A model generated the notes under the pieces. The model saw only the letters and a list, made by a program, of their open reading frames with translations, made no database searches and was not told the origin of the DNA. DNA of 64,000 bases from the NCBI RefSeq assembly GCF_025515205.1, contig NZ_JAOPFX010000003.1:124001-188000 (forward strand). Direction: 5' to 3'. Origin of the DNA: Microbacterium fluvii. GTDB lineage: Bacteria; Actinomycetota; Actinomycetes; Actinomycetales; Microbacteriaceae. A program made the translations under genes and the position numbers. Below, piece by piece: positions 1-64,000 of this stretch (positions are counted from its first letter, which is position 1; every line of letters starts with the position of its first letter).

Positions 1-365
1 AGCGCTACGACCAGGGCATGGTCGTGCGCCGCGCGGTGCTCAGCGACCAGCACGTCGACCGCTCGATCGCGAACACGACGGAGTTCACCGCCGACTTCCA
101 GGACTTCATCACGCGCGTCGCGTGGGGAGACGTGTGGTCGCGCCCCGGCCTCGACCGCCGCTCGCGCTCGATCGCGGTGCTGTCGTCGCTGATCGCGCTC
201 GGCCACCACGAGGAGTTCGTCATGCACGTGCGGGCGGCCCTTCGCAACGGGCTGACGCAGGCCGAGATCCAGGAGGTCATCCTGCAGTCGGCGATCTACG
301 CCGGCGTGCCCGCCGCCAACACGGCGTTCCGCCTGGCCGGCGAGGTGTTCGCCGAAGCGGAGTAG
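1..365 (+). CDS. pcaC: 4-carboxymuconolactone decarboxylase, C-terminal part
   Basis: The reading frame is open from the left edge (frame starts at base 3) to the TAG at 363-365, so the start lies outside the window. The roughly 120 visible residues read as a PcaC-type carboxymuconolactone decarboxylase, with TEFTADFQDFITRVAWGD, RPGLDRRSRS, HVRAALRNGLT and the end motif EVILQSAIYAGVPAANTAF. In the beta-ketoadipate pathway the enzyme removes CO2 from 4-carboxymuconolactone to give 3-oxoadipate enol-lactone in the cytoplasm. Its place beside an importer and a second ring-cleavage operon suggests that a pca cluster continues to the left. Family assignment is firm; the exact length is not visible. 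Confidence 0.88.
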   Translation, partial: RYDQGMVVRRAVLSDQHVDRSIANTTEFTADFQDFITRVAWGDVWSRPGLDRRSRSIAVLSSLIALGHHEEFVMHVRAALRNGLTQAEIQEVILQSAIYAGVPAANTAFRLAGEVFAEAE

Positions 366-413
366 CCCGGCGGCGTTACCGCTCGGGCTCCCGTGGGTCC
401 GCTCGCCCGGCCC

Positions 414-480
414 GAGACCCGCCCCGTACCCCGAGACCCGGGCTCCAGCCGGCGAGACCCGCCGTTGGCGTTGAGACCCG
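414..480. repeat. four direct copies of GAGACCCG at about 20-bp spacing
   Basis: GAGACCCG occurs at 414-421, 433-440, 454-461 and 473-480, with start-to-start distances of 19, 21 and 19 bases and unrelated GC-rich spacers. Two GGGGTTTC words follow at about 493 and 511. The array lies between the converging ends of pcaC and the ABC operon. The function is unknown; it could be a decayed repeat or a protein-binding array. Confidence 0.5.
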
Positions 481-536
481 GCCAGCGGCGCGGGGTTTCG
501 CGCGCAGGCGGGGGTTTCAGTGGCCGCAACGACGAA

Positions 537-567
537 GGGCGGGGGATGCCGCAGCATCCGCCCGCCC
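537..567. terminator. strong hairpin between converging genes
   Basis: GGGCGGGGGATGC (537-549) pairs with 554-567 around the loop CGCA, with a single bulged G at 560, giving about 13 base pairs. It begins 12 bases beyond the stop codon of the ABC ATPase read on the minus strand, and also lies downstream of pcaC. It fits a bidirectional transcription terminator, although there is no long T tract. The inner stem is the GGATGC/GCATCC word that recurs through the window. Confidence 0.6.
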
Positions 568-579
568 TCTCTGCGCGTG

Positions 580-1479
580 TCAGAGCGCGCTGCCGGCCCG
601 CTGCGCGTCGTCGGTCGGCTTCGGCACCGAGACGGGAACGCCCGTCGCGTCGGCCGCTTCGGTGTCGCCCGTGTTGGTCTTGGCGCGCTGGATCTCGCCG
701 TAGATGTGGTGGCGCAGCTCGGCGAAGCGCGCCTCCGAGCGCGTCTGGAGCTGGTCGCGGTCGACGCCGAGGTCGATCGCCACGTCGTCCTGCACGACAG
801 TCGGGCGGTTCGAGAGCACGATGACGCGCTCGCCGAGGTAGACCGACTCGTCGATGTCGTGGGTGACGAACAGGATCGTGATGCCGAGGTCTTTCCAGAG
901 CTTGCGCACGAGGTCTTCGAGGTCGGCGCGGGTCTGCGCGTCGACCGCCGCGAACGGCTCGTCCATGAGCAGCACCTCGGGGCGATAGGCCACCGCACGC
1001 GCGATCGCCACGCGCTGCTGCATGCCGCCGGAGAGCTGCCACGGGTACTTCGCGCCGGCGTCTGCCAGGTCGACCTGCGCGAGCGCCTCGCTCGCCCGTG
1101 CCCGGCGCTCGGCCTTGGGCACGCCCGCCGACTTCAGCGGCAGCTCGACGTTGGCCTGCACGCTCATCCAGGGGAAGAGGCTGCGCCCGTACTCCTGGAA
1201 GACGACGGCCATCGTCTTGGGCGGGCCGCTGATGTCTTTGCCGTGCAGCTCGAGCACGCCCTCGGTGCGGGGGAGCAGGCCCGCGATGCACTTGAGCAGC
1301 GTGGTCTTGCCGGCGCCCGACGGCCCGACGATGCAGGCGAGCTGGCCGGCGGGGATCTCGAAGGTGAGATCGCGGATCGCCTCGAAGCCGCCGGTGGCGG
1401 TCGGGTAGATCTTGCGAAGGCCCTGGACCTTCAGCATCGGCCCGTCGAAGACGGGGGTGGACTTCGTGTCAGCTCTCAC
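580..1479 (-). CDS. ABC transporter ATP-binding protein, nitrate/sulfonate/taurine type
   Basis: A 299-residue ATPase of the SsuB/TauB group. It has Walker A GPSGAGKTT, Q-loop VVFQEYGRSLFPW, signature LSGGMQQR, Walker B VLLMDEPFAAVD and the switch His in FVTHDIDES. It would energise uptake with the two permeases and the lipoprotein encoded upstream; its start overlaps the end of the preceding permease gene by 11 bases. Acidic and polar residues extend past the core domain at the C-terminus. This importer group carries organic anions including sulfonates, nitrate, pyrimidine precursors and aromatic acids. The neighbouring ring-cleavage operon makes an aromatic carboxylate the likeliest cargo here, which is inference. 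Confidence 0.9.
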   Translation of the reverse strand: MRADTKSTPVFDGPMLKVQGLRKIYPTATGGFEAIRDLTFEIPAGQLACIVGPSGAGKTTLLKCIAGLLPRTEGVLELHGKDISGPPKTMAVVFQEYGRSLFPWMSVQANVELPLKSAGVPKAERRARASEALAQVDLADAGAKYPWQLSGGMQQRVAIARAVAYRPEVLLMDEPFAAVDAQTRADLEDLVRKLWKDLGITILFVTHDIDESVYLGERVIVLSNRPTVVQDDVAIDLGVDRDQLQTRSEARFAELRHHIYGEIQRAKTNTGDTEAADATGVPVSVPKPTDDAQRAGSAL

Positions 1480-2245
1480 GCTGCACCTCTCTCAAACCGA
1501 AATACCAGCGAAGGATGCGTCGCTCGACGACGCGGAAGATGATCGACAGGCCGAGACCGATCAGGCCCAGCACGAGGATGCCCGACCACATCTCGGGGAT
1601 CGCGAAGTTGCGCTGGAACCACACGATCGTGAAGCCCAGGCCAGACGACGAGCCGAACATCTCGGAGATCACCATGAGGATCAGGCCGATCGACAGCGAC
1701 TGCCGCACACCGGCGAGGATCTGCGGGCTGGCCGCCGGCAGGGTCAGGTAGCGGAGGCGATCGATCCCGCGGATGCGGTAGGTCGAGCACGTGTCGCGCT
1801 GCACCTCGTCGGTGGCCCGGACGCCCTCGACCGTGTTCAGCAGCACGGGCCAGATGGCACCCGAGACGATGACGACGATCTTCATGAAGTCGTTGATGCC
1901 GATCAGCAGCATCAGCAGCGGCACGAGCACGACAGGAGGCACGGCGCGGATGAACTCGAGCAGCGGCTCGAGCAGCTGCCGCAGACGCTTGAACGAGCCG
2001 ATCAGCACGCCGAAGCCGACGCCCAGCACGATGGCGAGCACGAGGCCCGCGAACAGGCGCCCGATCGAGGGCACGACATCGGTCCAGAACCGCTCGCCGA
2101 ACCACGTGTCGACGAACGTCGTCACGAGCTGCTGCGGAGTCGGCACGTAGAAGCTCGAGCCGTCGAGGGTCGCCCACCACCACCAGGCGATCAGGATCAG
2201 GGGGAGCCCGACGAGGTACGCGAAGTTCTTGAGTGCTTTGCTCAT
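1469..2245 (-). CDS. ABC transporter permease, nitrate/taurine type (distal)
   Basis: A 258-residue integral membrane permease of the SsuC/TauC (BPD_transp_1) group. The chosen start encodes MSKALKNFAYLVGLP and lies in an ATGA overlap with the stop of the upstream permease at 2242-2245. The open frame continues much further upstream, but that part only shadows the neighbouring gene. About six hydrophobic segments are visible, and the cytoplasmic EAA-type loop is around YRIRGIDRLRYLTLPAASPQ. It is one half of the membrane channel, paired with the permease at 2242-3087. No defect is seen. Confidence 0.9.
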   Translation of the reverse strand: MSKALKNFAYLVGLPLILIAWWWWATLDGSSFYVPTPQQLVTTFVDTWFGERFWTDVVPSIGRLFAGLVLAIVLGVGFGVLIGSFKRLRQLLEPLLEFIRAVPPVVLVPLLMLLIGINDFMKIVVIVSGAIWPVLLNTVEGVRATDEVQRDTCSTYRIRGIDRLRYLTLPAASPQILAGVRQSLSIGLILMVISEMFGSSSGLGFTIVWFQRNFAIPEMWSGILVLGLIGLGLSIIFRVVERRILRWYFGLREVQRES

Positions 2246-3087
2246 CCGACGAGCTCCGTTCGCACCGAGGTGTGCCAGCCGAGCACCTTGCGCTCGACGA
2301 AGCGGGCGATGAGGTTGATGGCGACGCCGATGAGCCCGGTCGCGATGATGAGCGCGTACATGCTCACGACATCGCCGCTGGACTGCGCGAGGCCGATCTG
2401 CTTGCCCAGGCCCGGTGTGCCGATGATGAGCTCGGAGGTGATCGCGAGCACGAGGGCGACGGTCGCGGCGAGGCGGATGCCGGTCATGAGGTAGGGGAGG
2501 GTCGTCGGCCAGACCACGTGGCGAATGCGCTGCCAGCGGTTGAGGCCGTAGCTCTTGGCTGTGGCGTCGGCGACGGGGTCGACGTCCTGACTGCCGTAGA
2601 TCACCTGGATGAGCACCTGCCAGAACGAGGCGTAGATGATAAGCAGCAGGCTGGCCTGGATCTTGACGCCGAACAGCAGTACAGCGAGGGGGATCAGCGC
2701 GACCGACGGGATGGGGCGGAGGAACTCGATCGTCGAGCGGGTCGCGTGCTCGAGGAAGCGGCTGGAGCCGATGAGGAAGCCGAGGATGACGGCGGCCACG
2801 ACCGAGATCGTCAGGCCGATCGCCCACGAGGTCATCGTGTCGGCCACATCGCGCCAGAACGCGAGGTCGCGCAGGTAGTCGACCAGGCGCACGAGCACCG
2901 TGTGGGGGGCGGGGAGGAAGCGGGTGTCGACGAGACCGGTGAGGCTGACGATCTCCCACAGAACGAGGAAGCCGACGATGCCGATCGCGCCGAGCAGCGG
3001 GCCGAGGGCGGAGCCCGGACGACGGTGAGGCCACCGTCGCCCGGGCTCCGCGGTCGCGACCGCGATGAGGGTCTGGGTCGAAGTCAC
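2242..3087 (-). CDS. ABC transporter permease, nitrate/taurine type (proximal)
   Basis: A 281-residue permease beginning MTSTQTLIAVATAEPG, first of the two membrane subunits in the operon. The hydrophobic core and the loop around KSYGLNRWQRIRHVVWPTT are typical of the SsuC/TauC group. It starts two bases after the end of the binding-protein gene, so the four genes form one transcription unit read right to left from the promoter near 4165. It probably forms a heterodimeric channel with the following permease, since the two sequences clearly differ. Confidence 0.9.
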   Translation of the reverse strand: MTSTQTLIAVATAEPGRRWPHRRPGSALGPLLGAIGIVGFLVLWEIVSLTGLVDTRFLPAPHTVLVRLVDYLRDLAFWRDVADTMTSWAIGLTISVVAAVILGFLIGSSRFLEHATRSTIEFLRPIPSVALIPLAVLLFGVKIQASLLLIIYASFWQVLIQVIYGSQDVDPVADATAKSYGLNRWQRIRHVVWPTTLPYLMTGIRLAATVALVLAITSELIIGTPGLGKQIGLAQSSGDVVSMYALIIATGLIGVAINLIARFVERKVLGWHTSVRTELVG

Positions 3088-3089
3088 GA

Positions 3090-4067
3090 TTACTTGAGCA
3101 GCGCGTCCAGGTCGGGCGCAGCCGTCAGGATGCCGTACTCGACCGCGGCGTCGCCGAGCTTCTGCAGGGCGTCGCGGTTGATCTCGGTGGGGTAGGTCGG
3201 CAGCACGATCTTCGCGAGGGTCTCGGCGTCGTTCTTGGTGTACGTGCCGATGATCTCGCGCACCGCGTCGGAGTCGCTCTGGGCGGCTTCGAGCGACTTC
3301 TGCATGGCCGACTGGAAAGCCTCGACGATCTCGGGGTTGGCGTCGGCGTAGGCGTTCGAGGTGAAGTAGCTCGCGATGTCGAGCTTGGGGTCGAACTCGG
3401 CATACGCGTAGCTGATCACCTTGTCGCCGGCCTCGATGGCCGCCGTGACGAAGGGCTCGACGACGAAGGCGGCGTCGATCTGGTCGTTCTCGACGGCGGC
3501 GATGGCGTCGGGGAAGGCGACCTCGACGAACTCGGTCGTCGACGAGTCGCCGCCGGCGGCGTCGATCGCGGCGCGGGTGACGACCTGGTTGATGTTGCCG
3601 ACGGCGTTCGACGACACGGTCTTGCCCGCGAGGTCGGCGACGCTGGAGATGTCGGAGTCGCCCTTGACGATGATGCCGCCCATGTCGGCCGACGTGTCGC
3701 CCGTGGTGGCGACGGCGGCCGAGACCGACTGCAGCCCCAGGCCCTTCTCGTTGGCCGTCAGCAGCGACAGGTTGTTGCTGAAGCCGAACTGGTAGTCGCC
3801 CGAGACGACGGCCGGCGCGATGGCCGCGCCCGACTCGGCGGTCTCGATCGTGAGGTCGAGGCCGGCCTCCTCGAAGTACCCGAGCGAGTCGCCGAGGTAG
3901 AGCGCCGCGGTGTCGGCGATCGGGATGACGCCCACCGTGATGGGGGTCAGGTCGGCAGGGGCCGAAGCCTCGCCGGATGCGTCGCCTTCGGGTGCCTCAG
4001 AGTCGGTGCAGCCGGTCAGGGCGATGGCTGCGATGGCTGCGATGGCGAAGAAGCTCGCTTTCTTCAT
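3090..4067 (-). CDS. ABC transporter substrate-binding lipoprotein (NMT1/SsuA-like)
   Basis: A 325-residue solute-binding protein. It opens with MKKASFFAIAAIAAIALTGC, a lipoprotein signal with lipobox LTGC, so it should be anchored to the outer face of the membrane. The mature part follows the NMT1/THI5-like fold used by sulfonate, nitrate and aromatic-acid importers (TPITVGVIPIADTAALYLGDS, then VSGDYQFGFSNNLSLL and SNAVGNINQVVTRAA). It is the first gene of the importer operon and has its own promoter. The ligand cannot be read from sequence; the adjacent gal-type genes suggest a hydroxybenzoate or phthalate-like anion. Confidence 0.88.
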   Translation of the reverse strand: MKKASFFAIAAIAAIALTGCTDSEAPEGDASGEASAPADLTPITVGVIPIADTAALYLGDSLGYFEEAGLDLTIETAESGAAIAPAVVSGDYQFGFSNNLSLLTANEKGLGLQSVSAAVATTGDTSADMGGIIVKGDSDISSVADLAGKTVSSNAVGNINQVVTRAAIDAAGGDSSTTEFVEVAFPDAIAAVENDQIDAAFVVEPFVTAAIEAGDKVISYAYAEFDPKLDIASYFTSNAYADANPEIVEAFQSAMQKSLEAAQSDSDAVREIIGTYTKNDAETLAKIVLPTYPTEINRDALQKLGDAAVEYGILTAAPDLDALLK

Positions 4068-4139
4068 GTCACTCCGTCGTGTCAGGGGCCTCGGGACCTC
4101 GTCGCTGTTGACGAGACCATGTACCTCGATTGTGGGCGA

Positions 4140-4194
4140 CGATAACCGCGTCTCGAAAGCAGTGTCAATTCCGTCAACGAAATTGTTATCAATT
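4140..4194 (-). promoter_or_regulatory. promoter and possible operator of the ABC importer operon
   Basis: On the minus strand TTGACA (4163-4168) is followed after 17 bases by TTATCG (4140-4145), a good sigma-70-type promoter about 75 bases before the binding-protein start. Just upstream lies AATTG-TTAT-CAATT (4181-4194), a perfect five-base inverted repeat. It resembles the ATTGT-TG-ACAAT site in front of galB and could be a second site for the GntR regulator encoded at 4239-4919. Both calls are by eye. Confidence 0.55.
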
Positions 4195-4238
4195 CACGAC
4201 CCGGTTGTGACGTCACCGTGACGACGGCGACGGATGCC

Positions 4239-4919
4239 TCAGCGCGGCGTCGAGATGCGCCCAGGCGCGTCGGCGCCCAGGCTCGCCAGCGTCGCGATGA
4301 CGCTGCCCACGTGGGCCATCATCGCCGCCCGTGCGGCCTCGGAGTCGCGGTCGCACACGGCGTCGATGATCGCGAGGTGCTCGGGCAGTGAGATGCTCGG
4401 GCGCCCTGGGACCATCGAGAGGCGGAACTGGTGGCGCACCATCTGCCCGTTGAGCTGCTCGAGGATGCGGGTGGCCGACGCGTGGTCGGCGATCACCCGA
4501 AGAGTGCCGTGCAGAGTCGCGTTGAGATCGGAGTAGCGGGCGAGCTCGCCCTGGTCGACGGCGTCGCGCATCTCCTGGCCGAGCGCCCGCAGGAACACGA
4601 TGTTCTCGGCGCTGGCCCGGCCGGCGGCGCGCGCGGCGACGAGCCCCTCGACGGCCTGGCGGATCTCGGTGATCTCGATCGCCTCCGGCACCGAGATCTC
4701 GCGCACCCGCGCTCCGCGGTTGGGCTGCAGCTCGATGAGCCCCTCCGCGGCCAGGGCGATCAGGGCGTTGCGCAGCACGAAGCGGCTCGCCGAGTACTCC
4801 TCGGCCAGCTCGGCTTCGATGAGTCGCTGGCGCGGGGCATACACGCCCTGCAGGATCGCGGCGCGCAGCTGTGCGCGCACATCCGTCTTTTCGGGCACCG
4901 ATCTGCTCCTCTCGGCCAT
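4239..4919 (-). CDS. GntR-family (FCD) transcriptional regulator
   Basis: A 226-residue regulator with an N-terminal winged helix-turn-helix (RAQLRAAILQGVYAPRQRL, then LAEEYSASRFVLRNALIALA) and an all-helical FCD ligand domain containing EIRQAVEGLVAARAAG and a His-rich second half (LHGTLRVIADHAS, EHLAIIDAV). I start it at the ATG at 4919 because GGAAGG lies just upstream. The open frame runs back to 5060, but that stretch covers the divergent promoter. Transcribed away from galB and in the same direction as the importer, it is well placed to control both units, probably as a repressor released by an aromatic acid or pathway intermediate. Confidence 0.88.
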   Translation of the reverse strand: MAERSRSVPEKTDVRAQLRAAILQGVYAPRQRLIEAELAEEYSASRFVLRNALIALAAEGLIELQPNRGARVREISVPEAIEITEIRQAVEGLVAARAAGRASAENIVFLRALGQEMRDAVDQGELARYSDLNATLHGTLRVIADHASATRILEQLNGQMVRHQFRLSMVPGRPSISLPEHLAIIDAVCDRDSEAARAAMMAHVGSVIATLASLGADAPGRISTPR

Positions 4920-4990
4920 CCGGGGATCCTTCCGATCATGCACCACGTCACGGGGTTGCGTGGTGAGGCTCGCGTCGTCGATCCCACCCA

Positions 4991-5035
4991 TCGTGCACAG
5001 ATTGTTGACAATCCGATGCACGATATGCCGATAAT
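4991..5035 (+). promoter_or_regulatory. gal operon promoter with GntR-type operator
   Basis: TTGACA (5005-5010) and GATAAT (5030-5035), 19 bases apart, form a plausible promoter for galB. The -35 box is embedded in ATTGT-TG-ACAAT (5001-5012), which is nested almost symmetrically inside a larger inverted repeat TCGTGCA (4991-4997) / TGCACGA (5017-5023). The geometry fits a dimeric GntR/FCD regulator occluding RNA polymerase. The regulator gene starts 72 bases to the left on the opposite strand. Confidence 0.65.
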
Positions 5036-5059
5036 GGGCCGAGCACCACAGGAGGTTCA

Positions 5060-5809
5060 ATGTCGAATCCGTCGACTCTCGTGATCAGCGCCCACGCCGG
5101 CGACTTCGTCTGGCGCGCGGGCGGAGCCATCGCCCTGGCCGCCCTCCGAGGCGAGCGCGTGACGGTGGCCTGCCTGTCGTACGGCGAGCGCGGCGAGTCG
5201 GCCAGTCAGTGGCTGGAGGGCAAGGCGCTCGACGAGATCAAGCAGATCCGTCGCGCTGAGGCCGAGGCGGCAGCATCCGTTCTGGGTGCCGACATCGAGT
5301 TCCTCGACCTGGGCGACTACCCCCTCGTCGAGTCGACGGATGCCGTCTCGCACCTGGTCGACGTGTTCCGGCGCACCCAGCCCACCGTCGTGCTGACCCA
5401 CCCGCTGCACGACCCCTACAACGGCGACCACCCCGCCGCGGCCCGCATGGCGCTGCAGGCGCGCGTGCTCGCGCAGGCGATCGGCGTCGCGAACTCCGAC
5501 GGCTCGTACCCCACCCGCGACGAGATCATCGGGGCGCCGCCGGTGTTCTTCTTCGAGCCGCACCAGAGCGAGCAGAGCGACTTCAAGCCGAACGTGCTGC
5601 TGGATGTCACCGAGGCGTGGGAGCGCAAGCGCGCCGCGATGGAGTGCCTGCCCGCCCAGAAGCACATGTGGTCGTACTACACCGACCTCGCGGTGCGCCG
5701 CGGAGTGCAGGTCAAGCGCAACGCCGGCCCCAACCTCGGCCTGCCGGTCGACACCAAGGGCGAGGCCTACGTGCGGTACTACCCGCAGGTCACGGACGTG
5801 CTGGCATGA
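5060..5809 (+). CDS. galB: 4-oxalomesaconate hydratase (PIG-L/LmbE family)
   Basis: A 249-residue PIG-L/LmbE-type zinc hydrolase fold protein. The N-terminus SAHAGDFVWRAGGAIAL replaces the usual AHPDDE deacetylase motif and matches the GalB-type hydratases of gallate catabolism. Further metal-site candidates are in HPLHDPYNGDHPAA. GalB adds water to the enol form of 4-oxalomesaconate to give 4-carboxy-4-hydroxy-2-oxoadipate. An AGGAGG-like ribosome site (cacaggaggttcaATG) fixes the start. It is first in an operon with the aldolase galC (ATGA overlap) and the tautomerase galD, which supports the specific name over a generic deacetylase. Confidence 0.85.
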   Translation: MSNPSTLVISAHAGDFVWRAGGAIALAALRGERVTVACLSYGERGESASQWLEGKALDEIKQIRRAEAEAAASVLGADIEFLDLGDYPLVESTDAVSHLVDVFRRTQPTVVLTHPLHDPYNGDHPAAARMALQARVLAQAIGVANSDGSYPTRDEIIGAPPVFFFEPHQSEQSDFKPNVLLDVTEAWERKRAAMECLPAQKHMWSYYTDLAVRRGVQVKRNAGPNLGLPVDTKGEAYVRYYPQVTDVLA

Positions 5810-6516
5810 CGAGCCCCGTGATCGTCACCGACATCGCCCGTGCCGACGCCGCGACCGCCGATGCGCTCGCGGTGCACGGCGTCGCGACGGTGCACGAGGC
5901 GATGGGACGAACGGGACTCGCCGGGCCCTCGGTCCGGCCCGTGCAGCAGGGCGCGCGCATCGCCGGCACGGCCGTCACGATCCTGCAGGCCCCCGGCGAC
6001 AACCTCATGATCCACGCCGCGATCGAGCAGTGCCGCGCGGGCGATGTGCTCGTGATCGCGACGACGTCACCCTCCACCGACGGTGCGTTCGGCGACCTGT
6101 TCGCCTCGGCGCTGAAGGGCCGCGGCGTGCGCGGCATGATCACGACCGGCGGGGTCCGAGACACCGCCGACCTGCGTGAGATGGGCTTTCCGGTGTGGGC
6201 GCGCGCCGTGCATTCGCAGGGCACCGTCAAGGCGACACCCGGCTCGGTCAATGTGCCGATCGTCGTCGACGGCGTCGTGGTGAACCCGGGCGACATCGTC
6301 GTGGCCGACGACGACGGCGTGGTCGTCGTGCCGCGCCTGCACGCAGCGGCCGCGCTCGACGCCGCCGACGCGCGCGTCGAGAAGGAGGCCGCCGACCGCG
6401 ATGCCTATGCGAGCGGGCGCGAGCTGAGCCTCGACCGCAAGGGCCTGCGGCCGCTCCTCGACGAGCTCGGCGTGCGCTACGTCACGCAGGCGGAGTACCT
6501 CGATGGCGGCCGCTGA
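5806..6516 (+). CDS. galC: 4-carboxy-4-hydroxy-2-oxoadipate aldolase (RraA superfamily)
   Basis: A 236-residue member of the LigK/GalC/RraA superfamily of class II pyruvate aldolases. The catalytic GGVRD motif (Arg118, Asp119) and the upstream GDLFA loop are present. It splits 4-carboxy-4-hydroxy-2-oxoadipate to pyruvate and oxaloacetate, and family members also decarboxylate oxaloacetate; a divalent metal is required. The start is the ATG overlapping the galB stop (ATGA, 5806-5809); the open frame continues upstream only as a shadow of galB. Its position between galB and galD makes the gallate/protocatechuate-branch assignment likely. Confidence 0.85.
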   Translation: MTSPVIVTDIARADAATADALAVHGVATVHEAMGRTGLAGPSVRPVQQGARIAGTAVTILQAPGDNLMIHAAIEQCRAGDVLVIATTSPSTDGAFGDLFASALKGRGVRGMITTGGVRDTADLREMGFPVWARAVHSQGTVKATPGSVNVPIVVDGVVVNPGDIVVADDDGVVVVPRLHAAAALDAADARVEKEAADRDAYASGRELSLDRKGLRPLLDELGVRYVTQAEYLDGGR

Positions 6517-7603
6517 CGGCGCGTTCGCCGAGACGGATGCCGTCCGCGACGGCATCCCGTGCATGCTGCTGCGAGGGGGCACCTCGAAGGGCGCCTACTT
6601 TCTGGCGCAGGACGTGCCGGCCGACCCGTCCGCGCGCGACGATCTCCTGCTGCGGATCATGGGAAGCCCCGACCCCGCCCAGATCGACGGCCTGGGGGGC
6701 GCTCATCCGCTGACCAGCAAGGTCGCGATCGTCTCGCGCTCCGAGGCCCCTGGCGTCGACGTCGACTATCTGTTCCTGCAGGTCGTGGTCGATCAGCCGG
6801 TGGTCGCCGACGCGCAGACGTGCGGCAATCTGCTCGCGGGAGTCGGTCCGTTCGCCCTCGAGCGCGGGCTGGTCTCAGCGCCCGGCGACACGGCGACCGT
6901 GCGCATCCGCCTCGTCAACACCGGCGACGTCGCCACCGCGACCTTCGGCGTCGCGGGCGGGCGCCCCGACTACGACGGCGACGTCGCGATCGCCGGCGTG
7001 CCCGGCACGGCCGGCGGCATCTCGCTGGAGCTGACGGGCGCCGAGGGCAAGGCGCTGCTGCCGAGCGGCGAGGTCGTCGACGAGGTCGCCGGTCATCGGG
7101 TCAGCCTCATCGACAACGGCATGCCGGTGGTGCTGCTCGACGCCGCGGAGTTCGGCGCGACCGGACACGAGTCGCCCGCCGAGCTCGAGCAGAACGCCGC
7201 GCTCGCCGCCGAGGTGGAGCGGGTGCGCCTGGCCGCGGGGCCGCTCATGGGCCTCGGTGACGTGTCGGCGCAGACCGTGCCGAAGATGATCCTGCTCGCC
7301 GCCCCCGCCGCGGGCGGGGCGATCGCCGCGCGCGCCTTCATCCCGACGCGCGTGCACACCTCGATCGGCGTGCTGATGGCAGCATCCGTCGCCGCCGGCA
7401 TCCGCATCCCCGGCGCCGTCGGCTCGGCGCTCGCCGAACTCGCGCCGGGGGAGTCCACGCTCGTCGAGCACCCGAGCGGCGTCTTCGACTCGCGCGTGCG
7501 CGTCGCGCAGGGCGCCGGCGGGGTGTGGCACGCCGCATCCCTCTCCTTGCGCACCGCGCGCAAGATCTTCGACGGCCGGGTCTTCCCGCGGCCGCGCCCC
7601 TAG
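6503..7603 (+). CDS. galD: 4-oxalomesaconate tautomerase (PrpF family)
   Basis: A 366-residue PrpF/GalD-type isomerase of the diaminopimelate-epimerase fold. Visible hallmarks are IPCMLLRGGTSKGAYFLAQD, QIDGLGGAHPLTSKVAIVS and the QTCGNLLAGVGPFALE segment with its Cys near the active site. GalD interconverts keto and enol forms of 4-oxalomesaconate so that GalB can hydrate it. The start overlaps galC by 14 bases, as in a translationally coupled operon. The alternative, a PrpF aconitate isomerase of the methylcitrate cycle, is less likely because no prp genes are nearby. Confidence 0.85.
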   Translation: MAAADGAFAETDAVRDGIPCMLLRGGTSKGAYFLAQDVPADPSARDDLLLRIMGSPDPAQIDGLGGAHPLTSKVAIVSRSEAPGVDVDYLFLQVVVDQPVVADAQTCGNLLAGVGPFALERGLVSAPGDTATVRIRLVNTGDVATATFGVAGGRPDYDGDVAIAGVPGTAGGISLELTGAEGKALLPSGEVVDEVAGHRVSLIDNGMPVVLLDAAEFGATGHESPAELEQNAALAAEVERVRLAAGPLMGLGDVSAQTVPKMILLAAPAAGGAIAARAFIPTRVHTSIGVLMAASVAAGIRIPGAVGSALAELAPGESTLVEHPSGVFDSRVRVAQGAGGVWHAASLSLRTARKIFDGRVFPRPRP

Positions 7604-7628
7604 TCGTTTTCGCCAGAGAGGAACCGCC

Positions 7629-8621
7629 ATGGCACACCCCGAGAATTTCGACCTCGCCCACCTGGGCGCGATCGAGCTGTTCACCCCCAAGTTCGACGAG
7701 AGCCTGCACTTCTTCCGCGACCTGCTCGCGATGCGCGAGGTCGCCCGCGTCGGCGACTCGGTGTATCTGCGCACGTGGGACGAGTACCAGCTCTACTCGC
7801 TCAAGCTCACCGCCTCCGACACCAACGGCGTCGGCCGCACGCTGTACCGCGCGTCGTCGCCCGAGGCACTGGCCCGCCGCGTGTCCGCGATCGAGAAGGC
7901 CGGGCTCGGGCATGGCTGGCGCGACCCCGAGGTCGGGGTCGGGCCGTCGTACGAGTTCGAAGACCCCGACGGGCACCTCATGGGCATCTACTACGAGACC
8001 GAGCACTACGTGCCCGACGACGAGGACCGCCCCGCGCTGAAGAACCAGGCCGCCAAGTTCCCCGGCCGCGGCATCAACGTGCGCCGGCTCGACCACATCA
8101 ACTACCTCACGAGCGACGTGAACGCGTGCGGCGAGTTCTGGCGCGACGTCATGATGAGCCGCGAGTCGGAGCGCGTGAAACTCGACGCCGGCGGGTACGG
8201 CGCGTGGTGGTTCCGGTTCCACCAGAAGTCGTACGACGTCGTCTACTCCGACGACTGGACGGGTGAGCGCGGCCGCTTCCATCACTTCGCCTTCGCGCCC
8301 GACAACCGCGAAGACATCCTCAAGGCGGCCGACATCTGCCTCGAGAACGGCATCTACATCGAGTACGGCCCCTACAAGCACGCGATCAACCAGACATTCT
8401 TCCTCTACGTGTGGGAGCCCGGCGGCAACCGCATCGAGTTCGCGACGGCCCAGGCCCGGCTCATCCTCGACCCCGACTGGCCCGTCGTGGAGTGGAGCCA
8501 GGCCGAGCGCGCGAAGGGCCAGGCGTGGGGCATGAAGACCGTCGCGACCTTCCACACCCACGGCACCCCGATCGTCGAGAACCAGGAGGAGATCGACCGC
8601 CAGGCCCTCGCCGGGCACTGA
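7629..8621 (+). CDS. extradiol ring-cleavage dioxygenase, vicinal oxygen chelate type
   Basis: A 330-residue two-domain dioxygenase of the catechol 2,3-dioxygenase (VOC) class. The iron ligands are recognisable as His156 (RLDHINYL), His219 (RFHHFAFAPD) and Glu270 (GGNRIEFAT). Candidate second-sphere residues are His198, His251 and Tyr260. It should cleave a catecholic ring next to one hydroxyl using Fe(II) and O2. It is the last gene of the gal operon, 25 bases after galD with ribosome site GAGAGGAACC. No LigAB-type gallate dioxygenase is present, so this enzyme may supply 4-oxalomesaconate to GalD. The substrate is inferred from context, not from the protein itself. Confidence 0.82.
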   Translation: MAHPENFDLAHLGAIELFTPKFDESLHFFRDLLAMREVARVGDSVYLRTWDEYQLYSLKLTASDTNGVGRTLYRASSPEALARRVSAIEKAGLGHGWRDPEVGVGPSYEFEDPDGHLMGIYYETEHYVPDDEDRPALKNQAAKFPGRGINVRRLDHINYLTSDVNACGEFWRDVMMSRESERVKLDAGGYGAWWFRFHQKSYDVVYSDDWTGERGRFHHFAFAPDNREDILKAADICLENGIYIEYGPYKHAINQTFFLYVWEPGGNRIEFATAQARLILDPDWPVVEWSQAERAKGQAWGMKTVATFHTHGTPIVENQEEIDRQALAGH

Positions 8622-8671
8622 GCTCGGAATCGGACGTTGTGGGCGAGCGGGAAGCGGGTGTACCGTCGCCA

Positions 8672-8714
8672 GGTGAGGTTCGCCTAACCTCACCCGCGCG
8701 TCAGCGCGGGTGAG
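8672..8714 (+). promoter_or_regulatory. DtxR/IdeR-type iron box overlapping a hairpin, upstream of efeU
   Basis: GGTGAGGTT-cgcct-AACCTCACC (8672-8694) is a perfect nine-base inverted repeat matching the actinobacterial iron-repressor consensus (TTAGGTTAGGCTAACCTAA type). Its right half is shared with a second perfect hairpin, CTCACCCGCGC (8689-8699) / GCGCGGGTGAG (8704-8714), loop GTCA. A weak promoter TTGTGG (8637-8642) and TACCGT (about 8661) lies just upstream. Iron-dependent repression of efeUOB is expected; the second hairpin may also affect transcription or the leader RNA. Confidence 0.8.
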
Positions 8715-8767
8715 CTGCAACGGGGCAGTCGGCATCGGCCTCGCTCCGTCACACCCGAATCGACCCC

Positions 8768-9763
8768 GTGCTCGCCAGCTTCCTCCCCACGTTCCTCATC
8801 GGCCTCCGCGAGGGCCTCGAGGCCGCCCTCGTCGTCGGCATCCTCGTGGCCTACCTCTCGCGCGTCGGGCGCCGAGACGTGCTCCCGCGGCTGTGGATCG
8901 GCGTCGGTCTCGCGATCGCGCTCGCACTCATCATCGGCGCGGTGCTCACCTTCGGCGCCTACGCGCTCACCTTCGAGGCGCAGGAGCTCATCGGGGGTGT
9001 CCTCTCGCTCCTCGCGGTCGGCATGGTCACCTGGATGATCTTCTGGATGCAGCGCACCGCCCGCACCATGAAGCGGGCGCTCGAGGGCGACCTCGACCGC
9101 GCCCTCGCGCAGGGGAGCCTGTGGGCGATCGTCGCCATCGGGTTCGTCTCGGTCGCCCGCGAGGGGGTCGAGACCACGCTGCTGCTGTGGTCGATGGTGC
9201 AGTCGTTCGGCGACGCGCCCGCCGCCCTCGTCGGGGCTCTCGTGGGACTTGCCGCCGCCGTCGTGCTCGGCTGGCTGCTCTCGCGGGGGATGCTGCGCAT
9301 CGATCTGCGGGTCTTCTTCACGTGGACCGGCGCCTTTCTCGTGATCGTCGCCGCCGGGGTGCTCGCGTACGCGATCCACGACCTGCAGGAGGCGGGCGCC
9401 CTCCCCGGGCCCTACACGGCGGCCGCCCCGATCGACCCGGTCACGGGAGCTGTCGCCGTGGGCTGGGCGGGCCTCCCGTTCGGCTGGGCGTTCGACGTGT
9501 CGGCCACGATCCCCCCTGGGGGTGCGCTCGCCGCCGTGCTGCAGGCGACCGTCGGCTTCATGCCGCAGATGTCGTGGCTGCAGGTGATCGCCTGGATGCT
9601 GTACATCGCCCTCGTCGGCGGCTTCTTCGTGCGCGGCGTGCTGCGCTCGCGGCCGCCTCGGCGCGCCGCGGCGCCCGCCGGCTCTTCCCCTGCCCCCGTC
9701 ACTCCCGCCGAGCGCCGCTCGAGCGAAGACCCCACCACTCCCGCACAGCAAGGAGCATCATGA
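8768..9763 (+). CDS. efeU: iron permease EfeU (FTR1/OFeT family)
   Basis: A 331-residue membrane protein with the two diagnostic FTR1 motifs, REGLE (residues 14-18) and REGVE (131-135), in separate hydrophobic helices, and about seven membrane segments in all. It moves iron across the cytoplasmic membrane as part of EfeUOB. The start is the GTG at 8768; no strong ribosome site is visible, so translation may be weak or leader-dependent. The C-terminus is a hydrophilic Pro/Ala/Arg tail. An iron box lies about 75 bases upstream, and the stop overlaps the start of efeO (ATGA). Confidence 0.92.
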   Translation: MLASFLPTFLIGLREGLEAALVVGILVAYLSRVGRRDVLPRLWIGVGLAIALALIIGAVLTFGAYALTFEAQELIGGVLSLLAVGMVTWMIFWMQRTARTMKRALEGDLDRALAQGSLWAIVAIGFVSVAREGVETTLLLWSMVQSFGDAPAALVGALVGLAAAVVLGWLLSRGMLRIDLRVFFTWTGAFLVIVAAGVLAYAIHDLQEAGALPGPYTAAAPIDPVTGAVAVGWAGLPFGWAFDVSATIPPGGALAAVLQATVGFMPQMSWLQVIAWMLYIALVGGFFVRGVLRSRPPRRAAAPAGSSPAPVTPAERRSSEDPTTPAQQGAS

Positions 9764-10986
9764 CCGCCATCCGCACTCTCGGGGCCGTCGCCGCCGTCTC
9801 GATCAGCGCCCTCGCGCTCGCCGGCTGCGTCGCGAAGGCCGACGTGGCAGCATCCGACGCGCTCACGGTCACCTCGACCGACGCGGCCTGCGACGTCTCG
9901 ACGGCCACGGCCACGAGCGGCACGCTGAGCTTCGATGTGACCAACGAGAGCTCGGAGGTCAGCGAGTTCTACCTGCTCGCCGACGACGGCCTTCGGATCG
10001 TCGGCGAGGTCGAGAACATCGCCCCCGGCGCCTCGCGCACCCTCACGGTCGTCGCCCAGCCCGGCGACTACTTCACCCTCTGCAAGCCGGGCATGGTCGG
10101 CGAGGGCGTCGGGCGCGCAGCGTTCTCGGTCACCGGTGACACCGTCGAGGCGACGGGCGACGACGCCGAGCAGAAGCAGCAGGCGGTCGACCTCTACGCC
10201 GCGTTCGTGAAAGACCAGGTCGAGCAGCTCGTGCCCGCCGTCGACGAGTTCGTCGCGGCCTACGAGTCGGGCGACGACGAGACGGCGCGCGACCTGTTCG
10301 CCCCGACCCGCGCCTTCTACGAGCGCATCGAGCCGGTAGCCGAGTCGCTGGGCGACCTCGACCCCCGCATCGACTACCGCGAAGTGGATGCTGTCGCCGA
10401 GGGCCTCGACTGGACCGGGTTCCACCGCATCGAGAAAGACCTGTGGGTGCCCGCGGAAGACGGTCTCAACGCCGACGGATCCTCGGCGTGGACCGACTGG
10501 CAGCCCTCGACCGACGCCGAGCGCGCGGCGTTCGGCGACCAGCTGATCGCCGACGTCGCCGAGCTCAACGACTACGTGCACTCCGACGATTTCCAGCAGG
10601 CGCTCGATGCGCAGGGCATCGCCGGAATCTCCAACGGCGCGATCGGCCTGCTCGACGAGGTCGCAACCGGCAAGATCAGCGGTGAGGAGGACTGGTGGAG
10701 CGGCACCGACCTCTGGGACTTCGCCGCCAACGTCGAGGGCTCGAAGATGGCGTTCTCGCTCGTGCAGGACTTCGCGACGGCGCAGGGCGACGACGGCGCG
10801 GCGCTCGTGACCGACATCGAGCAGGGCTACACGGATCTCGAGGCGGCGCTCGCCGAGCACGGGTCGCTGGCCGACGGGTTCGTGAACTACGGTGAGCTCA
10901 CCGACGACGACAAGCGCGAGTTCACCGATCTCATCAACGCCCTCGCCGAGCCGCTGTCGCAGCTGACCTCGACGATCCTGGAGTAG
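9760..10986 (+). CDS. efeO: EfeO-type iron uptake lipoprotein (cupredoxin plus M75 domains)
   Basis: A 408-residue exported protein. The signal peptide MTAIRTLGAVAAVSISALAL is followed by the lipobox LAGC, so it is probably membrane-tethered. Residues of about 35-125 resemble the EfeO cupredoxin-like domain, and from about 140 the helical M75-peptidase-like domain runs to the end with its HxxE motif (FHRIEKDLW). It binds and delivers iron to EfeU. The start at 9760 sits in an ATGA overlap with efeU after AAGGAG; a longer frame to the left only shadows efeU. The final codons carry the ribosome site for efeB. Confidence 0.92.
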   Translation: MTAIRTLGAVAAVSISALALAGCVAKADVAASDALTVTSTDAACDVSTATATSGTLSFDVTNESSEVSEFYLLADDGLRIVGEVENIAPGASRTLTVVAQPGDYFTLCKPGMVGEGVGRAAFSVTGDTVEATGDDAEQKQQAVDLYAAFVKDQVEQLVPAVDEFVAAYESGDDETARDLFAPTRAFYERIEPVAESLGDLDPRIDYREVDAVAEGLDWTGFHRIEKDLWVPAEDGLNADGSSAWTDWQPSTDAERAAFGDQLIADVAELNDYVHSDDFQQALDAQGIAGISNGAIGLLDEVATGKISGEEDWWSGTDLWDFAANVEGSKMAFSLVQDFATAQGDDGAALVTDIEQGYTDLEAALAEHGSLADGFVNYGELTDDDKREFTDLINALAEPLSQLTSTILE

Positions 10987-10996
10987 CGCCGGTCCG

Positions 10997-12508
10997 ATGG
11001 CTGAAGACGTTTCGTCTCGCTCCGTTCGCGGGGCGCCCGAACCCGACCCGGACGTTTCGTCTCGCTTCGCTCGCTCAACGCCCGAACCGCTGCAGCCCCC
11101 GGTCGTTGAGCGAGCGGCGCAGCCGCGAGACGAAACGCCGCAACCCTCCCCGGTCGTTGAGCGAGCGGCGCAGCCGCGAGACGAAACGCCGGAACCCTCC
11201 CCGGGCGCCTCGCGAGCGGCGCAGCCGCGAGACGAAACGGCGGAAGCACCCCGCGGCCTCAGCCGCCGGGGCCTGTTCGGCCTCGCGCTCGGCGCGGGGG
11301 CGGCGGGGCTCGCCGTGGGGGCCGGGGCGGGCGCGGCCGTCGCGACGGCGACGGCGCAGAGTGCGCAGGGCGCAGCATCCGCCTATCCCTTCTTCGGCGC
11401 GCACCAGGCGGGCATCACGACGCCGGTGCAGGACCACCTGCACTTCGCGTCGTTCGACATGATGGCCCGCACGACCCTCGACGACCTCGTCGAGCTGCTG
11501 CAGGACTGGTCGTATGCCGCGTCGCGCATGACCCAGGGGCTCGAGGTCAGTGCGACCGGCGCCGTCGGGGGCTCGCCGGAGGCGCCGCCCGACGACACCG
11601 GCGAGGCGCAGGGCCTCGCGGCCAACGGGCTGACGATCACGTTCGGGTTCGGCCCGACTCTGTTCGAAGACGCCGACGGCACCGACCGCTACGGCCTCGC
11701 CGCGCGGCGGCCCACAGCCCTGCAGCCCCTGCCCGCCTTTCTCGGCGACGACCTCGACCCGAATACGACGGGCGGCGACCTGTGCATCCAGGCCTGCGCC
11801 GACGATCCGCAGGTCGCCGTGCACGCGATCCGCAACCTCAGCCGCATCGCCTTCGGGCGCGCGCGGCTGCGCTGGTCGCAGCTCGGGTACGGCAAGACCT
11901 CGCGCACGAGCGCCGATCAACAGACCCCGCGCAACCTCTTCGGGTTCAAGGACGGCACCGCCAACATCCTCGCCGACGATGCTGCGGCACTCGACGAGCA
12001 CGTGTGGGCGGCGGCATCCGACGATCAGGCCTGGATGGCGGGCGGGTCGTTCCTGGTCGCCCGCAAGATCGCGATGCTCATCGAGACGTGGGACCGCGTG
12101 CGGCTGGCCGAGCAGGAGCGCATCACGGGCCGAGACAAGGGCGAGGGCGCTCCGCTGTCGGGGGGCGTCGAGGCCACCGACCCCGATTTCGCCGCGACGG
12201 ATGCTGCCGGCGCTGCCGCGATCGACGCGCACAGCCACGTGCGGCTCGTCCACCCCGACTTCAACGGGGGCGTACGGATCCTCCGCCGCGGCTACAACTA
12301 CGTCGACGGCAACAACGCGCTGGGGCGCCTGGACGCGGGCCTGTTCTTCCTGGCGTACCAGCGCTCGCCGGAGCAGTTCATCGGACTGCAGCGGGCCCTG
12401 TCGACCGACCTCATGGCCGAGTACGTCCGTCACGTCGGCTCCGGCATCTGGGCGATCCCGCCCGGGGCGTCGACCGGCTCGTATGTGGGTGCGGGTCTGT
12501 TCACCTGA
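10997..12508 (+). CDS. efeB: deferrochelatase/Dyp-type peroxidase EfeB with repeat-derived N-terminus
   Basis: A 503-residue Dyp-type haem peroxidase exported by Tat: a twin-arginine signal LSRRGLFGLAL begins near residue 88 and is followed by a long Ala/Gly hydrophobic stretch. The catalytic GFKDGTANI motif (Asp319) and the conserved C-terminal haem-side segments (HVRLVHPD, RRGYNYVDG) are intact. EfeB oxidises ferrous iron or extracts it from haem for EfeO/EfeU. What is odd is the first approx. 82 residues. They consist of Pro-rich tandem peptides encoded by intergenic-type repeats (see the repeat entry), and no ATG or GTG start in frame lies between them and the Tat signal. Confidence 0.9.
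   Translation: MAEDVSSRSVRGAPEPDPDVSSRFARSTPEPLQPPVVERAAQPRDETPQPSPVVERAAQPRDETPEPSPGASRAAQPRDETAEAPRGLSRRGLFGLALGAGAAGLAVGAGAGAAVATATAQSAQGAASAYPFFGAHQAGITTPVQDHLHFASFDMMARTTLDDLVELLQDWSYAASRMTQGLEVSATGAVGGSPEAPPDDTGEAQGLAANGLTITFGFGPTLFEDADGTDRYGLAARRPTALQPLPAFLGDDLDPNTTGGDLCIQACADDPQVAVHAIRNLSRIAFGRARLRWSQLGYGKTSRTSADQQTPRNLFGFKDGTANILADDAAALDEHVWAAASDDQAWMAGGSFLVARKIAMLIETWDRVRLAEQERITGRDKGEGAPLSGGVEATDPDFAATDAAGAAAIDAHSHVRLVHPDFNGGVRILRRGYNYVDGNNALGRLDAGLFFLAYQRSPEQFIGLQRALSTDLMAEYVRHVGSGIWAIPPGASTGSYVGAGLFT
11006..11242 (+). repeat. five repeat units (GACGTTTCGTCTCG / CGAGACGAAACG family) inside efeB
   Basis: Units lie at 11006-11043 and 11051-11086 (orientation GACGTTTCGTCTCGCT) and at 11101-11140, 11152-11191 and 11203-11242 (opposite orientation, ending GCGAGACGAAACG). 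Spacings are 45 and then 51 bases, all multiples of three, so the peptide repeats in frame: DVSSRSVRGAPEPDP-like, then PVVERAAQPRDETPQPS-like units of 17 residues. Another member lies at 27413-27453. The element looks like a mobile or recombining intergenic repeat that became coding. Confidence 0.85.
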
Positions 12509-12520
12509 GTCGCCGCCGCC

Positions 12521-12541
12521 CACTCGGTGCACAACCGAGTG
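12521..12541 (+). terminator. hairpin after efeB
   Basis: CACTCGGT-gcaca-ACCGAGTG is a perfect eight-base stem starting 13 bases after the efeB stop. No T tract follows. It is a likely end signal for efeUOB. Confidence 0.5.
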
Positions 12542-12663
12542 AGGTCGTTCCCGACACGCCGAGGGGCGGATGCTGTGGACCGCGCGTCGCCGGAAAGGTC
12601 CGTCAGCCGTGCGCGGGCACGGGAGGGTGGACCCGGCCGCCCGCGACAGGGGATGCTGGGGGC

Positions 12664-13659
12664 ATGCGGACACCTGCGGCCTGGGCGCGCGGCGTGCGCC
12701 ACCCAGAGGCCTTCCACGGCCGCGGCGCGCGGCGCGGGTTCTTCGAGGGCTGGTACGTCAAGCTCGTCAGCGCCGACCGGGCGCAGCGCTGGGCGGTGAT
12801 CCCCGGCATCTTCCGGGGCCTGCAGGCCGACACCGACACCGACGACGAGGCGTTCGTGCAGGTGCTCGACGGGCTCACCGGCCGCTCGTGGTTCCACAGG
12901 TTCCCGCCGCACGAGTTCCACGCGTCCGACACCGAGTTCGACGTGCGGGTGGGTGCCAGCCGGTTCACCGCGAACGGCGTGACCCTCGACCTGCCGCAGC
13001 TGCGGGGCCGCGTCGAGTTCACGACGCCGCTCGAGCCCTGGCCGGCGACTCTGCGCGAACCGGGGATCATGGGCTGGTACGGCCTCGTGCCCTTCATGGA
13101 GTGCTTCCACGGCATCGTCTCGTTCGGCCACGCCCTCGGCGGCGAGCTCGAGATCGAGGGGGCGCCCGTCTCGTTCCACGGCGGCCGCGGCTACATCGAG
13201 AAGGACTGGGGCAGGGCATTCCCCGCGGGGTATGTGTGGCTCGCGAGCAACCATCTCGACGCCGACGCGGAGGCGTCGCTGATCGCCTCGGTCGCGATCA
13301 TCCCGTGGCTGCGCGGCGCCTTCCGCGGATCGATCGTCGGCCTGCGTCACTCCGGCCGGCTGCACAAGTGGACCACCTACAACCGCTCCACCGAGAAGCT
13401 CCTCACGATCGACGACGACCGCGTGCATTGGGTCGTCGACGGCCCGGACGGCACGCTCGAACTCGAGGCCCAGCGCGTCCGCGGCGGGCTGCTGCACGCC
13501 CCGGCGCGTGAGTCGATGCACCGCAGGGTCGAAGAGACGCTCGACGGCAGCATCCGCCTGCGTCACACCGGCCGCGACGGCCACGTGCTGCTCGACGGCA
13601 CGGCAGAGTGCGCGGGCATCGAGGTGTTCGGCGACATCGAGCGGATGCTGGCGATCTGA
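12664..13659 (+). CDS. tocopherol cyclase-like family protein
   Basis: A 331-residue soluble protein resembling the bacterial branch of the tocopherol-cyclase-like family: HGRGARRGFFEGWYVKLVS near the start, GIMGWYGLVPFMECFHGI in the middle and GRGYIEKDWGRAFP later. Plant homologues cyclise phytyl quinols. Bacterial members are largely uncharacterised and may bind lipids or have lost catalysis. I chose the ATG at 12664 because the homologous region begins right after it; a much longer frame to the left is a shadow of efeB. It lies 19 bases before a zinc alcohol dehydrogenase gene, so the two may be co-transcribed. No signal peptide is seen. Confidence 0.75.
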   Translation: MRTPAAWARGVRHPEAFHGRGARRGFFEGWYVKLVSADRAQRWAVIPGIFRGLQADTDTDDEAFVQVLDGLTGRSWFHRFPPHEFHASDTEFDVRVGASRFTANGVTLDLPQLRGRVEFTTPLEPWPATLREPGIMGWYGLVPFMECFHGIVSFGHALGGELEIEGAPVSFHGGRGYIEKDWGRAFPAGYVWLASNHLDADAEASLIASVAIIPWLRGAFRGSIVGLRHSGRLHKWTTYNRSTEKLLTIDDDRVHWVVDGPDGTLELEAQRVRGGLLHAPARESMHRRVEETLDGSIRLRHTGRDGHVLLDGTAECAGIEVFGDIERMLAI

Positions 13660-13678
13660 CCTGCGAGAGGATGGGCGC

Positions 13679-14713
13679 ATGAAGGCCACCTGGATGTACG
13701 GCGCCGGCGACGTGCGCGTGATCGATGTTCCCGATCCTCGGATCGAGCTGCCCACCGACGCGGTCGTGCGCGTCGTGGCGGCGTGCGTGTGCGGGAGCGA
13801 CCTGCACCCCTACCGCAAGATGCACCAGAGCGAGCGCGGCGCCGGCAAGGGGCACGAGTTCGTCGGCATCGTCGACGAGGTCGGGGCCGAGGTGACCACG
13901 GTGCGGCCGGGCGACTTCGTCATCGCGCCGTTCATGATCTCGTGCGGCGAGTGCGACTTCTGCCGCGAGGGGCTGCAGACCTCGTGCCGGTTCAGCCAGG
14001 GCTGGGGTGAGCACGGCGCGGCCGGCGCGCAGGCGGAGGCGGTGCGGGTGCCGCTGGCCGACGGCACGCTCGTGGCGGTGCCGGCCGGATTCGACGAGGC
14101 GCTCGTGCCGTCGCTGCTGACGCTCTCCGACGTCTACGGCACCGGTCACCACGCCGCCGTCACCGCCAGGGTGCGCAGCGGCCAGACCGTCGCGGTGATC
14201 GGCGACGGCGCCGTGGGCCTGCTCGCGGCGCTGTCGGCGGTGCGGCTCGGCGCCGAGCGCGTCATCCTGCTCGGCCGCCACGAAGACCGCACGGACCTCG
14301 GCGTCGCCTTCGGCGTCACCGACGTCGTGCCCGAGCGCGGCGACGAGGCCGTCGCGCGCGTGCGCGAGCTCACCGACGGCGACGGAGTGCACGCCGTGCT
14401 CGAGGCGGTCGGCTACCCCGACGCCTACGAGACGGCCCTGGGCGTCGTGCGCGCGGGCGGCGTCATCAGCCGCGTCGGGGTGCCGCAGTACACCGACGGC
14501 GACATCGGGCGTCGGCTGTGGTGGCCCAACGCGACCCTCACCGGCGGCGTCGCCCCGGTGCGCGCCTACGTCGAAGAGCTGCTCCCTGGGGTGCTCGACG
14601 GCTCGGTGGAGCCCGGCCGCGTCTTCGACCGCGAGCTGCCGCTGGAAGACGCCGCCGAGGGGTACCGCCTCATGAACGAGCGCGAGGCGCTGAAGGTGCT
14701 GCTGCGGCCGTAG
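13679..14713 (+). CDS. zinc-dependent alcohol dehydrogenase (MDR family)
   Basis: A 344-residue medium-chain dehydrogenase. The catalytic zinc region CVCGSDLHPYR, the GHEFVGIVDEVG motif and the structural-zinc cysteines (SCGECDFCREGLQTSC) are complete. The Rossmann motif is VIGDGAVGLLAALSAVRLGA, suggesting NAD(P) dependence. Substrate cannot be inferred; related enzymes act on small alcohols or aldehydes. The start at 13679 follows GAGAGGATGG. It forms a probable two-gene unit with the tocopherol-cyclase-like gene and ends before a strong terminator. Confidence 0.85.
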   Translation: MKATWMYGAGDVRVIDVPDPRIELPTDAVVRVVAACVCGSDLHPYRKMHQSERGAGKGHEFVGIVDEVGAEVTTVRPGDFVIAPFMISCGECDFCREGLQTSCRFSQGWGEHGAAGAQAEAVRVPLADGTLVAVPAGFDEALVPSLLTLSDVYGTGHHAAVTARVRSGQTVAVIGDGAVGLLAALSAVRLGAERVILLGRHEDRTDLGVAFGVTDVVPERGDEAVARVRELTDGDGVHAVLEAVGYPDAYETALGVVRAGGVISRVGVPQYTDGDIGRRLWWPNATLTGGVAPVRAYVEELLPGVLDGSVEPGRVFDRELPLEDAAEGYRLMNEREALKVLLRP

Positions 14714-14760
14714 CGGGTGCGGGCGCCGGGGCGGCAGCATCCGCCCCGCCGCACACGACG

Positions 14761-14787
14761 AAGCGCCGCGGGTGAACCGCGGCGCTT
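14761..14787. terminator. bidirectional terminator hairpin
   Basis: AAGCGCCGCGG-gtgaa-CCGCGGCGCTT is a perfect 11-base stem between the converging dehydrogenase and DoxX genes. A-rich and T-rich ends flank the GC core on each strand, as expected of a terminator working both ways. Confidence 0.8.
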
Positions 14788-14801
14788 CTGTGTGTGATCG
14801 C

Positions 14802-15404
14802 TCAGACGAGCCAGCGCATGCTCTGCACGACGGGCAGGCTCTTCCACCAGGCGCCCAGACCCCACGTGTCGCCGGCGGCCAACACGGCGACCAGCACGAG
14901 GGCGAGCGCGTAGATGATGTGGTAGTCCACGAGCGGGTTGGTGCTGCCCGCGCCGTAGGCGAAGGGCCATTCGGCGAGGTACATCAGGAGCATCATGACG
15001 CTGCCGGCCACGGCGCTCACGCGCAGGCCGATGCCGAGCATGACCGCCGCACCGATGCCGAGCATGCCGGCCATGAACATCCAGTCGGCCAGCGGCGTCG
15101 CGAGGCTCGCGAACCAGGGCTGAAGCGGGCCGGTGACGGCCTCACTGCCGAGGAAGCCCTGCGCGGGGGCGCCGCCGTTGACCCAGGCACGTTCGACGGG
15201 TGTGGAGAACCCGAGCCCGAAGGTCTTGTCGAGGAAGGCCCAGAGGAAGATGAAGCCGGTCGCGAGGCGCGTGACGGCGAGCCAGCGGCGCCCGGTGAGG
15301 CTCGTGACGATGGTGTCCTGCAGCGGGATGGCCTTGGCGGCGGTGGTCGCCTTCGCCGCACCGGCGGTCAGGGTGGTCCCGGTGGGGACGGCGTGGGTGG
15401 TCAT
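14802..15404 (-). CDS. DoxX-family membrane protein
   Basis: A 200-residue membrane protein. After a polar N-terminus of about 35 residues come RWLAVTRLATGFIFLWAFLDK and three further hydrophobic segments (WMFMAGMLGIGAAVMLGIGL, VAGSVMMLLMYLAEWPF, LVDYHIIYALALVLVAVLAA), the four-helix plan of DoxX/thiosulfate-quinone-oxidoreductase subunits. Such proteins take part in sulfur or redox stress reactions at the membrane, but many have no known activity. The start at 15404 is fixed by a perfect AGGAGGAAG ribosome site; the frame upstream crosses the promoter. It is monocistronic. Confidence 0.82.
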   Translation of the reverse strand: MTTHAVPTGTTLTAGAAKATTAAKAIPLQDTIVTSLTGRRWLAVTRLATGFIFLWAFLDKTFGLGFSTPVERAWVNGGAPAQGFLGSEAVTGPLQPWFASLATPLADWMFMAGMLGIGAAVMLGIGLRVSAVAGSVMMLLMYLAEWPFAYGAGSTNPLVDYHIIYALALVLVAVLAAGDTWGLGAWWKSLPVVQSMRWLV

Positions 15405-15452
15405 GGTGTTTCTTCCTCCTTGTGCATCGGGCCTTGTGGGCCCGACCTTCTT

Positions 15453-15496
15453 TGTGGTCAGACCACACGTTACACCTGTGGTCACACCATATGCAA
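15453..15496 (-). promoter_or_regulatory. DoxX promoter with two TGGTnnnACCA operators
   Basis: On the minus strand TTGCAT (15491-15496) and TGTAAC (15469-15474) are 16 bases apart. TGTGGTC-A-GACCACA (15453-15467) is a perfect 15-base palindrome just downstream of the -10 box, and a second TGGT-cac-ACCA site (15479-15489) fills the spacer. The sites are 24 bases apart centre to centre. The half-site pattern suggests a GntR/FCD-type dimer bound on two turns; no cognate regulator gene is adjacent. Confidence 0.7.
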
Positions 15497-15543
15497 GGCT
15501 GATGTCCAGGTTTCTTTCAGCATCCGCGGTTTGCCGTCTTTTC

Positions 15544-15618
15544 CCCTCCCCGCGACTTGGCGGATGTGGTCGCATGAGGGTGATCGCGAGCGGCAGAAGC
15601 TGCCAACTTGCGGGAGGG
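15544..15618. repeat. intergenic inverted-repeat element, copy 1
   Basis: The left arm is CCCTCCCCGCGACTTGGC and the right arm, read in reverse complement, is CCCTCCCGCAAGTTGGC. The inner part has GCGGCAGAAGCTGCCAACT. It is the same element as at 23117, 23209 and 60728. It lies downstream of the LacI gene and upstream of the DoxX promoter. Confidence 0.75.
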
Positions 15619-15645
15619 AAGGAAGGCGGATGCTGCGGCGTGGGG

Positions 15646-16659
15646 TCAGCGAGGTGCGGCGGTGGACTGCCGCACGATCAGATGCGTCGGCAGCGGGGTG
15701 TCTTCGGTCGCGCTCTCGGGCTCTTCGATCGCGATCAGCACCTTGCGCATGATCAGTTCGCCGAGCGCGGCGAAGTCCTGCCGCACCGTCGTGAGCGGCG
15801 GATACAGGAATCCTGCTTCTGGCACGTCGTCGAAGCCCACGACGCTGACGTCGTCTGGCACGCGAAGTCCTCGCTCGCGCAGCGCCGACAGCAGGCCGAT
15901 CGCCATGTGATCGTTCGCGACGAACACGGCGGTGCCGGCCTCCACCGGCAGCCTCAGCCCGAGGTCGTGCCCCGACGCGGCGCTCCAGTCGCCGCTGGCC
16001 GGCTCGACGGCCTCGAGCCGGTGCGCGGCCAGCTCGTCGCGCCATCCGCGGATGCGCTCGATCGCGTCGGGGGCGCGCTGGGGACCCGCGAGATGCAGGA
16101 TGCGGGTGTGTCCGAGCTCTGCCAGGTGCCGCACCGCCGAGCGGGCGCCTCGATACTGGTCGATCGAGACGAGATGGGGGCTCCGGCGCTGCGAGGCGGC
16201 CGCGGCGACGACGGGGATGCTGAGATCGAGGCTGCGCACGACCTCGAGCACGCCGATGTCGACGACGATGAGCACGATCGCGTCGACGCGCTGGCGCAGC
16301 AGTCCCTCGACCGCCGAGCGCACGGCCGCCGGGTCGGCGTCGAGGGTCGAGACCGTCTCGACGTTGTAGCGCTCGGCGCGCGCCGCGATCGCGAAGTGCA
16401 TCGCGATCGAGGTGGGCCCGTAGTCGGCGACGCCCGGCGCGACGAGGCCGATCGTGCGGGTGCGGCGGGTGACGAGCGCCCGTGCCGCCGGCGAGGGGGA
16501 GTAGCGCAGCTGCGCGATGGCCTGCTCGACGCGCGCGCGGGTCGCCGGCCGCACGTTCGGCAGGTCGTTGAGCACCCGCGAGACCGTCTGGTGCGACACG
16601 CCCGCGAGCCGCGCGACATCGAAGATGTTCGCGGTGCGGGCGCCCTTGTCGTCGCTCAC
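15646..16659 (-). CDS. LacI-family transcriptional regulator (importer operon)
   Basis: A 337-residue LacI/GalR regulator. The helix-turn-helix and hinge read [20 protein letters not shown] then YSPSPAARALVTRRT, followed by a periplasmic-binding-protein-like sugar domain ending in VSVVGFDDVPEAGFLYPPLT. It is the last gene of the YtfQ-like importer operon; its ATG overlaps the ATPase stop by four bases. A palindromic site of LacI type lies before the importer and another before the FGGY kinase, so it probably represses sugar uptake and use, releasing DNA on binding the sugar. A second LacI gene at 24680 is a competing candidate. Confidence 0.88.
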   Translation of the reverse strand: MSDDKGARTANIFDVARLAGVSHQTVSRVLNDLPNVRPATRARVEQAIAQLRYSPSPAARALVTRRTRTIGLVAPGVADYGPTSIAMHFAIAARAERYNVETVSTLDADPAAVRSAVEGLLRQRVDAIVLIVVDIGVLEVVRSLDLSIPVVAAAASQRRSPHLVSIDQYRGARSAVRHLAELGHTRILHLAGPQRAPDAIERIRGWRDELAAHRLEAVEPASGDWSAASGHDLGLRLPVEAGTAVFVANDHMAIGLLSALRERGLRVPDDVSVVGFDDVPEAGFLYPPLTTVRQDFAALGELIMRKVLIAIEEPESATEDTPLPTHLIVRQSTAAPR

Positions 16660-18176
16660 TCGGCCTCGTCTTCGTCGGGCTGGGCGACCAGCGCCATGAG
16701 CGAGTCGACGCTGAGCCCCTCGGCCGAGACGACGTCGACGACCTTGCCGCCGCGCAGGATCGCGACGCGGTGGCCCACCCGCAGCACCTCTTCGAGCTCG
16801 GCCGAGATGAACACGACCGACAGTCCGTTGTCGGCGAGCTCCGACACGAGGTTCTGGATCTCGACCTTGGCGCCCACGTCGATGCCGCGGGTCGGCTCGT
16901 CGAGAACGAGCACCCGCGGCGACAGGGCGAGCAGCCGCGCCAGCAGCACCTTCTGCTGGTTGCCGCCCGACAGGGTGCCGGCGGGCCGGTCGAGATCGGG
17001 CGGGCGGATGTCGAGGGCCTCGACCCAGCTGGCGGCGAGTTCGCGCTGGCGCTCGGTGCGGATGCGGCGCGCGATGCCGCGCTGGGCCTGCAGCGCGAGG
17101 GTGATGTTCTCCTGCACGCTCAGCTCGCTGATGATGCCCTCGGTGCGCCGGTTCTCCGATGAGTAGACGACGCCGAGTGAGATCGCACGGCGGACCCCGC
17201 CGACCTCGCCCGAGGCGATGCGCACGATGCCGGCGTCCGGCCGGTCGACGCCGGTGAGCGCGCGGGCGAGCTCGGTGCGCCCCGAGCCGAGGAGCCCCGC
17301 GACGCCCAGCACCTCGCCCTCGCCGAGGTCGAGGTCGGCGTCGACGATGCCGGTGCCGACGGTGACCCCCTCGGCGTGCAGGAACGGCGCCTGCACGGCC
17401 TCGGTCAGCCCGGCGCGCGGCCGAGAGGTGAGCGATTCCATGCTGCGGCCGAGCATCTTCTGCACGAGGTCGATGCGCAGGAGCTCGCGGGTGAGGTACT
17501 CGCCGACGAGGCGGCCGCCTCGCAGCACCGTCACGCGGTCGCAGATCTCGTAGACCTGATCGAGGAAGTGCGAGACGAACAGGATCGCGACGCCGCGCTG
17601 CTTGAGGTCGCGGATCACGCGGAAGAGCTCGGCCACCTCATCGAGGTCGAGGCTCGAGGTGGGCTCGTCGAGGATCAGCACCTTGACGTCGATCGAGATC
17701 GCCCTCGCGATCGCGACGAGCTGCTGCACCGCGAGCGAGTGGCTCGACAGCGTCGAGGCCGGGTCGATGTCGAGTCCGAGGTCGGCGAGAGCGGCGGCGG
17801 CGCGGCGGCGCATCTCGCGCCAGTCGATGCCGCCGCGGCGTCGGGGTTCGCGCCCCAGCCAGATGTTCTCGGCCACCGAGAGGTTCGGCAGCAGGTCGAT
17901 CTCCTGATAGACGGTGCCGATCCCGGCCGCCAGAGCATCGTGCGGCGTCGTGAAGCGCACCTCGTCGCCGTCGATGCGGATGGCCCCCGCATCCAGTCGC
18001 AGCGCGCCGGTGATCGCCTTGATGAGCGTCGACTTGCCCGCGCCGTTCTCGCCCATGAGCGAGTGCACCTCGCCGGGGAACATGCGGAAGTCGACGCCGT
18101 CGAGCGCGGTCTCGGCCTGGAATCGCACGGTCGCCCCGGAGACCTCGACGACGGGGCTTTCGACCATGGTCACCAT
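16656..18176 (-). CDS. sugar ABC importer ATPase, tandem-domain RbsA/YtfR type (second)
   Basis: A 506-residue ATPase with two nucleotide-binding domains. The first has Walker A GENGAGKST and VLILDEPTSSLD; the second has the family-typical degenerate P-loop (GLLGSGRTEL), signature LSGGNQQK and VLVLDEPTRGIDVGAK. It powers a CUT2 sugar importer. The start at 18176 (MVTMVES) is chosen over the ATG nine bases downstream because AGGG lies before it; the frame extends upstream only as a shadow. It is a second complete ATPase in an operon that already has one at 20283-21827. It is 41 bases downstream of the adjacent permease. Confidence 0.88.
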   Translation of the reverse strand: MVTMVESPVVEVSGATVRFQAETALDGVDFRMFPGEVHSLMGENGAGKSTLIKAITGALRLDAGAIRIDGDEVRFTTPHDALAAGIGTVYQEIDLLPNLSVAENIWLGREPRRRGGIDWREMRRRAAAALADLGLDIDPASTLSSHSLAVQQLVAIARAISIDVKVLILDEPTSSLDLDEVAELFRVIRDLKQRGVAILFVSHFLDQVYEICDRVTVLRGGRLVGEYLTRELLRIDLVQKMLGRSMESLTSRPRAGLTEAVQAPFLHAEGVTVGTGIVDADLDLGEGEVLGVAGLLGSGRTELARALTGVDRPDAGIVRIASGEVGGVRRAISLGVVYSSENRRTEGIISELSVQENITLALQAQRGIARRIRTERQRELAASWVEALDIRPPDLDRPAGTLSGGNQQKVLLARLLALSPRVLVLDEPTRGIDVGAKVEIQNLVSELADNGLSVVFISAELEEVLRVGHRVAILRGGKVVDVVSAEGLSVDSLMALVAQPDEDEAE

Positions 18177-18217
18177 CTTGCCCTGGGCCTGCGCCGACCA
18201 GAGGTCAGACGCGGGCA

Positions 18218-19243
18218 CTATCTGCGCGACGACCGCGCGACGATGAGCCGCTGCACGACCACGAACAGCAGCAGGAGCGCCCCGATGGCGATGCGCGTCC
18301 ACGACTGGTCGGCCCCGAGGAACGAGATGAACGTCTTGATGGTGCCGTAGACGAACACGCCGATCATCGAGCCGACGACGTAGCCGCTGCCGCCGGTGAG
18401 CAGCGTGCCGCCGATCACGACCGCCGCGATCGTGTCGAGTTCGGTGCCGATGCCGTTGAGCGGATACGAGGCGCCCGTGTACGCCGTGAAGACGACGCCG
18501 GCGAGGCCCGCGCACAGCCCGCTGACGACGTAGGCGAGGAGCTTGGTGCGCACCACCGGCAGGCCCATGAGGCGCGCCGACTGCTCGCTGCCGCCGATCG
18601 CGTAGATCGTGCGGCCGAACCGCGTGTAGGCGAGCACCAGGGCGCCGGCGAGCACCGTCAGCAGCGCGATGATGCCGGTGGGGGTGATGTACCAGCCGCC
18701 GACGCCGGTCTGCAGGCGGGTCGACTGCAGCCACAGGATCGCGGGGTCTTCGACCTTGATCGACGACAGGCTCACCATGAAGGCGAGGCCGCGCGCGGCG
18801 AACATCGCCGCGAGGGAGGCGATGAACGGCTGCACGTCGAAGTACTGCACGAGCACACCGACGCCGAGCCCCATCAGCGCGCCCAGGCCCAGCATGATCG
18901 GCGCGACGAGCGCCGTCGGCACGCCGTCTCGGAGCATCGAGGCGCCCAGCATCCCCGTGAAGGCCATCACGGCGCCCACCGACAGGTCGATGCCGCCGGT
19001 GAGGATCACGAAGGTCATGCCCACCGCGAGGATGAACAGGTACGCGTTGTCCAGCAGCAGCGCCGAGATCACGCGGGGCGTCAGGAAGTTGCCGAAGTAG
19101 GCCTCCGCGACGATCAGCATCAGCAGCAGGATGCCGAGCGCGGCGAACACCGGGATCCACGAGGAGTGGCGACTGAGGAAGCGGGCGAACACGGCCGAGA
19201 TCGGGGTGGCCTTGCGTTCGGGTGCTGCGGTCGTCGTGGTCAT
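18218..19243 (-). CDS. sugar ABC importer permease, YjfF/RbsC type
   Basis: A 341-residue CUT2 permease with about eight to ten hydrophobic helices. The conserved GMTFVILTGGIDLSVGAVMA and the C-terminal GGTLLTGGSGYVVGSMIGV loop are present. It is translationally coupled to the preceding permease by ATGA at 19240-19243. With that protein it likely makes a heterodimeric channel, as YtfT and YjfF do in the E. coli galactofuranose importer. Confidence 0.88.
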   Translation of the reverse strand: MTTTTAAPERKATPISAVFARFLSRHSSWIPVFAALGILLLMLIVAEAYFGNFLTPRVISALLLDNAYLFILAVGMTFVILTGGIDLSVGAVMAFTGMLGASMLRDGVPTALVAPIMLGLGALMGLGVGVLVQYFDVQPFIASLAAMFAARGLAFMVSLSSIKVEDPAILWLQSTRLQTGVGGWYITPTGIIALLTVLAGALVLAYTRFGRTIYAIGGSEQSARLMGLPVVRTKLLAYVVSGLCAGLAGVVFTAYTGASYPLNGIGTELDTIAAVVIGGTLLTGGSGYVVGSMIGVFVYGTIKTFISFLGADQSWTRIAIGALLLLFVVVQRLIVARSSRR

Positions 19244-20286
19244 CGGGCCACCTCCACTCGGGTGCTGCGCGTTCGGGTGCTGCGGGCGGCGGCGCCGATC
19301 CACCCGCGGAAGCGGGGCGACTGCACGAGCACGACGACCACCACGACGATCGCGAGGAACAGCGGGCTCACCGCCGGGGGCACCCCCAGGAAGGTGATGG
19401 TCGACTTCAGGGTCTGGATCGTGAAGACGCCCACCACGGTGCCGGCGATCGTGAAGGTGCCGCCCATGAGCGAGGTGCCGCCCAGAACGACGGCGAGGAT
19501 CGCGTCGAGTTCGATGTAGAGACCGGCGGCGTTCGCATCCGCCGCCATGATGTTGGAGCTGTAGAGGATGCCGGCGAGCCCGGCCAGCAGACCGCTCGCG
19601 GCGTAGGCGCCCCAGATGATCCCCCGGGAGCGGACACCCGCCAGGCGCGACGCCTCGGGGTTGATGCCGACGGCCTCGGTGAGCACGCCGAGGGCCGTGC
19701 GGCGCTCGATGAGGGCGACGACGGCGATGGCGGCGACCGAGACGTAGAAGGCGAACGGCAGGCCGAAGACGTAGCCCTGCGCCATGAACTTGTACGGCGC
19801 GCTGTTGATCGTGGTGATGAACCCGCCGGTGATCAGCAGCGCCACGCCGCGGCCGGCGAGCATGAGCACGAGGGTCGCGATGATCGGCTGGATGCCGAGC
19901 ACGGCCACCAGGAACCCGTTCCACACACCGAGCACGAGCGCCACGAGCACGCCCACCGTGATGGCGAGGATGACCGTCGGCAGCGATTCGGGCTCGGACG
20001 ATCCAGAGATGATCGTGAGGGCGACGGCGCCCGAGACCGCCATGATCGCCCCGACCGACAGGTCGATGCCTCGGGTGGCGATGACGATCGTCATGCCGAG
20101 GGCCACGAGCATGAGCGGTGCGCTGTTGCGCAGGATGTCGATGAGCGGACCGTAGAGGTTGCCGTCGCGCACCGTGATGCCGATGAACGACGGGCGGGCG
20201 ATCGTGTTGATCACGATGAGGGTCAGCAGCGCCATGACCGGCCAGAACAGCCGGTGCTTCACGGCGGCGAGGGTCAGCGATTTCAT
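19240..20286 (-). CDS. sugar ABC importer permease, YtfT type
   Basis: A 348-residue CUT2 permease starting MKSLTLAAVKHRLFWPV. It has GMTIVIATRGIDLSVGAIMA and ELDAILAVVLGGTSLMGGTF, the paired motifs of this permease group. It overlaps the ATPase gene upstream by four bases (ATGA) and the second permease downstream by four. The C-terminus has a short basic tail rich in Arg and Thr. Confidence 0.88.
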   Translation of the reverse strand: MKSLTLAAVKHRLFWPVMALLTLIVINTIARPSFIGITVRDGNLYGPLIDILRNSAPLMLVALGMTIVIATRGIDLSVGAIMAVSGAVALTIISGSSEPESLPTVILAITVGVLVALVLGVWNGFLVAVLGIQPIIATLVLMLAGRGVALLITGGFITTINSAPYKFMAQGYVFGLPFAFYVSVAAIAVVALIERRTALGVLTEAVGINPEASRLAGVRSRGIIWGAYAASGLLAGLAGILYSSNIMAADANAAGLYIELDAILAVVLGGTSLMGGTFTIAGTVVGVFTIQTLKSTITFLGVPPAVSPLFLAIVVVVVVLVQSPRFRGWIGAAARSTRTRSTRVEVAR

Positions 20287-21827
20287 GCGACGTGCTCCGC
20301 GCTCTCGGGGGATTCCTGGGCGATGAAGTCGACGAGCGTGCCGACCTCGGTGTCGTGCGATGCGAGTTCGCCGATCTTACGACGGTCGCGCATCACGGCG
20401 ACGCGCTGCGCGATGCGCAGCACCTCTTCGAGCTCGCTCGAGATGAAGACGACCGCCAGGCCCCGCTCGCTGAGCTCGGCGACCTTGCGCTGGATGTCGG
20501 CCTTGGCGCCGACGTCGATGCCGCGGGTCGGCTCGTCGAGGATGATCAGCTGCGGTGCGGTGGCGAGCCACCGCGCGAGCAGCACCTTCTGCTGGTTGCC
20601 GCCGGAGAGGTTGCGCACGAGCGCGTTGGGGTCGGCCGGGCGCACGCCGAGAGCCGCGATGTACTCGTCGACGATGGCGTCGCGCTCGGCTCGGCGCACG
20701 GGGCGCAGCGCCCCGCGCTTGGCCTGGATGCCGAGGATGATGTTCTCGGCGACGGTCAGTTCGCCGACGATCCCCTCGGCGCGGCGGTCTTCGGACGAGA
20801 AGGCGATGCGGCGGTCGATGGCGTGCCGGGGAGCGGTGATGCGCGCGTGCCGGCCGCGCACCTCGATGCGGCCGCTGTCAGGGCGATCGGCGCCGTAGAG
20901 CAGCCGAACGAGCTCGGTGCGCCCCGAGCCGAGCAGGCCGGCGATGCCGACGACCTCGCCGTCGTACACGTCGAGGTCGGCGGGCTCGAGCACGCCCTTG
21001 CGGCCGAGCTCTGTCGCGCGCAGCACGGGGGTGCCGGTGCGGTCGATCTCGCGGTCGGCGGAGCGCGAGATCGCGTCGAGCTCGTCGAGCTGGCGTCCGA
21101 TCATCAGCGAGATGAGCTCGCCGCGGGGGAGGTCTTTCGCGAGGTACTCGCCGACGAGGCGCCCGTTGCGCAGCACCGTGAGGCGGTCGGAGATCTCATA
21201 GACCTGATCGAGGAAGTGGGTGACGAACAGGATCGCGACGCCGCGGTCGCGGAGGTCGCGGATCACGCCGAACAGCTGCTCGACCTCGCCGCGGTCGAGG
21301 CTCGAGGTGGGCTCGTCGAGCACGAGCACGGTGGCGTCGGTGACCATGGCCCGGCTGATCGCGACGAGCTGCTGCACGGCGATGGAGTGGCTCGACAGCA
21401 GCGAGCGGGTGTCGAGGGCCAGACCCAGATTGGCCAGGTGGGTCTCTGCCTCGCGGTGGGTCGCCCGCCAGTCGATGCGTCCGAACCGCCGTTTCTCGTG
21501 GCCGAGCATGACGTTCTCGCCGACCGAGAGGTTGGCGCAGAGGTTCACCTCTTGGTACACCGTCGAGATGCCGGCGGCCTCGGCATCCGCCGTCGAACGG
21601 AACACGCGAGGGGTGCCCGACACGCTGATCTCGCCGGCCGTGATGCCGTAGACGCCCGTGAGCGCCTTGATGAGCGTCGACTTGCCGGCGCCGTTCTCGC
21701 CCATGAGCGTGTGCACCTCGCCGCCGCGCAGCGTGAAGTCGACCTCGTCGAGGGCCTTCACGCCGGGGAACTCGACGCTGATGCCGCGCATGCGGACGAC
21801 GGGTGGGGGAGCGGAGTCCGCGGCCAT
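20283..21827 (-). CDS. sugar ABC importer ATPase, tandem-domain YtfR type (first)
   Basis: A 514-residue double ATPase. Domain 1 has GENGAGKST and VLVLDEPTSSLD, and domain 2 has GLLGSGRTEL, LSGGNQQK and IILDEPTRGIDVGAK. The start at 21827 is preceded by GGAAG. It is closely similar in plan to the second ATPase of the operon but differs in many surface positions, so the two are probably old paralogues rather than a recent duplication. A strong hairpin separates it from the binding-protein gene. Confidence 0.9.
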   Translation of the reverse strand: MAADSAPPPVVRMRGISVEFPGVKALDEVDFTLRGGEVHTLMGENGAGKSTLIKALTGVYGITAGEISVSGTPRVFRSTADAEAAGISTVYQEVNLCANLSVGENVMLGHEKRRFGRIDWRATHREAETHLANLGLALDTRSLLSSHSIAVQQLVAISRAMVTDATVLVLDEPTSSLDRGEVEQLFGVIRDLRDRGVAILFVTHFLDQVYEISDRLTVLRNGRLVGEYLAKDLPRGELISLMIGRQLDELDAISRSADREIDRTGTPVLRATELGRKGVLEPADLDVYDGEVVGIAGLLGSGRTELVRLLYGADRPDSGRIEVRGRHARITAPRHAIDRRIAFSSEDRRAEGIVGELTVAENIILGIQAKRGALRPVRRAERDAIVDEYIAALGVRPADPNALVRNLSGGNQQKVLLARWLATAPQLIILDEPTRGIDVGAKADIQRKVAELSERGLAVVFISSELEEVLRIAQRVAVMRDRRKIGELASHDTEVGTLVDFIAQESPESAEHVA

Positions 21828-21854
21828 GGGGCTTCCTTGCCTGTTTCTGGGGTG

Positions 21855-21888
21855 CCCGTCGGGGCCGGGCGATGCCGGCCCCGACGGG
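21855..21888 (-). terminator. intercistronic hairpin after the binding-protein gene
   Basis: CCCGTCGGGGCCGG-gcgatg-CCGGCCCCGACGGG is a perfect 14-base stem between the binding-protein gene and the first ATPase. In importer operons such hairpins let the binding protein be made in excess by partial termination or by blocking 3' decay. Confidence 0.75.
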
Positions 21889-21910
21889 GTCTTGCGGGTG
21901 TGTGCGCCGA

Positions 21911-22897
21911 TCAGTAGGGGCGCGTCGGCAGGGCCTCGATCGCCTGCTCCTGCGTGAACGACTGGTCGGGGACGATCGTCTTCTTCTCGACCGTCTCGCC
22001 TGCGAGCACGGCCTTGACCAGGTCGGCGGCCTTCTCGCCGAGCAGCGGGTTGCACTCCACGATGAAGTTGAACTTGCCGTCGGCCAGTGCCTGCATGCCG
22101 TCGTGCACCGCGTCGATCGTGACGATCTGGATGTCCTTGCCGGGCGTCAGGCCCGCCGCCTCGATCGCGTCGAGAGCACCCAGGCCCATGTCGTCGTTGT
22201 GCGCGAACAGCACGTCGATGTCGTCGCCGTACTTCTGCAGGTAGCCCTCCATGACCTTCTTGCCGCCGTCGCGGGTGAAGTCGCCGGTCTGCGAGTCGAG
22301 CACGTTGATGTCGGTGCCCTCGGTCGCCTCGGCGAACCCGGTCGCGCGGTCGAGCGCGGCCGACGAGCCGGTCGTGCCCTCGAGGATCACGAGGTTCGCG
22401 CCCTTGCCGTCGAAGTTCTCCTTGACCCACTCGCCGGCGGTCTTGCCCTCCTGTTCGAAGTCCAGGCCCACCCAGCTCGCGTAGAGGTCTTCGCTCGCGC
22501 TCACCGTGCGGTCTTCGAGGACGACCGGGATGCCGGCATCCTGGGCCTCTTTGAGCACGTCGTCCCAGCCGTCGACCGTGATCGGCGCGATGACGATCGC
22601 GTCGACGCCCTGGTTGATGAAGCTGCGGACGGCCGCGATCTGGGCCTCCTGCTTGTTGTCGGCCGCGTTGAACTTGAGGTCGAACCCGTTGTCTGCCGAG
22701 AACGCCTCCTTCATCGACTCGGTGTTGGCCGAGCGCCAGCCCGACTCGGAGCCGGTCTGGGCGAAGCCGACCGTGATGACGTCGCCGCTGCCGCCGTCGC
22801 CGCTGGCGCCGTCGTCGCCGGTGGAGCTGCTGCAGCCTGCCGCCGCGAACGTCAGCGCACCCAGCAGCGCGACGCCGGCGAGAACCTTCTTCTTCAT
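21911..22897 (-). CDS. sugar ABC importer binding lipoprotein, YtfQ-like
   Basis: A 328-residue periplasmic-binding-protein family 1 lipoprotein: a signal of about 20 residues ending AAAGC, then a Ser/Gly/Asp linker and the sugar-binding domain (ITVGFAQTGSESGWRSANTES, VDAIVIAPITVDGWDDVL, FAHNDDMGLGALDAIEAAG). The QTGSESGWR/NTES opening matches YtfQ-type binding proteins that carry galactofuranose or arabinose. Together with araA and the FGGY kinase downstream of the same type of operator, L-arabinose or an arabinose furanoside is the likely ligand. It is the first gene of the six-gene operon. Confidence 0.88.
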   Translation of the reverse strand: MKKKVLAGVALLGALTFAAAGCSSSTGDDGASGDGGSGDVITVGFAQTGSESGWRSANTESMKEAFSADNGFDLKFNAADNKQEAQIAAVRSFINQGVDAIVIAPITVDGWDDVLKEAQDAGIPVVLEDRTVSASEDLYASWVGLDFEQEGKTAGEWVKENFDGKGANLVILEGTTGSSAALDRATGFAEATEGTDINVLDSQTGDFTRDGGKKVMEGYLQKYGDDIDVLFAHNDDMGLGALDAIEAAGLTPGKDIQIVTIDAVHDGMQALADGKFNFIVECNPLLGEKAADLVKAVLAGETVEKKTIVPDQSFTQEQAIEALPTRPY

Positions 22898-22977
22898 GCC
22901 GTGAACCTCTCTGTTCGCACCGGCCTCTGTGCCGGCGTGGTTTCAGGGGCCGCTATCGGGGCGGCCCGTTGGCTTGA

Positions 22978-23024
22978 ATGTTAGCCTTCACATTTCTGGT
23001 CGCCGCAAGATGTGAGCGATAACA
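22978..23024 (-). promoter_or_regulatory. importer promoter with two LacI-type operators
   Basis: TGTTAGCCTTCACA (22979-22992) and TGTGAGCGATAACA (23011-23024) are imperfect 14-base palindromes, 32 bases apart centre to centre (three helical turns). The minus-strand -10 candidate TAACAT (22978-22983) overlaps the first. A weak TTGCGG -35 lies 19 bases upstream, between the operators. The gene-free stretch 22898-23304 holds this promoter, the importer leader and two copies of the inverted-repeat element; nothing else is seen in it. Confidence 0.65.
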
Positions 23025-23116
23025 GTTTCGTAACACGCGCCTGGATCGCGGTCGCTGTCAGCGTCGGCCGCGGCGGCATCGGCATCCGCTTTCCGTGAGC
23101 GATCACATTCGGGTCA

Positions 23117-23192
23117 CCCCTCCCGCGACTTGGCACCTTCGGTCGTGTCGCGACCTGTTGCAGCGGCAAGAAACGCCAACTCGCGGGGGCGG
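23117..23192. repeat. intergenic inverted-repeat element, copy 2
   Basis: The left arm is CCCCTCCCGCGACTTGGCA and the right arm in reverse complement is CCGCCCCCGCGAGTTGGC. The middle contains GTTGCAGCGGCAAGAAACG. It sits 16 bases from copy 3, in the gap between the MFS gene end and the importer promoter. Confidence 0.75.
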
Positions 23193-23208
23193 TTCGGGCC
23201 GTGCATGA

Positions 23209-23279
23209 TCCGCGACTTGGCACCTCTGGTCGCTCAGATGCCCCGCCAAGCGGCAGAAGCTGCCAACTCGCGGGTGGGG
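23209..23279. repeat. intergenic inverted-repeat element, copy 3
   Basis: The left arm is TCCGCGACTTGGCACC and the right arm in reverse complement is CCCCACCCGCGAGTTGGCAG. The inner GCGGCAGAAGCTGCCAACT is identical to copy 1 over 16 or more bases. It lies just downstream of the MFS gene and could act as its terminator. Confidence 0.75.
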
Positions 23280-23304
23280 AACGGATGCTGCGGCGCGCAG
23301 CGCG

Positions 23305-24528
23305 TCAGGCGCGGCGGGCGAGCAGGGCGTCCGCGACACCGACCGCGAGCACGACGGCGGCGGCGGCGATCGGGGCGAGGAGGGCGGCATCCGTGCCGAG
23401 GTTCTCGGCGACGGCGCCCGTGACGGCGGATGCTGCCGACTGCCCCACGATGACGCCAGAGCCGAGCATCGTCATGACCGTCGCCGACCGGCCGCGCGGA
23501 GTGCGCGCCGCGGCGAGGCTGTACTGGGTGACCAGGGTCGGCCCGATGCCGATGCCGATGATCAGCAGGCACACGAGCATGCCGCCGACGGTGTCGATGA
23601 AGGGCAGCGCGAGCGTTCCGGCGAAAACCAGCGCAGAGAACGTGAGCCAGCGCGCGCCCAGGGTGAACCGGTCGGGAAACAGCGCGACCGCCAGGGCGAG
23701 TGCCGCCGAGCCTACGCCCATCGCGCCGTAGACGAGGCCCGCCTGCTCCGGCACGCCGCGGTCGTCCATGAAGGCCGTGAGCGAGGTCAGCATCGTGCCG
23801 AAGAACAGGCCCATGCCGAGGGCGCCGGCCGCCGGCGTGAGCACGAGGGGGCGCAGCAGTGTGCGGACGGGGGCGCGGTCGGCGACCTCGTGAGGAGCGG
23901 GCTCGGCCTTCGCGGCAGACGGATGCAGGGCGAACGCCGTCACGAACACGATCGCGAGGGCCGCAGCCCCGACGACCGGGGCCGCGGGGTTGAGCGTCGT
24001 GGCGAGCAGGCCCACGATGACCGGGCCGAAGACGAAGACGATCTCGTCGGCGGCGGATTCGTAGGCCATGGTCCCGACGATCACCCGGTCGCGGCGGGCG
24101 AGAGGGAAGCGCGCGCGGATGATTCCGACCAGCCGCCCGCGCGACAGCGGCGCGACCTGGGGCATCGTCGCGCCGATGGCGAACGCGAGGGCGAGCACGG
24201 CAGCATCCGCCACGGGGGTGAACACGAGCCACGCGATCGCGACCAGCAGCAGGCTGTTCGCGGTGCCGGCGATCAGCAGCACGCGGCGCTGGCCGAAGCG
24301 GTCGGCCGCGGCACCGAGCAGGGGGCCGAAGATCGCGGTGCCGAGGCCCGTCATGGCGGAGGTCGCGCCGCCGAGCGAGATCGACCCGCGCGCCGCGACG
24401 ACGAGGGTGAGCACGCCGACGACCATCATCGCGAACGGCAGTCGGGCGATCAGGGCGATCGGGAAGTACGAGAACCCCGCCTCGCGGATGAGGCTGGTCG
24501 CGCGCGGCGCGGCGAGTGTCGAGTGCAT
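23305..24528 (-). CDS. MFS transporter
   Basis: A 407-residue major-facilitator protein with about 12 hydrophobic helices. The loop 2-3 motif reads GAAADRFGQRR, and later AAARTPRGRSATVMTMLG. The start at 24528 follows AGGAGA. Between helices 6 and 7 lies a polar loop (HPSAAKAEPAPHEVADRAP). The substrate is unknown. It is transcribed divergently from the second LacI gene, so that regulator may control it, possibly as a sugar or drug exporter. Confidence 0.8.
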   Translation of the reverse strand: MHSTLAAPRATSLIREAGFSYFPIALIARLPFAMMVVGVLTLVVAARGSISLGGATSAMTGLGTAIFGPLLGAAADRFGQRRVLLIAGTANSLLLVAIAWLVFTPVADAAVLALAFAIGATMPQVAPLSRGRLVGIIRARFPLARRDRVIVGTMAYESAADEIVFVFGPVIVGLLATTLNPAAPVVGAAALAIVFVTAFALHPSAAKAEPAPHEVADRAPVRTLLRPLVLTPAAGALGMGLFFGTMLTSLTAFMDDRGVPEQAGLVYGAMGVGSAALALAVALFPDRFTLGARWLTFSALVFAGTLALPFIDTVGGMLVCLLIIGIGIGPTLVTQYSLAAARTPRGRSATVMTMLGSGVIVGQSAASAVTGAVAENLGTDAALLAPIAAAAVVLAVGVADALLARRA

Positions 24529-24554
24529 CTGTCTCCTGTGTCTCTGCCGCCGGC

Positions 24555-24573
24555 GGCGGCACGTCGTGCCGCC
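24555..24573. promoter_or_regulatory. perfect palindrome between MFS and LacI genes
   Basis: GGCGGCACG-T-CGTGCCGCC is a perfect nine-base inverted repeat in the 151-base divergent gap. It could be an operator or an RNA hairpin in the MFS leader. It does not match the TGTTA-type operators elsewhere in this region. Confidence 0.4.
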
Positions 24574-24679
24574 TTGGCCGTGCCGGCCAGGTAGATACAC
24601 ATCGGGGATGTCGGTCTCAGTCTACCGCCGGGCCCTCCGGCCCGCCCCGGCGACGGGATACCCTGACCGCGGAGGAGCC

Positions 24680-25684
24680 ATGACGGATGCCGCAGCCACG
24701 ACGCGCCGCGTCGGCGTGCGCGACGTCGCGCGTCTGGCCGGGGTGTCGACGCAGACGGTGTCGCGGGTGATCAACGCGCATCCGAACATCCGCGACGAGA
24801 CGCGGGCCCGCGTGCTCGACGCCATGGAGGCCCTCGACTACCGCGTCAACAACGCCGCGCGGAGCCTCGGCACCGCCACCACCCGCACGCTCGGGGTGAT
24901 CGCCTCCGACGCGACGCTGTTCGGCCCGGCCGCGGCGATCGCCGCGCTCGAGACCGCCGCGCGCGCCCAGGCGCGCTGGATCGCGACCGCCTACGCCGAC
25001 GCCGCCGACGAGGCCTCGGTCGACGACGCCGTCGCGCACGTGCTCGGCCAGGGCGTCGACGGGGTGATCCTCGTGGCCCCGCACGTGCGCGCCTTCGAGC
25101 GGCTCGAGGCGATGCGCCTGGGCGTGCCGCTCATCGCGATGCACGGCGGCGCGGGCGCCGAGCCGCAGTCGGCGGGCGCGGCGCTCGCCGTGGCGCACCT
25201 GGCGGGCCTCGGCCACCGGCGCATCGCGCGCCTGGGCGGGCCCGCCGACTGGGCCGAAGAGGTGGCGCGCGCCGAGGGCTTCGCGGCCGCCGCGCGCACG
25301 CACGACATCGTCGTGACCGCGCAGTGGTCGGGCGACTGGAGCGCCGCCGCTGGGGCTGCCCGCGCGCCCGAGATCGCCGCCGCGATCCCCGAGGGCGACG
25401 GCCCCACCGCGATCGCCGTCGCCAACGACCAGATGGCGCTCGGCCTCATCGCCGGCCTGCGCGACGCGGGCCTCGAGGTGCCGCGCGACGTGAGCGTCAC
25501 CGGCTTCGACGACGTTCCGGATGCCGCGTACTACCGCCCCGCGCTGACCACCGTGCGCCTCGACCTCGCCGGAGAGGCCCGCCGCTGCGTCGCCGCCGCC
25601 CTCGGCGAAGCCGCCGGGGCTCCGCCTGCGCCCCCGGAGCTCGTCGTGCGCGGATCGACCGCCGCTCAGGGCTGGCACCCGTGA
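24680..25684 (+). CDS. LacI-family transcriptional regulator (kinase/araA region)
   Basis: A 334-residue LacI/GalR regulator. Its DNA-binding part is [20 protein letters not shown] with the hinge [16 protein letters not shown], and its sugar-binding domain ends [20 protein letters not shown]. The start at 24680 is fixed by GGAGGAG. It lies directly upstream of the FGGY kinase gene; a perfect TGTTACCGGTAACA palindrome begins three bases after its stop codon. It is therefore the best candidate for the local repressor of the kinase-araA-epimerase genes. Its Ala-rich composition and many GCC/GCG codons are in line with its neighbours. Confidence 0.88.
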
Positions 25685-25701
25685 AGTGTTACCGGTAACA
25701 T
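25673..25701 (+). promoter_or_regulatory. kinase/araA promoter with perfect LacI-type operator
   Basis: TGTTACCGGTAACA (25687-25700) is a perfect 14-base palindrome. TAACAT (25696-25701) overlaps its right half as a -10 box, with TGGCAC (25673-25678) 17 bases upstream as a weak -35. Binding of a LacI protein would cover the -10 element. The sequence shares the TGTTAnnnnTAACA plan with the two sites before the YtfQ-like importer. Confidence 0.75.
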
Positions 25702-25787
25702 CGATCGGACCGGCGGATGCTGACACCACCCCGCGCCTTCGGCGCGACCCAGCGGAGCCCCGCCCCACGAGACCAACGGAGGACCCC

Positions 25788-27413
25788 GTGAGCACGACCG
25801 CGAGCAGCGACCAGGCCGCCGCCGACCGCATCCGCTCCGGCCGCACGGCCCTGGGCATCGAGCTGGGCTCGACGCGCATCAAGGCGTGCCTCGTCGACGC
25901 GGACGACCCCGCCACGGTGCTCGCCGTCGGCAGCCACGAGTGGGAGAACCGGTTCGAGGAGCGCCTCTGGACCTACTCGCTCGACGACGTGCACTCGGGC
26001 CTGCAGGCCGCCTACGCCGACCTCGTCGCCGACGCGCAGCATCGCCACGGCGCCGCTCCGACGACGTTCGCCGCCGCGGGGGTCTCGGCGATGATGCACG
26101 GCTACCTGGCGTTCGACGAGGCGGGCGAGCTGCTCGTGCCCTTCCGCACGTGGCGCAACACCAACACCGGCCCCGCCGCCGCCGAGCTCACCGCGCTGTT
26201 CGGCGTGAACATCCCGCTGCGCTGGTCGATCGCGCACCTGCACCAGGCCGTGATCGACGACGAGCCGCACGTCGGCCGCGTGGCGCACGTGACGACCCTC
26301 GCCGGCTATGTGCACGAGCGCCTCACCGGCCGGCGTGTGCTGGGCGTCGGCGACGCGTCGGGCATGTTCCCGATCGACTCGGCGACCGGCGGCTACGACG
26401 CCGACCTCGCCGCGCGCTACGACGCCCTCGTCGCCGATGCCCCCTTGTCGGGAAAACTCATCAACAGGCTCCCGGCCGTGCTCCCCGCGGGCGCCGACGC
26501 CGGCAGCCTCACCGCCGAGGGCGCGGAGCTCCTCGACCCCACCGGGGCGCTGCGCCCCGGCACCCCGTTCTGCCCCCCGGAGGGCGACGCCGGCACCGGC
26601 ATGGTCGCCACAAACGCGGTCGCGCCTCGGACCGGCAACGTCAGCGCCGGCACGAGCATCTTCGCCATGGTGGTGCTCGAGCGCCCTCTCGCGCACGTGC
26701 ACCACGAACTCGACCTCGTCACCACGCCCGCCGGCGACCCGGTCGCGATGGTGCACTGCAACAACGGCGCGAGCGAGCTCGGCGCCTGGGTGGGCCTGTT
26801 CGCCCGGTTCGCCGCCGCGAGCGGCGCCGAGACGAGCACCGACGGCGTCTATGAGACGCTCTTCGCCGAGGCGCTCACCGGAGCCCCCGACGCCGGCGGC
26901 CTCCTCGCCTACAACCACCTCGCCGGCGAGCCGATCGCAGGCCTCGACGAGGGTCGGCCGCTGTTCGTGCGCACCCCCGACAGCGCCTTCACGCTCGCCA
27001 ACTTCATGCGCGCGCAGCTCTACGGCGTGTTCGGCACGCTCGCGCTCGGCATGAGGGTGCTCACCGACCCCGAGCACGGCGAGGGCGTGGCCCTCGACCG
27101 CATGTTCGCCCACGGCGGCATGTTCCGAACCGCCGGCGTCGCGCAGCGGATGCTGGCGGCCTCCCTCGACGCGCCCGTCGCGGTCGGCGAGACCGCCGCC
27201 GAGGGCGGGGCGTGGGGCATCGCAGTGCTGGCCGCCTACCTCGAGCACGCCGCATCCGAGTCCCTCAGCGCCTACCTCGACGGCCGCGTGTTCGCCGGAG
27301 CCGCGATCGACGTCGCCGCCCCCGATCCCGCCGACGTGGCCGGCTTCTCGGCCTACCTCGCGCGCTACCGCGCGGGACTTGCGGCCGAGCGGGCCGCGGT
27401 CGAGGCGCTCTAG
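25788..27413 (+). CDS. FGGY-family carbohydrate kinase, probable L-ribulokinase
   Basis: A 541-residue FGGY kinase. The phosphate-binding opening is [15 protein letters not shown], later motifs are [15 protein letters not shown] and [17 protein letters not shown]. The start is the GTG at 25788 after GGAGGA. It phosphorylates a ketosugar using ATP; the next gene is L-arabinose isomerase, so L-ribulose is the expected substrate. The sequence is not a close match to classical AraB: it lacks the usual D in the GxDxGT motif (GIELGST) and looks more like the actinobacterial xylulokinase-like branch. Its activity as ribulokinase is therefore inferred from context. Confidence 0.8.
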
Positions 27414-27453
27414 ACGTTTCGTCTCGGCCCTGCGGGCCTCGCTCTACGACCGG
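27413..27453. repeat. GACGTTTCGTCTCG-family intergenic repeat between kinase and araA
   Basis: This 41-base element begins on the G of the kinase TAG stop codon with GACGTTTCGTCTCGGCCC and ends CTCGCTCTACGACCGG. It is the same family as the five units inside efeB. The internal GGCCCTGCGGGCC can fold. It does not interrupt either gene. Confidence 0.75.
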
Positions 27454-27489
27454 AATTCCCACGACCGAATCTCATCCAAGGAGAACCCC

Positions 27490-28992
27490 ATGACCCTCAC
27501 CACATCGCTCGACGGCTACGAGGTCTGGTTCGTCACCGGCAGCCAGAACCTCTACGGCGAAGAGACGCTGCGCCAGGTGGCCGAGCAGTCGCAGCAGGTC
27601 GTCGCCGGCCTCGCCGGCCTTCCCGTCAGGGTCGTCTGGAAGCCCGTGCTGAAAGACAGCGACGCGATCCGCCGCCTCGCCCTCGAGGTCAACGCCCGCG
27701 ACGACGTCATCGGCGTCATGGCGTGGATGCACACCTTCAGCCCCGCCAAGATGTGGATCTCGGGCCTGGACGCGCTGCAGAAGCCGCTGCTGCACCTGCA
27801 CACGCAGGCCAACGTCGAGCTGCCGTGGGCCGACATCGACTTCGACTTCATGAACCTCAACCAGGCCGCCCACGGCGACCGCGAGTTCGGCTACATCCAG
27901 ACCCGTCTGGGCGTGGCCCGCAAGACGGTCGTCGGCCACGTGTCGAACCCCGCCGTGCTCCAGCAGGTCGAGGACTGGCAGCGCGCCGCCGCCGGCTGGC
28001 AGGCCGTGCGCACCCTCAAGCTCGCCCGCTTCGGCGACAACATGCGCTACGTCGCCGTCACCGAGGGCGACAAGACCGAGGCCGAGCTGCGCTTCGGCGT
28101 GCAGGTGAACACGTGGGGCGTGAACGAGCTGGCGGATGCTGTGGCCGCCGCATCCGACGCCGACATCGACGCGCTCGTCGAGGTCTACCTGGCCGAATAC
28201 GACGTCGCCGAAGAGCTCCTCCCCGGCGGCGACCGCCACCAGTCGCTCCGCGACGGCGCGGCCATCGAGGTGGGCCTGCGCTCCTTCCTCGAAGCCGGCG
28301 GCTTCGGCGCCTTCACGACGAGCTTCGAAGACCTCGGCTCGCTGAAGCAGCTGCCTGGGCTGGCTGTGCAGCGCCTCATGGCCGAGGGCTACGGCTTCGG
28401 CGCCGAGGGCGACTGGAAGACCGCGATCCTCGTGCGCGTCGCCAACGTCATGGGCGCGGGCCGGCCGGGAGGTGCGAGCCTCATGGAGGACTACACCTAC
28501 GACCTCGTCGCCGGCGACGAGAAGATCCTCGGCGCGCACATGCTCGAGGTGGCCCCGAGCCTCACGACGGCGAAGCCTCGGCTGGAGATCCACCCGCTCG
28601 GCATCGGCGGCAAGGACGACCCGGTGCGCCTCGTCTTCACCGCCGACCCCGGCCCCGCGCTCGTGGTCGCCATGAGCGACATGCGCGACCGGTTCCGGCT
28701 GGTCGCCAACGTCGTCGAGAACGTCGAAGCGCCCGACCTGCCGCAGCTGCCGGTCGGCCGCGCGATCTGGAAGCCCGCCCCTGACTTCGCGACCTCCGCG
28801 GCCTGCTGGCTCGCCGCCGGCGCCGCTCACCACACCGTCATGACGACGGCCGTGGGCATCGAGGTGTTCCGCGACTTCGCCGAGATCGCGAAGACCGAGC
28901 TGGTCGTCATCGACGAAGACACGACGGTGCGCGGCTTCCAGCGCGAACTGCGCTGGAACCAGGCCTATTACCGACTGGCGCAGGGTCTCTAG
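27490..28992 (+). CDS. araA: L-arabinose isomerase
   Basis: A 500-residue L-arabinose isomerase, the usual family length. Diagnostic stretches are [59 protein letters not shown], and the metal-site region GEGDWK-like ([13 protein letters not shown]), [19 protein letters not shown]. It converts L-arabinose to L-ribulose in the cytoplasm with Mn(II). The start at 27490 follows AAGGAG. It forms an operon with the kinase upstream (76-base gap holding a repeat) and the epimerase downstream (10-base gap). No araD follows. Confidence 0.95.
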
Positions 28993-29002
28993 GCTCGGAT
29001 CC

Positions 29003-29944
29003 ATGGTGCGCACACCCCTCTCCGGAACCCAGCACGCGCTGCGCGCGGGCGACTACGAAGCGGTGGTGGCGAGCGTCGGCGGCACGCTGCGCTCGCTCAC
29101 CCACCGCGGCCGCGACCTCATCGCGCCCTTCGGGGCCGACGAGGTGCGCCCGAGCTACCGCGGCGCGCTGCTGGCCCCGTGGCCCAACCGCATCGTCGAC
29201 GGCCGCTACGGGTTCGCCGGCGCCGACCATCAGGTCGCGCTCACCGAGCCTGCGCGCCATCACGCGCTGCACGGCCTCGCCGCCTGGCTGCCGTTCGAGG
29301 CCGTCGACAAGGGCCCGGACCACGTGACCCTGGCCGCCGTCATCGAACCGCAGACCGGCTACCCGTGGCGCATCACGGTGGCGACGTCGTTCGCGCTCGG
29401 CCCCGATGGACTGACCCAGACGGTCACGGCGCGAAACGACAGTGCGGATGCGGCGCCCTTCGGCACCGGACCCCACCCGTATCTCGTGGCAGGGCCCGGC
29501 ACCGTCGACGACTGGACGCTCGAGCTGCCGGCGGCCGACGTGCTGCTGACCGACGACAGGCTCAGCCCCGTCGCGCTCGAGTCGGTCGAGCAGGCCGGCG
29601 CCGACCGCTTCGACTTCCGCGCGGCCCGCGCGATCGAGCAGATCGAGCTCGACCACGCCTACACGGGTCTCGACGCGGATGCCGGCGGCACCGTCACGGT
29701 GCGGGTCACCGCCCCCGGCGGCACGGGTGTCGCGATGTCGTGGGGCGCGTCGTGCCCGTGGGTGCAGGTGCACACCTCCGACAAGGGACAGGGCATGCCG
29801 GGGCACCGCGCGGGCCTCGCCGTCGAGCCGATGACGTGCGCGCCCGACGCGTTCAACGCCGACCGCTACGCGTTCGACACCGGCCTGCAGGTCATCGAGC
29901 CCGGCGCCTCGGTCGAGGCGTCCTGGCTCATCGCCGCGATCTGA
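29003..29944 (+). CDS. aldose 1-epimerase family protein
   Basis: A 313-residue GalM-like mutarotase: substrate-binding LAPWPNRIVDG, the catalytic His region HHALHGLAAW and TGPHPYLV, and the C-terminal Glu in GLAVEPMTCAP. It interconverts anomers of aldoses, here most likely L-arabinose entering from the importer and feeding AraA. It is the third gene of the ara-type operon. It could alternatively act on galactose or glucose. Confidence 0.87.
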   Translation: MVRTPLSGTQHALRAGDYEAVVASVGGTLRSLTHRGRDLIAPFGADEVRPSYRGALLAPWPNRIVDGRYGFAGADHQVALTEPARHHALHGLAAWLPFEAVDKGPDHVTLAAVIEPQTGYPWRITVATSFALGPDGLTQTVTARNDSADAAPFGTGPHPYLVAGPGTVDDWTLELPAADVLLTDDRLSPVALESVEQAGADRFDFRAARAIEQIELDHAYTGLDADAGGTVTVRVTAPGGTGVAMSWGASCPWVQVHTSDKGQGMPGHRAGLAVEPMTCAPDAFNADRYAFDTGLQVIEPGASVEASWLIAAI

Positions 29945-30031
29945 CGCACTCGGGGTATCACCGGGCGCTCCACCCGACTCCTGTCGACATCGCACACCGT
30001 GGGGAGGTGTGCCGTCAGCAAGGAGCAGGAG

Positions 30032-32197
30032 ATGGCTCGCAGCATCCTGAAGAAAGGCGCGCGTCCGTTCGCCGACGTCATGCCGGGGGAGGTCGTCAGG
30101 CGCGGTCGCGTGATCACCCTCAGCGGTGAGTTCGGCGAGCGTGACGTGCACGCGGTCGAAGTCACCGGAGCGGGACGCGCCGATGTGACCTGGACCGACG
30201 GCGCGATCGCGATCGACACGTCCGGCCTCGCCGTGGGTGGTCACACCCTCCGCCTCGCCGGCCCCTCGGGGCGTCGGGCACCCGGTCGAGGCGACCTCTC
30301 GATCGACATCGTGGTGATCGACTCGCCGGCCCGCGTGCCGGACGAGTTCGCCGTGCTGCATGCGCGGCGCATCCGCATCGGCGATCTCGAGGTCGAGTCG
30401 CTGCCGATGGCGGACGGTGTCGAAGGCGACTTCCGCGATGTGTTCAAGGCGGTCAGTCGCGACGGCACGTCGGCCACGACCTTCGCCTTCGACCGCTCAG
30501 GCGAGGTCGTCGACCTCGACGCCGAGTGGGCGGCCTTGGCCGAGCGGCGCCTGAAGCGGTTCGGCCGCGTCGAGCAGGCCCTCGCCGAGCGCCTCGAGCG
30601 GGGCGGCGAGGTGGAGGTGGCGGTGTGGGCCGCGACCGGCGACCTCGACGAGGAGCTGCCGCCGAAGTCCGACCGACGCGCGGCCGGCAAGCCGAGCCGC
30701 GAAGACCTGCGCACGCGCCGACACATCGCAGCGCTCGGCGAGAAGCTCGCCGAGGTGGCGCGCGAGCACGGCCTCGAGGTCGCGCGCGTCGATCAGGCCG
30801 CGCCCGTCGTCTACGGGCGCATGCCCGCCGAGGCGGTGCGCGCGCTGGCGGATGACCCCCTCGTCGCGGGCGTCTTCACCCACCACGACGACGTCGTCGA
30901 AGACCTCGGCGACTCGATCGCCGTGCACAACAGCGACGACGCGCACGCGGCGGGCTTCACGGGCGACGGTGTGCGCGTCGCGGTCTACGAAGACAGCCCA
31001 GACGTCACGACCAACCTCGTCATCTCGGGGCAGTACACGTCGTCGGGTTCGCCCAGCAGCCACGCGCGCATGACCACCGGCATCATCCGCAACAGCGAGC
31101 GCGGTCGCCCGCACGGCCACGCGCCCGACGCGACGGTGTTCTCGGCCAACAGCGGCGACCTCGACGCCATCCGCTGGGCCGCGCAGGATCAGGGCTGCAC
31201 GGTCATCAGTCAGAGCTTCCACCGCACCGCCGAGCAGACCAGCTCGACGCTGTCGCACGACGACAACTACAAGGACTGGCTCGCGCTGCACTGGCCGTTC
31301 CCGACGATCGTCGAGGCGGCGGGCAACGGCACCTCGACCGAGTTCGTCAACCACAAGGGCTACAACCGGCTGACGGTCGGCAGCCACAACGACGCCGCGA
31401 GCGCCATGGCCTCGTCGTCGGTCTTCCGAAACCCCTCGTCGCCGCACGCCGACCGCGAGCTGCCCGAGATCGCGGCGAACGGCATGGGCGTGACGGTCGT
31501 CGGGCTCACCGACAGCGGCACGAGCTTCGCCGCTCCCGCCGTCGCCGGCATCGCCGCGTGCGTGCAGGAGGCTGCTCCCGTGCTGCAGTCGTGGCCCGAG
31601 GGCACGCGGGCCGTGCTCATGGCGGGCGCGTGGCGCAACCCGAGCGGCGGGCGCTGGCGCGCCGACCTCATCGCCGGGCTCGACGGCAGCGACGGGGCAG
31701 GATCTGTCGACGCCGACCGCTCGGTGCGCATCGCGGGCTCACGTCAGCGGCGCGACAACGCGGGCGCCCTGCGCGGCTTCGATGTGGGCACGCTGCGGTC
31801 GGCCGACCTCGACGGGTCGGGGGTCGCGGCCTTCCGCTACCGCATCACGACCCCGCGCCGGCCGCTGTTCTTCGGCTCGCACGTCAAGGTGGCGCTGGCC
31901 TGGGACTCCAAGGCGACGCGCACCGACATCCTGTTCCTGTCGATCTTCCAGAACGCCCTCACGGTCGACCTGGACCTGCAGGTGCGCGATTCGGCCGGGC
32001 GCACGGTCGCCTCGAGCATGTCGTGGGACAACAGCTACGAGATCGCCGAGTTCGACGCGAGCCCTGGGGAGACCTACGACATCGTCATCCGCCGCTGGTC
32101 GGGCACCGACGACGTCTGGTACGGCATCGCCTGGACGCAGATCCCGACGCTGTTCGACATCTTCGGCAGTGTGCAGGCGGCGCCGATCTTCGGCTGA
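30032..32197 (+). CDS. S8-family (subtilisin-like) serine peptidase without signal peptide
   Basis: A 721-residue subtilase. The catalytic His344 (SSHARMTTGII), oxyanion Asn432 (AAGNGT) and Ser498 (GTSFAAPAVAG) are clear. At the Asp position the motif reads VAVYEDSPDV, with Glu320 where Asp normally stands and Asp321 next to it. Residues 1-290 form an unassigned N-terminal region with a charged helical part (160-245), and residues of about 570-721 look like a beta-sandwich PPC-type domain (TVDLDLQVRDSAGRTV). No signal peptide or membrane helix is seen. The start at 30032 follows AGGAG at 30021. A GCACACC/GGTGTGC hairpin (29992-30012) lies upstream. It seems monocistronic. Confidence 0.82.
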   Translation: MARSILKKGARPFADVMPGEVVRRGRVITLSGEFGERDVHAVEVTGAGRADVTWTDGAIAIDTSGLAVGGHTLRLAGPSGRRAPGRGDLSIDIVVIDSPARVPDEFAVLHARRIRIGDLEVESLPMADGVEGDFRDVFKAVSRDGTSATTFAFDRSGEVVDLDAEWAALAERRLKRFGRVEQALAERLERGGEVEVAVWAATGDLDEELPPKSDRRAAGKPSREDLRTRRHIAALGEKLAEVAREHGLEVARVDQAAPVVYGRMPAEAVRALADDPLVAGVFTHHDDVVEDLGDSIAVHNSDDAHAAGFTGDGVRVAVYEDSPDVTTNLVISGQYTSSGSPSSHARMTTGIIRNSERGRPHGHAPDATVFSANSGDLDAIRWAAQDQGCTVISQSFHRTAEQTSSTLSHDDNYKDWLALHWPFPTIVEAAGNGTSTEFVNHKGYNRLTVGSHNDAASAMASSSVFRNPSSPHADRELPEIAANGMGVTVVGLTDSGTSFAAPAVAGIAACVQEAAPVLQSWPEGTRAVLMAGAWRNPSGGRWRADLIAGLDGSDGAGSVDADRSVRIAGSRQRRDNAGALRGFDVGTLRSADLDGSGVAAFRYRITTPRRPLFFGSHVKVALAWDSKATRTDILFLSIFQNALTVDLDLQVRDSAGRTVASSMSWDNSYEIAEFDASPGETYDIVIRRWSGTDDVWYGIAWTQIPTLFDIFGSVQAAPIFG

Positions 32198-32207
32198 AGA
32201 GAAGAAT

Positions 32208-32243
32208 GGATGCTGTCGCCCGCGTGAGCGAGCGACAGCATCC
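32208..32243 (+). terminator. terminator after the subtilase gene
   Basis: GGATGCTGTCGC (32208-32219) pairs perfectly with GCGACAGCATCC (32232-32243) around a 12-base loop, followed by a C-rich run. It starts 11 bases after the stop codon. The stem ends are the GGATGCTG/CAGCATCC octamer that recurs in the window. Confidence 0.75.
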
Positions 32244-32270
32244 CCCTCCCCCTGTCCCCCCGAACAGCCA

Positions 32271-32300
32271 GAGGGCCCCGGAGTATTCTCCGGTGCCCTC
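32271..32300 (-). terminator. terminator of the small stress-type gene
   Basis: GAGGGC-c-CCGGAG-tatt-CTCCGG-t-GCCCTC is a 12-base-pair stem with one mismatch, 11 bases beyond the stop of the minus-strand 66-residue gene. It converges with the preceding terminator. Confidence 0.65.
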
Positions 32301-32310
32301 CGGGTCGTGC

Positions 32311-32511
32311 TCAGCCGTCTCCGCGCACCTGCTCCTTGAGCTCGTTGCGCTTCTCGACCGATTCCTTCTCGGCCTCCGCCTTCTTGACGTTGGCGTCGGC
32401 CTTCGCCTCGTCGACCTTGTCGCCGATGCGGTCGGCGGTGTCGTCCCAGGCGTCCTTCATCTTGCGACCGACGGTCTCTGCCGTCTCTTTCGCGTCGTCC
32501 ATGAATCCCAT
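32311..32511 (-). CDS. small charged helical protein (CsbD/antitoxin-like)
   Basis: A 66-residue hydrophilic protein starting MGFMDDAKETAETVGRKMKD and rich in Lys, Glu, Asp and Ala; it should be one long helix with heptad-like spacing. Size and composition recall CsbD-type stress proteins and the MT0933-like small proteins of actinobacteria, but I cannot assign it to either with certainty. A good AAGGAG site precedes the ATG, and a terminator follows, so it is a real monocistronic gene. No toxin partner is adjacent. Confidence 0.72.
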   Translation of the reverse strand: MGFMDDAKETAETVGRKMKDAWDDTADRIGDKVDEAKADANVKKAEAEKESVEKRNELKEQVRGDG

Positions 32512-32613
32512 GTCGCTGCTCCTTTCGTGAAGGGCTGTGACTCGACGCTACGTCGCCCCGGCGCGCACGCCCCGGGGGTTGCCACGACCGGCTGCGGCTG
32601 GTAAGCGAGGAGG

Positions 32614-33042
32614 ATGCGTTTCGAGACGACTCTCTTCCAGCAGGGCAACAACACGGGCATCGAGGTGCCTCCGGAGCTCGTCGAGCAGCTCGGCGGCGGC
32701 AAGCGGCCGGCGGTCACCGTGTCGGTCAACGGCTTCGACTACCGCAGCACGATCGCGTCGATGGGCGGGAGGTTCCTCATTCCGTTCAGCTCCGACAAGC
32801 GGGCCGCGACAGGGCTCGGCGGCGGCGACGCGATCACCGTCGAACTGAACCTCGACACCGCCCCGCGCGAGGTCGAAGTGCCCGCCGACCTCGCCGCAGC
32901 GCTCGAGGCGGCCGGTGCTCGCGCCGCCTTCGACAAGCTCGCTCCGAGCGCGCGCAAGGCGCACGTCACGAACGTCGAGGCCGCCAAGGCCGCCGAGACC
33001 CGCGCCCGCCGCGTCGAGAAGATCGTCGCCGACCTGGCGTGA
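32614..33042 (+). CDS. DUF1905/YdeI-OmdA domain protein
   Basis: A 142-residue protein. The first 80 residues (MRFETTLFQQGNNTGIEVPP, RSTIASMGGRFLIPFSSDKR) form the beta-rich DUF1905 domain, and the rest (LEAAGARAAFDKLAPSARKAHVTNVEAAKAAETRARRV as a whole region) is the short helical YdeI/OmdA-type tail. Members are widespread in soil bacteria and have been linked loosely to bacteriocin resistance; the biochemical role is unknown. It ends two bases before the converging SDR gene. Confidence 0.8.
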   Translation: MRFETTLFQQGNNTGIEVPPELVEQLGGGKRPAVTVSVNGFDYRSTIASMGGRFLIPFSSDKRAATGLGGGDAITVELNLDTAPREVEVPADLAAALEAAGARAAFDKLAPSARKAHVTNVEAAKAAETRARRVEKIVADLA

Positions 33043-33044
33043 TC

Positions 33045-33890
33045 TCAGGCGGGGGTGGTCGTGTCGATCGCCTCGCGCAGCGGACCGCGCATGAAGCGCC
33101 AATAGCCCGTGGGCGTCACGCGCGCCAGCGCGTCGACCAACCGCGCCTCGCGGCCGACCATCGTGCGCGCGCGGCGGTGCACGGTCGCCTCGACGATCCG
33201 CCGCGCGGCGTCGGCGGGCTCGGTGTGGTACATCTGCGCCTGCGCCTTCGCCGCCCGGTCGGCGATCGCCGGGTCGAGCGCGGCAGCATAGCGCCCTCGG
33301 AGGATGATGCCGGTCTTGACCCCCGCGGGGTAGATCGCCCCCACGGTGACCGTCGAGCCTTCGAGCTCGTGCCGCAGCGCCTCGGTGAACCCCCGCACGG
33401 CGTACTTGCTCATGGCGTACGGGATGCGGCCGGCGGGCGCCGCCAGGCCGTAGATCGACACGAGGTGCGTGATGTGCGCAGCCCGCTGCCGCCGCAGCGC
33501 CGGCAGCAGCGCCTGGGTGATGTTGACGGTGCCCCACAGGTTCACGTCCATGAGCCAGCGCATCTCGGCCATCGTCAGCTGGTCGATGCTGCCCAGCATC
33601 GACGAGCCCGCGCACGTGATGAGCGCCTGCAGGCGCGGATGGGATGCGGTCGCCTCGGCCGCGACGGCGCGCACCGCCTCGTCGTCGGTGAGATCCACGG
33701 CGTGCACCGTGTGCCCGGTGCCAGGGAGCGCCGCCGCGAGGGCGGCGAGGCCGTCGGCGTCGCGGTCGATCAGCGCGAGGCGCGCACCGCGCGCGGCCAG
33801 CAGGCGCGCGGCCTCCGCGCCCATGCCGGCGGCGGCTCCGGTGATGGCGGTGGTGGCTCCCTCGACGGTGAGGGGCGGCATCCGGGTCAT
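33045..33890 (-). CDS. short-chain dehydrogenase/reductase
   Basis: A 281-residue classical SDR. Cofactor motif TAITGAAAGMGAEAA, NAG-equivalent TCAGSS, catalytic Ser in HLVSIYGLA and YAMSKYAVRGF (Tyr-x3-Lys) are all in place. The start at 33890 (MTRMPPL) follows AAAGGAC. It probably oxidises or reduces a hydroxyl/keto group with NAD(P)(H); the AGVKTGIILRGRYAAAL region and the long C-terminal part resemble lipid- or steroid-acting SDRs, but the substrate is not evident. Confidence 0.85.
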   Translation of the reverse strand: MTRMPPLTVEGATTAITGAAAGMGAEAARLLAARGARLALIDRDADGLAALAAALPGTGHTVHAVDLTDDEAVRAVAAEATASHPRLQALITCAGSSMLGSIDQLTMAEMRWLMDVNLWGTVNITQALLPALRRQRAAHITHLVSIYGLAAPAGRIPYAMSKYAVRGFTEALRHELEGSTVTVGAIYPAGVKTGIILRGRYAAALDPAIADRAAKAQAQMYHTEPADAARRIVEATVHRRARTMVGREARLVDALARVTPTGYWRFMRGPLREAIDTTTPA

Positions 33891-33975
33891 GCGGGTCCTT
33901 TCGGGTCGTCGGGCCATTTTCCCCGACTCGGGCGCTGTGGCGTGCCACTACTCTCGAAGCAGGGGAGGTGGAGCG

Positions 33976-34563
33976 ATGGGAAGAACCTCGGATGCGATTG
34001 CCGAGGGCGTCTCGATCGCGTCTGCTGCCGCGCGGCTGACGGTGCGCAACCACATCCTCGTCGAGACCATCGCCCACGATGAACCCTTCGACGCCGAGCG
34101 CTTCGCGCCGTTCGCCGTCGAGACGCTGCTCGCGCTCGCCGACGAGCAGGATGCGGCGGCCGATCTCGCGCAGCGGCAGCGCAAGCGCGCGTGGGGCAAG
34201 CACAGCGACCCGCACGGCACGCACGACTACCGCGACCGCGATCTGTCGAACCTGCGGCGCCGCAGGCGGCAGTATCTCGGGGTGGCCAAGGCGCTGCGGG
34301 CGCAGGCAGAAGACCCCGCAGCGGTGCGCGCCCTCGTCGACGACTCGCGCGACGCGGCCTGGGGCGACGTCGAGAAGAATCTGCAGCGGCGCCTCCGCGC
34401 CGAGGCGGCCCGCCCCGACCTCGACGAGGATTACGAGCGGATGCGGTCGGCCCGGCTGCAGGCGCTCGTGATGGTCGACCTGCCTCGCCTCGCCGCCCAT
34501 CGGCGTCATCTCGCGGCAGGCCGAGGGGAAGCCGGCCTCGATTCGGCGCCCGGCCCGATGTGA
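33976..34563 (+). CDS. conserved actinobacterial hypothetical protein
   Basis: A 195-residue soluble protein I cannot assign. It begins MGRTSDAIAEGVSIASAAAR after GGGGAGGTGG, which fixes the start at 33976; the open frame runs further back antiparallel to the SDR gene. It is highly charged, with an Arg-rich centre (LSNLRRRRRQYLGVAKAL) and long predicted helices. The strict codon pattern supports coding. It is followed within 50 bases by tRNA-Arg, whose promoter probably overlaps its last codons. Confidence 0.7.
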   Translation: MGRTSDAIAEGVSIASAAARLTVRNHILVETIAHDEPFDAERFAPFAVETLLALADEQDAAADLAQRQRKRAWGKHSDPHGTHDYRDRDLSNLRRRRRQYLGVAKALRAQAEDPAAVRALVDDSRDAAWGDVEKNLQRRLRAEAARPDLDEDYERMRSARLQALVMVDLPRLAAHRRHLAAGRGEAGLDSAPGPM

Positions 34564-34609
34564 TGTATTCTCGTCTAGTGCCCGCGCGCCGTTTCGTGCG
34601 CAGGCACCT

Positions 34610-34682
34610 GCGCCTCTAGCTCAATGGATAGAGCATCTGACTACGGATCAGAAGGTTGGGGGTTCGAGTCCCTCGAGGCGCG
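34610..34682 (+). tRNA. tRNA-Arg (anticodon ACG)
   Basis: The cloverleaf is complete: acceptor GCGCCTC (34610-34616) with GAGGCGC (34675-34681), D arm AGCTCAATGGATAGAGC, anticodon stem TCTGA/TCAGA with loop CTACGGA (anticodon 34643-34645), and T arm GGGGGTTCGAGTCCC. CCA is not encoded. ACG is normally edited to ICG and reads CGU, CGC and CGA. A TATTCT -10-like box lies at 34566-34571. Confidence 0.97.
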
Positions 34683-34704
34683 CACTGTGTTGAGACAGTA
34701 TTGG

Positions 34705-34728
34705 AACGGCCCGCTTCGGCGGGCCGTT
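34705..34728 (+). terminator. terminator after tRNA-Arg
   Basis: AACGGCCCGC-ttcg-GCGGGCCGTT is a perfect ten-base stem with a UUCG tetraloop followed by TCGCTGTT. It ends the tRNA transcript. Confidence 0.85.
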
Positions 34729-34802
34729 TCGCTGTTCTCCGGCGATGTCGTGGTCGCGGCGTAGGGTGGGCGGCAGCATCCGCCGCCCGAAGGAGCCCGG
34801 CC

Positions 34803-35168
34803 ATGAGACTCGTGCAGGTCGCCCAGCACGCCGATGACCTCGATCGCGCCGCGCGCTTCTACACGGCGCTGCTGCGCACCGAGCCGACGGCGATGTTCGA
34901 TCCGCCGGGCCTCCTCTTCTTCGACCTCGACGGGGTGCGGCTGCTGCTGGACCGCAGCGCGCCGTCGGCGCTGATCTACCTGCAGGTCGACAACGTGCAC
35001 GAGGCGATCGAGCGGATGGGCGGCGCGATCGAGGTCGTCACACCGCCGCACGTGATCTTCACCCACGACGACGACACGCTGGGCCCCGCGGGCCATGAGG
35101 AGTGGCAGGGATTCGTGCGCGACAGCGAAGGCAGCACGATCGGACTGATCGCGTTCCAGCGCCCCTGA
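34803..35168 (+). CDS. VOC-family (glyoxalase-like) protein
   Basis: A 121-residue single-module vicinal-oxygen-chelate protein: MRLVQVAQHADDLDRAARFYTALL at the start as a region, FFDLDGVRLLL in the middle and FVRDSEGSTIGLIAF at the end. It has the beta-alpha-beta-beta-beta repeat of glyoxalase-fold proteins. Candidate metal ligands are His9 and a late acidic residue, but no function follows. It is preceded by AAGGAGCCCGG and lies 26 bases before sdaA. Confidence 0.8.
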   Translation: MRLVQVAQHADDLDRAARFYTALLRTEPTAMFDPPGLLFFDLDGVRLLLDRSAPSALIYLQVDNVHEAIERMGGAIEVVTPPHVIFTHDDDTLGPAGHEEWQGFVRDSEGSTIGLIAFQRP

Positions 35169-35194
35169 GCGCGGGCGCGACGTAGCCTGGGGGT

Positions 35195-36676
<1,482 letters not shown>

Positions 36677-36845
36677 GGTCGCGGCATCCGCCCCCTGCCC
36701 CCGCCGGCCACCCGCATCTTGTGCGACCGCCCCCGGGGCGGGGATGCACCCGCGCACCGCCCCGCGCGCACACCCCGTAGACTCGCAGGGCCCGCCGACC
36801 CCGGAGCGGGCGACCCGAAACCCCGGAACGTCAGCAAGGATGCCG

Positions 36846-38180
36846 ATGCCCGCACCGATCTCCGCGCCCGCGCGCGCCCGCCGCAGCGCCGTCGCCGCCC
36901 GCACCTGGTGGGTCGTCGTCGTGCTGGGCCTGGTCGGCCAGCTCGCCTGGACCGTCGAGAACATGTACCTCAACGTGTTCGTGTACGACACGATCACGAC
37001 CGACCCCACCGTCATCGCGATCCTCGTGGCGGCGTCCGCGGCCGCCGCGACGCTCGCGACGATGCTCGTCGGCGCCTGGTCGGATCGCGCCCGCACGAGA
37101 CGGCCCTTCATCGCGGTCGGCTACATCCTCTGGGGCGCGACGACCGCCTCGTTCGGCTTCGTGCAGCCCGATCACGCCGCCGTGGCAGGGCAGGCGGTGG
37201 GCCTCGCGGTCGTCAGCATCATCGTGCTCGACTGCGTCATGTCGTTCTTCGGCTCGGGCGCCAACGACGCCGCGTTCCAGGGCTGGGTGACCGACTCGAC
37301 CGAGCCGGGCAACCGCGGCCGGGTCGACGGTGTGCTCGCGATCATGCCGCTCATGGGCATGCTCGTCGTCTTCGGCGCCCTCGACGGGCTCACCCAGGCC
37401 GGGCAGTGGCAGCTGTTCTTCGGCATCGTCGGCGCGGTCACCGCCGCGGTCGGCATCGTCGCGTGGTTCCTCGTGAAAGACGCCGACATCCAGCCTCAGA
37501 CCGAGGGGTATCTCGCCGCGCTCGTCTACGGGCTCAGGCCCTCCACGGTGCGCGCGAACCCGCGGCTGTATCTGCTGCTGCTCGCGTGGGCGATCGTCGG
37601 CACCGCGACGCAGGTGTTCATCCCCTACCTGATCATCTACATCCAGCGGTACCTGCGCATCGACGGCTATGCGATCGTGCTCGGCAGCGTCCTGATCCTC
37701 GCATCGGTCATCAGCATCCTCGGAGGCCGCGTCATCGATCGCGTCGGCAAGATCCGCGCGATCGTGCCGGCCGCCGCGATCATGGTCGCGGGCCTTGCCG
37801 GCATGTTCTTCGCGAGGGGGATGCTGCCGGTCATCGTCTTCGGAACCATCATGATGGGCGGCTTCATGCTGTCGGTCGCGGCCCTCGCCGCGGCGGTGCG
37901 CGACGCGACCCCCGATGGACGTGCGGGCACCGTGCAGGGCCTGCGGATGATCTTCGCGATCCTCATCCCGATGGTCGCGGGCCCCTTCATCGGCGCGGCC
38001 GTCATCGTCGGGGCCAACGAGACCTACGACGACCTGGGCGTCATCAAGCAGGTGCCCACGCCCTGGATCTTCGTCGCGGCCGCCGTCGTCGCCGCGTTCG
38101 TCGTGATCCCGGCCTTCGCGCTGCGGCGGATGCCGGCGGCCCGCTCCGCCGACGCCCTCCGGGAGCGCAGCAGCGCATGA
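36846..38180 (+). CDS. MFS transporter, glycoside/sugar type
   Basis: A 444-residue transporter with about 12 hydrophobic helices; GAWSDRARTRRPF is the loop 2-3 motif and GGRVIDRVGKIR its repeat. QGWVTDSTEPGNRGRVDG resembles the glycoside-pentoside-hexuronide-like carriers of this group. I prefer the ATG at 36846 to that at 36840 because AAGGA at 36836 then has correct spacing. Its stop overlaps the start of a GH2 glycosidase gene, so it very probably imports the glycoside hydrolysed by that enzyme. A TAGACT -10 candidate lies at 36778. Confidence 0.83.
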   Translation: MPAPISAPARARRSAVAARTWWVVVVLGLVGQLAWTVENMYLNVFVYDTITTDPTVIAILVAASAAAATLATMLVGAWSDRARTRRPFIAVGYILWGATTASFGFVQPDHAAVAGQAVGLAVVSIIVLDCVMSFFGSGANDAAFQGWVTDSTEPGNRGRVDGVLAIMPLMGMLVVFGALDGLTQAGQWQLFFGIVGAVTAAVGIVAWFLVKDADIQPQTEGYLAALVYGLRPSTVRANPRLYLLLLAWAIVGTATQVFIPYLIIYIQRYLRIDGYAIVLGSVLILASVISILGGRVIDRVGKIRAIVPAAAIMVAGLAGMFFARGMLPVIVFGTIMMGGFMLSVAALAAAVRDATPDGRAGTVQGLRMIFAILIPMVAGPFIGAAVIVGANETYDDLGVIKQVPTPWIFVAAAVVAAFVVIPAFALRRMPAARSADALRERSSA

Positions 38181-40030
38181 CCACGGCGCTGACGACCCCG
38201 TGGGGCGAGCGGCTCGATCGCACCGCGCCCCTGCCGGAGTATCCGCGCCCGCAGCTCGTTCGGGGCGACTGGGCGAATCTCAACGGCCTGTGGTCGTATG
38301 CGATCGCGGGGGCATCCGGCATCGACGTCGCCGACCCGCTCTCGGCCGCCGACCCCGCAGAGCCTCCGACGCGGTGGGACGGCGAGATCGTCGTGCCGTT
38401 CTCGCCCGAGACGGCGCTGTCGGGGGTGGGACGTACCGTCGCAGCCGATGAGACGCTCTGGTATCGCCGCACGTTCACTCTGCCGAGGCCGCTCGCCGCC
38501 GGCGAGCGCGTGCTGCTGCACTTCGGCGCGGTCGATCAGACCTGTCGCGTGGCGGTCGACGGGCACGAGGTCGGCGGGCACACCGGCGGCTACCTGCCGT
38601 TCGCGCTCGATGCGACCTCCGCCCTGGGCGACGAGGCAGAGCACGATCTCGTCGTCGCGGTGCGCGACGTGACCGATCGGTCGTGGCTCGCGCGCGGCAA
38701 GCAGTCGAGCAGGCGAGGGGGCATCTGGTACACGCCGCAGTCGGGCATCTGGCAGACGGTGTGGCTCGAGATCGTGCCGTGCGTGGCCGTCGACGGGCTC
38801 GTGCTGACGCCGCACCTGGCGGGGTCAGGTGCCGGGTCAGACCCCGAGGTCGAGATCACGGTGCGCAGCGATCATGCGGATGCCGCCGCCACCGCCCGCG
38901 TCGAGCTCGCCGCCGCCGACATCGTGCTCGCGGCGGTCGACGTTCCGGTGAACACCCCGACCCGCATCGCGCTGCCGACTCCGGTGCGCACCTGGAGCCC
39001 CGACGACCCGTTCCTCCACGACGTGACGGTGACGCTCGGCACCGACATCGTGACCAGCTACCTGGGCATGCGGTCGTTCGGAGTCGGCCGCGACGACCGC
39101 GGGCATCCTCGGCTGCTGCTCAACGGCCGGCCCCACCTGCCGGTGGGCCTGCTCGACCAGGGCTACTGGCCCGACGGCGGCTACACGGCGCCGAGTGACG
39201 CGGCGCTGGAATACGACATCGCCCTGGCCCGGCGTCTGGGCTTCACGATGCTGCGCAAGCACATCAAGGTCGAGCCGCTGCGCTGGTACCACCACTGCGA
39301 CCGGCTCGGCATGCTCGTCTGGCAGGACGCGGTCAACGGCGGCACCGCCTACAACCCGCTCGTGATCACGGCGCCCGTCGTCGGCGCGCCCCCGCTCGAT
39401 GACCGTCGCCATGCCCGGTTCGGGCGGTCCGATGCCGCCGGCCGCGCACAGTTCGAGGTCGAGCTGCGCGAGATGATCGAGCACCTGCGCAGCGTGCCCT
39501 CGATCTCGCTGTGGGTGCCCTTCAACGAAGGGTGGGGCCAGTTCGACGCGGCACGCATCGCCGAGACGCTCGTGCGCGAGCTCGACCCGACCCGGCCGAT
39601 CGATCACGCGAGCGGGTGGCACGACCAGGGGGCGGGCGACCTGCGCAGCCTCCACGTCTACTTCCGCCCGGTGCGTGCTCCCCGAAAGCGCGACGAGCGG
39701 GTGCTGGCGGTCACAGAGTTCGGCGGGTACAGCCTCGCGGTGCCTGGCCATCGCTGGGGCACGCGCACCTTCGGCTACCGCGTCTACCGCCGCCGCGACC
39801 GCTTCGCGCGGGCGCTCGCGCGCCTGCACCGCCGCGAGCTGGTCCCCGCGATCCGCCGGGGCCTCGCAGCCACCGTCTACACCCAGCTCTCCGACGTCGA
39901 AGACGAGGTCAACGGCCTGGTCACCTACGACCGCCGCTTCGTGAAGGTCGACGATGCGCTCATGCGCGCGCTCGTCGCCGAGCTGGAGGCGGCGGCATCC
40001 GTCGCCCCCGAACCGGAGGTCACCCCATGA
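38177..40030 (+). CDS. glycoside hydrolase family 2 (beta-galactosidase/glucuronidase-like)
   Basis: A 617-residue GH2 enzyme, shorter than LacZ. It has the sugar-binding jelly roll (RPQLVRGDWANLNGLWSYA, LWYRRTFTLP), the immunoglobulin-like domain, and a TIM barrel with acid/base Glu451 (VPFNEGWGQF) and nucleophile Glu514 (VTEFGGYS). There is no signal peptide, so it acts in the cytoplasm on an imported glycoside. The start is in an ATGA overlap with the MFS gene, and the stop overlaps the DUF2804 gene likewise. Exact sugar specificity is not readable; the length suits the broad beta-glycosidase GH2 subgroup. Confidence 0.88.
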   Translation: MTTALTTPWGERLDRTAPLPEYPRPQLVRGDWANLNGLWSYAIAGASGIDVADPLSAADPAEPPTRWDGEIVVPFSPETALSGVGRTVAADETLWYRRTFTLPRPLAAGERVLLHFGAVDQTCRVAVDGHEVGGHTGGYLPFALDATSALGDEAEHDLVVAVRDVTDRSWLARGKQSSRRGGIWYTPQSGIWQTVWLEIVPCVAVDGLVLTPHLAGSGAGSDPEVEITVRSDHADAAATARVELAAADIVLAAVDVPVNTPTRIALPTPVRTWSPDDPFLHDVTVTLGTDIVTSYLGMRSFGVGRDDRGHPRLLLNGRPHLPVGLLDQGYWPDGGYTAPSDAALEYDIALARRLGFTMLRKHIKVEPLRWYHHCDRLGMLVWQDAVNGGTAYNPLVITAPVVGAPPLDDRRHARFGRSDAAGRAQFEVELREMIEHLRSVPSISLWVPFNEGWGQFDAARIAETLVRELDPTRPIDHASGWHDQGAGDLRSLHVYFRPVRAPRKRDERVLAVTEFGGYSLAVPGHRWGTRTFGYRVYRRRDRFARALARLHRRELVPAIRRGLAATVYTQLSDVEDEVNGLVTYDRRFVKVDDALMRALVAELEAAASVAPEPEVTP

Positions 40031-41025
40031 CAGAGCGCGAGCTCACCGCCCCCGTGTCGCTGACGCTGCCCGGCGGCACCCTCAACCCCGACGCCCTGGG
40101 CTGGGCGCGGCAGCCGATCGTCGACACGACCGGCATCGGCGGCCGCTTCTGGGGGCGCAACAAGCGGTGGGAGTACTGGAACGTCACGACCCCGACGCAC
40201 ATCCTGGCCCTCACCGTGTCGTCGATCGACTACGCGGCGGTGCACGAGGTGTGGATCTTCGACCGCGCCACCGAGCAGCAACGGCACCGCAGCGTCACGG
40301 TGCTCCCGGCCAGAGACGTCGAGCTGCCGCCGAGCCTCGAGCAGGGCCCCAGCCGTGCGCGCGCGAAAGACATCGAGATCGAGATCACCGAGGTGCCGCA
40401 GGGCACCCGCATCCAGGCGCGCATGCCCGGCGCGGCCTTCGACGTCGTCGCGGCGCTGCCCGAGGGGCACGAGCGCCTCGCCGTCGTCGTGCCGTGGAGT
40501 CGCACGAGGTTCCAGTACACGGTCAAAGACGTCGCCCGGCCGGCGACCGGCACGATCATCGTCGACGGGGTTGCGCACGCCGTGCCCGAGGGCGAGTCCT
40601 GGGCGGTGCTCGATCACGGCCGCGGTCGCTGGCCCTATGACATCCGCTGGAACTGGGGAGCCGGCTCCGGGCGCTCCGGCGGTCACGTGATCGGCATCCA
40701 GGTCGGGGGCAGGTGGACCGAGGGCACCGGCTCGACCGAGAACGCGTTCTTCGTCGACGGGCGGCTGCACAAGATCAGCGACGAGCTCGTCTGGGAGTAC
40801 GACATCGCGCACTGGCGCCGCCCGTGGCGCATCACCGGGGGCGGCCTGAAGGCGACCTTCACGCCGGTCTACGACAAGCAGACCCGCACGCAGCTGATCG
40901 TGCTCGCCTCGCGCACCGACCAGTGCTTCGGCACCTGGTCGGGCACCTTCACGACGCCGGACGGCGAGCTCATCGCCTTCGAGGGCATCAACGGCTGGGC
41001 CGAAGAGGTGCACAACCGCTGGTGA
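40027..41025 (+). CDS. DUF2804 family protein
   Basis: A 332-residue protein of the DUF2804 family: GWARQPIVDTTGIGGRFWGR, KRWEYWNVTTPTHILALT and WNWGAGSGRSGGHVIGIQVG are its landmark stretches. It is beta-rich and predicted to be a lipocalin-like barrel, distantly similar in plan to the tocopherol-cyclase-like protein at 12664. The function is unknown. It is tightly coupled to the GH2 gene by an ATGA overlap, which hints at a role in the same glycoside metabolism. No signal peptide is present. Confidence 0.83.
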   Translation: MTERELTAPVSLTLPGGTLNPDALGWARQPIVDTTGIGGRFWGRNKRWEYWNVTTPTHILALTVSSIDYAAVHEVWIFDRATEQQRHRSVTVLPARDVELPPSLEQGPSRARAKDIEIEITEVPQGTRIQARMPGAAFDVVAALPEGHERLAVVVPWSRTRFQYTVKDVARPATGTIIVDGVAHAVPEGESWAVLDHGRGRWPYDIRWNWGAGSGRSGGHVIGIQVGGRWTEGTGSTENAFFVDGRLHKISDELVWEYDIAHWRRPWRITGGGLKATFTPVYDKQTRTQLIVLASRTDQCFGTWSGTFTTPDGELIAFEGINGWAEEVHNRW

Positions 41026-41084
41026 GCGCCGCCGTCGCGGGCCTAGGCTGAGCGCCGGACCCACCGACGGGCAGGAGGCCCCGC

Positions 41085-41375
41085 ATGTCGTTCCAGGCAT
41101 ACCTCGACAACATCGAGGACAAGACCGGGCTGACTCCGCGCGCGTTCATCGCGAAGGCGGACGAGAAGGGCTTCGGCCCCGGCACCAAGGCGGGCGAGAT
41201 CGTCGCATGGCTCGGCGACGACTACGGCCTCGGGCGCGGCCACGCGATGGCGCTCGTGCACGTCATCACGAAGGGCCCGCAGATCGACGGGAAGCACGTC
41301 GGCACCGGCACCGCCCACAGCGACAAGACCGACACGCTGTGGCTCGACGGCAAGGCGTCGAACCCGAACGCCTGA
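41085..41375 (+). CDS. DUF4287 domain protein
   Basis: A 96-residue protein beginning MSFQAYLDNIEDKTGLTPRA, with GFGPGTKAGEIVAWLGDDYG and GRGHAMALVHVI, the hallmark of DUF4287. These small helical proteins occur alone or fused to DUF5655. The function is unknown. A strong CAGGAGG site precedes the ATG. It stands three bases ahead of an ABC transporter gene, so it may be co-transcribed, though families seldom keep this pairing. Confidence 0.82.
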   Translation: MSFQAYLDNIEDKTGLTPRAFIAKADEKGFGPGTKAGEIVAWLGDDYGLGRGHAMALVHVITKGPQIDGKHVGTGTAHSDKTDTLWLDGKASNPNA

Positions 41376-41377
41376 GC

Positions 41378-42163
41378 ATGGACGCCACACTGACTCCCGC
41401 CGTCGTCATCGACGGCCTTCGGGTGCGCCGAGGGCGCACCGAGGTGTTCGACGGGATCGATCTCGAGATCCCGCGCGGTCAGATCACGGGCCTGCTCGGC
41501 CCGTCGGGATGCGGAAAGACCACCCTCATGCGCTCGATCGTGGGCGTGCAGCTGGTCGACGGCGGGTCGGTGACGGTGCTGGGGCACCCCGCGGGGAGTC
41601 GGATGCTGCGCCGCGCCGTGGCGTACGACACCCAGGCCGCGAGCGTGTACGGCGACCTCACGATCCGCCAGAACCTGTCGTATTTCGCCCGGCTGCTGGG
41701 AGCCCCCCGGTCGGATGTCGACCGGGTGATCGCCCAGGTCGGCCTCGAGCAGCAGGCGGGGCAGACCGTGGACTCGCTCAGCGGCGGCCAGGAGAACCGC
41801 GTGTCGCTCGCGGTGGCGATGCTCGGCACGCCCGAACTCATCGTGCTCGACGAGCCGACCGTCGGGCTCGATCCGGTGCTGCGCGCCGAGCTGTGGGACG
41901 TCTTCCGCGGCCTCGCCGACTCCGGCGCGACCCTCGTCGTCTCGAGCCACGTCATGGACGAGGCGCTGCGATGCGACCGGCTGCTGCTCATGCGCGCCGG
42001 TCGCATCATCGCCGACACGACGCCCGACGCGCTGCTGGCCGACACGGGGGCGGCGAACCCCGACGACGCCTTCCTCGCGCTCATCGCGCGCGACGCGGCC
42101 GCACACGAGGGGACGCAGCATCCGCTGACCCGCCGCGAGGCGCGCGACGGCGGTGCGCGATGA
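41378..42163 (+). CDS. ABC-2 type exporter ATPase
   Basis: A 261-residue ATPase of the drug/antibiotic exporter group: GPSGCGKTTLMRS, YDTQAASVYGDLTIRQNLSY, LSGGQENRVSLAVAM, LIVLDEPTVGLDPVLR and SSHVMDEA. The start at 41378 lies three bases after DUF4287; the frame extends left only as a shadow. It pairs with the membrane protein in the next gene (ATGA overlap). The exported compound is unknown. Confidence 0.9.
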   Translation: MDATLTPAVVIDGLRVRRGRTEVFDGIDLEIPRGQITGLLGPSGCGKTTLMRSIVGVQLVDGGSVTVLGHPAGSRMLRRAVAYDTQAASVYGDLTIRQNLSYFARLLGAPRSDVDRVIAQVGLEQQAGQTVDSLSGGQENRVSLAVAMLGTPELIVLDEPTVGLDPVLRAELWDVFRGLADSGATLVVSSHVMDEALRCDRLLLMRAGRIIADTTPDALLADTGAANPDDAFLALIARDAAAHEGTQHPLTRREARDGGAR

Positions 42164-42894
42164 ACGTCATGCTCACGCTGTCGACCGCGCGGCGCGTGCT
42201 CCGCCAACTGCGGCACGATCCCCGATCGATCGCGCTCATGCTGGTGGCGCCGAGCCTGCTGGTGGGCCTGTTCGCGTGGCTGTTCAGCGACCAGGACGGC
42301 GTGTTCGACATGTTCGGCGGGCCGATCCTCGCGCTGTTCCCCTTCATCGTGATGTTCCTCATCACCTCCGTCACGACGCTGCGGGAGCGCCGATCCGGCA
42401 CACTCGAGCGGCTCATGACCACGCCCATCGGCAAGGCCGACTTCGTACTCGGCTATGCGCTGGCCTTCGGCCTCATGGCGACGCTGCAGGCCATCGTCAC
42501 GGTGACCTTCGCCGTGACCGTGTGCGGACTCGAAGTCGACGGTCCGGTGTGGCAGCTGGGCCTGGTCGCGATCGTCGACGCGATCCTCGGCACGGCGCTG
42601 GGGCTGCTGGCGAGCGCCTTCGCGCGCACCGAGTTCCAGGCCGTGCAGTTCATGCCGGTGCTCGTGTTCCCGCAGATCATCCTCGGCGGTCTGTTCATGC
42701 CGCGCGACCAGATGCCCGAGGTGCTCGAGGCGATCAGCAACTGGCTGCCGCTGAGCTACGCCATCGACACCATCAACGCCGTCACCGCCGGCGACGAGGG
42801 GTGGGACGTGTGGCGGCCGCTGCTGATCGTCGTCGCATTCGCGGTCGGCTCGCTCGTGCTGGCGGCACTCACGCTGCGGCGGCGCACGCCCTGA
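42160..42894 (+). CDS. ABC-2 type exporter permease
   Basis: A 244-residue membrane protein with six hydrophobic helices, RRSGTLERLMTTPIGKADFV near the first cytoplasmic loop and LGGLFMPRDQMPEVLEAISNWLP, typical of ABC-2 (DrrB/NodJ-like) permeases. It dimerises and works with the ATPase encoded upstream. Its stop is three bases from the end of the converging MarR gene, which may regulate it. Confidence 0.88.
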   Translation: MNVMLTLSTARRVLRQLRHDPRSIALMLVAPSLLVGLFAWLFSDQDGVFDMFGGPILALFPFIVMFLITSVTTLRERRSGTLERLMTTPIGKADFVLGYALAFGLMATLQAIVTVTFAVTVCGLEVDGPVWQLGLVAIVDAILGTALGLLASAFARTEFQAVQFMPVLVFPQIILGGLFMPRDQMPEVLEAISNWLPLSYAIDTINAVTAGDEGWDVWRPLLIVVAFAVGSLVLAALTLRRRTP

Positions 42895-42897
42895 AGG

Positions 42898-43326
42898 TCA
42901 GCGGTCGCGCAGCTTGCGCGTGAGGGCGAGGAGTTCGGCGAGCTCCTCGTCGCTGAGCACCGACATGCGCTCGGCGATGGTCGTGGCGTGCGCGGTCGCG
43001 AGCTTGCGGAAGGCGGCGGCCGCCTTGGGTGTGGCGCGCACGATCGCCCCCCGTCCGTCGTCGGGGTCGGGGAGCTTCTCGACGAGACCGTCGACGACCA
43101 TCCGATCGACCAGGCGCGAGACCGAGGGCTGACTGATCAGCAGGTTGGCCGTCACGTTGCGCAGCCTCGCCTGCAGGCCGGGGGAGCGCACCACCGTGAG
43201 CAGCACGTCGTACTCGGAGTTGGTCAGTGTCGCGCCTTCGAAGTCGGCGGAGATCTCGCCGAAGATCTCATGCTGCGCGCGGAAGAGGCTCTCCCAGGCT
43301 TCGGCGGCGAGACGGCGGTCGGTCAT
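42898..43326 (-). CDS. MarR-family transcriptional regulator
   Basis: A 142-residue winged-helix regulator: TNSEYDVLLTVVRSPGLQAR, recognition helix NLLISQPSVSRLVDRM and the beta-wing DPDDGRGAIVRATPKG-like (ATPKAAAAF). I start it at 43326 (MTDRRLAAEAW); two in-frame codons further upstream are possible. MarR proteins repress exporters and stress genes and are released by phenolic or drug ligands. Divergent to the DUF2207 gene and convergent to the exporter, it could control either. Confidence 0.85.
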   Translation of the reverse strand: MTDRRLAAEAWESLFRAQHEIFGEISADFEGATLTNSEYDVLLTVVRSPGLQARLRNVTANLLISQPSVSRLVDRMVVDGLVEKLPDPDDGRGAIVRATPKAAAAFRKLATAHATTIAERMSVLSDEELAELLALTRKLRDR

Positions 43327-43384
43327 GCGCACCAGCGTAGTGGGGCGCATAGGCTTCACATGGGAAGGCTATGGGGAGGGTTCC

Positions 43385-45193
43385 GTGCACGGTATGATCG
43401 CGCGCTCGTCGTCTGCATCGGGGCGGATGCTGCTGCTCCTGGTCCTGCTCGCCGCGCTGGTCGCCGGGCCTGCGGTCGCCGGCCCCGCCCCCGCGGCGCG
43501 CGCCGACGTGCAGGACTTCTCGTTCTCGAGCCTCGACGTGGACTTCACCCTGACGAGGGCCGACGACGGCACGAGCAGGCTCAGGGTCGTCGAGACCTTC
43601 GCGGCCGAGTTCCCCGAGTACGACCAGAACAGGGGCATGCGCCGCAGCATCCCTGACTCGTACGAGGGTGCGCCGCTGCATCCGACGCTCGTCTCGGTGA
43701 CCGACGAAGCGGGCGCCCCACGGCCGGCCGAGACCGAGAGCGAAGACGGCTATCTCATCGTCACCAGCGCCGCCGACGACTACGTGCACGGCGCGCAGAC
43801 CTATGTCTTCACCTACACCCTCGAGAACGTCACCCGATTCTTCGCCGACACCGGCGCCGACGAGTTCTACTGGGATGTGCTCGGCGAGGAGTGGGCGCAG
43901 CCCTTCGCCGCCGTGTCGATGACGCTGCACCTCGATGCCGAGCTCGCCGCCGCCCTCACCGGCGAACAGGCGTGCTACCGCGGCTGGACGGGATCGACCG
44001 ACCGGTGCGAGATCGCCGTCGGCGCCGACGGTGCGACGATCACCGCGTCGGCGGCCGAGCTGCAGCCGTATCAGTCGGTGACGGTGGCCGTCGGGTTCGC
44101 GCAGGGCACCTTCACGCCGTTCGATTCGTCGCCGCTCTCGTCGGTGTGGGGCTGGCTGACGATGGTCGCCGGCGCGCTGCTCGCGGCCGCCTTCGTGTGG
44201 GCGGCGCGCGTGCGCCGGCGGATGCTGCGCGACGAGCCGGGGCGCGCCACGATCATCGCCGAGTACACCCCGCCCGCCCAGGTCGACGCGCTCGAGAGCG
44301 CCGTGCTGCTGGGGAAGACGGCCAAGGCGATCCCCGCGGAGGTGCTCGAGCAGGCGGTGCGCGGCAGCATCCGCATCCTCGAGGGGGAGCGCAAGTTCTT
44401 CGGCGGCGTGAAGCTGCGGGCCGAGCTGCTCGATCGCACCCGCGCCGATGCCGATGGGCGCATGCTGCTCGACGGTCTGTTCGGGCGCTCCGGCGGCACC
44501 GGCTCGATCTACGAGTTCGGCAGCACCGACACGCGGCTGTCGAAGGCCGCGCAGGCGATCCTCAAGGCCGCGGAGCGCGAGCTCGAGACCAGAGGGCTGC
44601 GCAAGAAGGTGTCGCTGTCGACGCGCTCCGGCCCGCTGTTCGCGGTGATCGGCGCGGCCGCGCTCGTCGCGGTGTTCGCCGTGCTGGCGCTGATCGGCTA
44701 CGTGGCGCCGCTGCTGCCGCTGGTCCTCCTCGGCGCCGCGGTGCTGCTCGTCGTGATCGCACTGATCCTGTTCGCGCACCAGCCGCTCACGGCGGAGGGC
44801 GCCGAGGTGCGCGACCACCTCGAGGGCCTCAAGATCTTCATCGAGTGGGCCGAGGCCGATCGCATCCGCATGCTGCAGTCGCCGGCCGGCGCCGAGCGGG
44901 CGCGGGTGGATGTCACCGACCCTCGCCAGAAGCTCGAGCTGTATGAGGCGCTGCTGCCCTACGCCGTCGTCTTCGGACAGGAGAAGCAGTGGGCGAAGGA
45001 GCTGGCGGTGCTCTACGGCGCCGCCGCACCCGCCTGGTACATCGGCACGCACGGCTTCGACGCGTCGGCCTTCTCGTCGGGCATCTCGACCCTCTCGACC
45101 GCGTCGTCGACGTCGTCGTCGACCTCCGGCGGCTCGTCGGGCGGCGGCTCCGCCGGTGGTGGAGGCGGCGGTGGCGGCGGCGGTGGGGTGTAG
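43385..45193 (+). CDS. DUF2207 domain membrane protein
   Basis: A 602-residue membrane protein. A signal peptide (LLLLVLLAALVAGPAVAGPA) is followed by an extracellular beta-rich domain (FSFSSLDVDFTLTRADDG, DEFYWDVLGEEWAQPF), a membrane helix (WLTMVAGALLAAAFVWAARV), a cytoplasmic region, a pair of membrane helices and a C-terminal Ser/Thr then Gly-only tail, as usual for DUF2207. The start is the GTG at 43385 because GGGGAGGG lies five bases upstream. Family members are found near cell-wall genes, but the function is unknown. Confidence 0.85.
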   Translation: MHGMIARSSSASGRMLLLLVLLAALVAGPAVAGPAPAARADVQDFSFSSLDVDFTLTRADDGTSRLRVVETFAAEFPEYDQNRGMRRSIPDSYEGAPLHPTLVSVTDEAGAPRPAETESEDGYLIVTSAADDYVHGAQTYVFTYTLENVTRFFADTGADEFYWDVLGEEWAQPFAAVSMTLHLDAELAAALTGEQACYRGWTGSTDRCEIAVGADGATITASAAELQPYQSVTVAVGFAQGTFTPFDSSPLSSVWGWLTMVAGALLAAAFVWAARVRRRMLRDEPGRATIIAEYTPPAQVDALESAVLLGKTAKAIPAEVLEQAVRGSIRILEGERKFFGGVKLRAELLDRTRADADGRMLLDGLFGRSGGTGSIYEFGSTDTRLSKAAQAILKAAERELETRGLRKKVSLSTRSGPLFAVIGAAALVAVFAVLALIGYVAPLLPLVLLGAAVLLVVIALILFAHQPLTAEGAEVRDHLEGLKIFIEWAEADRIRMLQSPAGAERARVDVTDPRQKLELYEALLPYAVVFGQEKQWAKELAVLYGAAAPAWYIGTHGFDASAFSSGISTLSTASSTSSSTSGGSSGGGSAGGGGGGGGGGGV

Positions 45194-45204
45194 GTCGCCC
45201 CTCC

Positions 45205-45368
45205 CGCTGGTCGGGGAGCGCGCCGCAGGCGCGCTCTTCCGCTGGTCGGGGAGCGCGCCGCAGGCGCGCGTATCGAGACCACGCGCACCGTACGGGAACA
45301 GCGACCAGGTCTCGATACCCCGCCTGCGGCGGCTACGGTTCCTGAGTAGCGCCGCGCAGCGGCGCGTA
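45205..45368. repeat. Microbacteriaceae-type intergenic repeats (TATCGAGACC family)
   Basis: A 30-base unit starting CGCTGGTCGGGGAGCGCGCC occurs twice, at 45205-45234 and 45240-45269. It is followed by GTATCGAGACC (45270-45280), which pairs with GGTCTCGATAC (45308-45318), and then by CGGCGGCTAC...GTAGCGCCGCGCAGCGGCGCG with another TATCGA. The whole block follows the DUF2207 stop. The gene-free stretch 45194-45702 holds only these repeats, the hairpins after them and the promoter of the GntR gene. Confidence 0.75.
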
Positions 45369-45380
45369 TCGAAGGGCGAC

Positions 45381-45474
45381 CTTGCCACTTGCCGCGTCAA
45401 GTCCGCCTTCGGTGGCCGTGACCCGGCAGGTGGCAAGAGTAAGGGCCGGTCGGAGAGGCTTCCGGCCGGCCCTT
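45381..45474. terminator. two consecutive long hairpins
   Basis: CTTGCCACTTGCCG (45381-45394) pairs with CGGCAGGTGGCAAG (45424-45437) with one mismatch. AAGGGCCGG (45441-45449) pairs with CCGGCCCTT (45466-45474) with an inner CGGA/TCCG stem. They separate the DUF2207 gene from the GntR gene and probably insulate transcription in both directions. Confidence 0.6.
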
Positions 45475-45560
45475 GTCCCTTGCACCAAGAGTGTCCTGCA
45501 ATCACATGCCGGTAGCTGCCACAGCAAAACAACTACCGTGCAAGCACTCTATAACGACGA

Positions 45561-45590
45561 GATAACGGAAGGGAAGACCTCGGCGTTATC
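45561..45590 (+). promoter_or_regulatory. inverted repeat GATAACG-N16-CGTTATC upstream of the GntR gene
   Basis: Seven-base arms at 45561-45567 and 45584-45590, with a further ATAACG at 45551. The A+T content is locally high for this genome. It may be an operator in the regulator's own promoter; the assignment is tentative. Confidence 0.35.
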
Positions 45591-45702
45591 TTTTCGTGAT
45601 TCTTTGCCGACCCACAGCATCTGCTCAGAATCGGCGAGAGCGAGCCCGGTCCGGGCCCGGCGGCAGGTCATAGGATCGGGACGAACCACCGAGGAGAGCC
45701 GA

Positions 45703-46419
45703 GTGATCGAGAACAGCACGCTGCGCCCGGTCGCGCGCGCGGGGTCGCTGGCCGAGCAGGCGTACCGGGCGATCCGCTCGAGCATCGCCGACGGGTCGCT
45801 CGCGCCCGGCTCCGCGATCACCGAGCGGCAGCTGGCCTCGACGCTCGAGGTGAGCCCGACCCCCGTGCGCGAGGCGCTGCGCAAGCTCGAGCACGAGGGC
45901 CTCGTGGTGCGCAGTGACGCGCGCCGGCTCACCGTCGCCCCCGAGCCGGTCGAGACGGTGGAGGAGCTGCGGCAGGTCGAGATCGTGCTGCGGGCGATGG
46001 AGGCCCGCTTCGCTGCACGCAAGATCGGCGAACCGGCGCTCGAGCGACTCCGCGGCATCCTCGCGCGCGCCCAGGCGGGAGTGCAGGATCTGCCCCCCGA
46101 AGACCTGCTGGTGATGGCGCGGGAGTACGACGCCGAGGTCGCAGAGGCCGCCGAGAACCCGGGGCTCCGTCGCATCATCGAGAGCTTCACGATCCTCGGC
46201 GGCGACGACCGCAATCACCTCGACCTGGTGCTCGTCGGCGACCCGGCATGGCGGCGGATGCGGCTGCAGCAGCACCGCGACCTGTTCGCGGCGCTGGAGG
46301 CCCACGATGAGGACCTCGCCGAGCGCATCACGCGGCAGAATGCCCGATCGGCGCTGTCACGTCTCGACGGTGACGGCCACGGCGCCGATCACGCCGACGG
46401 CGAGGGAGTGGCGCCGTAG
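45703..46419 (+). CDS. GntR-family (FCD) transcriptional regulator
   Basis: A 238-residue regulator: winged helix LAEQAYRAIRSSIADGSLAP, recognition part LASTLEVSPTPVREALRKLE, then an FCD domain (EELRQVEIVLRAMEARFAAR, HRDLFAALEAHD). The GTG start at 45703 follows GAGGAG. It converges on the rraA-type gene, overlapping its end by 31 bases, and faces a divergent promoter at 47139 that carries a GntR-type palindrome. Control of the RraA / MFS / hydrolase / AtuA genes is therefore likely. Confidence 0.87.
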   Translation: MIENSTLRPVARAGSLAEQAYRAIRSSIADGSLAPGSAITERQLASTLEVSPTPVREALRKLEHEGLVVRSDARRLTVAPEPVETVEELRQVEIVLRAMEARFAARKIGEPALERLRGILARAQAGVQDLPPEDLLVMAREYDAEVAEAAENPGLRRIIESFTILGGDDRNHLDLVLVGDPAWRRMRLQQHRDLFAALEAHDEDLAERITRQNARSALSRLDGDGHGADHADGEGVAP

Positions 46420-47099
46420 CTGCGCTGCTGCCGGTAGCCCGCGAGTATGAAGTCGTCGCTCGCGAGGTAGGCGAGGTCGCGCGCCTCGCCGGCCCGCACC
46501 GCCTCGACGGCGCCCGGCAGCGCGTCCAGCGCCTCCCACGGCACCAGCACGACGCCGTTCGCATCGCCGTGCACGAGGTCGCCTGTCGAGATCTGCTCGC
46601 CGTCGATGAGCACCGGCTCACCCACCGCCGACAGCTCGAAGTTCGCGTGCGAGACGACGGTGTAGCGCGAGAAGTAGTGGAAGCCGTTCGCGCGCACCTC
46701 GGCGACGTCGCGCAGTCCGCCGTCGGTGACGATGCCGACCGCTCCCAGGCGCTGCGCGAGGGTCGTCATGATCTCGCCGGCGTAGGCCACTCGGTGGGGT
46801 GTGCCGCTGGCATCCTTCATGACGATGACGACGGGGCCGGTCATCGCCTCGAGCCGCTCCCACAGCTCCCAATAGCCGCTCTGGTCGGCGGCGCGACCCA
46901 CCGCATCCGTCGCGGTGACCGTGAGGGCGCGGCCGACCATGGTGCCGAGCTCCGGGAAGTTGCAGCGGATGCGGCCGCCGAGGTAGCCGGCGCGCCGATC
47001 CCGCAGCGCGAGGCGCTCCAGCGCGTTCGCGACGGTCGGGCTGTCGACGCCGGCGAGGAAGTCGAGCTCGGCGGGGGACGGCGTTCTGTCATCGGCCAT
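46389..47099 (-). CDS. RraA-family aldolase/decarboxylase-like protein
   Basis: A 236-residue RraA superfamily protein. The substrate and metal motif DGGLRD (Arg130, Asp131) and the upstream AYAGEIM loop (Gly108, Glu109) match the 4-hydroxy-4-methyl-2-oxoglutarate aldolase type. Such enzymes split tertiary 2-hydroxy-4-keto acids to pyruvate plus a keto acid, or decarboxylate oxaloacetate. AGGAGG six to seven bases before the ATG at 47099 fixes the start. It is divergent from the MFS gene and shares its operator, and is the second RraA-superfamily enzyme in the window beside galC. Confidence 0.84.
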   Translation of the reverse strand: MADDRTPSPAELDFLAGVDSPTVANALERLALRDRRAGYLGGRIRCNFPELGTMVGRALTVTATDAVGRAADQSGYWELWERLEAMTGPVVIVMKDASGTPHRVAYAGEIMTTLAQRLGAVGIVTDGGLRDVAEVRANGFHYFSRYTVVSHANFELSAVGEPVLIDGEQISTGDLVHGDANGVVLVPWEALDALPGAVEAVRAGEARDLAYLASDDFILAGYRQQRSYGATPSPSA

Positions 47100-47138
47100 G
47101 GAAATGCCTCCTTGCACTCGGCGATGTCTCGTTCTATC

Positions 47139-47150
47139 TTGCTATAGCAA
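47139..47150. promoter_or_regulatory. GntR-type operator TTGCTATAGCAA in a divergent promoter
   Basis: TTGCTATAGCAA is a perfect 12-base palindrome in an unusually A+T-rich 74-base gap between the RraA-type gene and the MFS operon. The pattern fits FCD-type GntR sites, and the regulator gene lies just beyond the RraA gene. Binding would shut both directions at once. Confidence 0.7.
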
Positions 47151-47173
47151 ATATCAACAGACAAAGGAGTCTG

Positions 47174-48505
47174 ATGGACAATCTCGTCCCGACGGTCACG
47201 GTCGCCACCGCGCGCGCCCGGCTGAACCTGCGCGCCGCGATGCTCGTGGCGCTCGCCGTCTTCGCTCAGGAGTCGGTCTGGAACTTCTACGACGCCCAGG
47301 TTCCCGCATCCATCGCCCAATACACCTCCAGCGCCGCCCTCATCGGACTGCTGATGGGCGTCGACAACGCACTCGGCATCGTGTTGCAGCCGCTCGTCGG
47401 CCACCTCTCCGACCGCACCCGCACCCGGTTCGGGCGCCGAGTGCCCTACATGGTGGTCGGGGCGATCATCGCGGCGGTGTTCTTCATGCTGATCCCGTTC
47501 GCGGGATCGTTCGGAGCGCTCATCGCCTGCATCTTCGCGTTCGCGATCGTCGCGAACTCGTTCAAGGCCGTCACCGAGTCGCTCACCCCCGACTTCCAGG
47601 TGCCTGGGCGCCGCAGCCTCGCCAACGGCATCGCCAAGATCGCGACGAGCCTCACGATCATCGTGTCGGCCCTGATCAGCCTGCTCGTGGTCGACGAGAG
47701 CCTGGAGCTCGCCTTCGCGATCCCCGCCGTCATGATGGTGTGCGCCATGCTCATCGTGGGCTTCACGCTGCACGAGACCCGCTCGCCCGGTTACCAGCGC
47801 GCCGTCGCGCAGCGGGGCGGCGAGGGCGAACCCGAATGGACCTTCCGCCGCGTCGTGGGCGAACTCGTGCGCGATGCCGACCGCAGCCGCGTCTTCCTGC
47901 TGCTGGCGATCTTCGCGACGGCCGGCTCATGGGCGGCGCTGCGCTCGCAGCTGACCCCGTACGCGATGGAGGTGCTCGACCTCTCGCGTGGCGAGGCAGG
48001 ATCGCTGACGCTGCCGGCGGGCCTCGCGTTCATCGTGGTCGCGCTGCCGATCGCGTTCCTCTCCGACCGCATCGGGCGCCGCCTCATGGTGCGGATCGGC
48101 CTGGTGGTCTTCATCGCCGGAGCCCTGGTCGCCTTCTCGGTGCCGAACCTCCCGGTCACCATCACCGGCGTGATCATCGCGTCGGTCGGCTACGCCGCGT
48201 TCTCGATCAACGGCATCGTGCTTATGTGGAACCTCGCCCCGAGCGCCGCCGTGGCGGGGGCCTACACCGGCATGTACGCGTTGGCGAGCGCCCTGGGCGC
48301 CTCGCTCGGGCCGGCCCTCATCGGTCTCATGGTCGACGCGACCAGCTGGCGCCTGCTGTTCCTGCACGCGGCGATCCTGGCCGTCGTCGCGCTCGTGCTC
48401 TTCCTGCTCGTGCGCAGCGAGAACCACCCCGCCCAGACCGCCGAGGCCGCGCAGGACGCCGCCACCGCAGCCCTCGCGGCCGAGGCGAAGGGGGCCGTCG
48501 CATGA
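47174..48505 (+). CDS. MFS transporter of a catabolic operon
   Basis: A 443-residue transporter with about 12 hydrophobic helices; GHLSDRTRTRFGRRVPYM is the loop 2-3 motif and FLSDRIGRRL its repeat. It is closest in style to sugar/organic-acid MFS carriers with VWNFYDAQVPASIAQY in helix 1. It is first of four coupled genes and its stop overlaps the hydrolase start (ATGA). AAGGAG at about 47163 sets the start. It likely imports the substrate of the pathway encoded behind it. Confidence 0.83.
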   Translation: MDNLVPTVTVATARARLNLRAAMLVALAVFAQESVWNFYDAQVPASIAQYTSSAALIGLLMGVDNALGIVLQPLVGHLSDRTRTRFGRRVPYMVVGAIIAAVFFMLIPFAGSFGALIACIFAFAIVANSFKAVTESLTPDFQVPGRRSLANGIAKIATSLTIIVSALISLLVVDESLELAFAIPAVMMVCAMLIVGFTLHETRSPGYQRAVAQRGGEGEPEWTFRRVVGELVRDADRSRVFLLLAIFATAGSWAALRSQLTPYAMEVLDLSRGEAGSLTLPAGLAFIVVALPIAFLSDRIGRRLMVRIGLVVFIAGALVAFSVPNLPVTITGVIIASVGYAAFSINGIVLMWNLAPSAAVAGAYTGMYALASALGASLGPALIGLMVDATSWRLLFLHAAILAVVALVLFLLVRSENHPAQTAEAAQDAATAALAAEAKGAVA

Positions 48506-49368
48506 CGCGTCGCCTCGACGACTTCGCGCCGCAGCATCCGGCGTGGGACCTGCTCACCGGCGTCACGCCCTTCCAGGCCTTCGAGGGCGACTCGCGGTTC
48601 CCCTTCTCGCTCTATGTGCCGCGGCGCTACCGCGAGCTGGCGGGAGAGCTGCCCGTGCTCGTGAGCGTGCACGGCACGGGGCGCAAGGTCGAGCGCTCGC
48701 GCGACCAGTTCATCCCGTTCGCCGAGCGCCACGGCGTCGCCGTGCTGGCGCCCCTGTTCCCTGTGGGCATCGGCGAGCCCGACGACGTGTCGAACTACAA
48801 GGAGCTGGCCTACCGCGGCATCCGCTTCGACGAGATCGTGATCGGGATGCTGCAGCAGGCGGCCGCGCGGTGGCGACTGCGCACCGACCGGTTCTTCCTG
48901 GCGGGGTTCTCGGGCGGCGGGCAGTTCGCCCACCGCTTCGCCTACCTCCACCCCGAGCGGCTGCTCGCCGTGTCGATCGGAGCCCCCGGGCGCGTCACCC
49001 TGCCCGACACCGCCGAGCCCTGGCCTCACGGCGTCGGCGGCGCGGGTGCGGTCTTCGGCGCCGACGTCGATCTCGCCGCCGTCGCGGCCGTGCCGATGCA
49101 GGTGGTCGTCGGCGCCGACGACCATGCCGCAGAGCTTCTCGCCGCCGTCGCCGAAGACCCACGAGAAGCGCGTGCGGGCGCCACCCGTGTCGCGCGGGCG
49201 ACCGCTCTCGCCGAGGAGCTGCGCGCCCTGGGCGCCGACGTCGACCTGAGCATCGTCCCCGGCGCCGGCCACGACCCCCTCGCCGTCACCGCCGAGGTCG
49301 TCGCGTTCTTCGAACGCGTGCCGGCCGCCGCCGCGCCCACTCCCGCCCCCGAAGGAGCCCCCGCATGA
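48502..49368 (+). CDS. alpha/beta-hydrolase (esterase-like)
   Basis: A 288-residue alpha/beta-hydrolase with no signal peptide. The nucleophile elbow is GFSGGGQ (Ser137), the oxyanion-hole segment is SVHGTG (about 55-60) and the late His is in PGAGHDPLAV. The layout resembles polyhydroxyalkanoate depolymerase or feruloyl-esterase-like enzymes. It probably hydrolyses an ester or lactone taken up by the MFS carrier. Its stop overlaps the next gene (ATGA at 49365-49368). Confidence 0.82.
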   Translation: MTRRLDDFAPQHPAWDLLTGVTPFQAFEGDSRFPFSLYVPRRYRELAGELPVLVSVHGTGRKVERSRDQFIPFAERHGVAVLAPLFPVGIGEPDDVSNYKELAYRGIRFDEIVIGMLQQAAARWRLRTDRFFLAGFSGGGQFAHRFAYLHPERLLAVSIGAPGRVTLPDTAEPWPHGVGGAGAVFGADVDLAAVAAVPMQVVVGADDHAAELLAAVAEDPREARAGATRVARATALAEELRALGADVDLSIVPGAGHDPLAVTAEVVAFFERVPAAAAPTPAPEGAPA

Positions 49369-50741
49369 ACACCCCCGACTCCGTCCGCGTCTTCGTGCCG
49401 ATCGGCATGCTGGGCGGCGGCTTCCCCGAAGAGATCGTCGAGCGCGGCATGGCCCTCGGCGCCGACGTCATCGCCGTCGACGGCGGCTCGACCGACTCGG
49501 GGCCGCACTACCTGGGGTCGGCGACGGCCAAGTCGCCCACCGCCTCCATCGCCCGCGACCTGAGGCTGCTCCTGCGCGCGGCGGCAGCGCGCGGCATCCC
49601 GCTCATCGTCGGGTCGTGCGGCACGAGCGGAACGGATGCGGGTGTCGACTGGGTCGCCGGCATCGTCGACGACCTCCTCGCCGAAGAGGGGCTCGACCTG
49701 CCCGTCGCCCGCATCTACAGCGAGCAGCGTGCCGACGACCTGACGCAGCACCTGGCGGCCGGCCGCATCCACCCGCTGCCGCCGATGGGCGAGCTCGACC
49801 CCGCGACGCTCGACGACTGCACCCACATCGTGGGGCTCATGGGGCACGAGCCGATCGTCGAGGCGCTCGAGGCCGGCGCGCAGGTCGTGCTGTGCGGACG
49901 CGCGACCGACACGGCCGTCGCCGCCGCGGTGCCGCTCATGCGGGGCATGCCGGCCGGACCCTCCTGGCACGCCGGCAAGATCGTCGAGTGCGGGGCGCAG
50001 GCCACGACCAATCCCCGCACCGGCGGCATCTTCGCCACGATCGACGCCACCGGCTTCACGATCGAGGCGGTCGACGCCGACACGGCGTGCACGCCGGTGT
50101 CGGTGGCCGCGCACATGCTGTACGAGAACGTCGACCCGTTCCTGCTGCGCGAGCCCGACGGCACGCTCGATGTGCGCGAGGCGACCTACGTCGCCCTCGA
50201 CGAGCGGCGCGTGCGCGTGGAGGGCTCGGTGTTCCACCATGCCGCCCAGCACACCGTCAAGCTCGAGGGCGCCCGGATCGCGGGCTATCAGACGATGTCG
50301 TTCGTCGGCGTGCGCGAACCGCAGGTGCTCGCCGACCCCGAGGCGTGGGCGCAGACCCTGCGCGGCTATCTCGTCATGAGGATCCAGCAGGCGCTCGGCC
50401 TCGGCCCCGACGCCTACGAGTTCGACCTGCGCCTCTACGGGTACGACGCGATCCTGCGCGACCTCGACCCGGCCGCATCCGCCCCTCGCGAACTGGGGGT
50501 CATGCTCCTCGTGAGCGCCGCCGACCAGCAGACGGCGACCGCGATCGCCAAGACCGTGAACCCCTACCTGCTGCACATGCCGACGGCGGCGATGGACTAT
50601 CTGCCGAGCTTCGCGTTCGCGATGTCACCGGCCGAGCAGGAGCGCGGCGCGACCTACGAGTTCGTGCTCAACCACGTCGTCGATTCGCCGAGCCCCACCG
50701 CCCTCTTCCGCATCGAGACCGGAGTCGCCGCGCATGTCTGA
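49365..50741 (+). CDS. AtuA-family protein (DUF1446)
   Basis: A 458-residue protein of the DUF1446/AtuA family: IGMLGGGFPEEIVERGMALG, VIAVDGGSTDSGPHYLGS, VGSCGTSGTDAGVDW and GRATDTAVAAAVPLMRG are its conserved blocks. AtuA was named from acyclic-terpene utilisation in Pseudomonas, but its chemistry is not established, and many members occur outside terpene loci. It overlaps the start of a DUF4387 gene by eight bases. The two families very often occur together, which suggests one enzyme of two subunits. Confidence 0.85.
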   Translation: MNTPDSVRVFVPIGMLGGGFPEEIVERGMALGADVIAVDGGSTDSGPHYLGSATAKSPTASIARDLRLLLRAAAARGIPLIVGSCGTSGTDAGVDWVAGIVDDLLAEEGLDLPVARIYSEQRADDLTQHLAAGRIHPLPPMGELDPATLDDCTHIVGLMGHEPIVEALEAGAQVVLCGRATDTAVAAAVPLMRGMPAGPSWHAGKIVECGAQATTNPRTGGIFATIDATGFTIEAVDADTACTPVSVAAHMLYENVDPFLLREPDGTLDVREATYVALDERRVRVEGSVFHHAAQHTVKLEGARIAGYQTMSFVGVREPQVLADPEAWAQTLRGYLVMRIQQALGLGPDAYEFDLRLYGYDAILRDLDPAASAPRELGVMLLVSAADQQTATAIAKTVNPYLLHMPTAAMDYLPSFAFAMSPAEQERGATYEFVLNHVVDSPSPTALFRIETGVAAHV

Positions 50742-51054
50742 GTCCACCCGCACCCTCGCCGACGCGTGCCACGAGGTGCGCTCGAAAAACGCCGGACCCT
50801 TCTGGGTGACCATCGACGTCTTCGTGAAGGATGCCGCCGACTACGCGGTCGTCGCCGACCCCGGCTACCTCGACGAGGAGCGCATCGGCGCGATCTACCG
50901 CGTCGACCCCGCTCAGATCCGCATGTTCCGGCTGCCGGACCTGCGGGTCGTCAAGGTGTCGTTCCCGCGGCCGGTGAGCCAGGGGTCGCTCCGAGACACC
51001 GACATGCACGCGGGGCAGCACCATGTGCCGCTCGCCGTGCTGCCGCTGCCGTGA
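50734..51054 (+). CDS. DUF4387 protein, probable partner of the AtuA-family protein
   Basis: A 106-residue protein starting MSESTRTLADACHEVRSKNA, with GPFWVTIDVFVKDAADY and a C-terminal GSLRDTDMHAGQHHVPL rich in His. These are the DUF4387 landmarks; the domain is found next to or fused with DUF1446. It has no known activity alone. It closes the operon, six bases before the end of the converging secreted-protein gene. Confidence 0.83.
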   Translation: MSESTRTLADACHEVRSKNAGPFWVTIDVFVKDAADYAVVADPGYLDEERIGAIYRVDPAQIRMFRLPDLRVVKVSFPRPVSQGSLRDTDMHAGQHHVPLAVLPLP

Positions 51055-51060
51055 GAGCGG

Positions 51061-51957
51061 TCAGTACCAGTTGACCGACTGCGAGTGCGACCACGCGGCG
51101 CACGGCGATCCGTAGGCGCGATCGATGTAGTCGAGCCCCCATTCGATCTGCGTCGAAGCGTTCGTGGCCCAGTCGCTGCCGAAGCTCGCCATCTTGCTGC
51201 CGGGCAGGGCCTGCGGAATGCCGGTGGCACCGCTGCCGGAGTTGTAGGCCTGGTAGTTCCAGCCCGACTCCTTCTGCCACAGCGACGACAGGCACGAGAA
51301 CTGGTCGGAGCCCCAGCCGTAGGTGTCGGCGGCGATCGCGGCGGCGGTCGCTTTGGCGCCGGCGACGGTGTTGGCGGCAGCGAGGGCCTTGGCGGCCGCT
51401 TCTGCCTTCTTCTTGGCCTCCGCCTTCTTCTTCGCGATGCGGGCCTTCTCGGCGGCGGCCTCGGTCTCGGCCTTCGCGGCCGCTTCGGCGGTGTCGATCG
51501 CGTTCTGCAGCTCGGCGGTGGCCCTCTCGACCTTCGTCGTCGCATCGGCGGTGCGGTCGACGACGTCGGTCAGCAGCAGGGTGGGAAGAAGGTCGAGGCC
51601 GCTGAGCTGATCCACCTCGGCCGTCAGCGACGCCGTGTCGATCGAGGTCTGCGCATCGCCGAGATCCAGACCGGATGCCTCGGCCGCCGTCGAGGTGAGC
51701 GCGGCCTCGGCGAGGCTCGCGCGGGCATCGTCGAGAGTGCTCTGCGCGTCGGAGGCGATGGCCGCCAGCGGCATCGCCTCCGGGTCGGCCGACGTGGCGG
51801 CGACAGCCGCGACGCTCGACATCGACACGGCGGTCGCGGCGGCCGCCAGGCCCAGCAGCACATCGCGGGCGAGCGTGCGGCGGCGCTTCGAGTGCTGCGC
51901 ACGGAGCGTGCGGCGGGTGCCGGTGGCGGGGGTGGAGGGCGTGTCGAGGTGATGCAT
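51061..51957 (-). CDS. secreted lytic transglycosylase-like protein
   Basis: A 298-residue exported protein. A basic start and hydrophobic core (RRTLARDVLLGLAAAATAVS) form the signal. Residues 55-200 are an Ala-rich coiled-coil region with a Lys/Ala/Glu stretch (KARIAKKKAEAKKKAEAAAK). The last 75 residues are a goose-type/SLT-like domain (LWQKESGWNYQAYNSGSGAT, GIPQALPGSKMASFG). The catalytic Glu is in WQKESGWN. It likely trims peptidoglycan. The start at 51957 has no strong ribosome site. Frames further upstream are shadows. Confidence 0.84.
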   Translation of the reverse strand: MHHLDTPSTPATGTRRTLRAQHSKRRRTLARDVLLGLAAAATAVSMSSVAAVAATSADPEAMPLAAIASDAQSTLDDARASLAEAALTSTAAEASGLDLGDAQTSIDTASLTAEVDQLSGLDLLPTLLLTDVVDRTADATTKVERATAELQNAIDTAEAAAKAETEAAAEKARIAKKKAEAKKKAEAAAKALAAANTVAGAKATAAAIAADTYGWGSDQFSCLSSLWQKESGWNYQAYNSGSGATGIPQALPGSKMASFGSDWATNASTQIEWGLDYIDRAYGSPCAAWSHSQSVNWY

Positions 51958-52112
51958 GTTGGAGCGCGTTTCGTATCGGGGGAGTCGTGCCGCGACCGGG
52001 TGACGGCCGCGCTCGTCGGGTGCGAGGCGGGGCACAAGTCCCCGAGTCTGGGCGCCCGTTCTGGACGGATCCCCAGCGTCACCTGGGAGAACCGTGAGAG
52101 GGCCGAATCGTT
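51958..52112 (-). other. leader of the transglycosylase-like gene
   Basis: This 155-base gap on the minus strand is structured, with CGGGG-acttgtg-CCCCG and other GC hairpins and a CAGGTGACG segment. Cell-wall hydrolase genes of actinobacteria often have c-di-AMP (ydaO) riboswitch leaders, and this one is long enough, but I cannot match the conserved core with certainty. No other gene or repeat is seen. Confidence 0.3.
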
Positions 52113-53585
52113 TCAGCCTCCGAGCGACACCGGAGCGAGCACGGTCCACCGCCGTTCTCGCACCCACACGACGCCGAGTTCGCGGCGCTCTGCGCGGGTC
52201 GCGAAACGGTAGTGGAACGCCACCGTGCGCACCCATCTCGGGCGCTCGCCCTCGAACGGATCGACCCGCAGCAGCGCGAGCGTCGGCGGGTCGGCCTCGA
52301 GCAGCCGCACGACGAACATCGCGAACCAGTCGTCGAGCGATCTGCCCAGCGGCAGGAACCACATCAGCCAGTCGAGCCGCAGGTGATACGGCGCGAACCA
52401 CCGCGGCACGCGGGTCGGGTCGCCCGGCTTGCCCTTGAACTCGTACTCCCGCCACCCGGCGGTCGCGGCGTCGGCGTCGAGGGTCCCCTCCACGACGTAT
52501 TCGATGCGCTGCTTCGTCACGGTTCCGAACGCGCCGTAGGCGTTGCCCAGCTGCCAGCGGTTGAAGCTCGCATTCATGAGCTGGCGGTGGGCGACGAGGT
52601 TGCGCGCGGCCGGCACGCTGATGACGACGTACGCCGCGCCCAGCGCGCAGGTGACGATCACCCACACCAGGGGCGTGCCGTCGATCATCCAGGGCAGGGC
52701 GGATGCGGGGGCCGCCGCATCCGGAATGCCCACCGCCGAGAAGGCCAGCACGATCGTCGCCCAGTTGAGCCACGCGAAGTTGCCGGTCACGACGAGCCAC
52801 AGCTGCGTCGCGATGACCACCGCCGCCGCGGCCGTGCCCATGAGGGTCGGCACGGGGCCGGGCACCCACAGTCCGACGAGCGGCGCGAACAGCAGCCAGG
52901 GCACGACGAGCTGCGCGAAGTGGTTGCCGATCACCTCGAGCTCGTGGAACCACCGCGGCAGCAGGTGCGCCTGCCGGCTGAAGGGGCCTGGCATCGGCTG
53001 GGTCTCGTGGTGGTAGGTGAGAGCGGTGAGGTCGCGCCACTCGCGCCCGCCGCGCAGCTTGATCATGCCGGCGCCGAACTCGAGGCGGAACAGCAGCCAC
53101 CACACGAGCACGATCACGACCGTCTGCGGCGGCTGGTCGCGCGAGCCGAGGAAAGCGGCGAGGAATCCGGCCTCGAGCAGCAGCATCTCCCAGCCGAAGC
53201 CGTAGAAGGTCTGCCCGATCGAGACGATCGAGAGGTAGCCGCCCCACAGGAGCAGGAACGCGATCATCGGCAGCCACGGCGGTCCGAGCTGGGGGAGCCC
53301 CGCGACGAGCGCGGCCGCGATCGCGATGCCCGCCCCGCACAGGGCCGCAAGGCGCCGGTCGGTGTAGCGCACGCGCGTGAAGAGGGTGGGATGCAGCATC
53401 CGCCGTCGCGCCGGCGATGAGCCCGCCCATTCCAGCAGCCGAGGGGCGGGGAGCAGCCCGTGTTCGCCGAGCAGCGGGCGGAACTGATTCAGCGTCGAGA
53501 CGAACGCGACGAGGTAGAGCGCGGCGATGCCCCGCTGCAGCACCTCTCGTGCCAGCACGTAGTCGACCGCCGCGAACCCGTGCAC
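52113..53585 (-). CDS. lipase maturation factor family membrane protein
   Basis: A 490-residue protein with about ten hydrophobic segments and the LMF1-type pattern: VSIGQTFYGFGWEMLLLEAGF, WWLLFRLEFGAGMIKLRGG, WRDLTALTYHHETQPMP, then WREYEFKGKPGDP and RWFAPYHLRLDWLMWFLPL. Animal LMF1 folds lipases in the ER; bacterial homologues have no defined function. The GTG at 53585 is the most likely start. It is four bases after the phytoene-desaturase-like gene, so the two form an operon. Confidence 0.84.
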   Translation of the reverse strand: MHGFAAVDYVLAREVLQRGIAALYLVAFVSTLNQFRPLLGEHGLLPAPRLLEWAGSSPARRRMLHPTLFTRVRYTDRRLAALCGAGIAIAAALVAGLPQLGPPWLPMIAFLLLWGGYLSIVSIGQTFYGFGWEMLLLEAGFLAAFLGSRDQPPQTVVIVLVWWLLFRLEFGAGMIKLRGGREWRDLTALTYHHETQPMPGPFSRQAHLLPRWFHELEVIGNHFAQLVVPWLLFAPLVGLWVPGPVPTLMGTAAAAVVIATQLWLVVTGNFAWLNWATIVLAFSAVGIPDAAAPASALPWMIDGTPLVWVIVTCALGAAYVVISVPAARNLVAHRQLMNASFNRWQLGNAYGAFGTVTKQRIEYVVEGTLDADAATAGWREYEFKGKPGDPTRVPRWFAPYHLRLDWLMWFLPLGRSLDDWFAMFVVRLLEADPPTLALLRVDPFEGERPRWVRTVAFHYRFATRAERRELGVVWVRERRWTVLAPVSLGG

Positions 53586-53589
53586 GGCG

Positions 53590-55050
53590 TCACCCTGCGG
53601 CTCCCCGGGAGAGGTCGGGGGCCTCGGCGATGTCGAACTCGTGCCGGAGGGCGCTGCGCGCGGCGTGCCAGCCGGCCAGGCCGTGCACGCCCGGCCCGGG
53701 CGCGGCGGACGCCGTCGCGAGATAGACGCCGGGGATCGGGGTGCGCCACGGATCGCGCGAGAGCGTCGGGCGGCGGAGCATCTGCCGCAGGTCGGGGGAG
53801 CCGGCGGCGATGTCGCCGCCGACGTAGTTGGGGTTGTGCGCCGCGACGTCGACAGCGGTGCGCGACGAGACGGCGAGGATCGTGTCGCGGAAGCCCGGCG
53901 CGAACCGCTCGAGCTGGGCGATCACGGCCTCCGTGCGGTCGACGGAGCTGCCGGCCGGAACGTGCGTGTAGGTCCACAGCGTGTGGGCGCCCGCGGGCGC
54001 GCGGGTGTCGTCGAACAGCGACGGCTGCGACACCAGCACGTAGGGGCGCTCGGGCATGCGGCCGCGCCGCACGGCGTTCTCGGCCGCCGCCATCTCGGCG
54101 CGCGTGCCGCCGACGTGCACGGTGCCGGCCCGGCGCACGTCGGCGTGCGCCCAGGGCACCGGCTCGCGCAGCGCGAAGTCGACCTTGGCGACGGCGCCGC
54201 CGTAGCGCACGGCAGCCAGGCGCCGGCGGTAGGCCGCGGGCATCCGGTCGCCCGCGAGCCGCACGAGCGCGCGCGGGGCGACGTCGGCCAGCACGACGCG
54301 GGCGTCGAGTTCGGCGAGCGAGCGCACCTCGTGCCCCGTGACGACCTCGCCGCCGTGGGCGCGCAGGTCGGCGACGAGGGCATCGATGATCGCCTGGCTG
54401 CCGCCGATCGGGATCGGCCAGCCCTGCGCGTGGGCGTAGGCGCCGAGGGCGAGTCCCGCCCCCGCCGCCGCGAGCGAGGGCTGGGCGAGGATCGCGTGGG
54501 CCGCGACCCCCGTGACCAGGGCCGGCGCCGCATCCTCCCGGAACCGGACGTTCCACGCGAGAGTGCCCTGCTCGGCGGCGCGCGCCGCGAACCGCGCGGC
54601 CGTGAGCGGATGCTGCGGCCACCGCACGAGCGTCGCCCCGGTGAACTCGGCCACCTCGGCGGCCCGCTCGGCGAGCGGCCGCATGAGCCGCTCGTAGGCG
54701 TGGCCGTCGCGCCCCAGTCCGTCGCGCGTGCGGGCGAGATCGCGGTGGGCGACGGCGGCGCGGCCGCCGTCGAGAGGCTGGGCGAACGACACGTCCGGCA
54801 CCGCGAACCCGACGCGCTCGCGCAGGCCGAACGCGCGGAAGAACGCCGACTCGAAGGCCAGCGGATGCACCGCCGAGCACACGTCGTGGTGGAAGCCGGG
54901 GAGGGCCAGCTCGCGGGTCGACGCGCCGCCGCCTGCCCGCTCGTCCCGCTCGTAGACCCGCACCGACAGCCCCGCACGCGCCAGCGTCACGGCGGCGGCC
55001 AGCCCGTTGGGCCCCGCGCCGATCACGGCGGCGTCGAGCGGTCGCGTCAC
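53590..55050 (-). CDS. phytoene desaturase-like FAD-dependent oxidoreductase
   Basis: A 486-residue flavoprotein. AAVIGAGPNGLAAAVTLARA is the dinucleotide-binding motif, and GGGASTRELALPGFHHDVCS, HPLAFESAFFR and the C-terminal GVYLATASAAPGPGVHGLAG match the CrtI/retinol-saturase-like group. It probably desaturates, saturates or isomerises a polyene or lipid, but no carotenoid genes are nearby. The start is the GTG at 55050, after GGAGGGACC. It leads the operon with the LMF-like gene. The gap 55051-55282 to the divergent PTS gene holds both promoters, with a TAGAGT -10 candidate for PTS at 55212. Confidence 0.82.
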   Translation of the reverse strand: MTRPLDAAVIGAGPNGLAAAVTLARAGLSVRVYERDERAGGGASTRELALPGFHHDVCSAVHPLAFESAFFRAFGLRERVGFAVPDVSFAQPLDGGRAAVAHRDLARTRDGLGRDGHAYERLMRPLAERAAEVAEFTGATLVRWPQHPLTAARFAARAAEQGTLAWNVRFREDAAPALVTGVAAHAILAQPSLAAAGAGLALGAYAHAQGWPIPIGGSQAIIDALVADLRAHGGEVVTGHEVRSLAELDARVVLADVAPRALVRLAGDRMPAAYRRRLAAVRYGGAVAKVDFALREPVPWAHADVRRAGTVHVGGTRAEMAAAENAVRRGRMPERPYVLVSQPSLFDDTRAPAGAHTLWTYTHVPAGSSVDRTEAVIAQLERFAPGFRDTILAVSSRTAVDVAAHNPNYVGGDIAAGSPDLRQMLRRPTLSRDPWRTPIPGVYLATASAAPGPGVHGLAGWHAARSALRHEFDIAEAPDLSRGAAG

Positions 55051-55282
55051 GGCCGGTCCCTCCTCTCGCGGGCTCCCTCTCATCCTCCCGCGTGGGAGGC
55101 GATGACGGCAGAGGCGGGTCGCGGCGGCGGGCCGACAGCATCGGCTCACCCGCTCGGGGTGGTCTTGAGCCGACACTCCCTGAGCCGCTTCCACGGGCTG
55201 TGCCCGCCCGCTAGAGTCGCGAACAGACGGCGGCGTGGCCGCCACACCGTGAGTGGTGCACCCCTTGACAAGGAGCAGTCCC

Positions 55283-57400
55283 ATGGCAACGAGTCCGGCA
55301 TCCGAGATCATCGACAAGATCGGAGGGGCGGGCAACGTTGCGAGCCTGACCCACTGCGCGACGCGGCTGAGATTCCAGCTGCACGACGGCGACAAGGTCG
55401 ACAAGGCGGGGATGGAGGCGATCCCCGGCGTCATGGGCGCCGTGCCGCAGGCCGGCGACCGCTTCCAGGTCGTCATCGGCGGCGGCGTGCAGAACGTCTA
55501 CAACGACATCATGGCGCTGCCGCAGATGTCGGGCGGTGCCGCCGCCGCGTCCGCAGAAGAGAGCCTCGACGACATCAAGAAGCGCGAGCGCGAGAAGGGC
55601 GTTCGGGGCAAGGTCGCCTGGATCGACACGCTGTTCGAGTTCCTCTCCGACTCGTTCCGCCCGATCCTGGGGGCGCTGCTGGGCGCGTCGTTCTTCATCA
55701 CGTTCATGGCGCTGATGGCGACCCTCGACGTCATCCCCGACTGGAACGCTCCGGGCGTGACGCTGGACCCCTCGTGGGCGTTCGTGAACCTGATGTGGCA
55801 GTGCGTGTTCGTCTTCCTGCCGCTGATGGTCGCCTACAACGCCTCGGCCAAGATCGGGGCCGACCCGTGGGTGGGCTTCGCGATCATGGCGGTGCTGATG
55901 CTGCCCGGCTTCACGGCCCTCGGCGCCGACGTCGACAAGACGCCGCTGTTCGGCTTCGATGCCGCGCAGGTCGCGATCGTGGACATCTGGGGCATCCCGA
56001 TGCCGATCGCCGACTACTCGTCGCAGGTGTTCCCGCCGCTGCTGATGGCGGCCGTGCTCGGCCCGCTCTACAAGCTGCTGCGCAAGATCATCACCCCGAA
56101 CCTGCAGCTGATCTTCGTGCCGTTCTTCGCGATGCTCATCATGATCCCGCTGACGGCCTTCCTCATCGGCCCGATCGGCGTCTACGTCGGTGCGGGTCTC
56201 GCCCAGCTGCTGTCGGCGATCAACACGTGGTCGCCGTTCATCTTCGCGATCGTCATTCCGCTGGCCTACCCGTTCATGGTGCCGCTGGGCCTGCACTGGC
56301 CGATCAACGCGATCATGCTGCTGAACATCCAGACCCTCGGCTACGACTTCATCCAGGGCCCGATGGGCGCGTGGAACTTCGCGTGCTTCGGTGCGACGGC
56401 AGGTGTCCTGATCCTCGCCTACCGCCACCGCGACACTCAGATGAAGCAGACCGCGACGGGTGCCCTGGCGGCGGGTCTGCTCGGCGGCATCTCCGAGCCG
56501 TCCCTTTACGGCATCCATCTGCGCTTCAAGCGCATCTATCCGCGGATGCTGGTGGGCTGCTTCGTCGGCGGTCTGACGATCGGCCTCGGCAGCCTCCTGC
56601 TCGGACTCGAGCACGGCGTCACGACGCAGGCGTTCGTGTTCACGTCGCTGCTGACGATCCCCGCGTTCTCGCCGATCGGGCTCTACGCGATCGCCGTGGC
56701 GATCGCCTTCGTCACCGCCATGCTGCTCGTGCTGTTCTCGAACTTCCGCACGCCCGAGCAGCAGGCGGCGTTCGAGGCCGAGCGCGATGCGGCCGAAGCC
56801 GCCGCGGGCGGTGCGCACCACCGCGGGGCGGCGGCAGCATCCGCCCCCGCCGCGAGCGTCGCCGCACCGGCGGCCGCAGGAGCGACGGCTGCCGCGGCTG
56901 CCGCGCCGGCGACGGCCACCGCCGTCATGGAGGTCGGCGAGCTCGTGCAGCTGATGTCGCCGCTCGACGGCACGGCCGTCGCGATCAGCGAAGTGCCCGA
57001 CCCCGTCTTCGCCGGGGGCGTGATGGGCCCGGGCGTCGCGATCGAGCCGAGCGGCACGACCGTGGTCTCGCCCGGCGTCGGCACCGTCGTCGCAGCGCAG
57101 CCCACCGGCCACGCCTTCGGCCTGCAGCTCGACAACGGCGTGGAGCTGCTGATCCACGTCGGCATCGACACCGTCAACCTCAAGGGCGAAGGGTTCGACG
57201 TCAAGGTGAAAAACGGCGACCGCGTCGAGGTCGGCACGGAGCTCGTGACCTTCGACCGCGCCGTGATCGAGAAGGCGGGATATCCGCTGATCACGCCGGT
57301 CATCGTGCTCAACGCCGACCAGTTCGACACCGTCGACCCGGTCGCGCTCGGCCCGGTAAAGGCGGGCGACCCGCTGCTCGACATCCAGACCAAGGCGTGA
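55283..57400 (+). CDS. PTS beta-glucoside/glucose-family EIIBCA component
   Basis: A 705-residue PTS permease in B-C-A order. The IIB phospho-Cys is Cys25 (SLTHCATRLRF). IIC has about ten helices and the GGISEPSLYGIHLRFKR loop. After an Ala-rich linker (about 515-555) comes a IIA domain of the crr type with His610 and phospho-His625 (LLIHVGIDTVNL). It imports and phosphorylates a sugar, most like the beta-glucoside or sucrose/trehalose group (BglF-like). AAGGAG sets the start. There is no antiterminator gene, phospho-glycosidase or HPr/EI gene in the window, so the cargo is uncertain. Confidence 0.88.
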   Translation: MATSPASEIIDKIGGAGNVASLTHCATRLRFQLHDGDKVDKAGMEAIPGVMGAVPQAGDRFQVVIGGGVQNVYNDIMALPQMSGGAAAASAEESLDDIKKREREKGVRGKVAWIDTLFEFLSDSFRPILGALLGASFFITFMALMATLDVIPDWNAPGVTLDPSWAFVNLMWQCVFVFLPLMVAYNASAKIGADPWVGFAIMAVLMLPGFTALGADVDKTPLFGFDAAQVAIVDIWGIPMPIADYSSQVFPPLLMAAVLGPLYKLLRKIITPNLQLIFVPFFAMLIMIPLTAFLIGPIGVYVGAGLAQLLSAINTWSPFIFAIVIPLAYPFMVPLGLHWPINAIMLLNIQTLGYDFIQGPMGAWNFACFGATAGVLILAYRHRDTQMKQTATGALAAGLLGGISEPSLYGIHLRFKRIYPRMLVGCFVGGLTIGLGSLLLGLEHGVTTQAFVFTSLLTIPAFSPIGLYAIAVAIAFVTAMLLVLFSNFRTPEQQAAFEAERDAAEAAAGGAHHRGAAAASAPAASVAAPAAAGATAAAAAAPATATAVMEVGELVQLMSPLDGTAVAISEVPDPVFAGGVMGPGVAIEPSGTTVVSPGVGTVVAAQPTGHAFGLQLDNGVELLIHVGIDTVNLKGEGFDVKVKNGDRVEVGTELVTFDRAVIEKAGYPLITPVIVLNADQFDTVDPVALGPVKAGDPLLDIQTKA

Positions 57401-58050
57401 CGCAGGGTTCTTCGGGCGACTCCCCGGCGGCGGTGTTCTTCGCCTCCGCCGGGGAGTTCCGCGCGTGGCTCGAGCGGAACCACGCGACGGCGACCGAGGT
57501 GTGGACCGGCTTCTACCGGGTCGGCGACCCGCGCCGAGGGCTGACGTGGGAAGACGCCGTGCTCGAGGCGCTCTGCTTCGGGTGGATCGACTCGACCAGC
57601 CGCCGCATCGACGACGACGCCAGGGCGCAGCGCTGGTCGCCGCGCAAGCCCGCGTCGAACTGGAGCGAGATCAACATCGCCCACGTCGAACGGCTGCGGG
57701 CCGAGGGGCGCATGCATCCGGCCGGGCTCGCCGCCTACGAGCGGCGCCGAGCCGACCGCATCGGCGTGTACTCGCACGAGCAGCGCAACGAGCTCACGGT
57801 CGACGAACTCGCCGTGATCTCGGCGTCGCCCGCGGCCGCGGCCTTCTGGCAGGCGGCGACCCCCGGGTACCGCCGCGCCGTCGCCAACTGGGTGCAGTCG
57901 GCCAAGCGCGAGCAGACCCGCGCCGACCGGCTCGCGACCCTCGTCGCCGACAGCGCCGCCGGGCGCCTCGTGCCGTTCCAGCGCTACGGCGAGCCGCCGG
58001 CCTGGCTCGCCCGTGCCGCGGCGGCGGCTGCTGCTGCCGCTGCCGGCTGA
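57397..58050 (+). CDS. YdeI/OmdA-family protein
   Basis: A 217-residue protein of the YdeI (bacteriocin-protection, OmdA) family: FRAWLERNHATATEVWTGFY, LTWEDAVLEALCFGWIDSTS, RWSPRKPASNWSEINIAHVE and the helical C-terminus (VQSAKREQTRADRLATLV), ending in a poly-Ala tail. It starts with GTG overlapping the PTS stop (GTGA). The role is unknown. A frame of almost 1500 codons contains it, but only this part has coding character. Confidence 0.83.
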   Translation: MTQGSSGDSPAAVFFASAGEFRAWLERNHATATEVWTGFYRVGDPRRGLTWEDAVLEALCFGWIDSTSRRIDDDARAQRWSPRKPASNWSEINIAHVERLRAEGRMHPAGLAAYERRRADRIGVYSHEQRNELTVDELAVISASPAAAAFWQAATPGYRRAVANWVQSAKREQTRADRLATLVADSAAGRLVPFQRYGEPPAWLARAAAAAAAAAAG

Positions 58051-58071
58051 GCGCCCGCCAGGTGGCGGATG

Positions 58072-58089
58072 CTGGGGCGCGAGCCCCAG
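58072..58089. terminator. hairpin between converging YdeI-family gene and pgi
   Basis: CTGGGGC-gcga-GCCCCAG is a perfect seven-base stem, four bases from the pgi stop and 22 from the other. The sequence before it contains GGATGCTG. Confidence 0.6.
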
Positions 58090-58092
58090 GGA

Positions 58093-59772
58093 TCAGCTGC
58101 GGTGGGCGGCGTAGTACTCGAGCAGCGCCTTTGTCGAGGCGTCCTGCGACTCGAGCGCGGCGGCATCGCCCTCCAGCGCGGGGGCGATCTGCAGGGCGAG
58201 CTGCTTGCCGAGTTCGACGCCCCACTGGTCGAACGAGTTGATGCCCCAGATCGTGCCCTGGGTGAAGGTGATGTGCTCGTACAGCGCGATCAGCTGCCCC
58301 AGCACCGACGGGGTCAGCGCGGGAGCGAAGATCGACGTGGTCGGGCGGTTGCCGGGGAAGGTGCGGGCGGCCACGAGCGCGCCGGTCGAGCCTTCGGCCT
58401 CCACCTCTTCGGCGGTCTTGCCGAAGGCGAGGGCCTTCGTCTGCGCGAGGAAGTTCGCCAGGAAAAGACCGTGCACGTCGCGCCCGCCGTCTTCGAGCGG
58501 GTAGGCGGGGGTGGCGAAGCCGATGAAGTCGGCCGGGATCAGCCGGGTTCCCTGGTGGATCAGCTGATAGAACGCGTGCTGGCCGTTCGTGCCCGGCTCG
58601 CCCCAGAAGATCTCACCCGTGTCGGTCGTGACGGCCGACCCGTCCCACCGCACGCGCTTGCCGTTGGACTCCATCGTCAGCTGCTGCAGGTATGCCGCGA
58701 AGCGCGACAGCTGCTGCGCGTAGGGCAGCACGGCGTGCGACTGCGCACCGAGGAAGTTCGTGTACCAGACGTTGAGCAGCCCCATCAGCACCGGCACGTT
58801 CTGAGCGAGCGGGGTCGTGGCCACGTGCTCGTCCACGGCGTGGAAGCCGGCGAGCAGCTCGCGGAACGCGTCGGGTCCGAGCTCGATCATGAGCGAGAGT
58901 CCGATGGCGGAGTCGACGGAGTAGCGGCCGCCCACCCAGTCCCAGAAGCCGAACGCGTTGGTCGGGTCGATGCCGAAGGCGGCGACCTTGTCGAGCGCCG
59001 TCGAGACCGCCACGAAGTGGTGGGCGACGGCATCCGTCTTGGCCGCCTCCGAGCCGTCGATCGCACCGGCAGCGGTCAGCCCCGCCCACAGCCAGTCGCG
59101 GGCGAGCCGCGCGTTGGTGAGCGTCTCGAGGGTTGTGAAGGTCTTCGACGCGACGACGACCAGGGTCGTCTCGGGGTCGAGGTCCTTCGTCTTGTGCGCG
59201 AGGTCGAACGGGTCGATGTTCGAGACGAAGCGCGCCTGTATGCCGGCGGTGGCATACGGCTCGAGCGCCGCCGAGATCATGGCGGGGCCGAGGTCGGAGC
59301 CGCCGATGCCGATGTTGACGACGGTCTCGACGCGCTTGCCGGTGACGCCCACCCACTCGCCCGAGCGCACGCGCTGCGCGAACGCCGACATGGCCTCGAG
59401 CACCTGCTGCACGTCGTGGTCGACATCCTGCCCGTCGACCACGAGCCCGGGCTGAGCTCCCGGCGGGCGCCGCAGCGCCGTGTGCAGCACCGCGCGGTCT
59501 TCGCTCGTGTTGAGGTGCTCGCCGCTCAGCATCGCGGCGTACCGCTCGGCGACCCCGGTCTGCTCGGCCAGCGCCACGAGAGAGGCGAGGATGCCGTCGT
59601 CGACCAGGTTCTTCGACAGGTCGACGTGCAGGTCGGCGAGGTCGAACGTGAGGCGTCGCACCCGGTCGGGGTCGGCGGCGAACCAGCCGCGCAGGTCGGG
59701 GGCGAACCCGTCGGCGTGAGCGGTGAGCTCGGACCAGGCGGGGGTGGCGGTGGCGTCGATGGGAGTGGTCAC
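58093..59772 (-). CDS. pgi: glucose-6-phosphate isomerase
   Basis: A 559-residue phosphoglucose isomerase of standard length. Landmarks are [71 protein letters not shown] and the C-terminal [14 protein letters not shown]. It interconverts glucose-6-phosphate and fructose-6-phosphate, linking glycolysis and the pentose phosphate pathway. I prefer the GTG at 59772 ([13 protein letters not shown]); another in-frame GTG lies 18 bases upstream. A large inverted repeat stands in the divergent gap to the HAD gene. Confidence 0.96.
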
Positions 59773-59817
59773 GTGCACCAACCTAGCCACCCACGCGCGC
59801 CTCCGCGCCCCTCTCGA

Positions 59818-59874
59818 TTACGGTCACGACGCGCCGCGAGCACCCATCGACCGCACGGCGCGTCGCGACCGTAA
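59818..59874. repeat. 19-base inverted repeat in the pgi/HAD divergent gap
   Basis: TTACGGTCACGACGCGCCG (59818-59836) and CGGCGCGTCGCGACCGTAA (59856-59874) pair over 18 of 19 positions around a 19-base loop. It fills about half of the 126-base gap between the two divergent start codons. It could be a shared operator, a strong 5' hairpin, or a dispersed repeat; no second copy is seen in this window. Confidence 0.7.
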
Positions 59875-59898
59875 CCGGGTTGGGGGAGGATGGGGAAG

Positions 59899-60717
59899 GT
59901 GAGCGCGCCCGACATCAGACTCATCGCCGCCGACATGGACGGCACGCTGCTGCTGCCGGGGGGCCGCATCCCCGACCGGCTCTGGGCGCTGCTGCGCCGC
60001 CTCGACGAGCGCGGCATCGCGTTCGCTCCGGCCAGCGGCCGCCAGCTCGCGACGCTGCAGTCGATGTTCGCGGGCGTCGACGGCGAGCTCGACTACATCG
60101 CCGAGAACGGCGCGTACGTCGTCCGCGGCGACGAGGAGGTGTCGTCGGATGCGATGGACCAGAGCGTCGTCGCGGCCGTGGTCGGCCGCATCCGCTCGCT
60201 CGTCCAAGACGGCGAGCTGCGCGCCGGACTCGTGATCTGCGGCAAGCGCTCGGCTCACATCGAGAGCACAGAGCCCGACTTCGTCGCCGAGGTCGAGAGG
60301 TACTACGCGAAGCTCTCGACCACCGACGATCTGCTCGCCGTCGACGATCAGGTGCTCAAGCTCGCGGTCTACGACTTCGACGGGGGAGAGGCGCACACCG
60401 CCCCCGCGTTCGCCGACTTCGAGAAGACGCATCAGGTGGTCGTGTCGGGCGCCCACTGGGTCGACATCATGAACGCGACCGTGAACAAGGGCGTCGCACT
60501 GCAGAACCTCCAGCGGGCCCTGGGCATCACGCCGGCTCAGACGATGGCGTTCGGCGACTACCTCAACGACGTCGAGCTGCTGAAGTCCGCCGACTGGTCG
60601 TACGCCATGGACAACGCCCACCCCGACGTGCAGGCCGTCGCCCGCCACCGAGCGCCCTCGAACGCCGACGAGGGCGTCATCGAGGTCATCGAGCAGTTGC
60701 TCGACCTTCGCCCCTGA
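59899..60717 (+). CDS. HAD-superfamily phosphatase (Cof type, subclass IIB)
   Basis: A 272-residue Cof-like phosphatase. Catalytic Asp12 and Asp14 lie in AADMDGTLL, motif II in APASGRQ, the conserved Lys region near NATVNKGVALQNLQ, and motif IV in GDYLNDVELL. It dephosphorylates small metabolites such as sugar or flavin phosphates. I start it at the GTG at 59899, because the GGGGGAGG site ends directly against the ATG at 59890 and leaves no spacer for that codon; three more residues would be added if the ATG is used. It is divergent from pgi. Confidence 0.86.
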   Translation: MSAPDIRLIAADMDGTLLLPGGRIPDRLWALLRRLDERGIAFAPASGRQLATLQSMFAGVDGELDYIAENGAYVVRGDEEVSSDAMDQSVVAAVVGRIRSLVQDGELRAGLVICGKRSAHIESTEPDFVAEVERYYAKLSTTDDLLAVDDQVLKLAVYDFDGGEAHTAPAFADFEKTHQVVVSGAHWVDIMNATVNKGVALQNLQRALGITPAQTMAFGDYLNDVELLKSADWSYAMDNAHPDVQAVARHRAPSNADEGVIEVIEQLLDLRP

Positions 60718-60727
60718 GCCCCTCACT

Positions 60728-60801
60728 CCCTCCGCGAGTTGGCAGCTGTTGCCGCTGCCGCCCCCCTGCATGCGGCAGAAGGTGCCAAGTCGCGGGGCGG
60801 G
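60728..60801. repeat. intergenic inverted-repeat element, copy 4 (opposite orientation)
   Basis: The left arm is CCCTCCGCGAGTTGGCAGC and the right arm in reverse complement is CCCGCCCCGCGACTTGGCAC. The inner GCGGCAGAAGGTGCCAAGT matches the other copies. Here the GAGTT arm comes first, whereas in copies 2 and 3 the GACTT arm does. It lies 11 bases after the HAD stop and before the aldo/keto reductase gene. Confidence 0.75.
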
Positions 60802-60823
60802 AAACGGGCGTAGCGTGGAGAGC

Positions 60824-61657
60824 ATGCTGACGATCCCCACCATCGAACTCAACGACGGCACGGCCTTTCCCGAGCTGGGCCTGGGCACCTACAACCTCCG
60901 CGGCGAGGAGGGCATCGCCTCCGTCGTCGCCGCGATCGAGGGCGGCTACCGGCTGCTCGACACCGCCGTGAACTACGAGAACGAGCGCGAGGTCGGCGAG
61001 GCCGTGCGCCGCAGCGGTCTCGACCGCGACGAGCTGATCGTGGCCACCAAGATCCCCGGCCGCATGCACGGCTTCGACGAGGCCATCGAGAGCACCAACG
61101 GGTCGCTGAAGACGCTCGGTCTCGACCGCATCGACCTCTCGCTCATCCACTGGCCCAACCCCCGCCACGACAAGTACGTCGACACGTGGCGCGGCATGAT
61201 CGAGCTGCGCGAGCAGGGCAAGGTGCGCTCGATCGGCGTCTCGAACTTCACCGAGCGGATGCTGACGCGCCTCGTCGACGAGACGGGTGTGACCCCCGCC
61301 GTCAACCAGGTCGAGCTGCACCCGTACTTCCCGCAGCAGGCGCTGCGGGCCTTCCACGACGCGCACGGCATCCGCACCGAGAGCTGGAGCCCGCTCGCGC
61401 GGCGGAGCGAACTGCTCACCGAGCAGGTGCTGCACGAGATCGCCGCCGTGCACGGTGTGACACCCACCCAGGTCGTGCTGCGCTGGCACGTCGAGCTGGG
61501 CTCGACGCCGATCCCGAAGTCGGCAGACCCCGAGCGCCAGCACGAGAACGCCGACGTGTTCGGCTTCGCGCTGACGCCCGAGCAGATCGCCGCGATCTCG
61601 GGCCTCGAGCGCGGTCGGCTGTGGGACGGCGACCCCGACACCCACGAGGAGATGTAG
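60824..61657 (+). CDS. aldo/keto reductase (2,5-diketogluconate reductase-like)
   Basis: A 277-residue aldo/keto reductase. The catalytic tetrad is visible: Asp and Tyr in LLDTAVNYENER, Lys in ATKIPGRM, His in LIHWPNP. NADPH-binding residues are in STPIPKSADPERQHEN. It reduces aldehydes or ketones. The ATG at 60824 follows GTGGAG. It stands alone between a repeat element and the converging rtcB. Confidence 0.9.
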   Translation: MLTIPTIELNDGTAFPELGLGTYNLRGEEGIASVVAAIEGGYRLLDTAVNYENEREVGEAVRRSGLDRDELIVATKIPGRMHGFDEAIESTNGSLKTLGLDRIDLSLIHWPNPRHDKYVDTWRGMIELREQGKVRSIGVSNFTERMLTRLVDETGVTPAVNQVELHPYFPQQALRAFHDAHGIRTESWSPLARRSELLTEQVLHEIAAVHGVTPTQVVLRWHVELGSTPIPKSADPERQHENADVFGFALTPEQIAAISGLERGRLWDGDPDTHEEM

Positions 61658-61673
61658 GGGCCGCCGACCCGGC

Positions 61674-62843
61674 TCAGTCGCCCTTCACGTTCACGAGCTG
61701 GCGCAGGGTGTGCCGCACCTCGACGAGGTCGGCAGCGTCTGCCATCACGCGATCGATCGGCTTGTATGCCTGCGGGATCTCGTCGATGAACGCGTCGGTG
61801 TCGCGGAACTCGATGCCCGCCATCGCGGCGCGCAGCTGGTCGTGGGTGAAGGTGCGGCGCGCGGCCGACCTCGAGTACTCCCGCCCGGCGCCGTGCGGCG
61901 ACGAGTCGAGCGAGAGCGGGTGGCCCCGCCCCGACACGACGTACGACGCCGTGCCCATCGACCCGGGGATCAGCCCGGGACGACCAGCATCCGCCTTGAT
62001 CGCGCCCTTGCGCGAGACCCACACCTCCTTTCCGAAGTGCTTCTCGCGCTCGGTGAAGTTGTGGTGGCAGTTGATGCGCTCGAGCTCTTCGACCTCGGCG
62101 CCCATCGCCTCCGACAGCTGTCGGGACACGCGGTCCATCATCTCCTCGCGGTTGAGCAGGGCGAAGTGCTGCGCCCACCGCAGTTCGGCGATGTACCGAT
62201 CGAACTCCTCGGTGCCCTCCACGAGGTAGGCGAGGTCGCGGTCGGGCAGATCGATCCACCACTGCGTCGCCGCGCGCTGCGCGACGCCGATGTGGTGCGT
62301 GGCGATCTTGTTGCCGACCCCTCGCGAGCCCGAGTGCAGGAACATCCACACCGCGTCGTTCTCGTCGGCCGAGATCTCGATGAAGTGGTTGCCAGAGCCG
62401 AGCGAGCCCACCTGCAGCCGCCAGTGCGGGGCGTACCGGCCGGGATCGAACCCTGCCTCACGGGCGAGCTCCTCCAGCTCGGCCACGCGCGGCTCGGCGG
62501 TGGCGACGACCTTGCGGTTGTCGCGCCCCGCCGACAGCGGCACGGCGCGCTCGATCTGCTCGCGCAGAGCCGTGAGGTCGCGCGCGAGCAGCTGGTCGCG
62601 GGTGAACGGGGTGCGCACGGCGATCATGCCGCAGCCGATGTCGACACCGACGGCGGCGGGGATGATGGCGCCGAGCGTCGGGATGACCGACCCGACGGTC
62701 GCCCCCTTCCCGAGGTGGGCATCGGGCATGAGGGCCAGATGCGGGTAGATGAACGGCATGCGCGATGACGTGCGGGCCTGCTCGACGGTCTTCTCGTCGA
62801 TGATGCTGGCCCATGACAGCAGCCGATCGGAGAGCTTCTCCAT
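61674..62843 (-). CDS. rtcB: RNA-splicing ligase RtcB
   Basis: A 389-residue RtcB of the shorter bacterial group. Metal-site and catalytic residues are present: Asp68 and Cys71 (VGVDIGCGM), His153 (GSGNHFIE), His170 (FLHSGSRGVGNK), His260/261 and guanylylated His317 (SSPHGAGREYS). It joins 2',3'-cyclic-phosphate (or 3'-phosphate) and 5'-OH RNA ends using GTP and Mn(II), repairing cleaved tRNA or rRNA. No rtcA, archease or RtcR gene is nearby. AAGGAAAGG precedes the ATG. Upstream lies a terminator and a 28-codon ORF in the same direction. Confidence 0.95.
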   Translation of the reverse strand: MEKLSDRLLSWASIIDEKTVEQARTSSRMPFIYPHLALMPDAHLGKGATVGSVIPTLGAIIPAAVGVDIGCGMIAVRTPFTRDQLLARDLTALREQIERAVPLSAGRDNRKVVATAEPRVAELEELAREAGFDPGRYAPHWRLQVGSLGSGNHFIEISADENDAVWMFLHSGSRGVGNKIATHHIGVAQRAATQWWIDLPDRDLAYLVEGTEEFDRYIAELRWAQHFALLNREEMMDRVSRQLSEAMGAEVEELERINCHHNFTEREKHFGKEVWVSRKGAIKADAGRPGLIPGSMGTASYVVSGRGHPLSLDSSPHGAGREYSRSAARRTFTHDQLRAAMAGIEFRDTDAFIDEIPQAYKPIDRVMADAADLVEVRHTLRQLVNVKGD

Positions 62844-62901
62844 GTTTCCTTTCCTTGCGTGGCGGCCGGGAGGCTCGCCGTGCAGGAGGGTGACACGGAA
62901 A

Positions 62902-62930
62902 ACGCCCCGGACCTTGACGGTGCGGGGCGT
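62902..62930 (-). terminator. Rho-independent terminator between the 28-codon ORF and rtcB
   Basis: On the minus strand ACGCCCCG-c-ACC-gtcaa-GGT-c-CGGGGCGT is followed directly by TTTTCC, a classical intrinsic terminator. The stem starts 14 bases after the small ORF stop and ends about 58 bases before the rtcB start. Confidence 0.82.
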
Positions 62931-62944
62931 CGACAGTGGCGGTG

Positions 62945-63031
62945 TCAGACGGCTCGCGCCGGAGGGTACGACTCGTAGCGGAACTGGGGCTTGCCCGATT
63001 CCGCTGGCGTCAGATTGCTCTGGTGCGCCAT
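62945..63031 (-). CDS. 28-residue small protein or leader peptide upstream of rtcB
   Basis: A 28-codon ORF beginning MAHQSNLTPAESGKPQ and ending with YPPARAV and TGA. It has an excellent GGAGGAG ribosome site, its own promoter (TTGACG-N17-TACAGT) about 40 bases before the RNA start-to-ATG leader, and an intrinsic terminator right behind it. This is a complete expression unit in 210 bases. The peptide is polar, without a membrane segment or a run of one amino acid. It may be a small abundant protein, or a leader peptide attenuating rtcB. I do not recognise it. Confidence 0.72.
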   Translation of the reverse strand: MAHQSNLTPAESGKPQFRYESYPPARAV

Positions 63032-63077
63032 CGTCGTCTCCTCCGGTGGATGCTGCATCGGTCGACGCAGCCTTGCG

Positions 63078-63106
63078 ACTGTACCGGTGGCGGGTGCGGT
63101 CGTCAA
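63078..63106 (-). promoter_or_regulatory. strong promoter of the 28-codon ORF
   Basis: On the minus strand TTGACG (63101-63106) and TACAGT (63078-63083) are separated by exactly 17 bases. This is among the best sigma-70-type promoters visible in the window. It abuts the start of the divergent peptidase gene. Confidence 0.75.
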
Positions 63107-63124
63107 CCGGCGTAGCGTGAAGTC

Positions 63125-64000
63125 ATGCCCACGCGCTTCGACTCCCTCGACGACTACCTGGCCCTCCCTCGGATCGAAGGGCTCGCGCTCTCGCCCGACG
63201 GCACGCGGGCCGTGCTCACGATCGCGACGCTGAAGAAGGACGGCACCGGGTTCGACCGGTCGCTGTGGCAGGTGCCCGCCGACGGCGCGGAGGGTGCCGT
63301 GCGCCTCACCCGCTCCGCCAAGGGCGAATCGGCGCCCGCCTTCACGGCCGACGGTGACGTGCTGTTCGTCTCGGCCCGCCCCGACGCGGAGGCCGAAGAA
63401 TCCGACGACACCGCGGGACAGCTGTGGATGCTGCCCGCCACCGGCGGCGAGGCGCGACCGGTCACGCGGCTCGCCGGCGGCGTGGGGTCGATCGCGGCGG
63501 TCGCCACCGCATCCGCCCGGCTCGTGATCGGGGCCGACCTGCTGCCGAGCGCCGCCACGCTCGAAGACGACGCGAAGCTGCGCGCGGACCGCAAGACGCA
63601 CAAGGTCGCCGCGATCCTGCACGAGACCTACCCGGTGCGGTACTGGGACCATGACCTCGGCCCCGCCGAGCCGCACCTGCTGGGCGTCGACCTCGAAGGA
63701 CTGAGCGACACCCTCGGCGCCGTGCGCGACGAAGCGGCGACCGACGACACCGGCGACACCGCGGCCCCCACCCCCTACCCGCTTAACCTGCCGCGGCCGC
63801 GCGACCTCACGCCCGCGCCCGGACGCTCGGCCGACGCCGCGGGGGTCGCGATCACCCCCGACGGGGCGACCGTCGTCGCCGCGCTGCGGGTGCCGGTCGG
63901 CGCCGACGCGCGCTATCGACTGGTGTCGATCGACGTCGCCACCGGCGCGCACACCGTGCTCTTCGACGAGCCCGACACCGACTTCGAGGCCCCGGTCGTC
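63125..64000 (+). CDS. S9-family peptidase, N-terminal part
   Basis: The frame is open from the ATG at 63125 to the right edge (292 codons). It has the beta-propeller repeats of prolyl-oligopeptidase/acylaminoacyl-peptidase-type enzymes: LPRIEGLALSPDGTRAVLTI, DRSLWQVPADG, QLWMLPATGGEARPVTRLAG, and later AAGVAITPDGATVVAALRVP. The catalytic alpha/beta-hydrolase domain is expected beyond the window. No signal peptide is seen, so it is probably cytoplasmic. It is divergent from the 28-codon ORF. Confidence 0.85.
   Translation, partial: MPTRFDSLDDYLALPRIEGLALSPDGTRAVLTIATLKKDGTGFDRSLWQVPADGAEGAVRLTRSAKGESAPAFTADGDVLFVSARPDAEAEESDDTAGQLWMLPATGGEARPVTRLAGGVGSIAAVATASARLVIGADLLPSAATLEDDAKLRADRKTHKVAAILHETYPVRYWDHDLGPAEPHLLGVDLEGLSDTLGAVRDEAATDDTGDTAAPTPYPLNLPRPRDLTPAPGRSADAAGVAITPDGATVVAALRVPVGADARYRLVSIDVATGAHTVLFDEPDTDFEAPVV

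Follow-up and report, generated by a model that had tools for sequence, protein, structure and literature searches.

The closest described counterpart of the locus presented here is the citramalate lyase CmlAB, represented by PDB entries 9ERQ and 9EVF (chains A and B). Going by their PDB names and titles, both entries are "citramalate lyase", and the title of 9EVF designates an ADP-pyruvate complex. AtuA/DUF4387 pairs also occur in E. coli O157:H7, within a glutamate mutase / methylaspartate ammonia-lyase / fumarase cluster (glutamate fermentation), and on a Klebsiella plasmid, in one row with a fumarate hydratase gene. In a passage on Prevotella, AtuA-family genes are numbered beside methylaspartate ammonia-lyase. 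An excerpt of PMC4682846 states both the function of the AtuA-family gene and the fate of citramalate as unknown, and the word AtuA does not occur in an excerpt of PMC12290011 on an itaconate/methylsuccinate cluster. The acyclic terpene (atu) pathway, whose AtuA shares the PF07287 domain with our protein, runs over CoA esters and includes carboxylase genes, whereas our operon has none; acetate release is described there likewise (in a passage of PMC4847356). In the open-licence literature no mention of DUF4387 was found, the strings 9ERQ and 9EVF appeared only in five papers that are off-topic by title, and no paper describing a CmlAB-type citramalate lyase was recognised from titles and beginnings of abstracts. 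DUF1446 appears in seven papers, among them PMC4682846. Current annotation of AtuA and DUF4387 reads "terpene utilisation" or "unknown function".

The locus lies in a 64-kb stretch of the Microbacterium fluvii genome, hereafter the window, and comprises the following features:

45703-46419, + strand: GntR/FCD-family transcriptional regulator (PF00392 and PF07729, both above the Pfam cut-off)
46389-47099, - strand: RraA-type class II aldolase / 2-oxo acid decarboxylase (PF03737; R-D motif; PDB 3NOJ)
47139-47150, no strand: palindromic putative operator TTGCTATAGCAA in the divergent RraA/MFS intergenic region
47174-48505, + strand: MFS transporter (PF07690, above the Pfam cut-off)
48502-49368, + strand: alpha/beta-fold serine hydrolase of LpqC / PHB-depolymerase type (Ser-Asp-His triad; PDB 3D0K)
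49365-50741, + strand: AtuA-family large subunit, CmlA-like lyase (PF07287; PDB 9ERQ_A, 9EVF_A)
50734-51054, + strand: DUF4387 small subunit, CmlB-like (PF14330; PDB 9ERQ_B, 9EVF_B)

All Pfam families in this list passed their cut-offs. The original prediction had described the same features in this arrangement and had taken four genes to be coupled by overlaps; both points are correct, the overlaps from MFS through DUF4387 being 4 nt (MFS/hydrolase), 4 nt (hydrolase/AtuA) and 8 nt (AtuA/DUF4387). The GntR and RraA genes are convergent and overlap by 31 nt. RraA starts with the ATG at 47099, which is preceded by AAGGAGG. Gene order, protein families, homology to CmlAB, operator conservation and conserved residues were established by sequence and structure comparison. 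AtuA is scarce in the genus (2 of 149), and the locus is probably a small, horizontally acquired gene set.

AtuA-DUF4387 as a candidate two-subunit lyase

In a sequence comparison with the PDB, AtuA matches 9ERQ_A over residues 8-443 (E 5.7e-80) and DUF4387 matches 9ERQ_B (E 3.9e-12). The AlphaFold2 model of AtuA superimposes on 9EVF_A with Z 48.5 and 2.3 Å, 450 of 456 residues being aligned; rows ranking below 9EVF (Z < 8) were disregarded. The DUF4387 model resembles 9EVF_B with a TM score of 0.84. From the alignments used for structure prediction the E. coli row was excluded. The homology of AtuA to CmlA extends across the full protein, the fold is the same, and the adjacent DUF4387 gene encodes a small subunit homologous to CmlB. 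The match of both chains by sequence and fold supports the view that the pair forms a two-subunit enzyme. Its chemistry had been called unsettled, which we do not uphold, since 9ERQ and 9EVF are titled as subunits A and B of citramalate lyase. Judged by this homology, AtuA-DUF4387 is most likely a CoA-independent lyase that would convert a tertiary 3-hydroxy acid to acetate and a 2-oxo acid.

Overall identity to the AtuA homologue of E. coli O157:H7 is 158/450, about 35%. Among 62 residues invariant in 32 sequences, 46 are also present in the E. coli protein and 16 differ. The latter include T181, T183 and W201, which flank conserved motifs and are replaced by Y, P and L, respectively, in the E. 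coli homologue. Hence, the enzyme may act on a compound other than citramalate. If the pair were nevertheless a true citramalate lyase, citramalate or its ester would be degraded to acetate and pyruvate, with RraA as a loosely linked helper. The nearest solved relative, titled citramalate lyase with ADP and pyruvate, and the core residues kept in the E. coli homologue would fit plain citramalate catabolism, yet no RraA step is needed to reach pyruvate and the 16 deviating invariants speak against it. The gene neighbourhood also differs from that of the methylaspartate clusters, which belong to a glutamate route: methylaspartate ammonia-lyase and FumD gave no match in the 64-kb window or within 8 kb in the 85 most closely related loci (the best 80 of 534 plus five), nor was a mesaconase matched in these loci. 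A methylaspartate route was rejected for the window operon on these grounds; GntR, MFS, hydrolase and RraA are found instead. We consider plain citramalate catabolism unlikely.

It appears reasonably probable to us that the locus is an accessory, GntR-controlled operon for an unusual tertiary-hydroxy acid, which would be imported, split by the CmlAB-type lyase and passed on to RraA. The MFS protein would take up an acid of the malate/citrate type, a 2-hydroxy-2-substituted succinate with its tertiary hydroxyl beta to a carboxylate, or an ester or lactone thereof, from which the serine hydrolase would release the free acid. Retro-aldol cleavage by the two-subunit, CoA-independent C-C lyase AtuA-DUF4387 would give a 2-oxo acid and acetate, the acetate perhaps leaving as acetyl phosphate at the expense of ATP. 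The RraA-type enzyme might turn the 2-oxo acid into pyruvate, through decarboxylation or aldol cleavage. We infer the direction of transport, the substrates of hydrolase and lyase, the use of ATP and the place of RraA in the path. Of the undescribed pathway predicted originally, novelty stands for substrate and operon only; the AtuA/DUF4387 pair matches the enzyme already deposited as citramalate lyase (9ERQ/9EVF).

RraA, hydrolase and transporter

The RraA protein of the window contains the motif E-X20-R-D-X2-E. The same E-X20-R-D, followed after two residues by E or D, is found in RraA of loci L028, L029, L038, L032, L086 and L102, and is absent from the RraA-type ORFs of L080, L083, L097, L099 and L103 and from a fragment in L085. 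Mazurkewich in 2014 reportedly gave D-X20-R-D or G-X20-R-D-X2-E/D as aldolase motifs. The window protein shares PF03737 and the R-D pair with HMG/CHA aldolases and RraA-like proteins, but has Glu at the position 21 residues ahead of the Arg, which is occupied by Asp or Gly in those motifs. Its match to the HMG/CHA aldolase 3NOJ has E 1.4e-9, and its scores lie well under the NCBIfam aldolase cut-offs. The Arg-Asp pair in the window sequence and in homologues is in keeping with the RraA-type aldolase proposed originally. According to an excerpt of PMC5065237, two motifs exist for HMG/CHA aldolases of the RraA fold, which also decarboxylate oxaloacetate; it further describes modulation of the RNA degradosome by the RraA of E. 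coli.

The last point would suit a chance neighbourhood, in which RraA is an RNA-degradosome regulator and AtuA-DUF4387 serves an unrelated process. RraA-like proteins are indeed common (five matches in the M. fluvii genome). On the other hand, RraA and AtuA co-occur (p 2e-4), RraA of this type is linked to two AtuA lineages, the Arg-Asp motif is retained and the divergent operator is shared in relatives. Mere chance is thus scarcely credible. The loci L028, L029 and L038 contain RraA homologues at 69-77%. Against RraA as a part of the lyase operon, two genomes have RraA of this type (56-62% identical) without AtuA.

The hydrolase triad Ser137, Asp207 and His257 is invariant in 12 of 12 sequences, including that of the window. 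In the PDB it matches LpqC (3D0K, E 6.8e-18); no Pfam family matched at E 0.001, and NCBIfam matches, of PHA-depolymerase type, lay below cut-off only. Presumably, the hydrolase acts on an ester or lactone, and the MFS protein is presumed to bring this ester, or the acid itself, into the cell.

Related loci and the putative operator

The set of 85 loci defined above (best 80 of 534 plus five) was chosen by closeness and is no random sample. From it, L030 and L031 were dropped, their AtuA being identical to that of L090 and L077; L035-L037, with a PF23544-type AtuA and no DUF4387 match, were not counted. DUF4387 follows AtuA directly downstream on the same strand in all 85. Transporters matching MFS, CitMHS, TctA or ABC types occur in 75 of these best 80 plus five, and in 43 an MFS protein of the window type lies no more than 8 kb from AtuA. 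Enzymes of 2-hydroxyacid, tartrate-type, LeuCD and PrpD kinds are present in subsets of the 85, and a hydrolase in 11. The gene neighbours suggest malate- or citrate-like acids as substrates. RraA as the last step, as originally proposed, does not hold in general: within the same 85 loci RraA is found in 11 versus D-2-hydroxyacid dehydrogenase in 52, some loci having both.

These neighbours also bear on a citrate-like route, in which citrate or an alkylcitrate analogue would be cleaved to acetate and oxaloacetate (or its analogue) and RraA would form pyruvate from the latter by decarboxylation. Such a route would parallel citrate lyase plus oxaloacetate decarboxylase, but without CoA. A CitMHS or TctA match near AtuA in 16 of the 85 (best 80 of 534 plus five) and the oxaloacetate activity of RraA-fold aldolases mentioned above are consistent with it. 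However, the transporter of the window is an MFS protein, and an aerobic actinobacterium should have no need of such a route for citrate. We regard it as distinctly improbable.

The palindrome TTGCTATAGCAA is the sole site of its kind in the 64-kb window, even with up to two mismatches; at this tolerance no such site was detected in the window 5' of GntR itself. The 3.33-Mb genome has two places within one mismatch, both exact, where about 0.01 exact copies are expected from base composition. A wider regulon in the M. fluvii genome was considered and dropped; the second exact copy falls within an ORF. In the 85 loci (best 80 of 534 plus five; 1.355 Mb) we counted 55 sites with at most one mismatch, compared with a mean of 0.2 and a maximum of 2 sites for 20 scrambled palindromes over the same 1.355 Mb. 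GntR homologues lie near AtuA-DUF4387 in 53 of these loci. A site within one mismatch is located upstream of GntR in 40 of the 53, and 13 have none.

In L028 and L029, RraA-MFS is located apart from AtuA-DUF4387 and TTGCTATAGCAA is present at both promoter regions, one of the four places carrying one mismatch. This argues against RraA and the MFS operon being regulated separately, which had been named beforehand as a finding that would overturn the prediction and is addressed here indirectly. In L038, the closest relative, the RraA/MFS site has two mismatches and GntR is not next to RraA. The presence of a GntR/FCD regulator and of a palindrome conserved in the promoter region points to a regulated operon. 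The predicted operator, common to relatives, supports one co-regulated catabolic unit. GntR, presumably a ligand-responsive repressor of the operon, would bind the palindrome and repress both divergent units until substrate or an intermediate is present. With the link to a solved lyase, the common core and the operator as a regulon mark, the vague annotation of AtuA and DUF4387 gives way to an enzyme class that can be assayed and a pathway that can be searched for.

AtuA branches and their small domains

The window AtuA contains PF07287 alone, DUF4387 being encoded by a separate gene. In PF23544-like loci the small domain is mostly fused to the C-terminus of AtuA; the protein of L037, the only one of its kind that was checked, carries PF23544 in Pfam. 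The AtuA of the terpene pathway itself presumably bears this domain. In a quick tree (SH-aLRT support only; L037 excluded) the window AtuA is distant from two PF23544-type rows. The E. coli row and L034 were joined on long branches, as flagged by the program; therefore, the exact place of CmlA in the tree was not used.

These data concern the possibility that the pair acts on CoA thioesters as in acyclic terpene use, the operon being one part of a terpene or branched-acid route whose remainder lies at other places in the genome. The name of family PF07287 would agree with this, but all four PF01039 carboxyltransferase matches in the genome lie on contig C1 and none on C3, the contig of the window. 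Moreover, the split AtuA/DUF4387 architecture is common to the window and citramalate lyase, and the tree position is a distant one. The terpene route was rejected on these points, as the original prediction had also held, and the thioester reading as a whole is very improbable.

The group released is free acetate in both described cases, as far as excerpts of PMC4682846 and PMC4847356 go. Since acetate leaving without a thioester needs another activation, AtuA-DUF4387 and the PF23544-type AtuA might together form one ATP-dependent, CoA-free lyase superfamily. Its members would first convert the free carboxylate to an acyl phosphate and then cleave the tertiary hydroxy acid with release of acetyl phosphate. 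The TTGCTATAGCAA operons might then represent a widespread, so far undescribed actinobacterial pathway by which 2-substituted malates, namely alkyl-, benzyl- or hydroxyalkyl-malates, or esters of these are degraded. We put this forward as a speculative extension that is possible but doubtful. It is based further on the joint naming of ADP and pyruvate in the title of 9EVF and on 13 residues common to both AtuA branches. These are identical in 17 of 17 AtuA rows from PF23544-like loci and include R179, D182, E208, C209, Y253, E254 and K299. An ATP-dependent lyase working without CoA would cleave malate- or citrate-like acids in a manner unlike the classical citrate and citramalate lyases. None of the 17 rows from PF23544-like loci is known to act on terpenes. 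Aligned by hhalign over 51 columns, DUF4387 and the PF23544-like domain reach a probability of 73% (E 3.1e-5), which is no more than suggestive.

The operon and its operator

The gene set and divergent operator of the original prediction were all found at the predicted coordinates:

45703-46419, + strand: GntR regulator
46389-47099, - strand: RraA-type protein
47139-47150: operator palindrome TTGCTATAGCAA, between the RraA and MFS starts
47174-48505, + strand: MFS transporter
48502-49368, + strand: hydrolase
49365-50741, + strand: AtuA
50734-51054, + strand: DUF4387 protein

The predicted coupling of four genes was likewise confirmed, with MFS, hydrolase, AtuA and DUF4387 overlapping end to end by 4, 4 and 8 nt. 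The GntR and RraA genes are convergent with a 31-nt overlap. Pfam domains exceed the cut-off in five of the six proteins. The hydrolase has no Pfam match; it resembles the solved LpqC (PDB 3D0K, E 6.8e-18), and its Ser137/Asp207/His257 are kept in 12 of 12 compared sequences.

A scan of genome contigs yielded at least 534 AtuA relatives. The best 80 were retained and five added, giving 85 loci; these are nearest relatives, not a random sample (L-numbers denote loci, in this set or outside it). Allowing one mismatch, the 85 contain 55 operator sites, 28 of them exact, whereas 20 scrambled palindromes gave a mean of 0.2 and no more than 2. Among the 53 GntR-bearing loci of this set, 40 have a site between 350 bp ahead of the GntR start and 20 bp into the gene, with starts extrapolated from tblastn, and 13 have no site with up to one mismatch. 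Of the 15 remaining sites, several directly precede cluster transporter or dehydrogenase genes (L080, L081, L082, L060), but this is not true of all, for example three in L071. In the window no site with up to two mismatches precedes GntR. Co-regulation of the operon is highly probable, and the original prediction is supported on this point.

AtuA and DUF4387 as a putative lyase

The original prediction also called the AtuA/DUF4387 chemistry unsettled, which no longer holds, since the matching PDB chains are named citramalate lyase. Searched with phmmer against the PDB, each protein has a single distinct match: AtuA to chain A (E 5.7e-80) and DUF4387 to chain B (E 3.9e-12) of 9ERQ/9EVF. The names given to these chains are 'Citramalate lyase, subunit A (cmlA)' and 'subunit B (cmlB)', and entry 9EVF, released 2025-10-08, bears the title 'Citramalate lyase - ADP - pyruvate complex'. 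AlphaFold2 models (mean pLDDT 91.5 for AtuA, 93.9 for DUF4387) superimpose on 9EVF_A with TM 0.90 (Z 48.5, 2.3 Å, 450 residues) and on 9EVF_B with TM 0.84; Foldseek found no further PDB chain for either model at E 0.001. AtuA-DUF4387 is therefore very probably a lyase of the citramalate lyase type, a predicted identity that draws on the names and titles of these entries plus the sequence and fold matches. Going by the ADP in the 9EVF title and by the lack of a thioester, the carboxylate may be activated by ATP.

The E. coli O157:H7 Sakai homologues are ECs_0760 (AtuA, 456 aa; 157/444 aligned residues identical to the window protein) and ECs_0759 (DUF4387, 105 aa; 35/101), neither identical to the 9ERQ/9EVF chains. 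They stand between genes for methylaspartate ammonia-lyase and a transporter; next comes a fumarase gene, which the record calls fumA and an excerpt of PMC4682846 calls FumD. The same excerpt describes this DUF1446 gene as of unknown function and frequently misnamed methylaspartate ammonia-lyase, and the fate of citramalate as unclear. ECs_0759 and ECs_0760 are probably the missing citramalate lyase. The record (L118, 41934-43618) labels them 'acyl-CoA synthetase' and '3-methylaspartate ammonia-lyase'; their families are DUF4387 and AtuA. An excerpt of PMC10434189 places two AtuA-family genes of Prevotella intermedia numerically adjacent to methylaspartate ammonia-lyase. AtuA matches also occur on 12 Klebsiella plasmid records. 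On the conjugative plasmid pHNYF2-1 (L162, 7992-16051) the annotation lists AtuA-DUF4387, then aldehyde and alcohol dehydrogenases and fumarate hydratase, possibly a mesaconate/citramalate route.

The window AtuA was compared with 31 relatives that share 46-82% identity with it; 62 residues are invariant in all 32 sequences. The E. coli protein shares 46 of these despite an overall identity of 158/450. Thirteen of the 46 (G17, L50, G86, G160, A172, R179, D182, E208, C209, Y253, E254, P264, K299) are identical in 17 of 17 distant AtuA proteins with a PF23544-like domain at their loci; the remaining 33 are not all kept there, and H202, K205 and H250 occur in 0 of 17. The chemistry common to both AtuA branches would be the release of acetate by a tertiary 3-hydroxy acid. 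The 16 positions unlike the E. coli protein include T181/T183 and W201 (E. coli: Y, P, L), so a different AtuA substrate is plausible. The PF23544-like domain is a separate ORF beside AtuA in L035 (10335-10745) and L036 (8593-9372) but part of a fusion in L037, a parallel to the AtuA-DUF4387 split; its profile similarity to DUF4387 is weak.

Neighbouring genes and the proposed pathway

Neighbours were counted, as raw counts, from tblastn matches (E 1e-10) lying no more than 8 kb from AtuA, several loci being shorter on one side. DUF4387 lies downstream of AtuA on the same strand in all 85 loci (best 80 of at least 534, plus five), within 200 nt in 84.

Neighbour families among the same 85 loci (best 80 of at least 534, plus five)
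GntR 53; D-2-hydroxyacid dehydrogenase 52; MFS 43
isopropylmalate/tartrate-type dehydrogenase 32; ABC ATPase 24; ABC binding protein 13
hydantoinase B 12; hydantoinase A 9; RraA 11; hydrolase 11
CitMHS 11; FAD dehydrogenase 10; PrpD 6; TctA 5
class II aldolase 4; LeuC 2; LeuD 2
any transporter 75 (some ABC ATPase matches may be unrelated neighbours)
methylaspartate ammonia-lyase 0; FumD 0

Many of these families act on hydroxy-di- and tricarboxylic acids or transport them; among checked representatives, the L046 PF00180 protein exceeds the tartrate dehydrogenase cut-off. Streptomyces and Amycolatopsis loci L041-L067 (e.g. L041, 667-9681) combine tartrate-type dehydrogenase, hydantoinase A/B, MFS, D-2-hydroxyacid dehydrogenase, AtuA and DUF4387, and the operator recurs in some of them; our literature search recognised no published description of this cluster.

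The window RraA carries the motif E-X20-R-D-X2-E. In L028, L029, L038, L032, L086 and L102 a Glu likewise lies 21 residues before Arg-Asp, with Glu/Asp three after the Asp; five other loci with an RraA-type ORF, and one fragment, did not yield this pattern. An excerpt of PMC5065237 reports that Arg-123 is essential, that RraA-fold HMG/CHA aldolases decarboxylate oxaloacetate and that most homologues have one of two motifs. The window RraA is thus likely catalytic. A second RraA-like (PF03737) match lies at 5884-6327 of the window, and the genome has five in total.

Our confidence in the full scheme of MFS import, hydrolysis, cleavage by AtuA-DUF4387 to acetate and a 2-oxo acid, and a final RraA step is moderate. 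Against it stand the differences from CmlA and the presence of RraA and hydrolase each in a minority of loci.

Distribution and flanks

Myceligenerans pegani (L038) has RraA on the minus strand, MFS, hydrolase, AtuA (82%) and DUF4387 ordered as in the window, with GntR about 2.5 kb beyond RraA and two mismatches in its RraA/MFS operator site. In L028, which belongs to the same genus, and L029, from elsewhere in the family, RraA (69-71%), MFS, GntR, AtuA and DUF4387 are rearranged, with no hydrolase match and with separate operator sites at the RraA/MFS and GntR/AtuA gaps (one of four mismatched). In the AtuA tree the window and L038 fall inside a 27-row actinobacterial group (SH-aLRT 98) and L028 and L029 in another; the RraA/MFS/GntR set is therefore linked to different AtuA lineages.

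Two sets were scanned, 149 genomes of the genus and 249 of the family, each count including the own genome. RraA (E up to 1e-40) occurs in three genomes of either set; AtuA is rare among the genus genomes, with two, and occurs in three of the family set. Own genome aside, two genomes have both, two RraA only and one AtuA only (Fisher p 2e-4 for co-occurrence; 393 genomes, assuming three repeats between the sets). By eye, the two RraA-only loci lie beside an FAD-type gene and dihydrodipicolinate synthase-like genes; neither has an operator-like site.

The left flank gene, presumably a DUF2207-like membrane protein, is matched in 30 of 59 genomes of the genus, this one among them. By eye, the right flank gene resembles a lytic transglycosylase. 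Stretches from 12 of 29 other genus genomes were compared, two ending at contig ends. The right flank gene is present in five, where other content of about 3.7 to 12 kb separates the flanks, and was not located in the other seven stretches. None of the 12 matches GntR, RraA, hydrolase, AtuA or DUF4387; one has a weak MFS match. The gap between left flank gene and GntR (45201-45372) holds two near-identical 34-nt GC-rich tandem copies and a diverged third, with a 26-nt core found nowhere else in the window and a palindrome in each copy.
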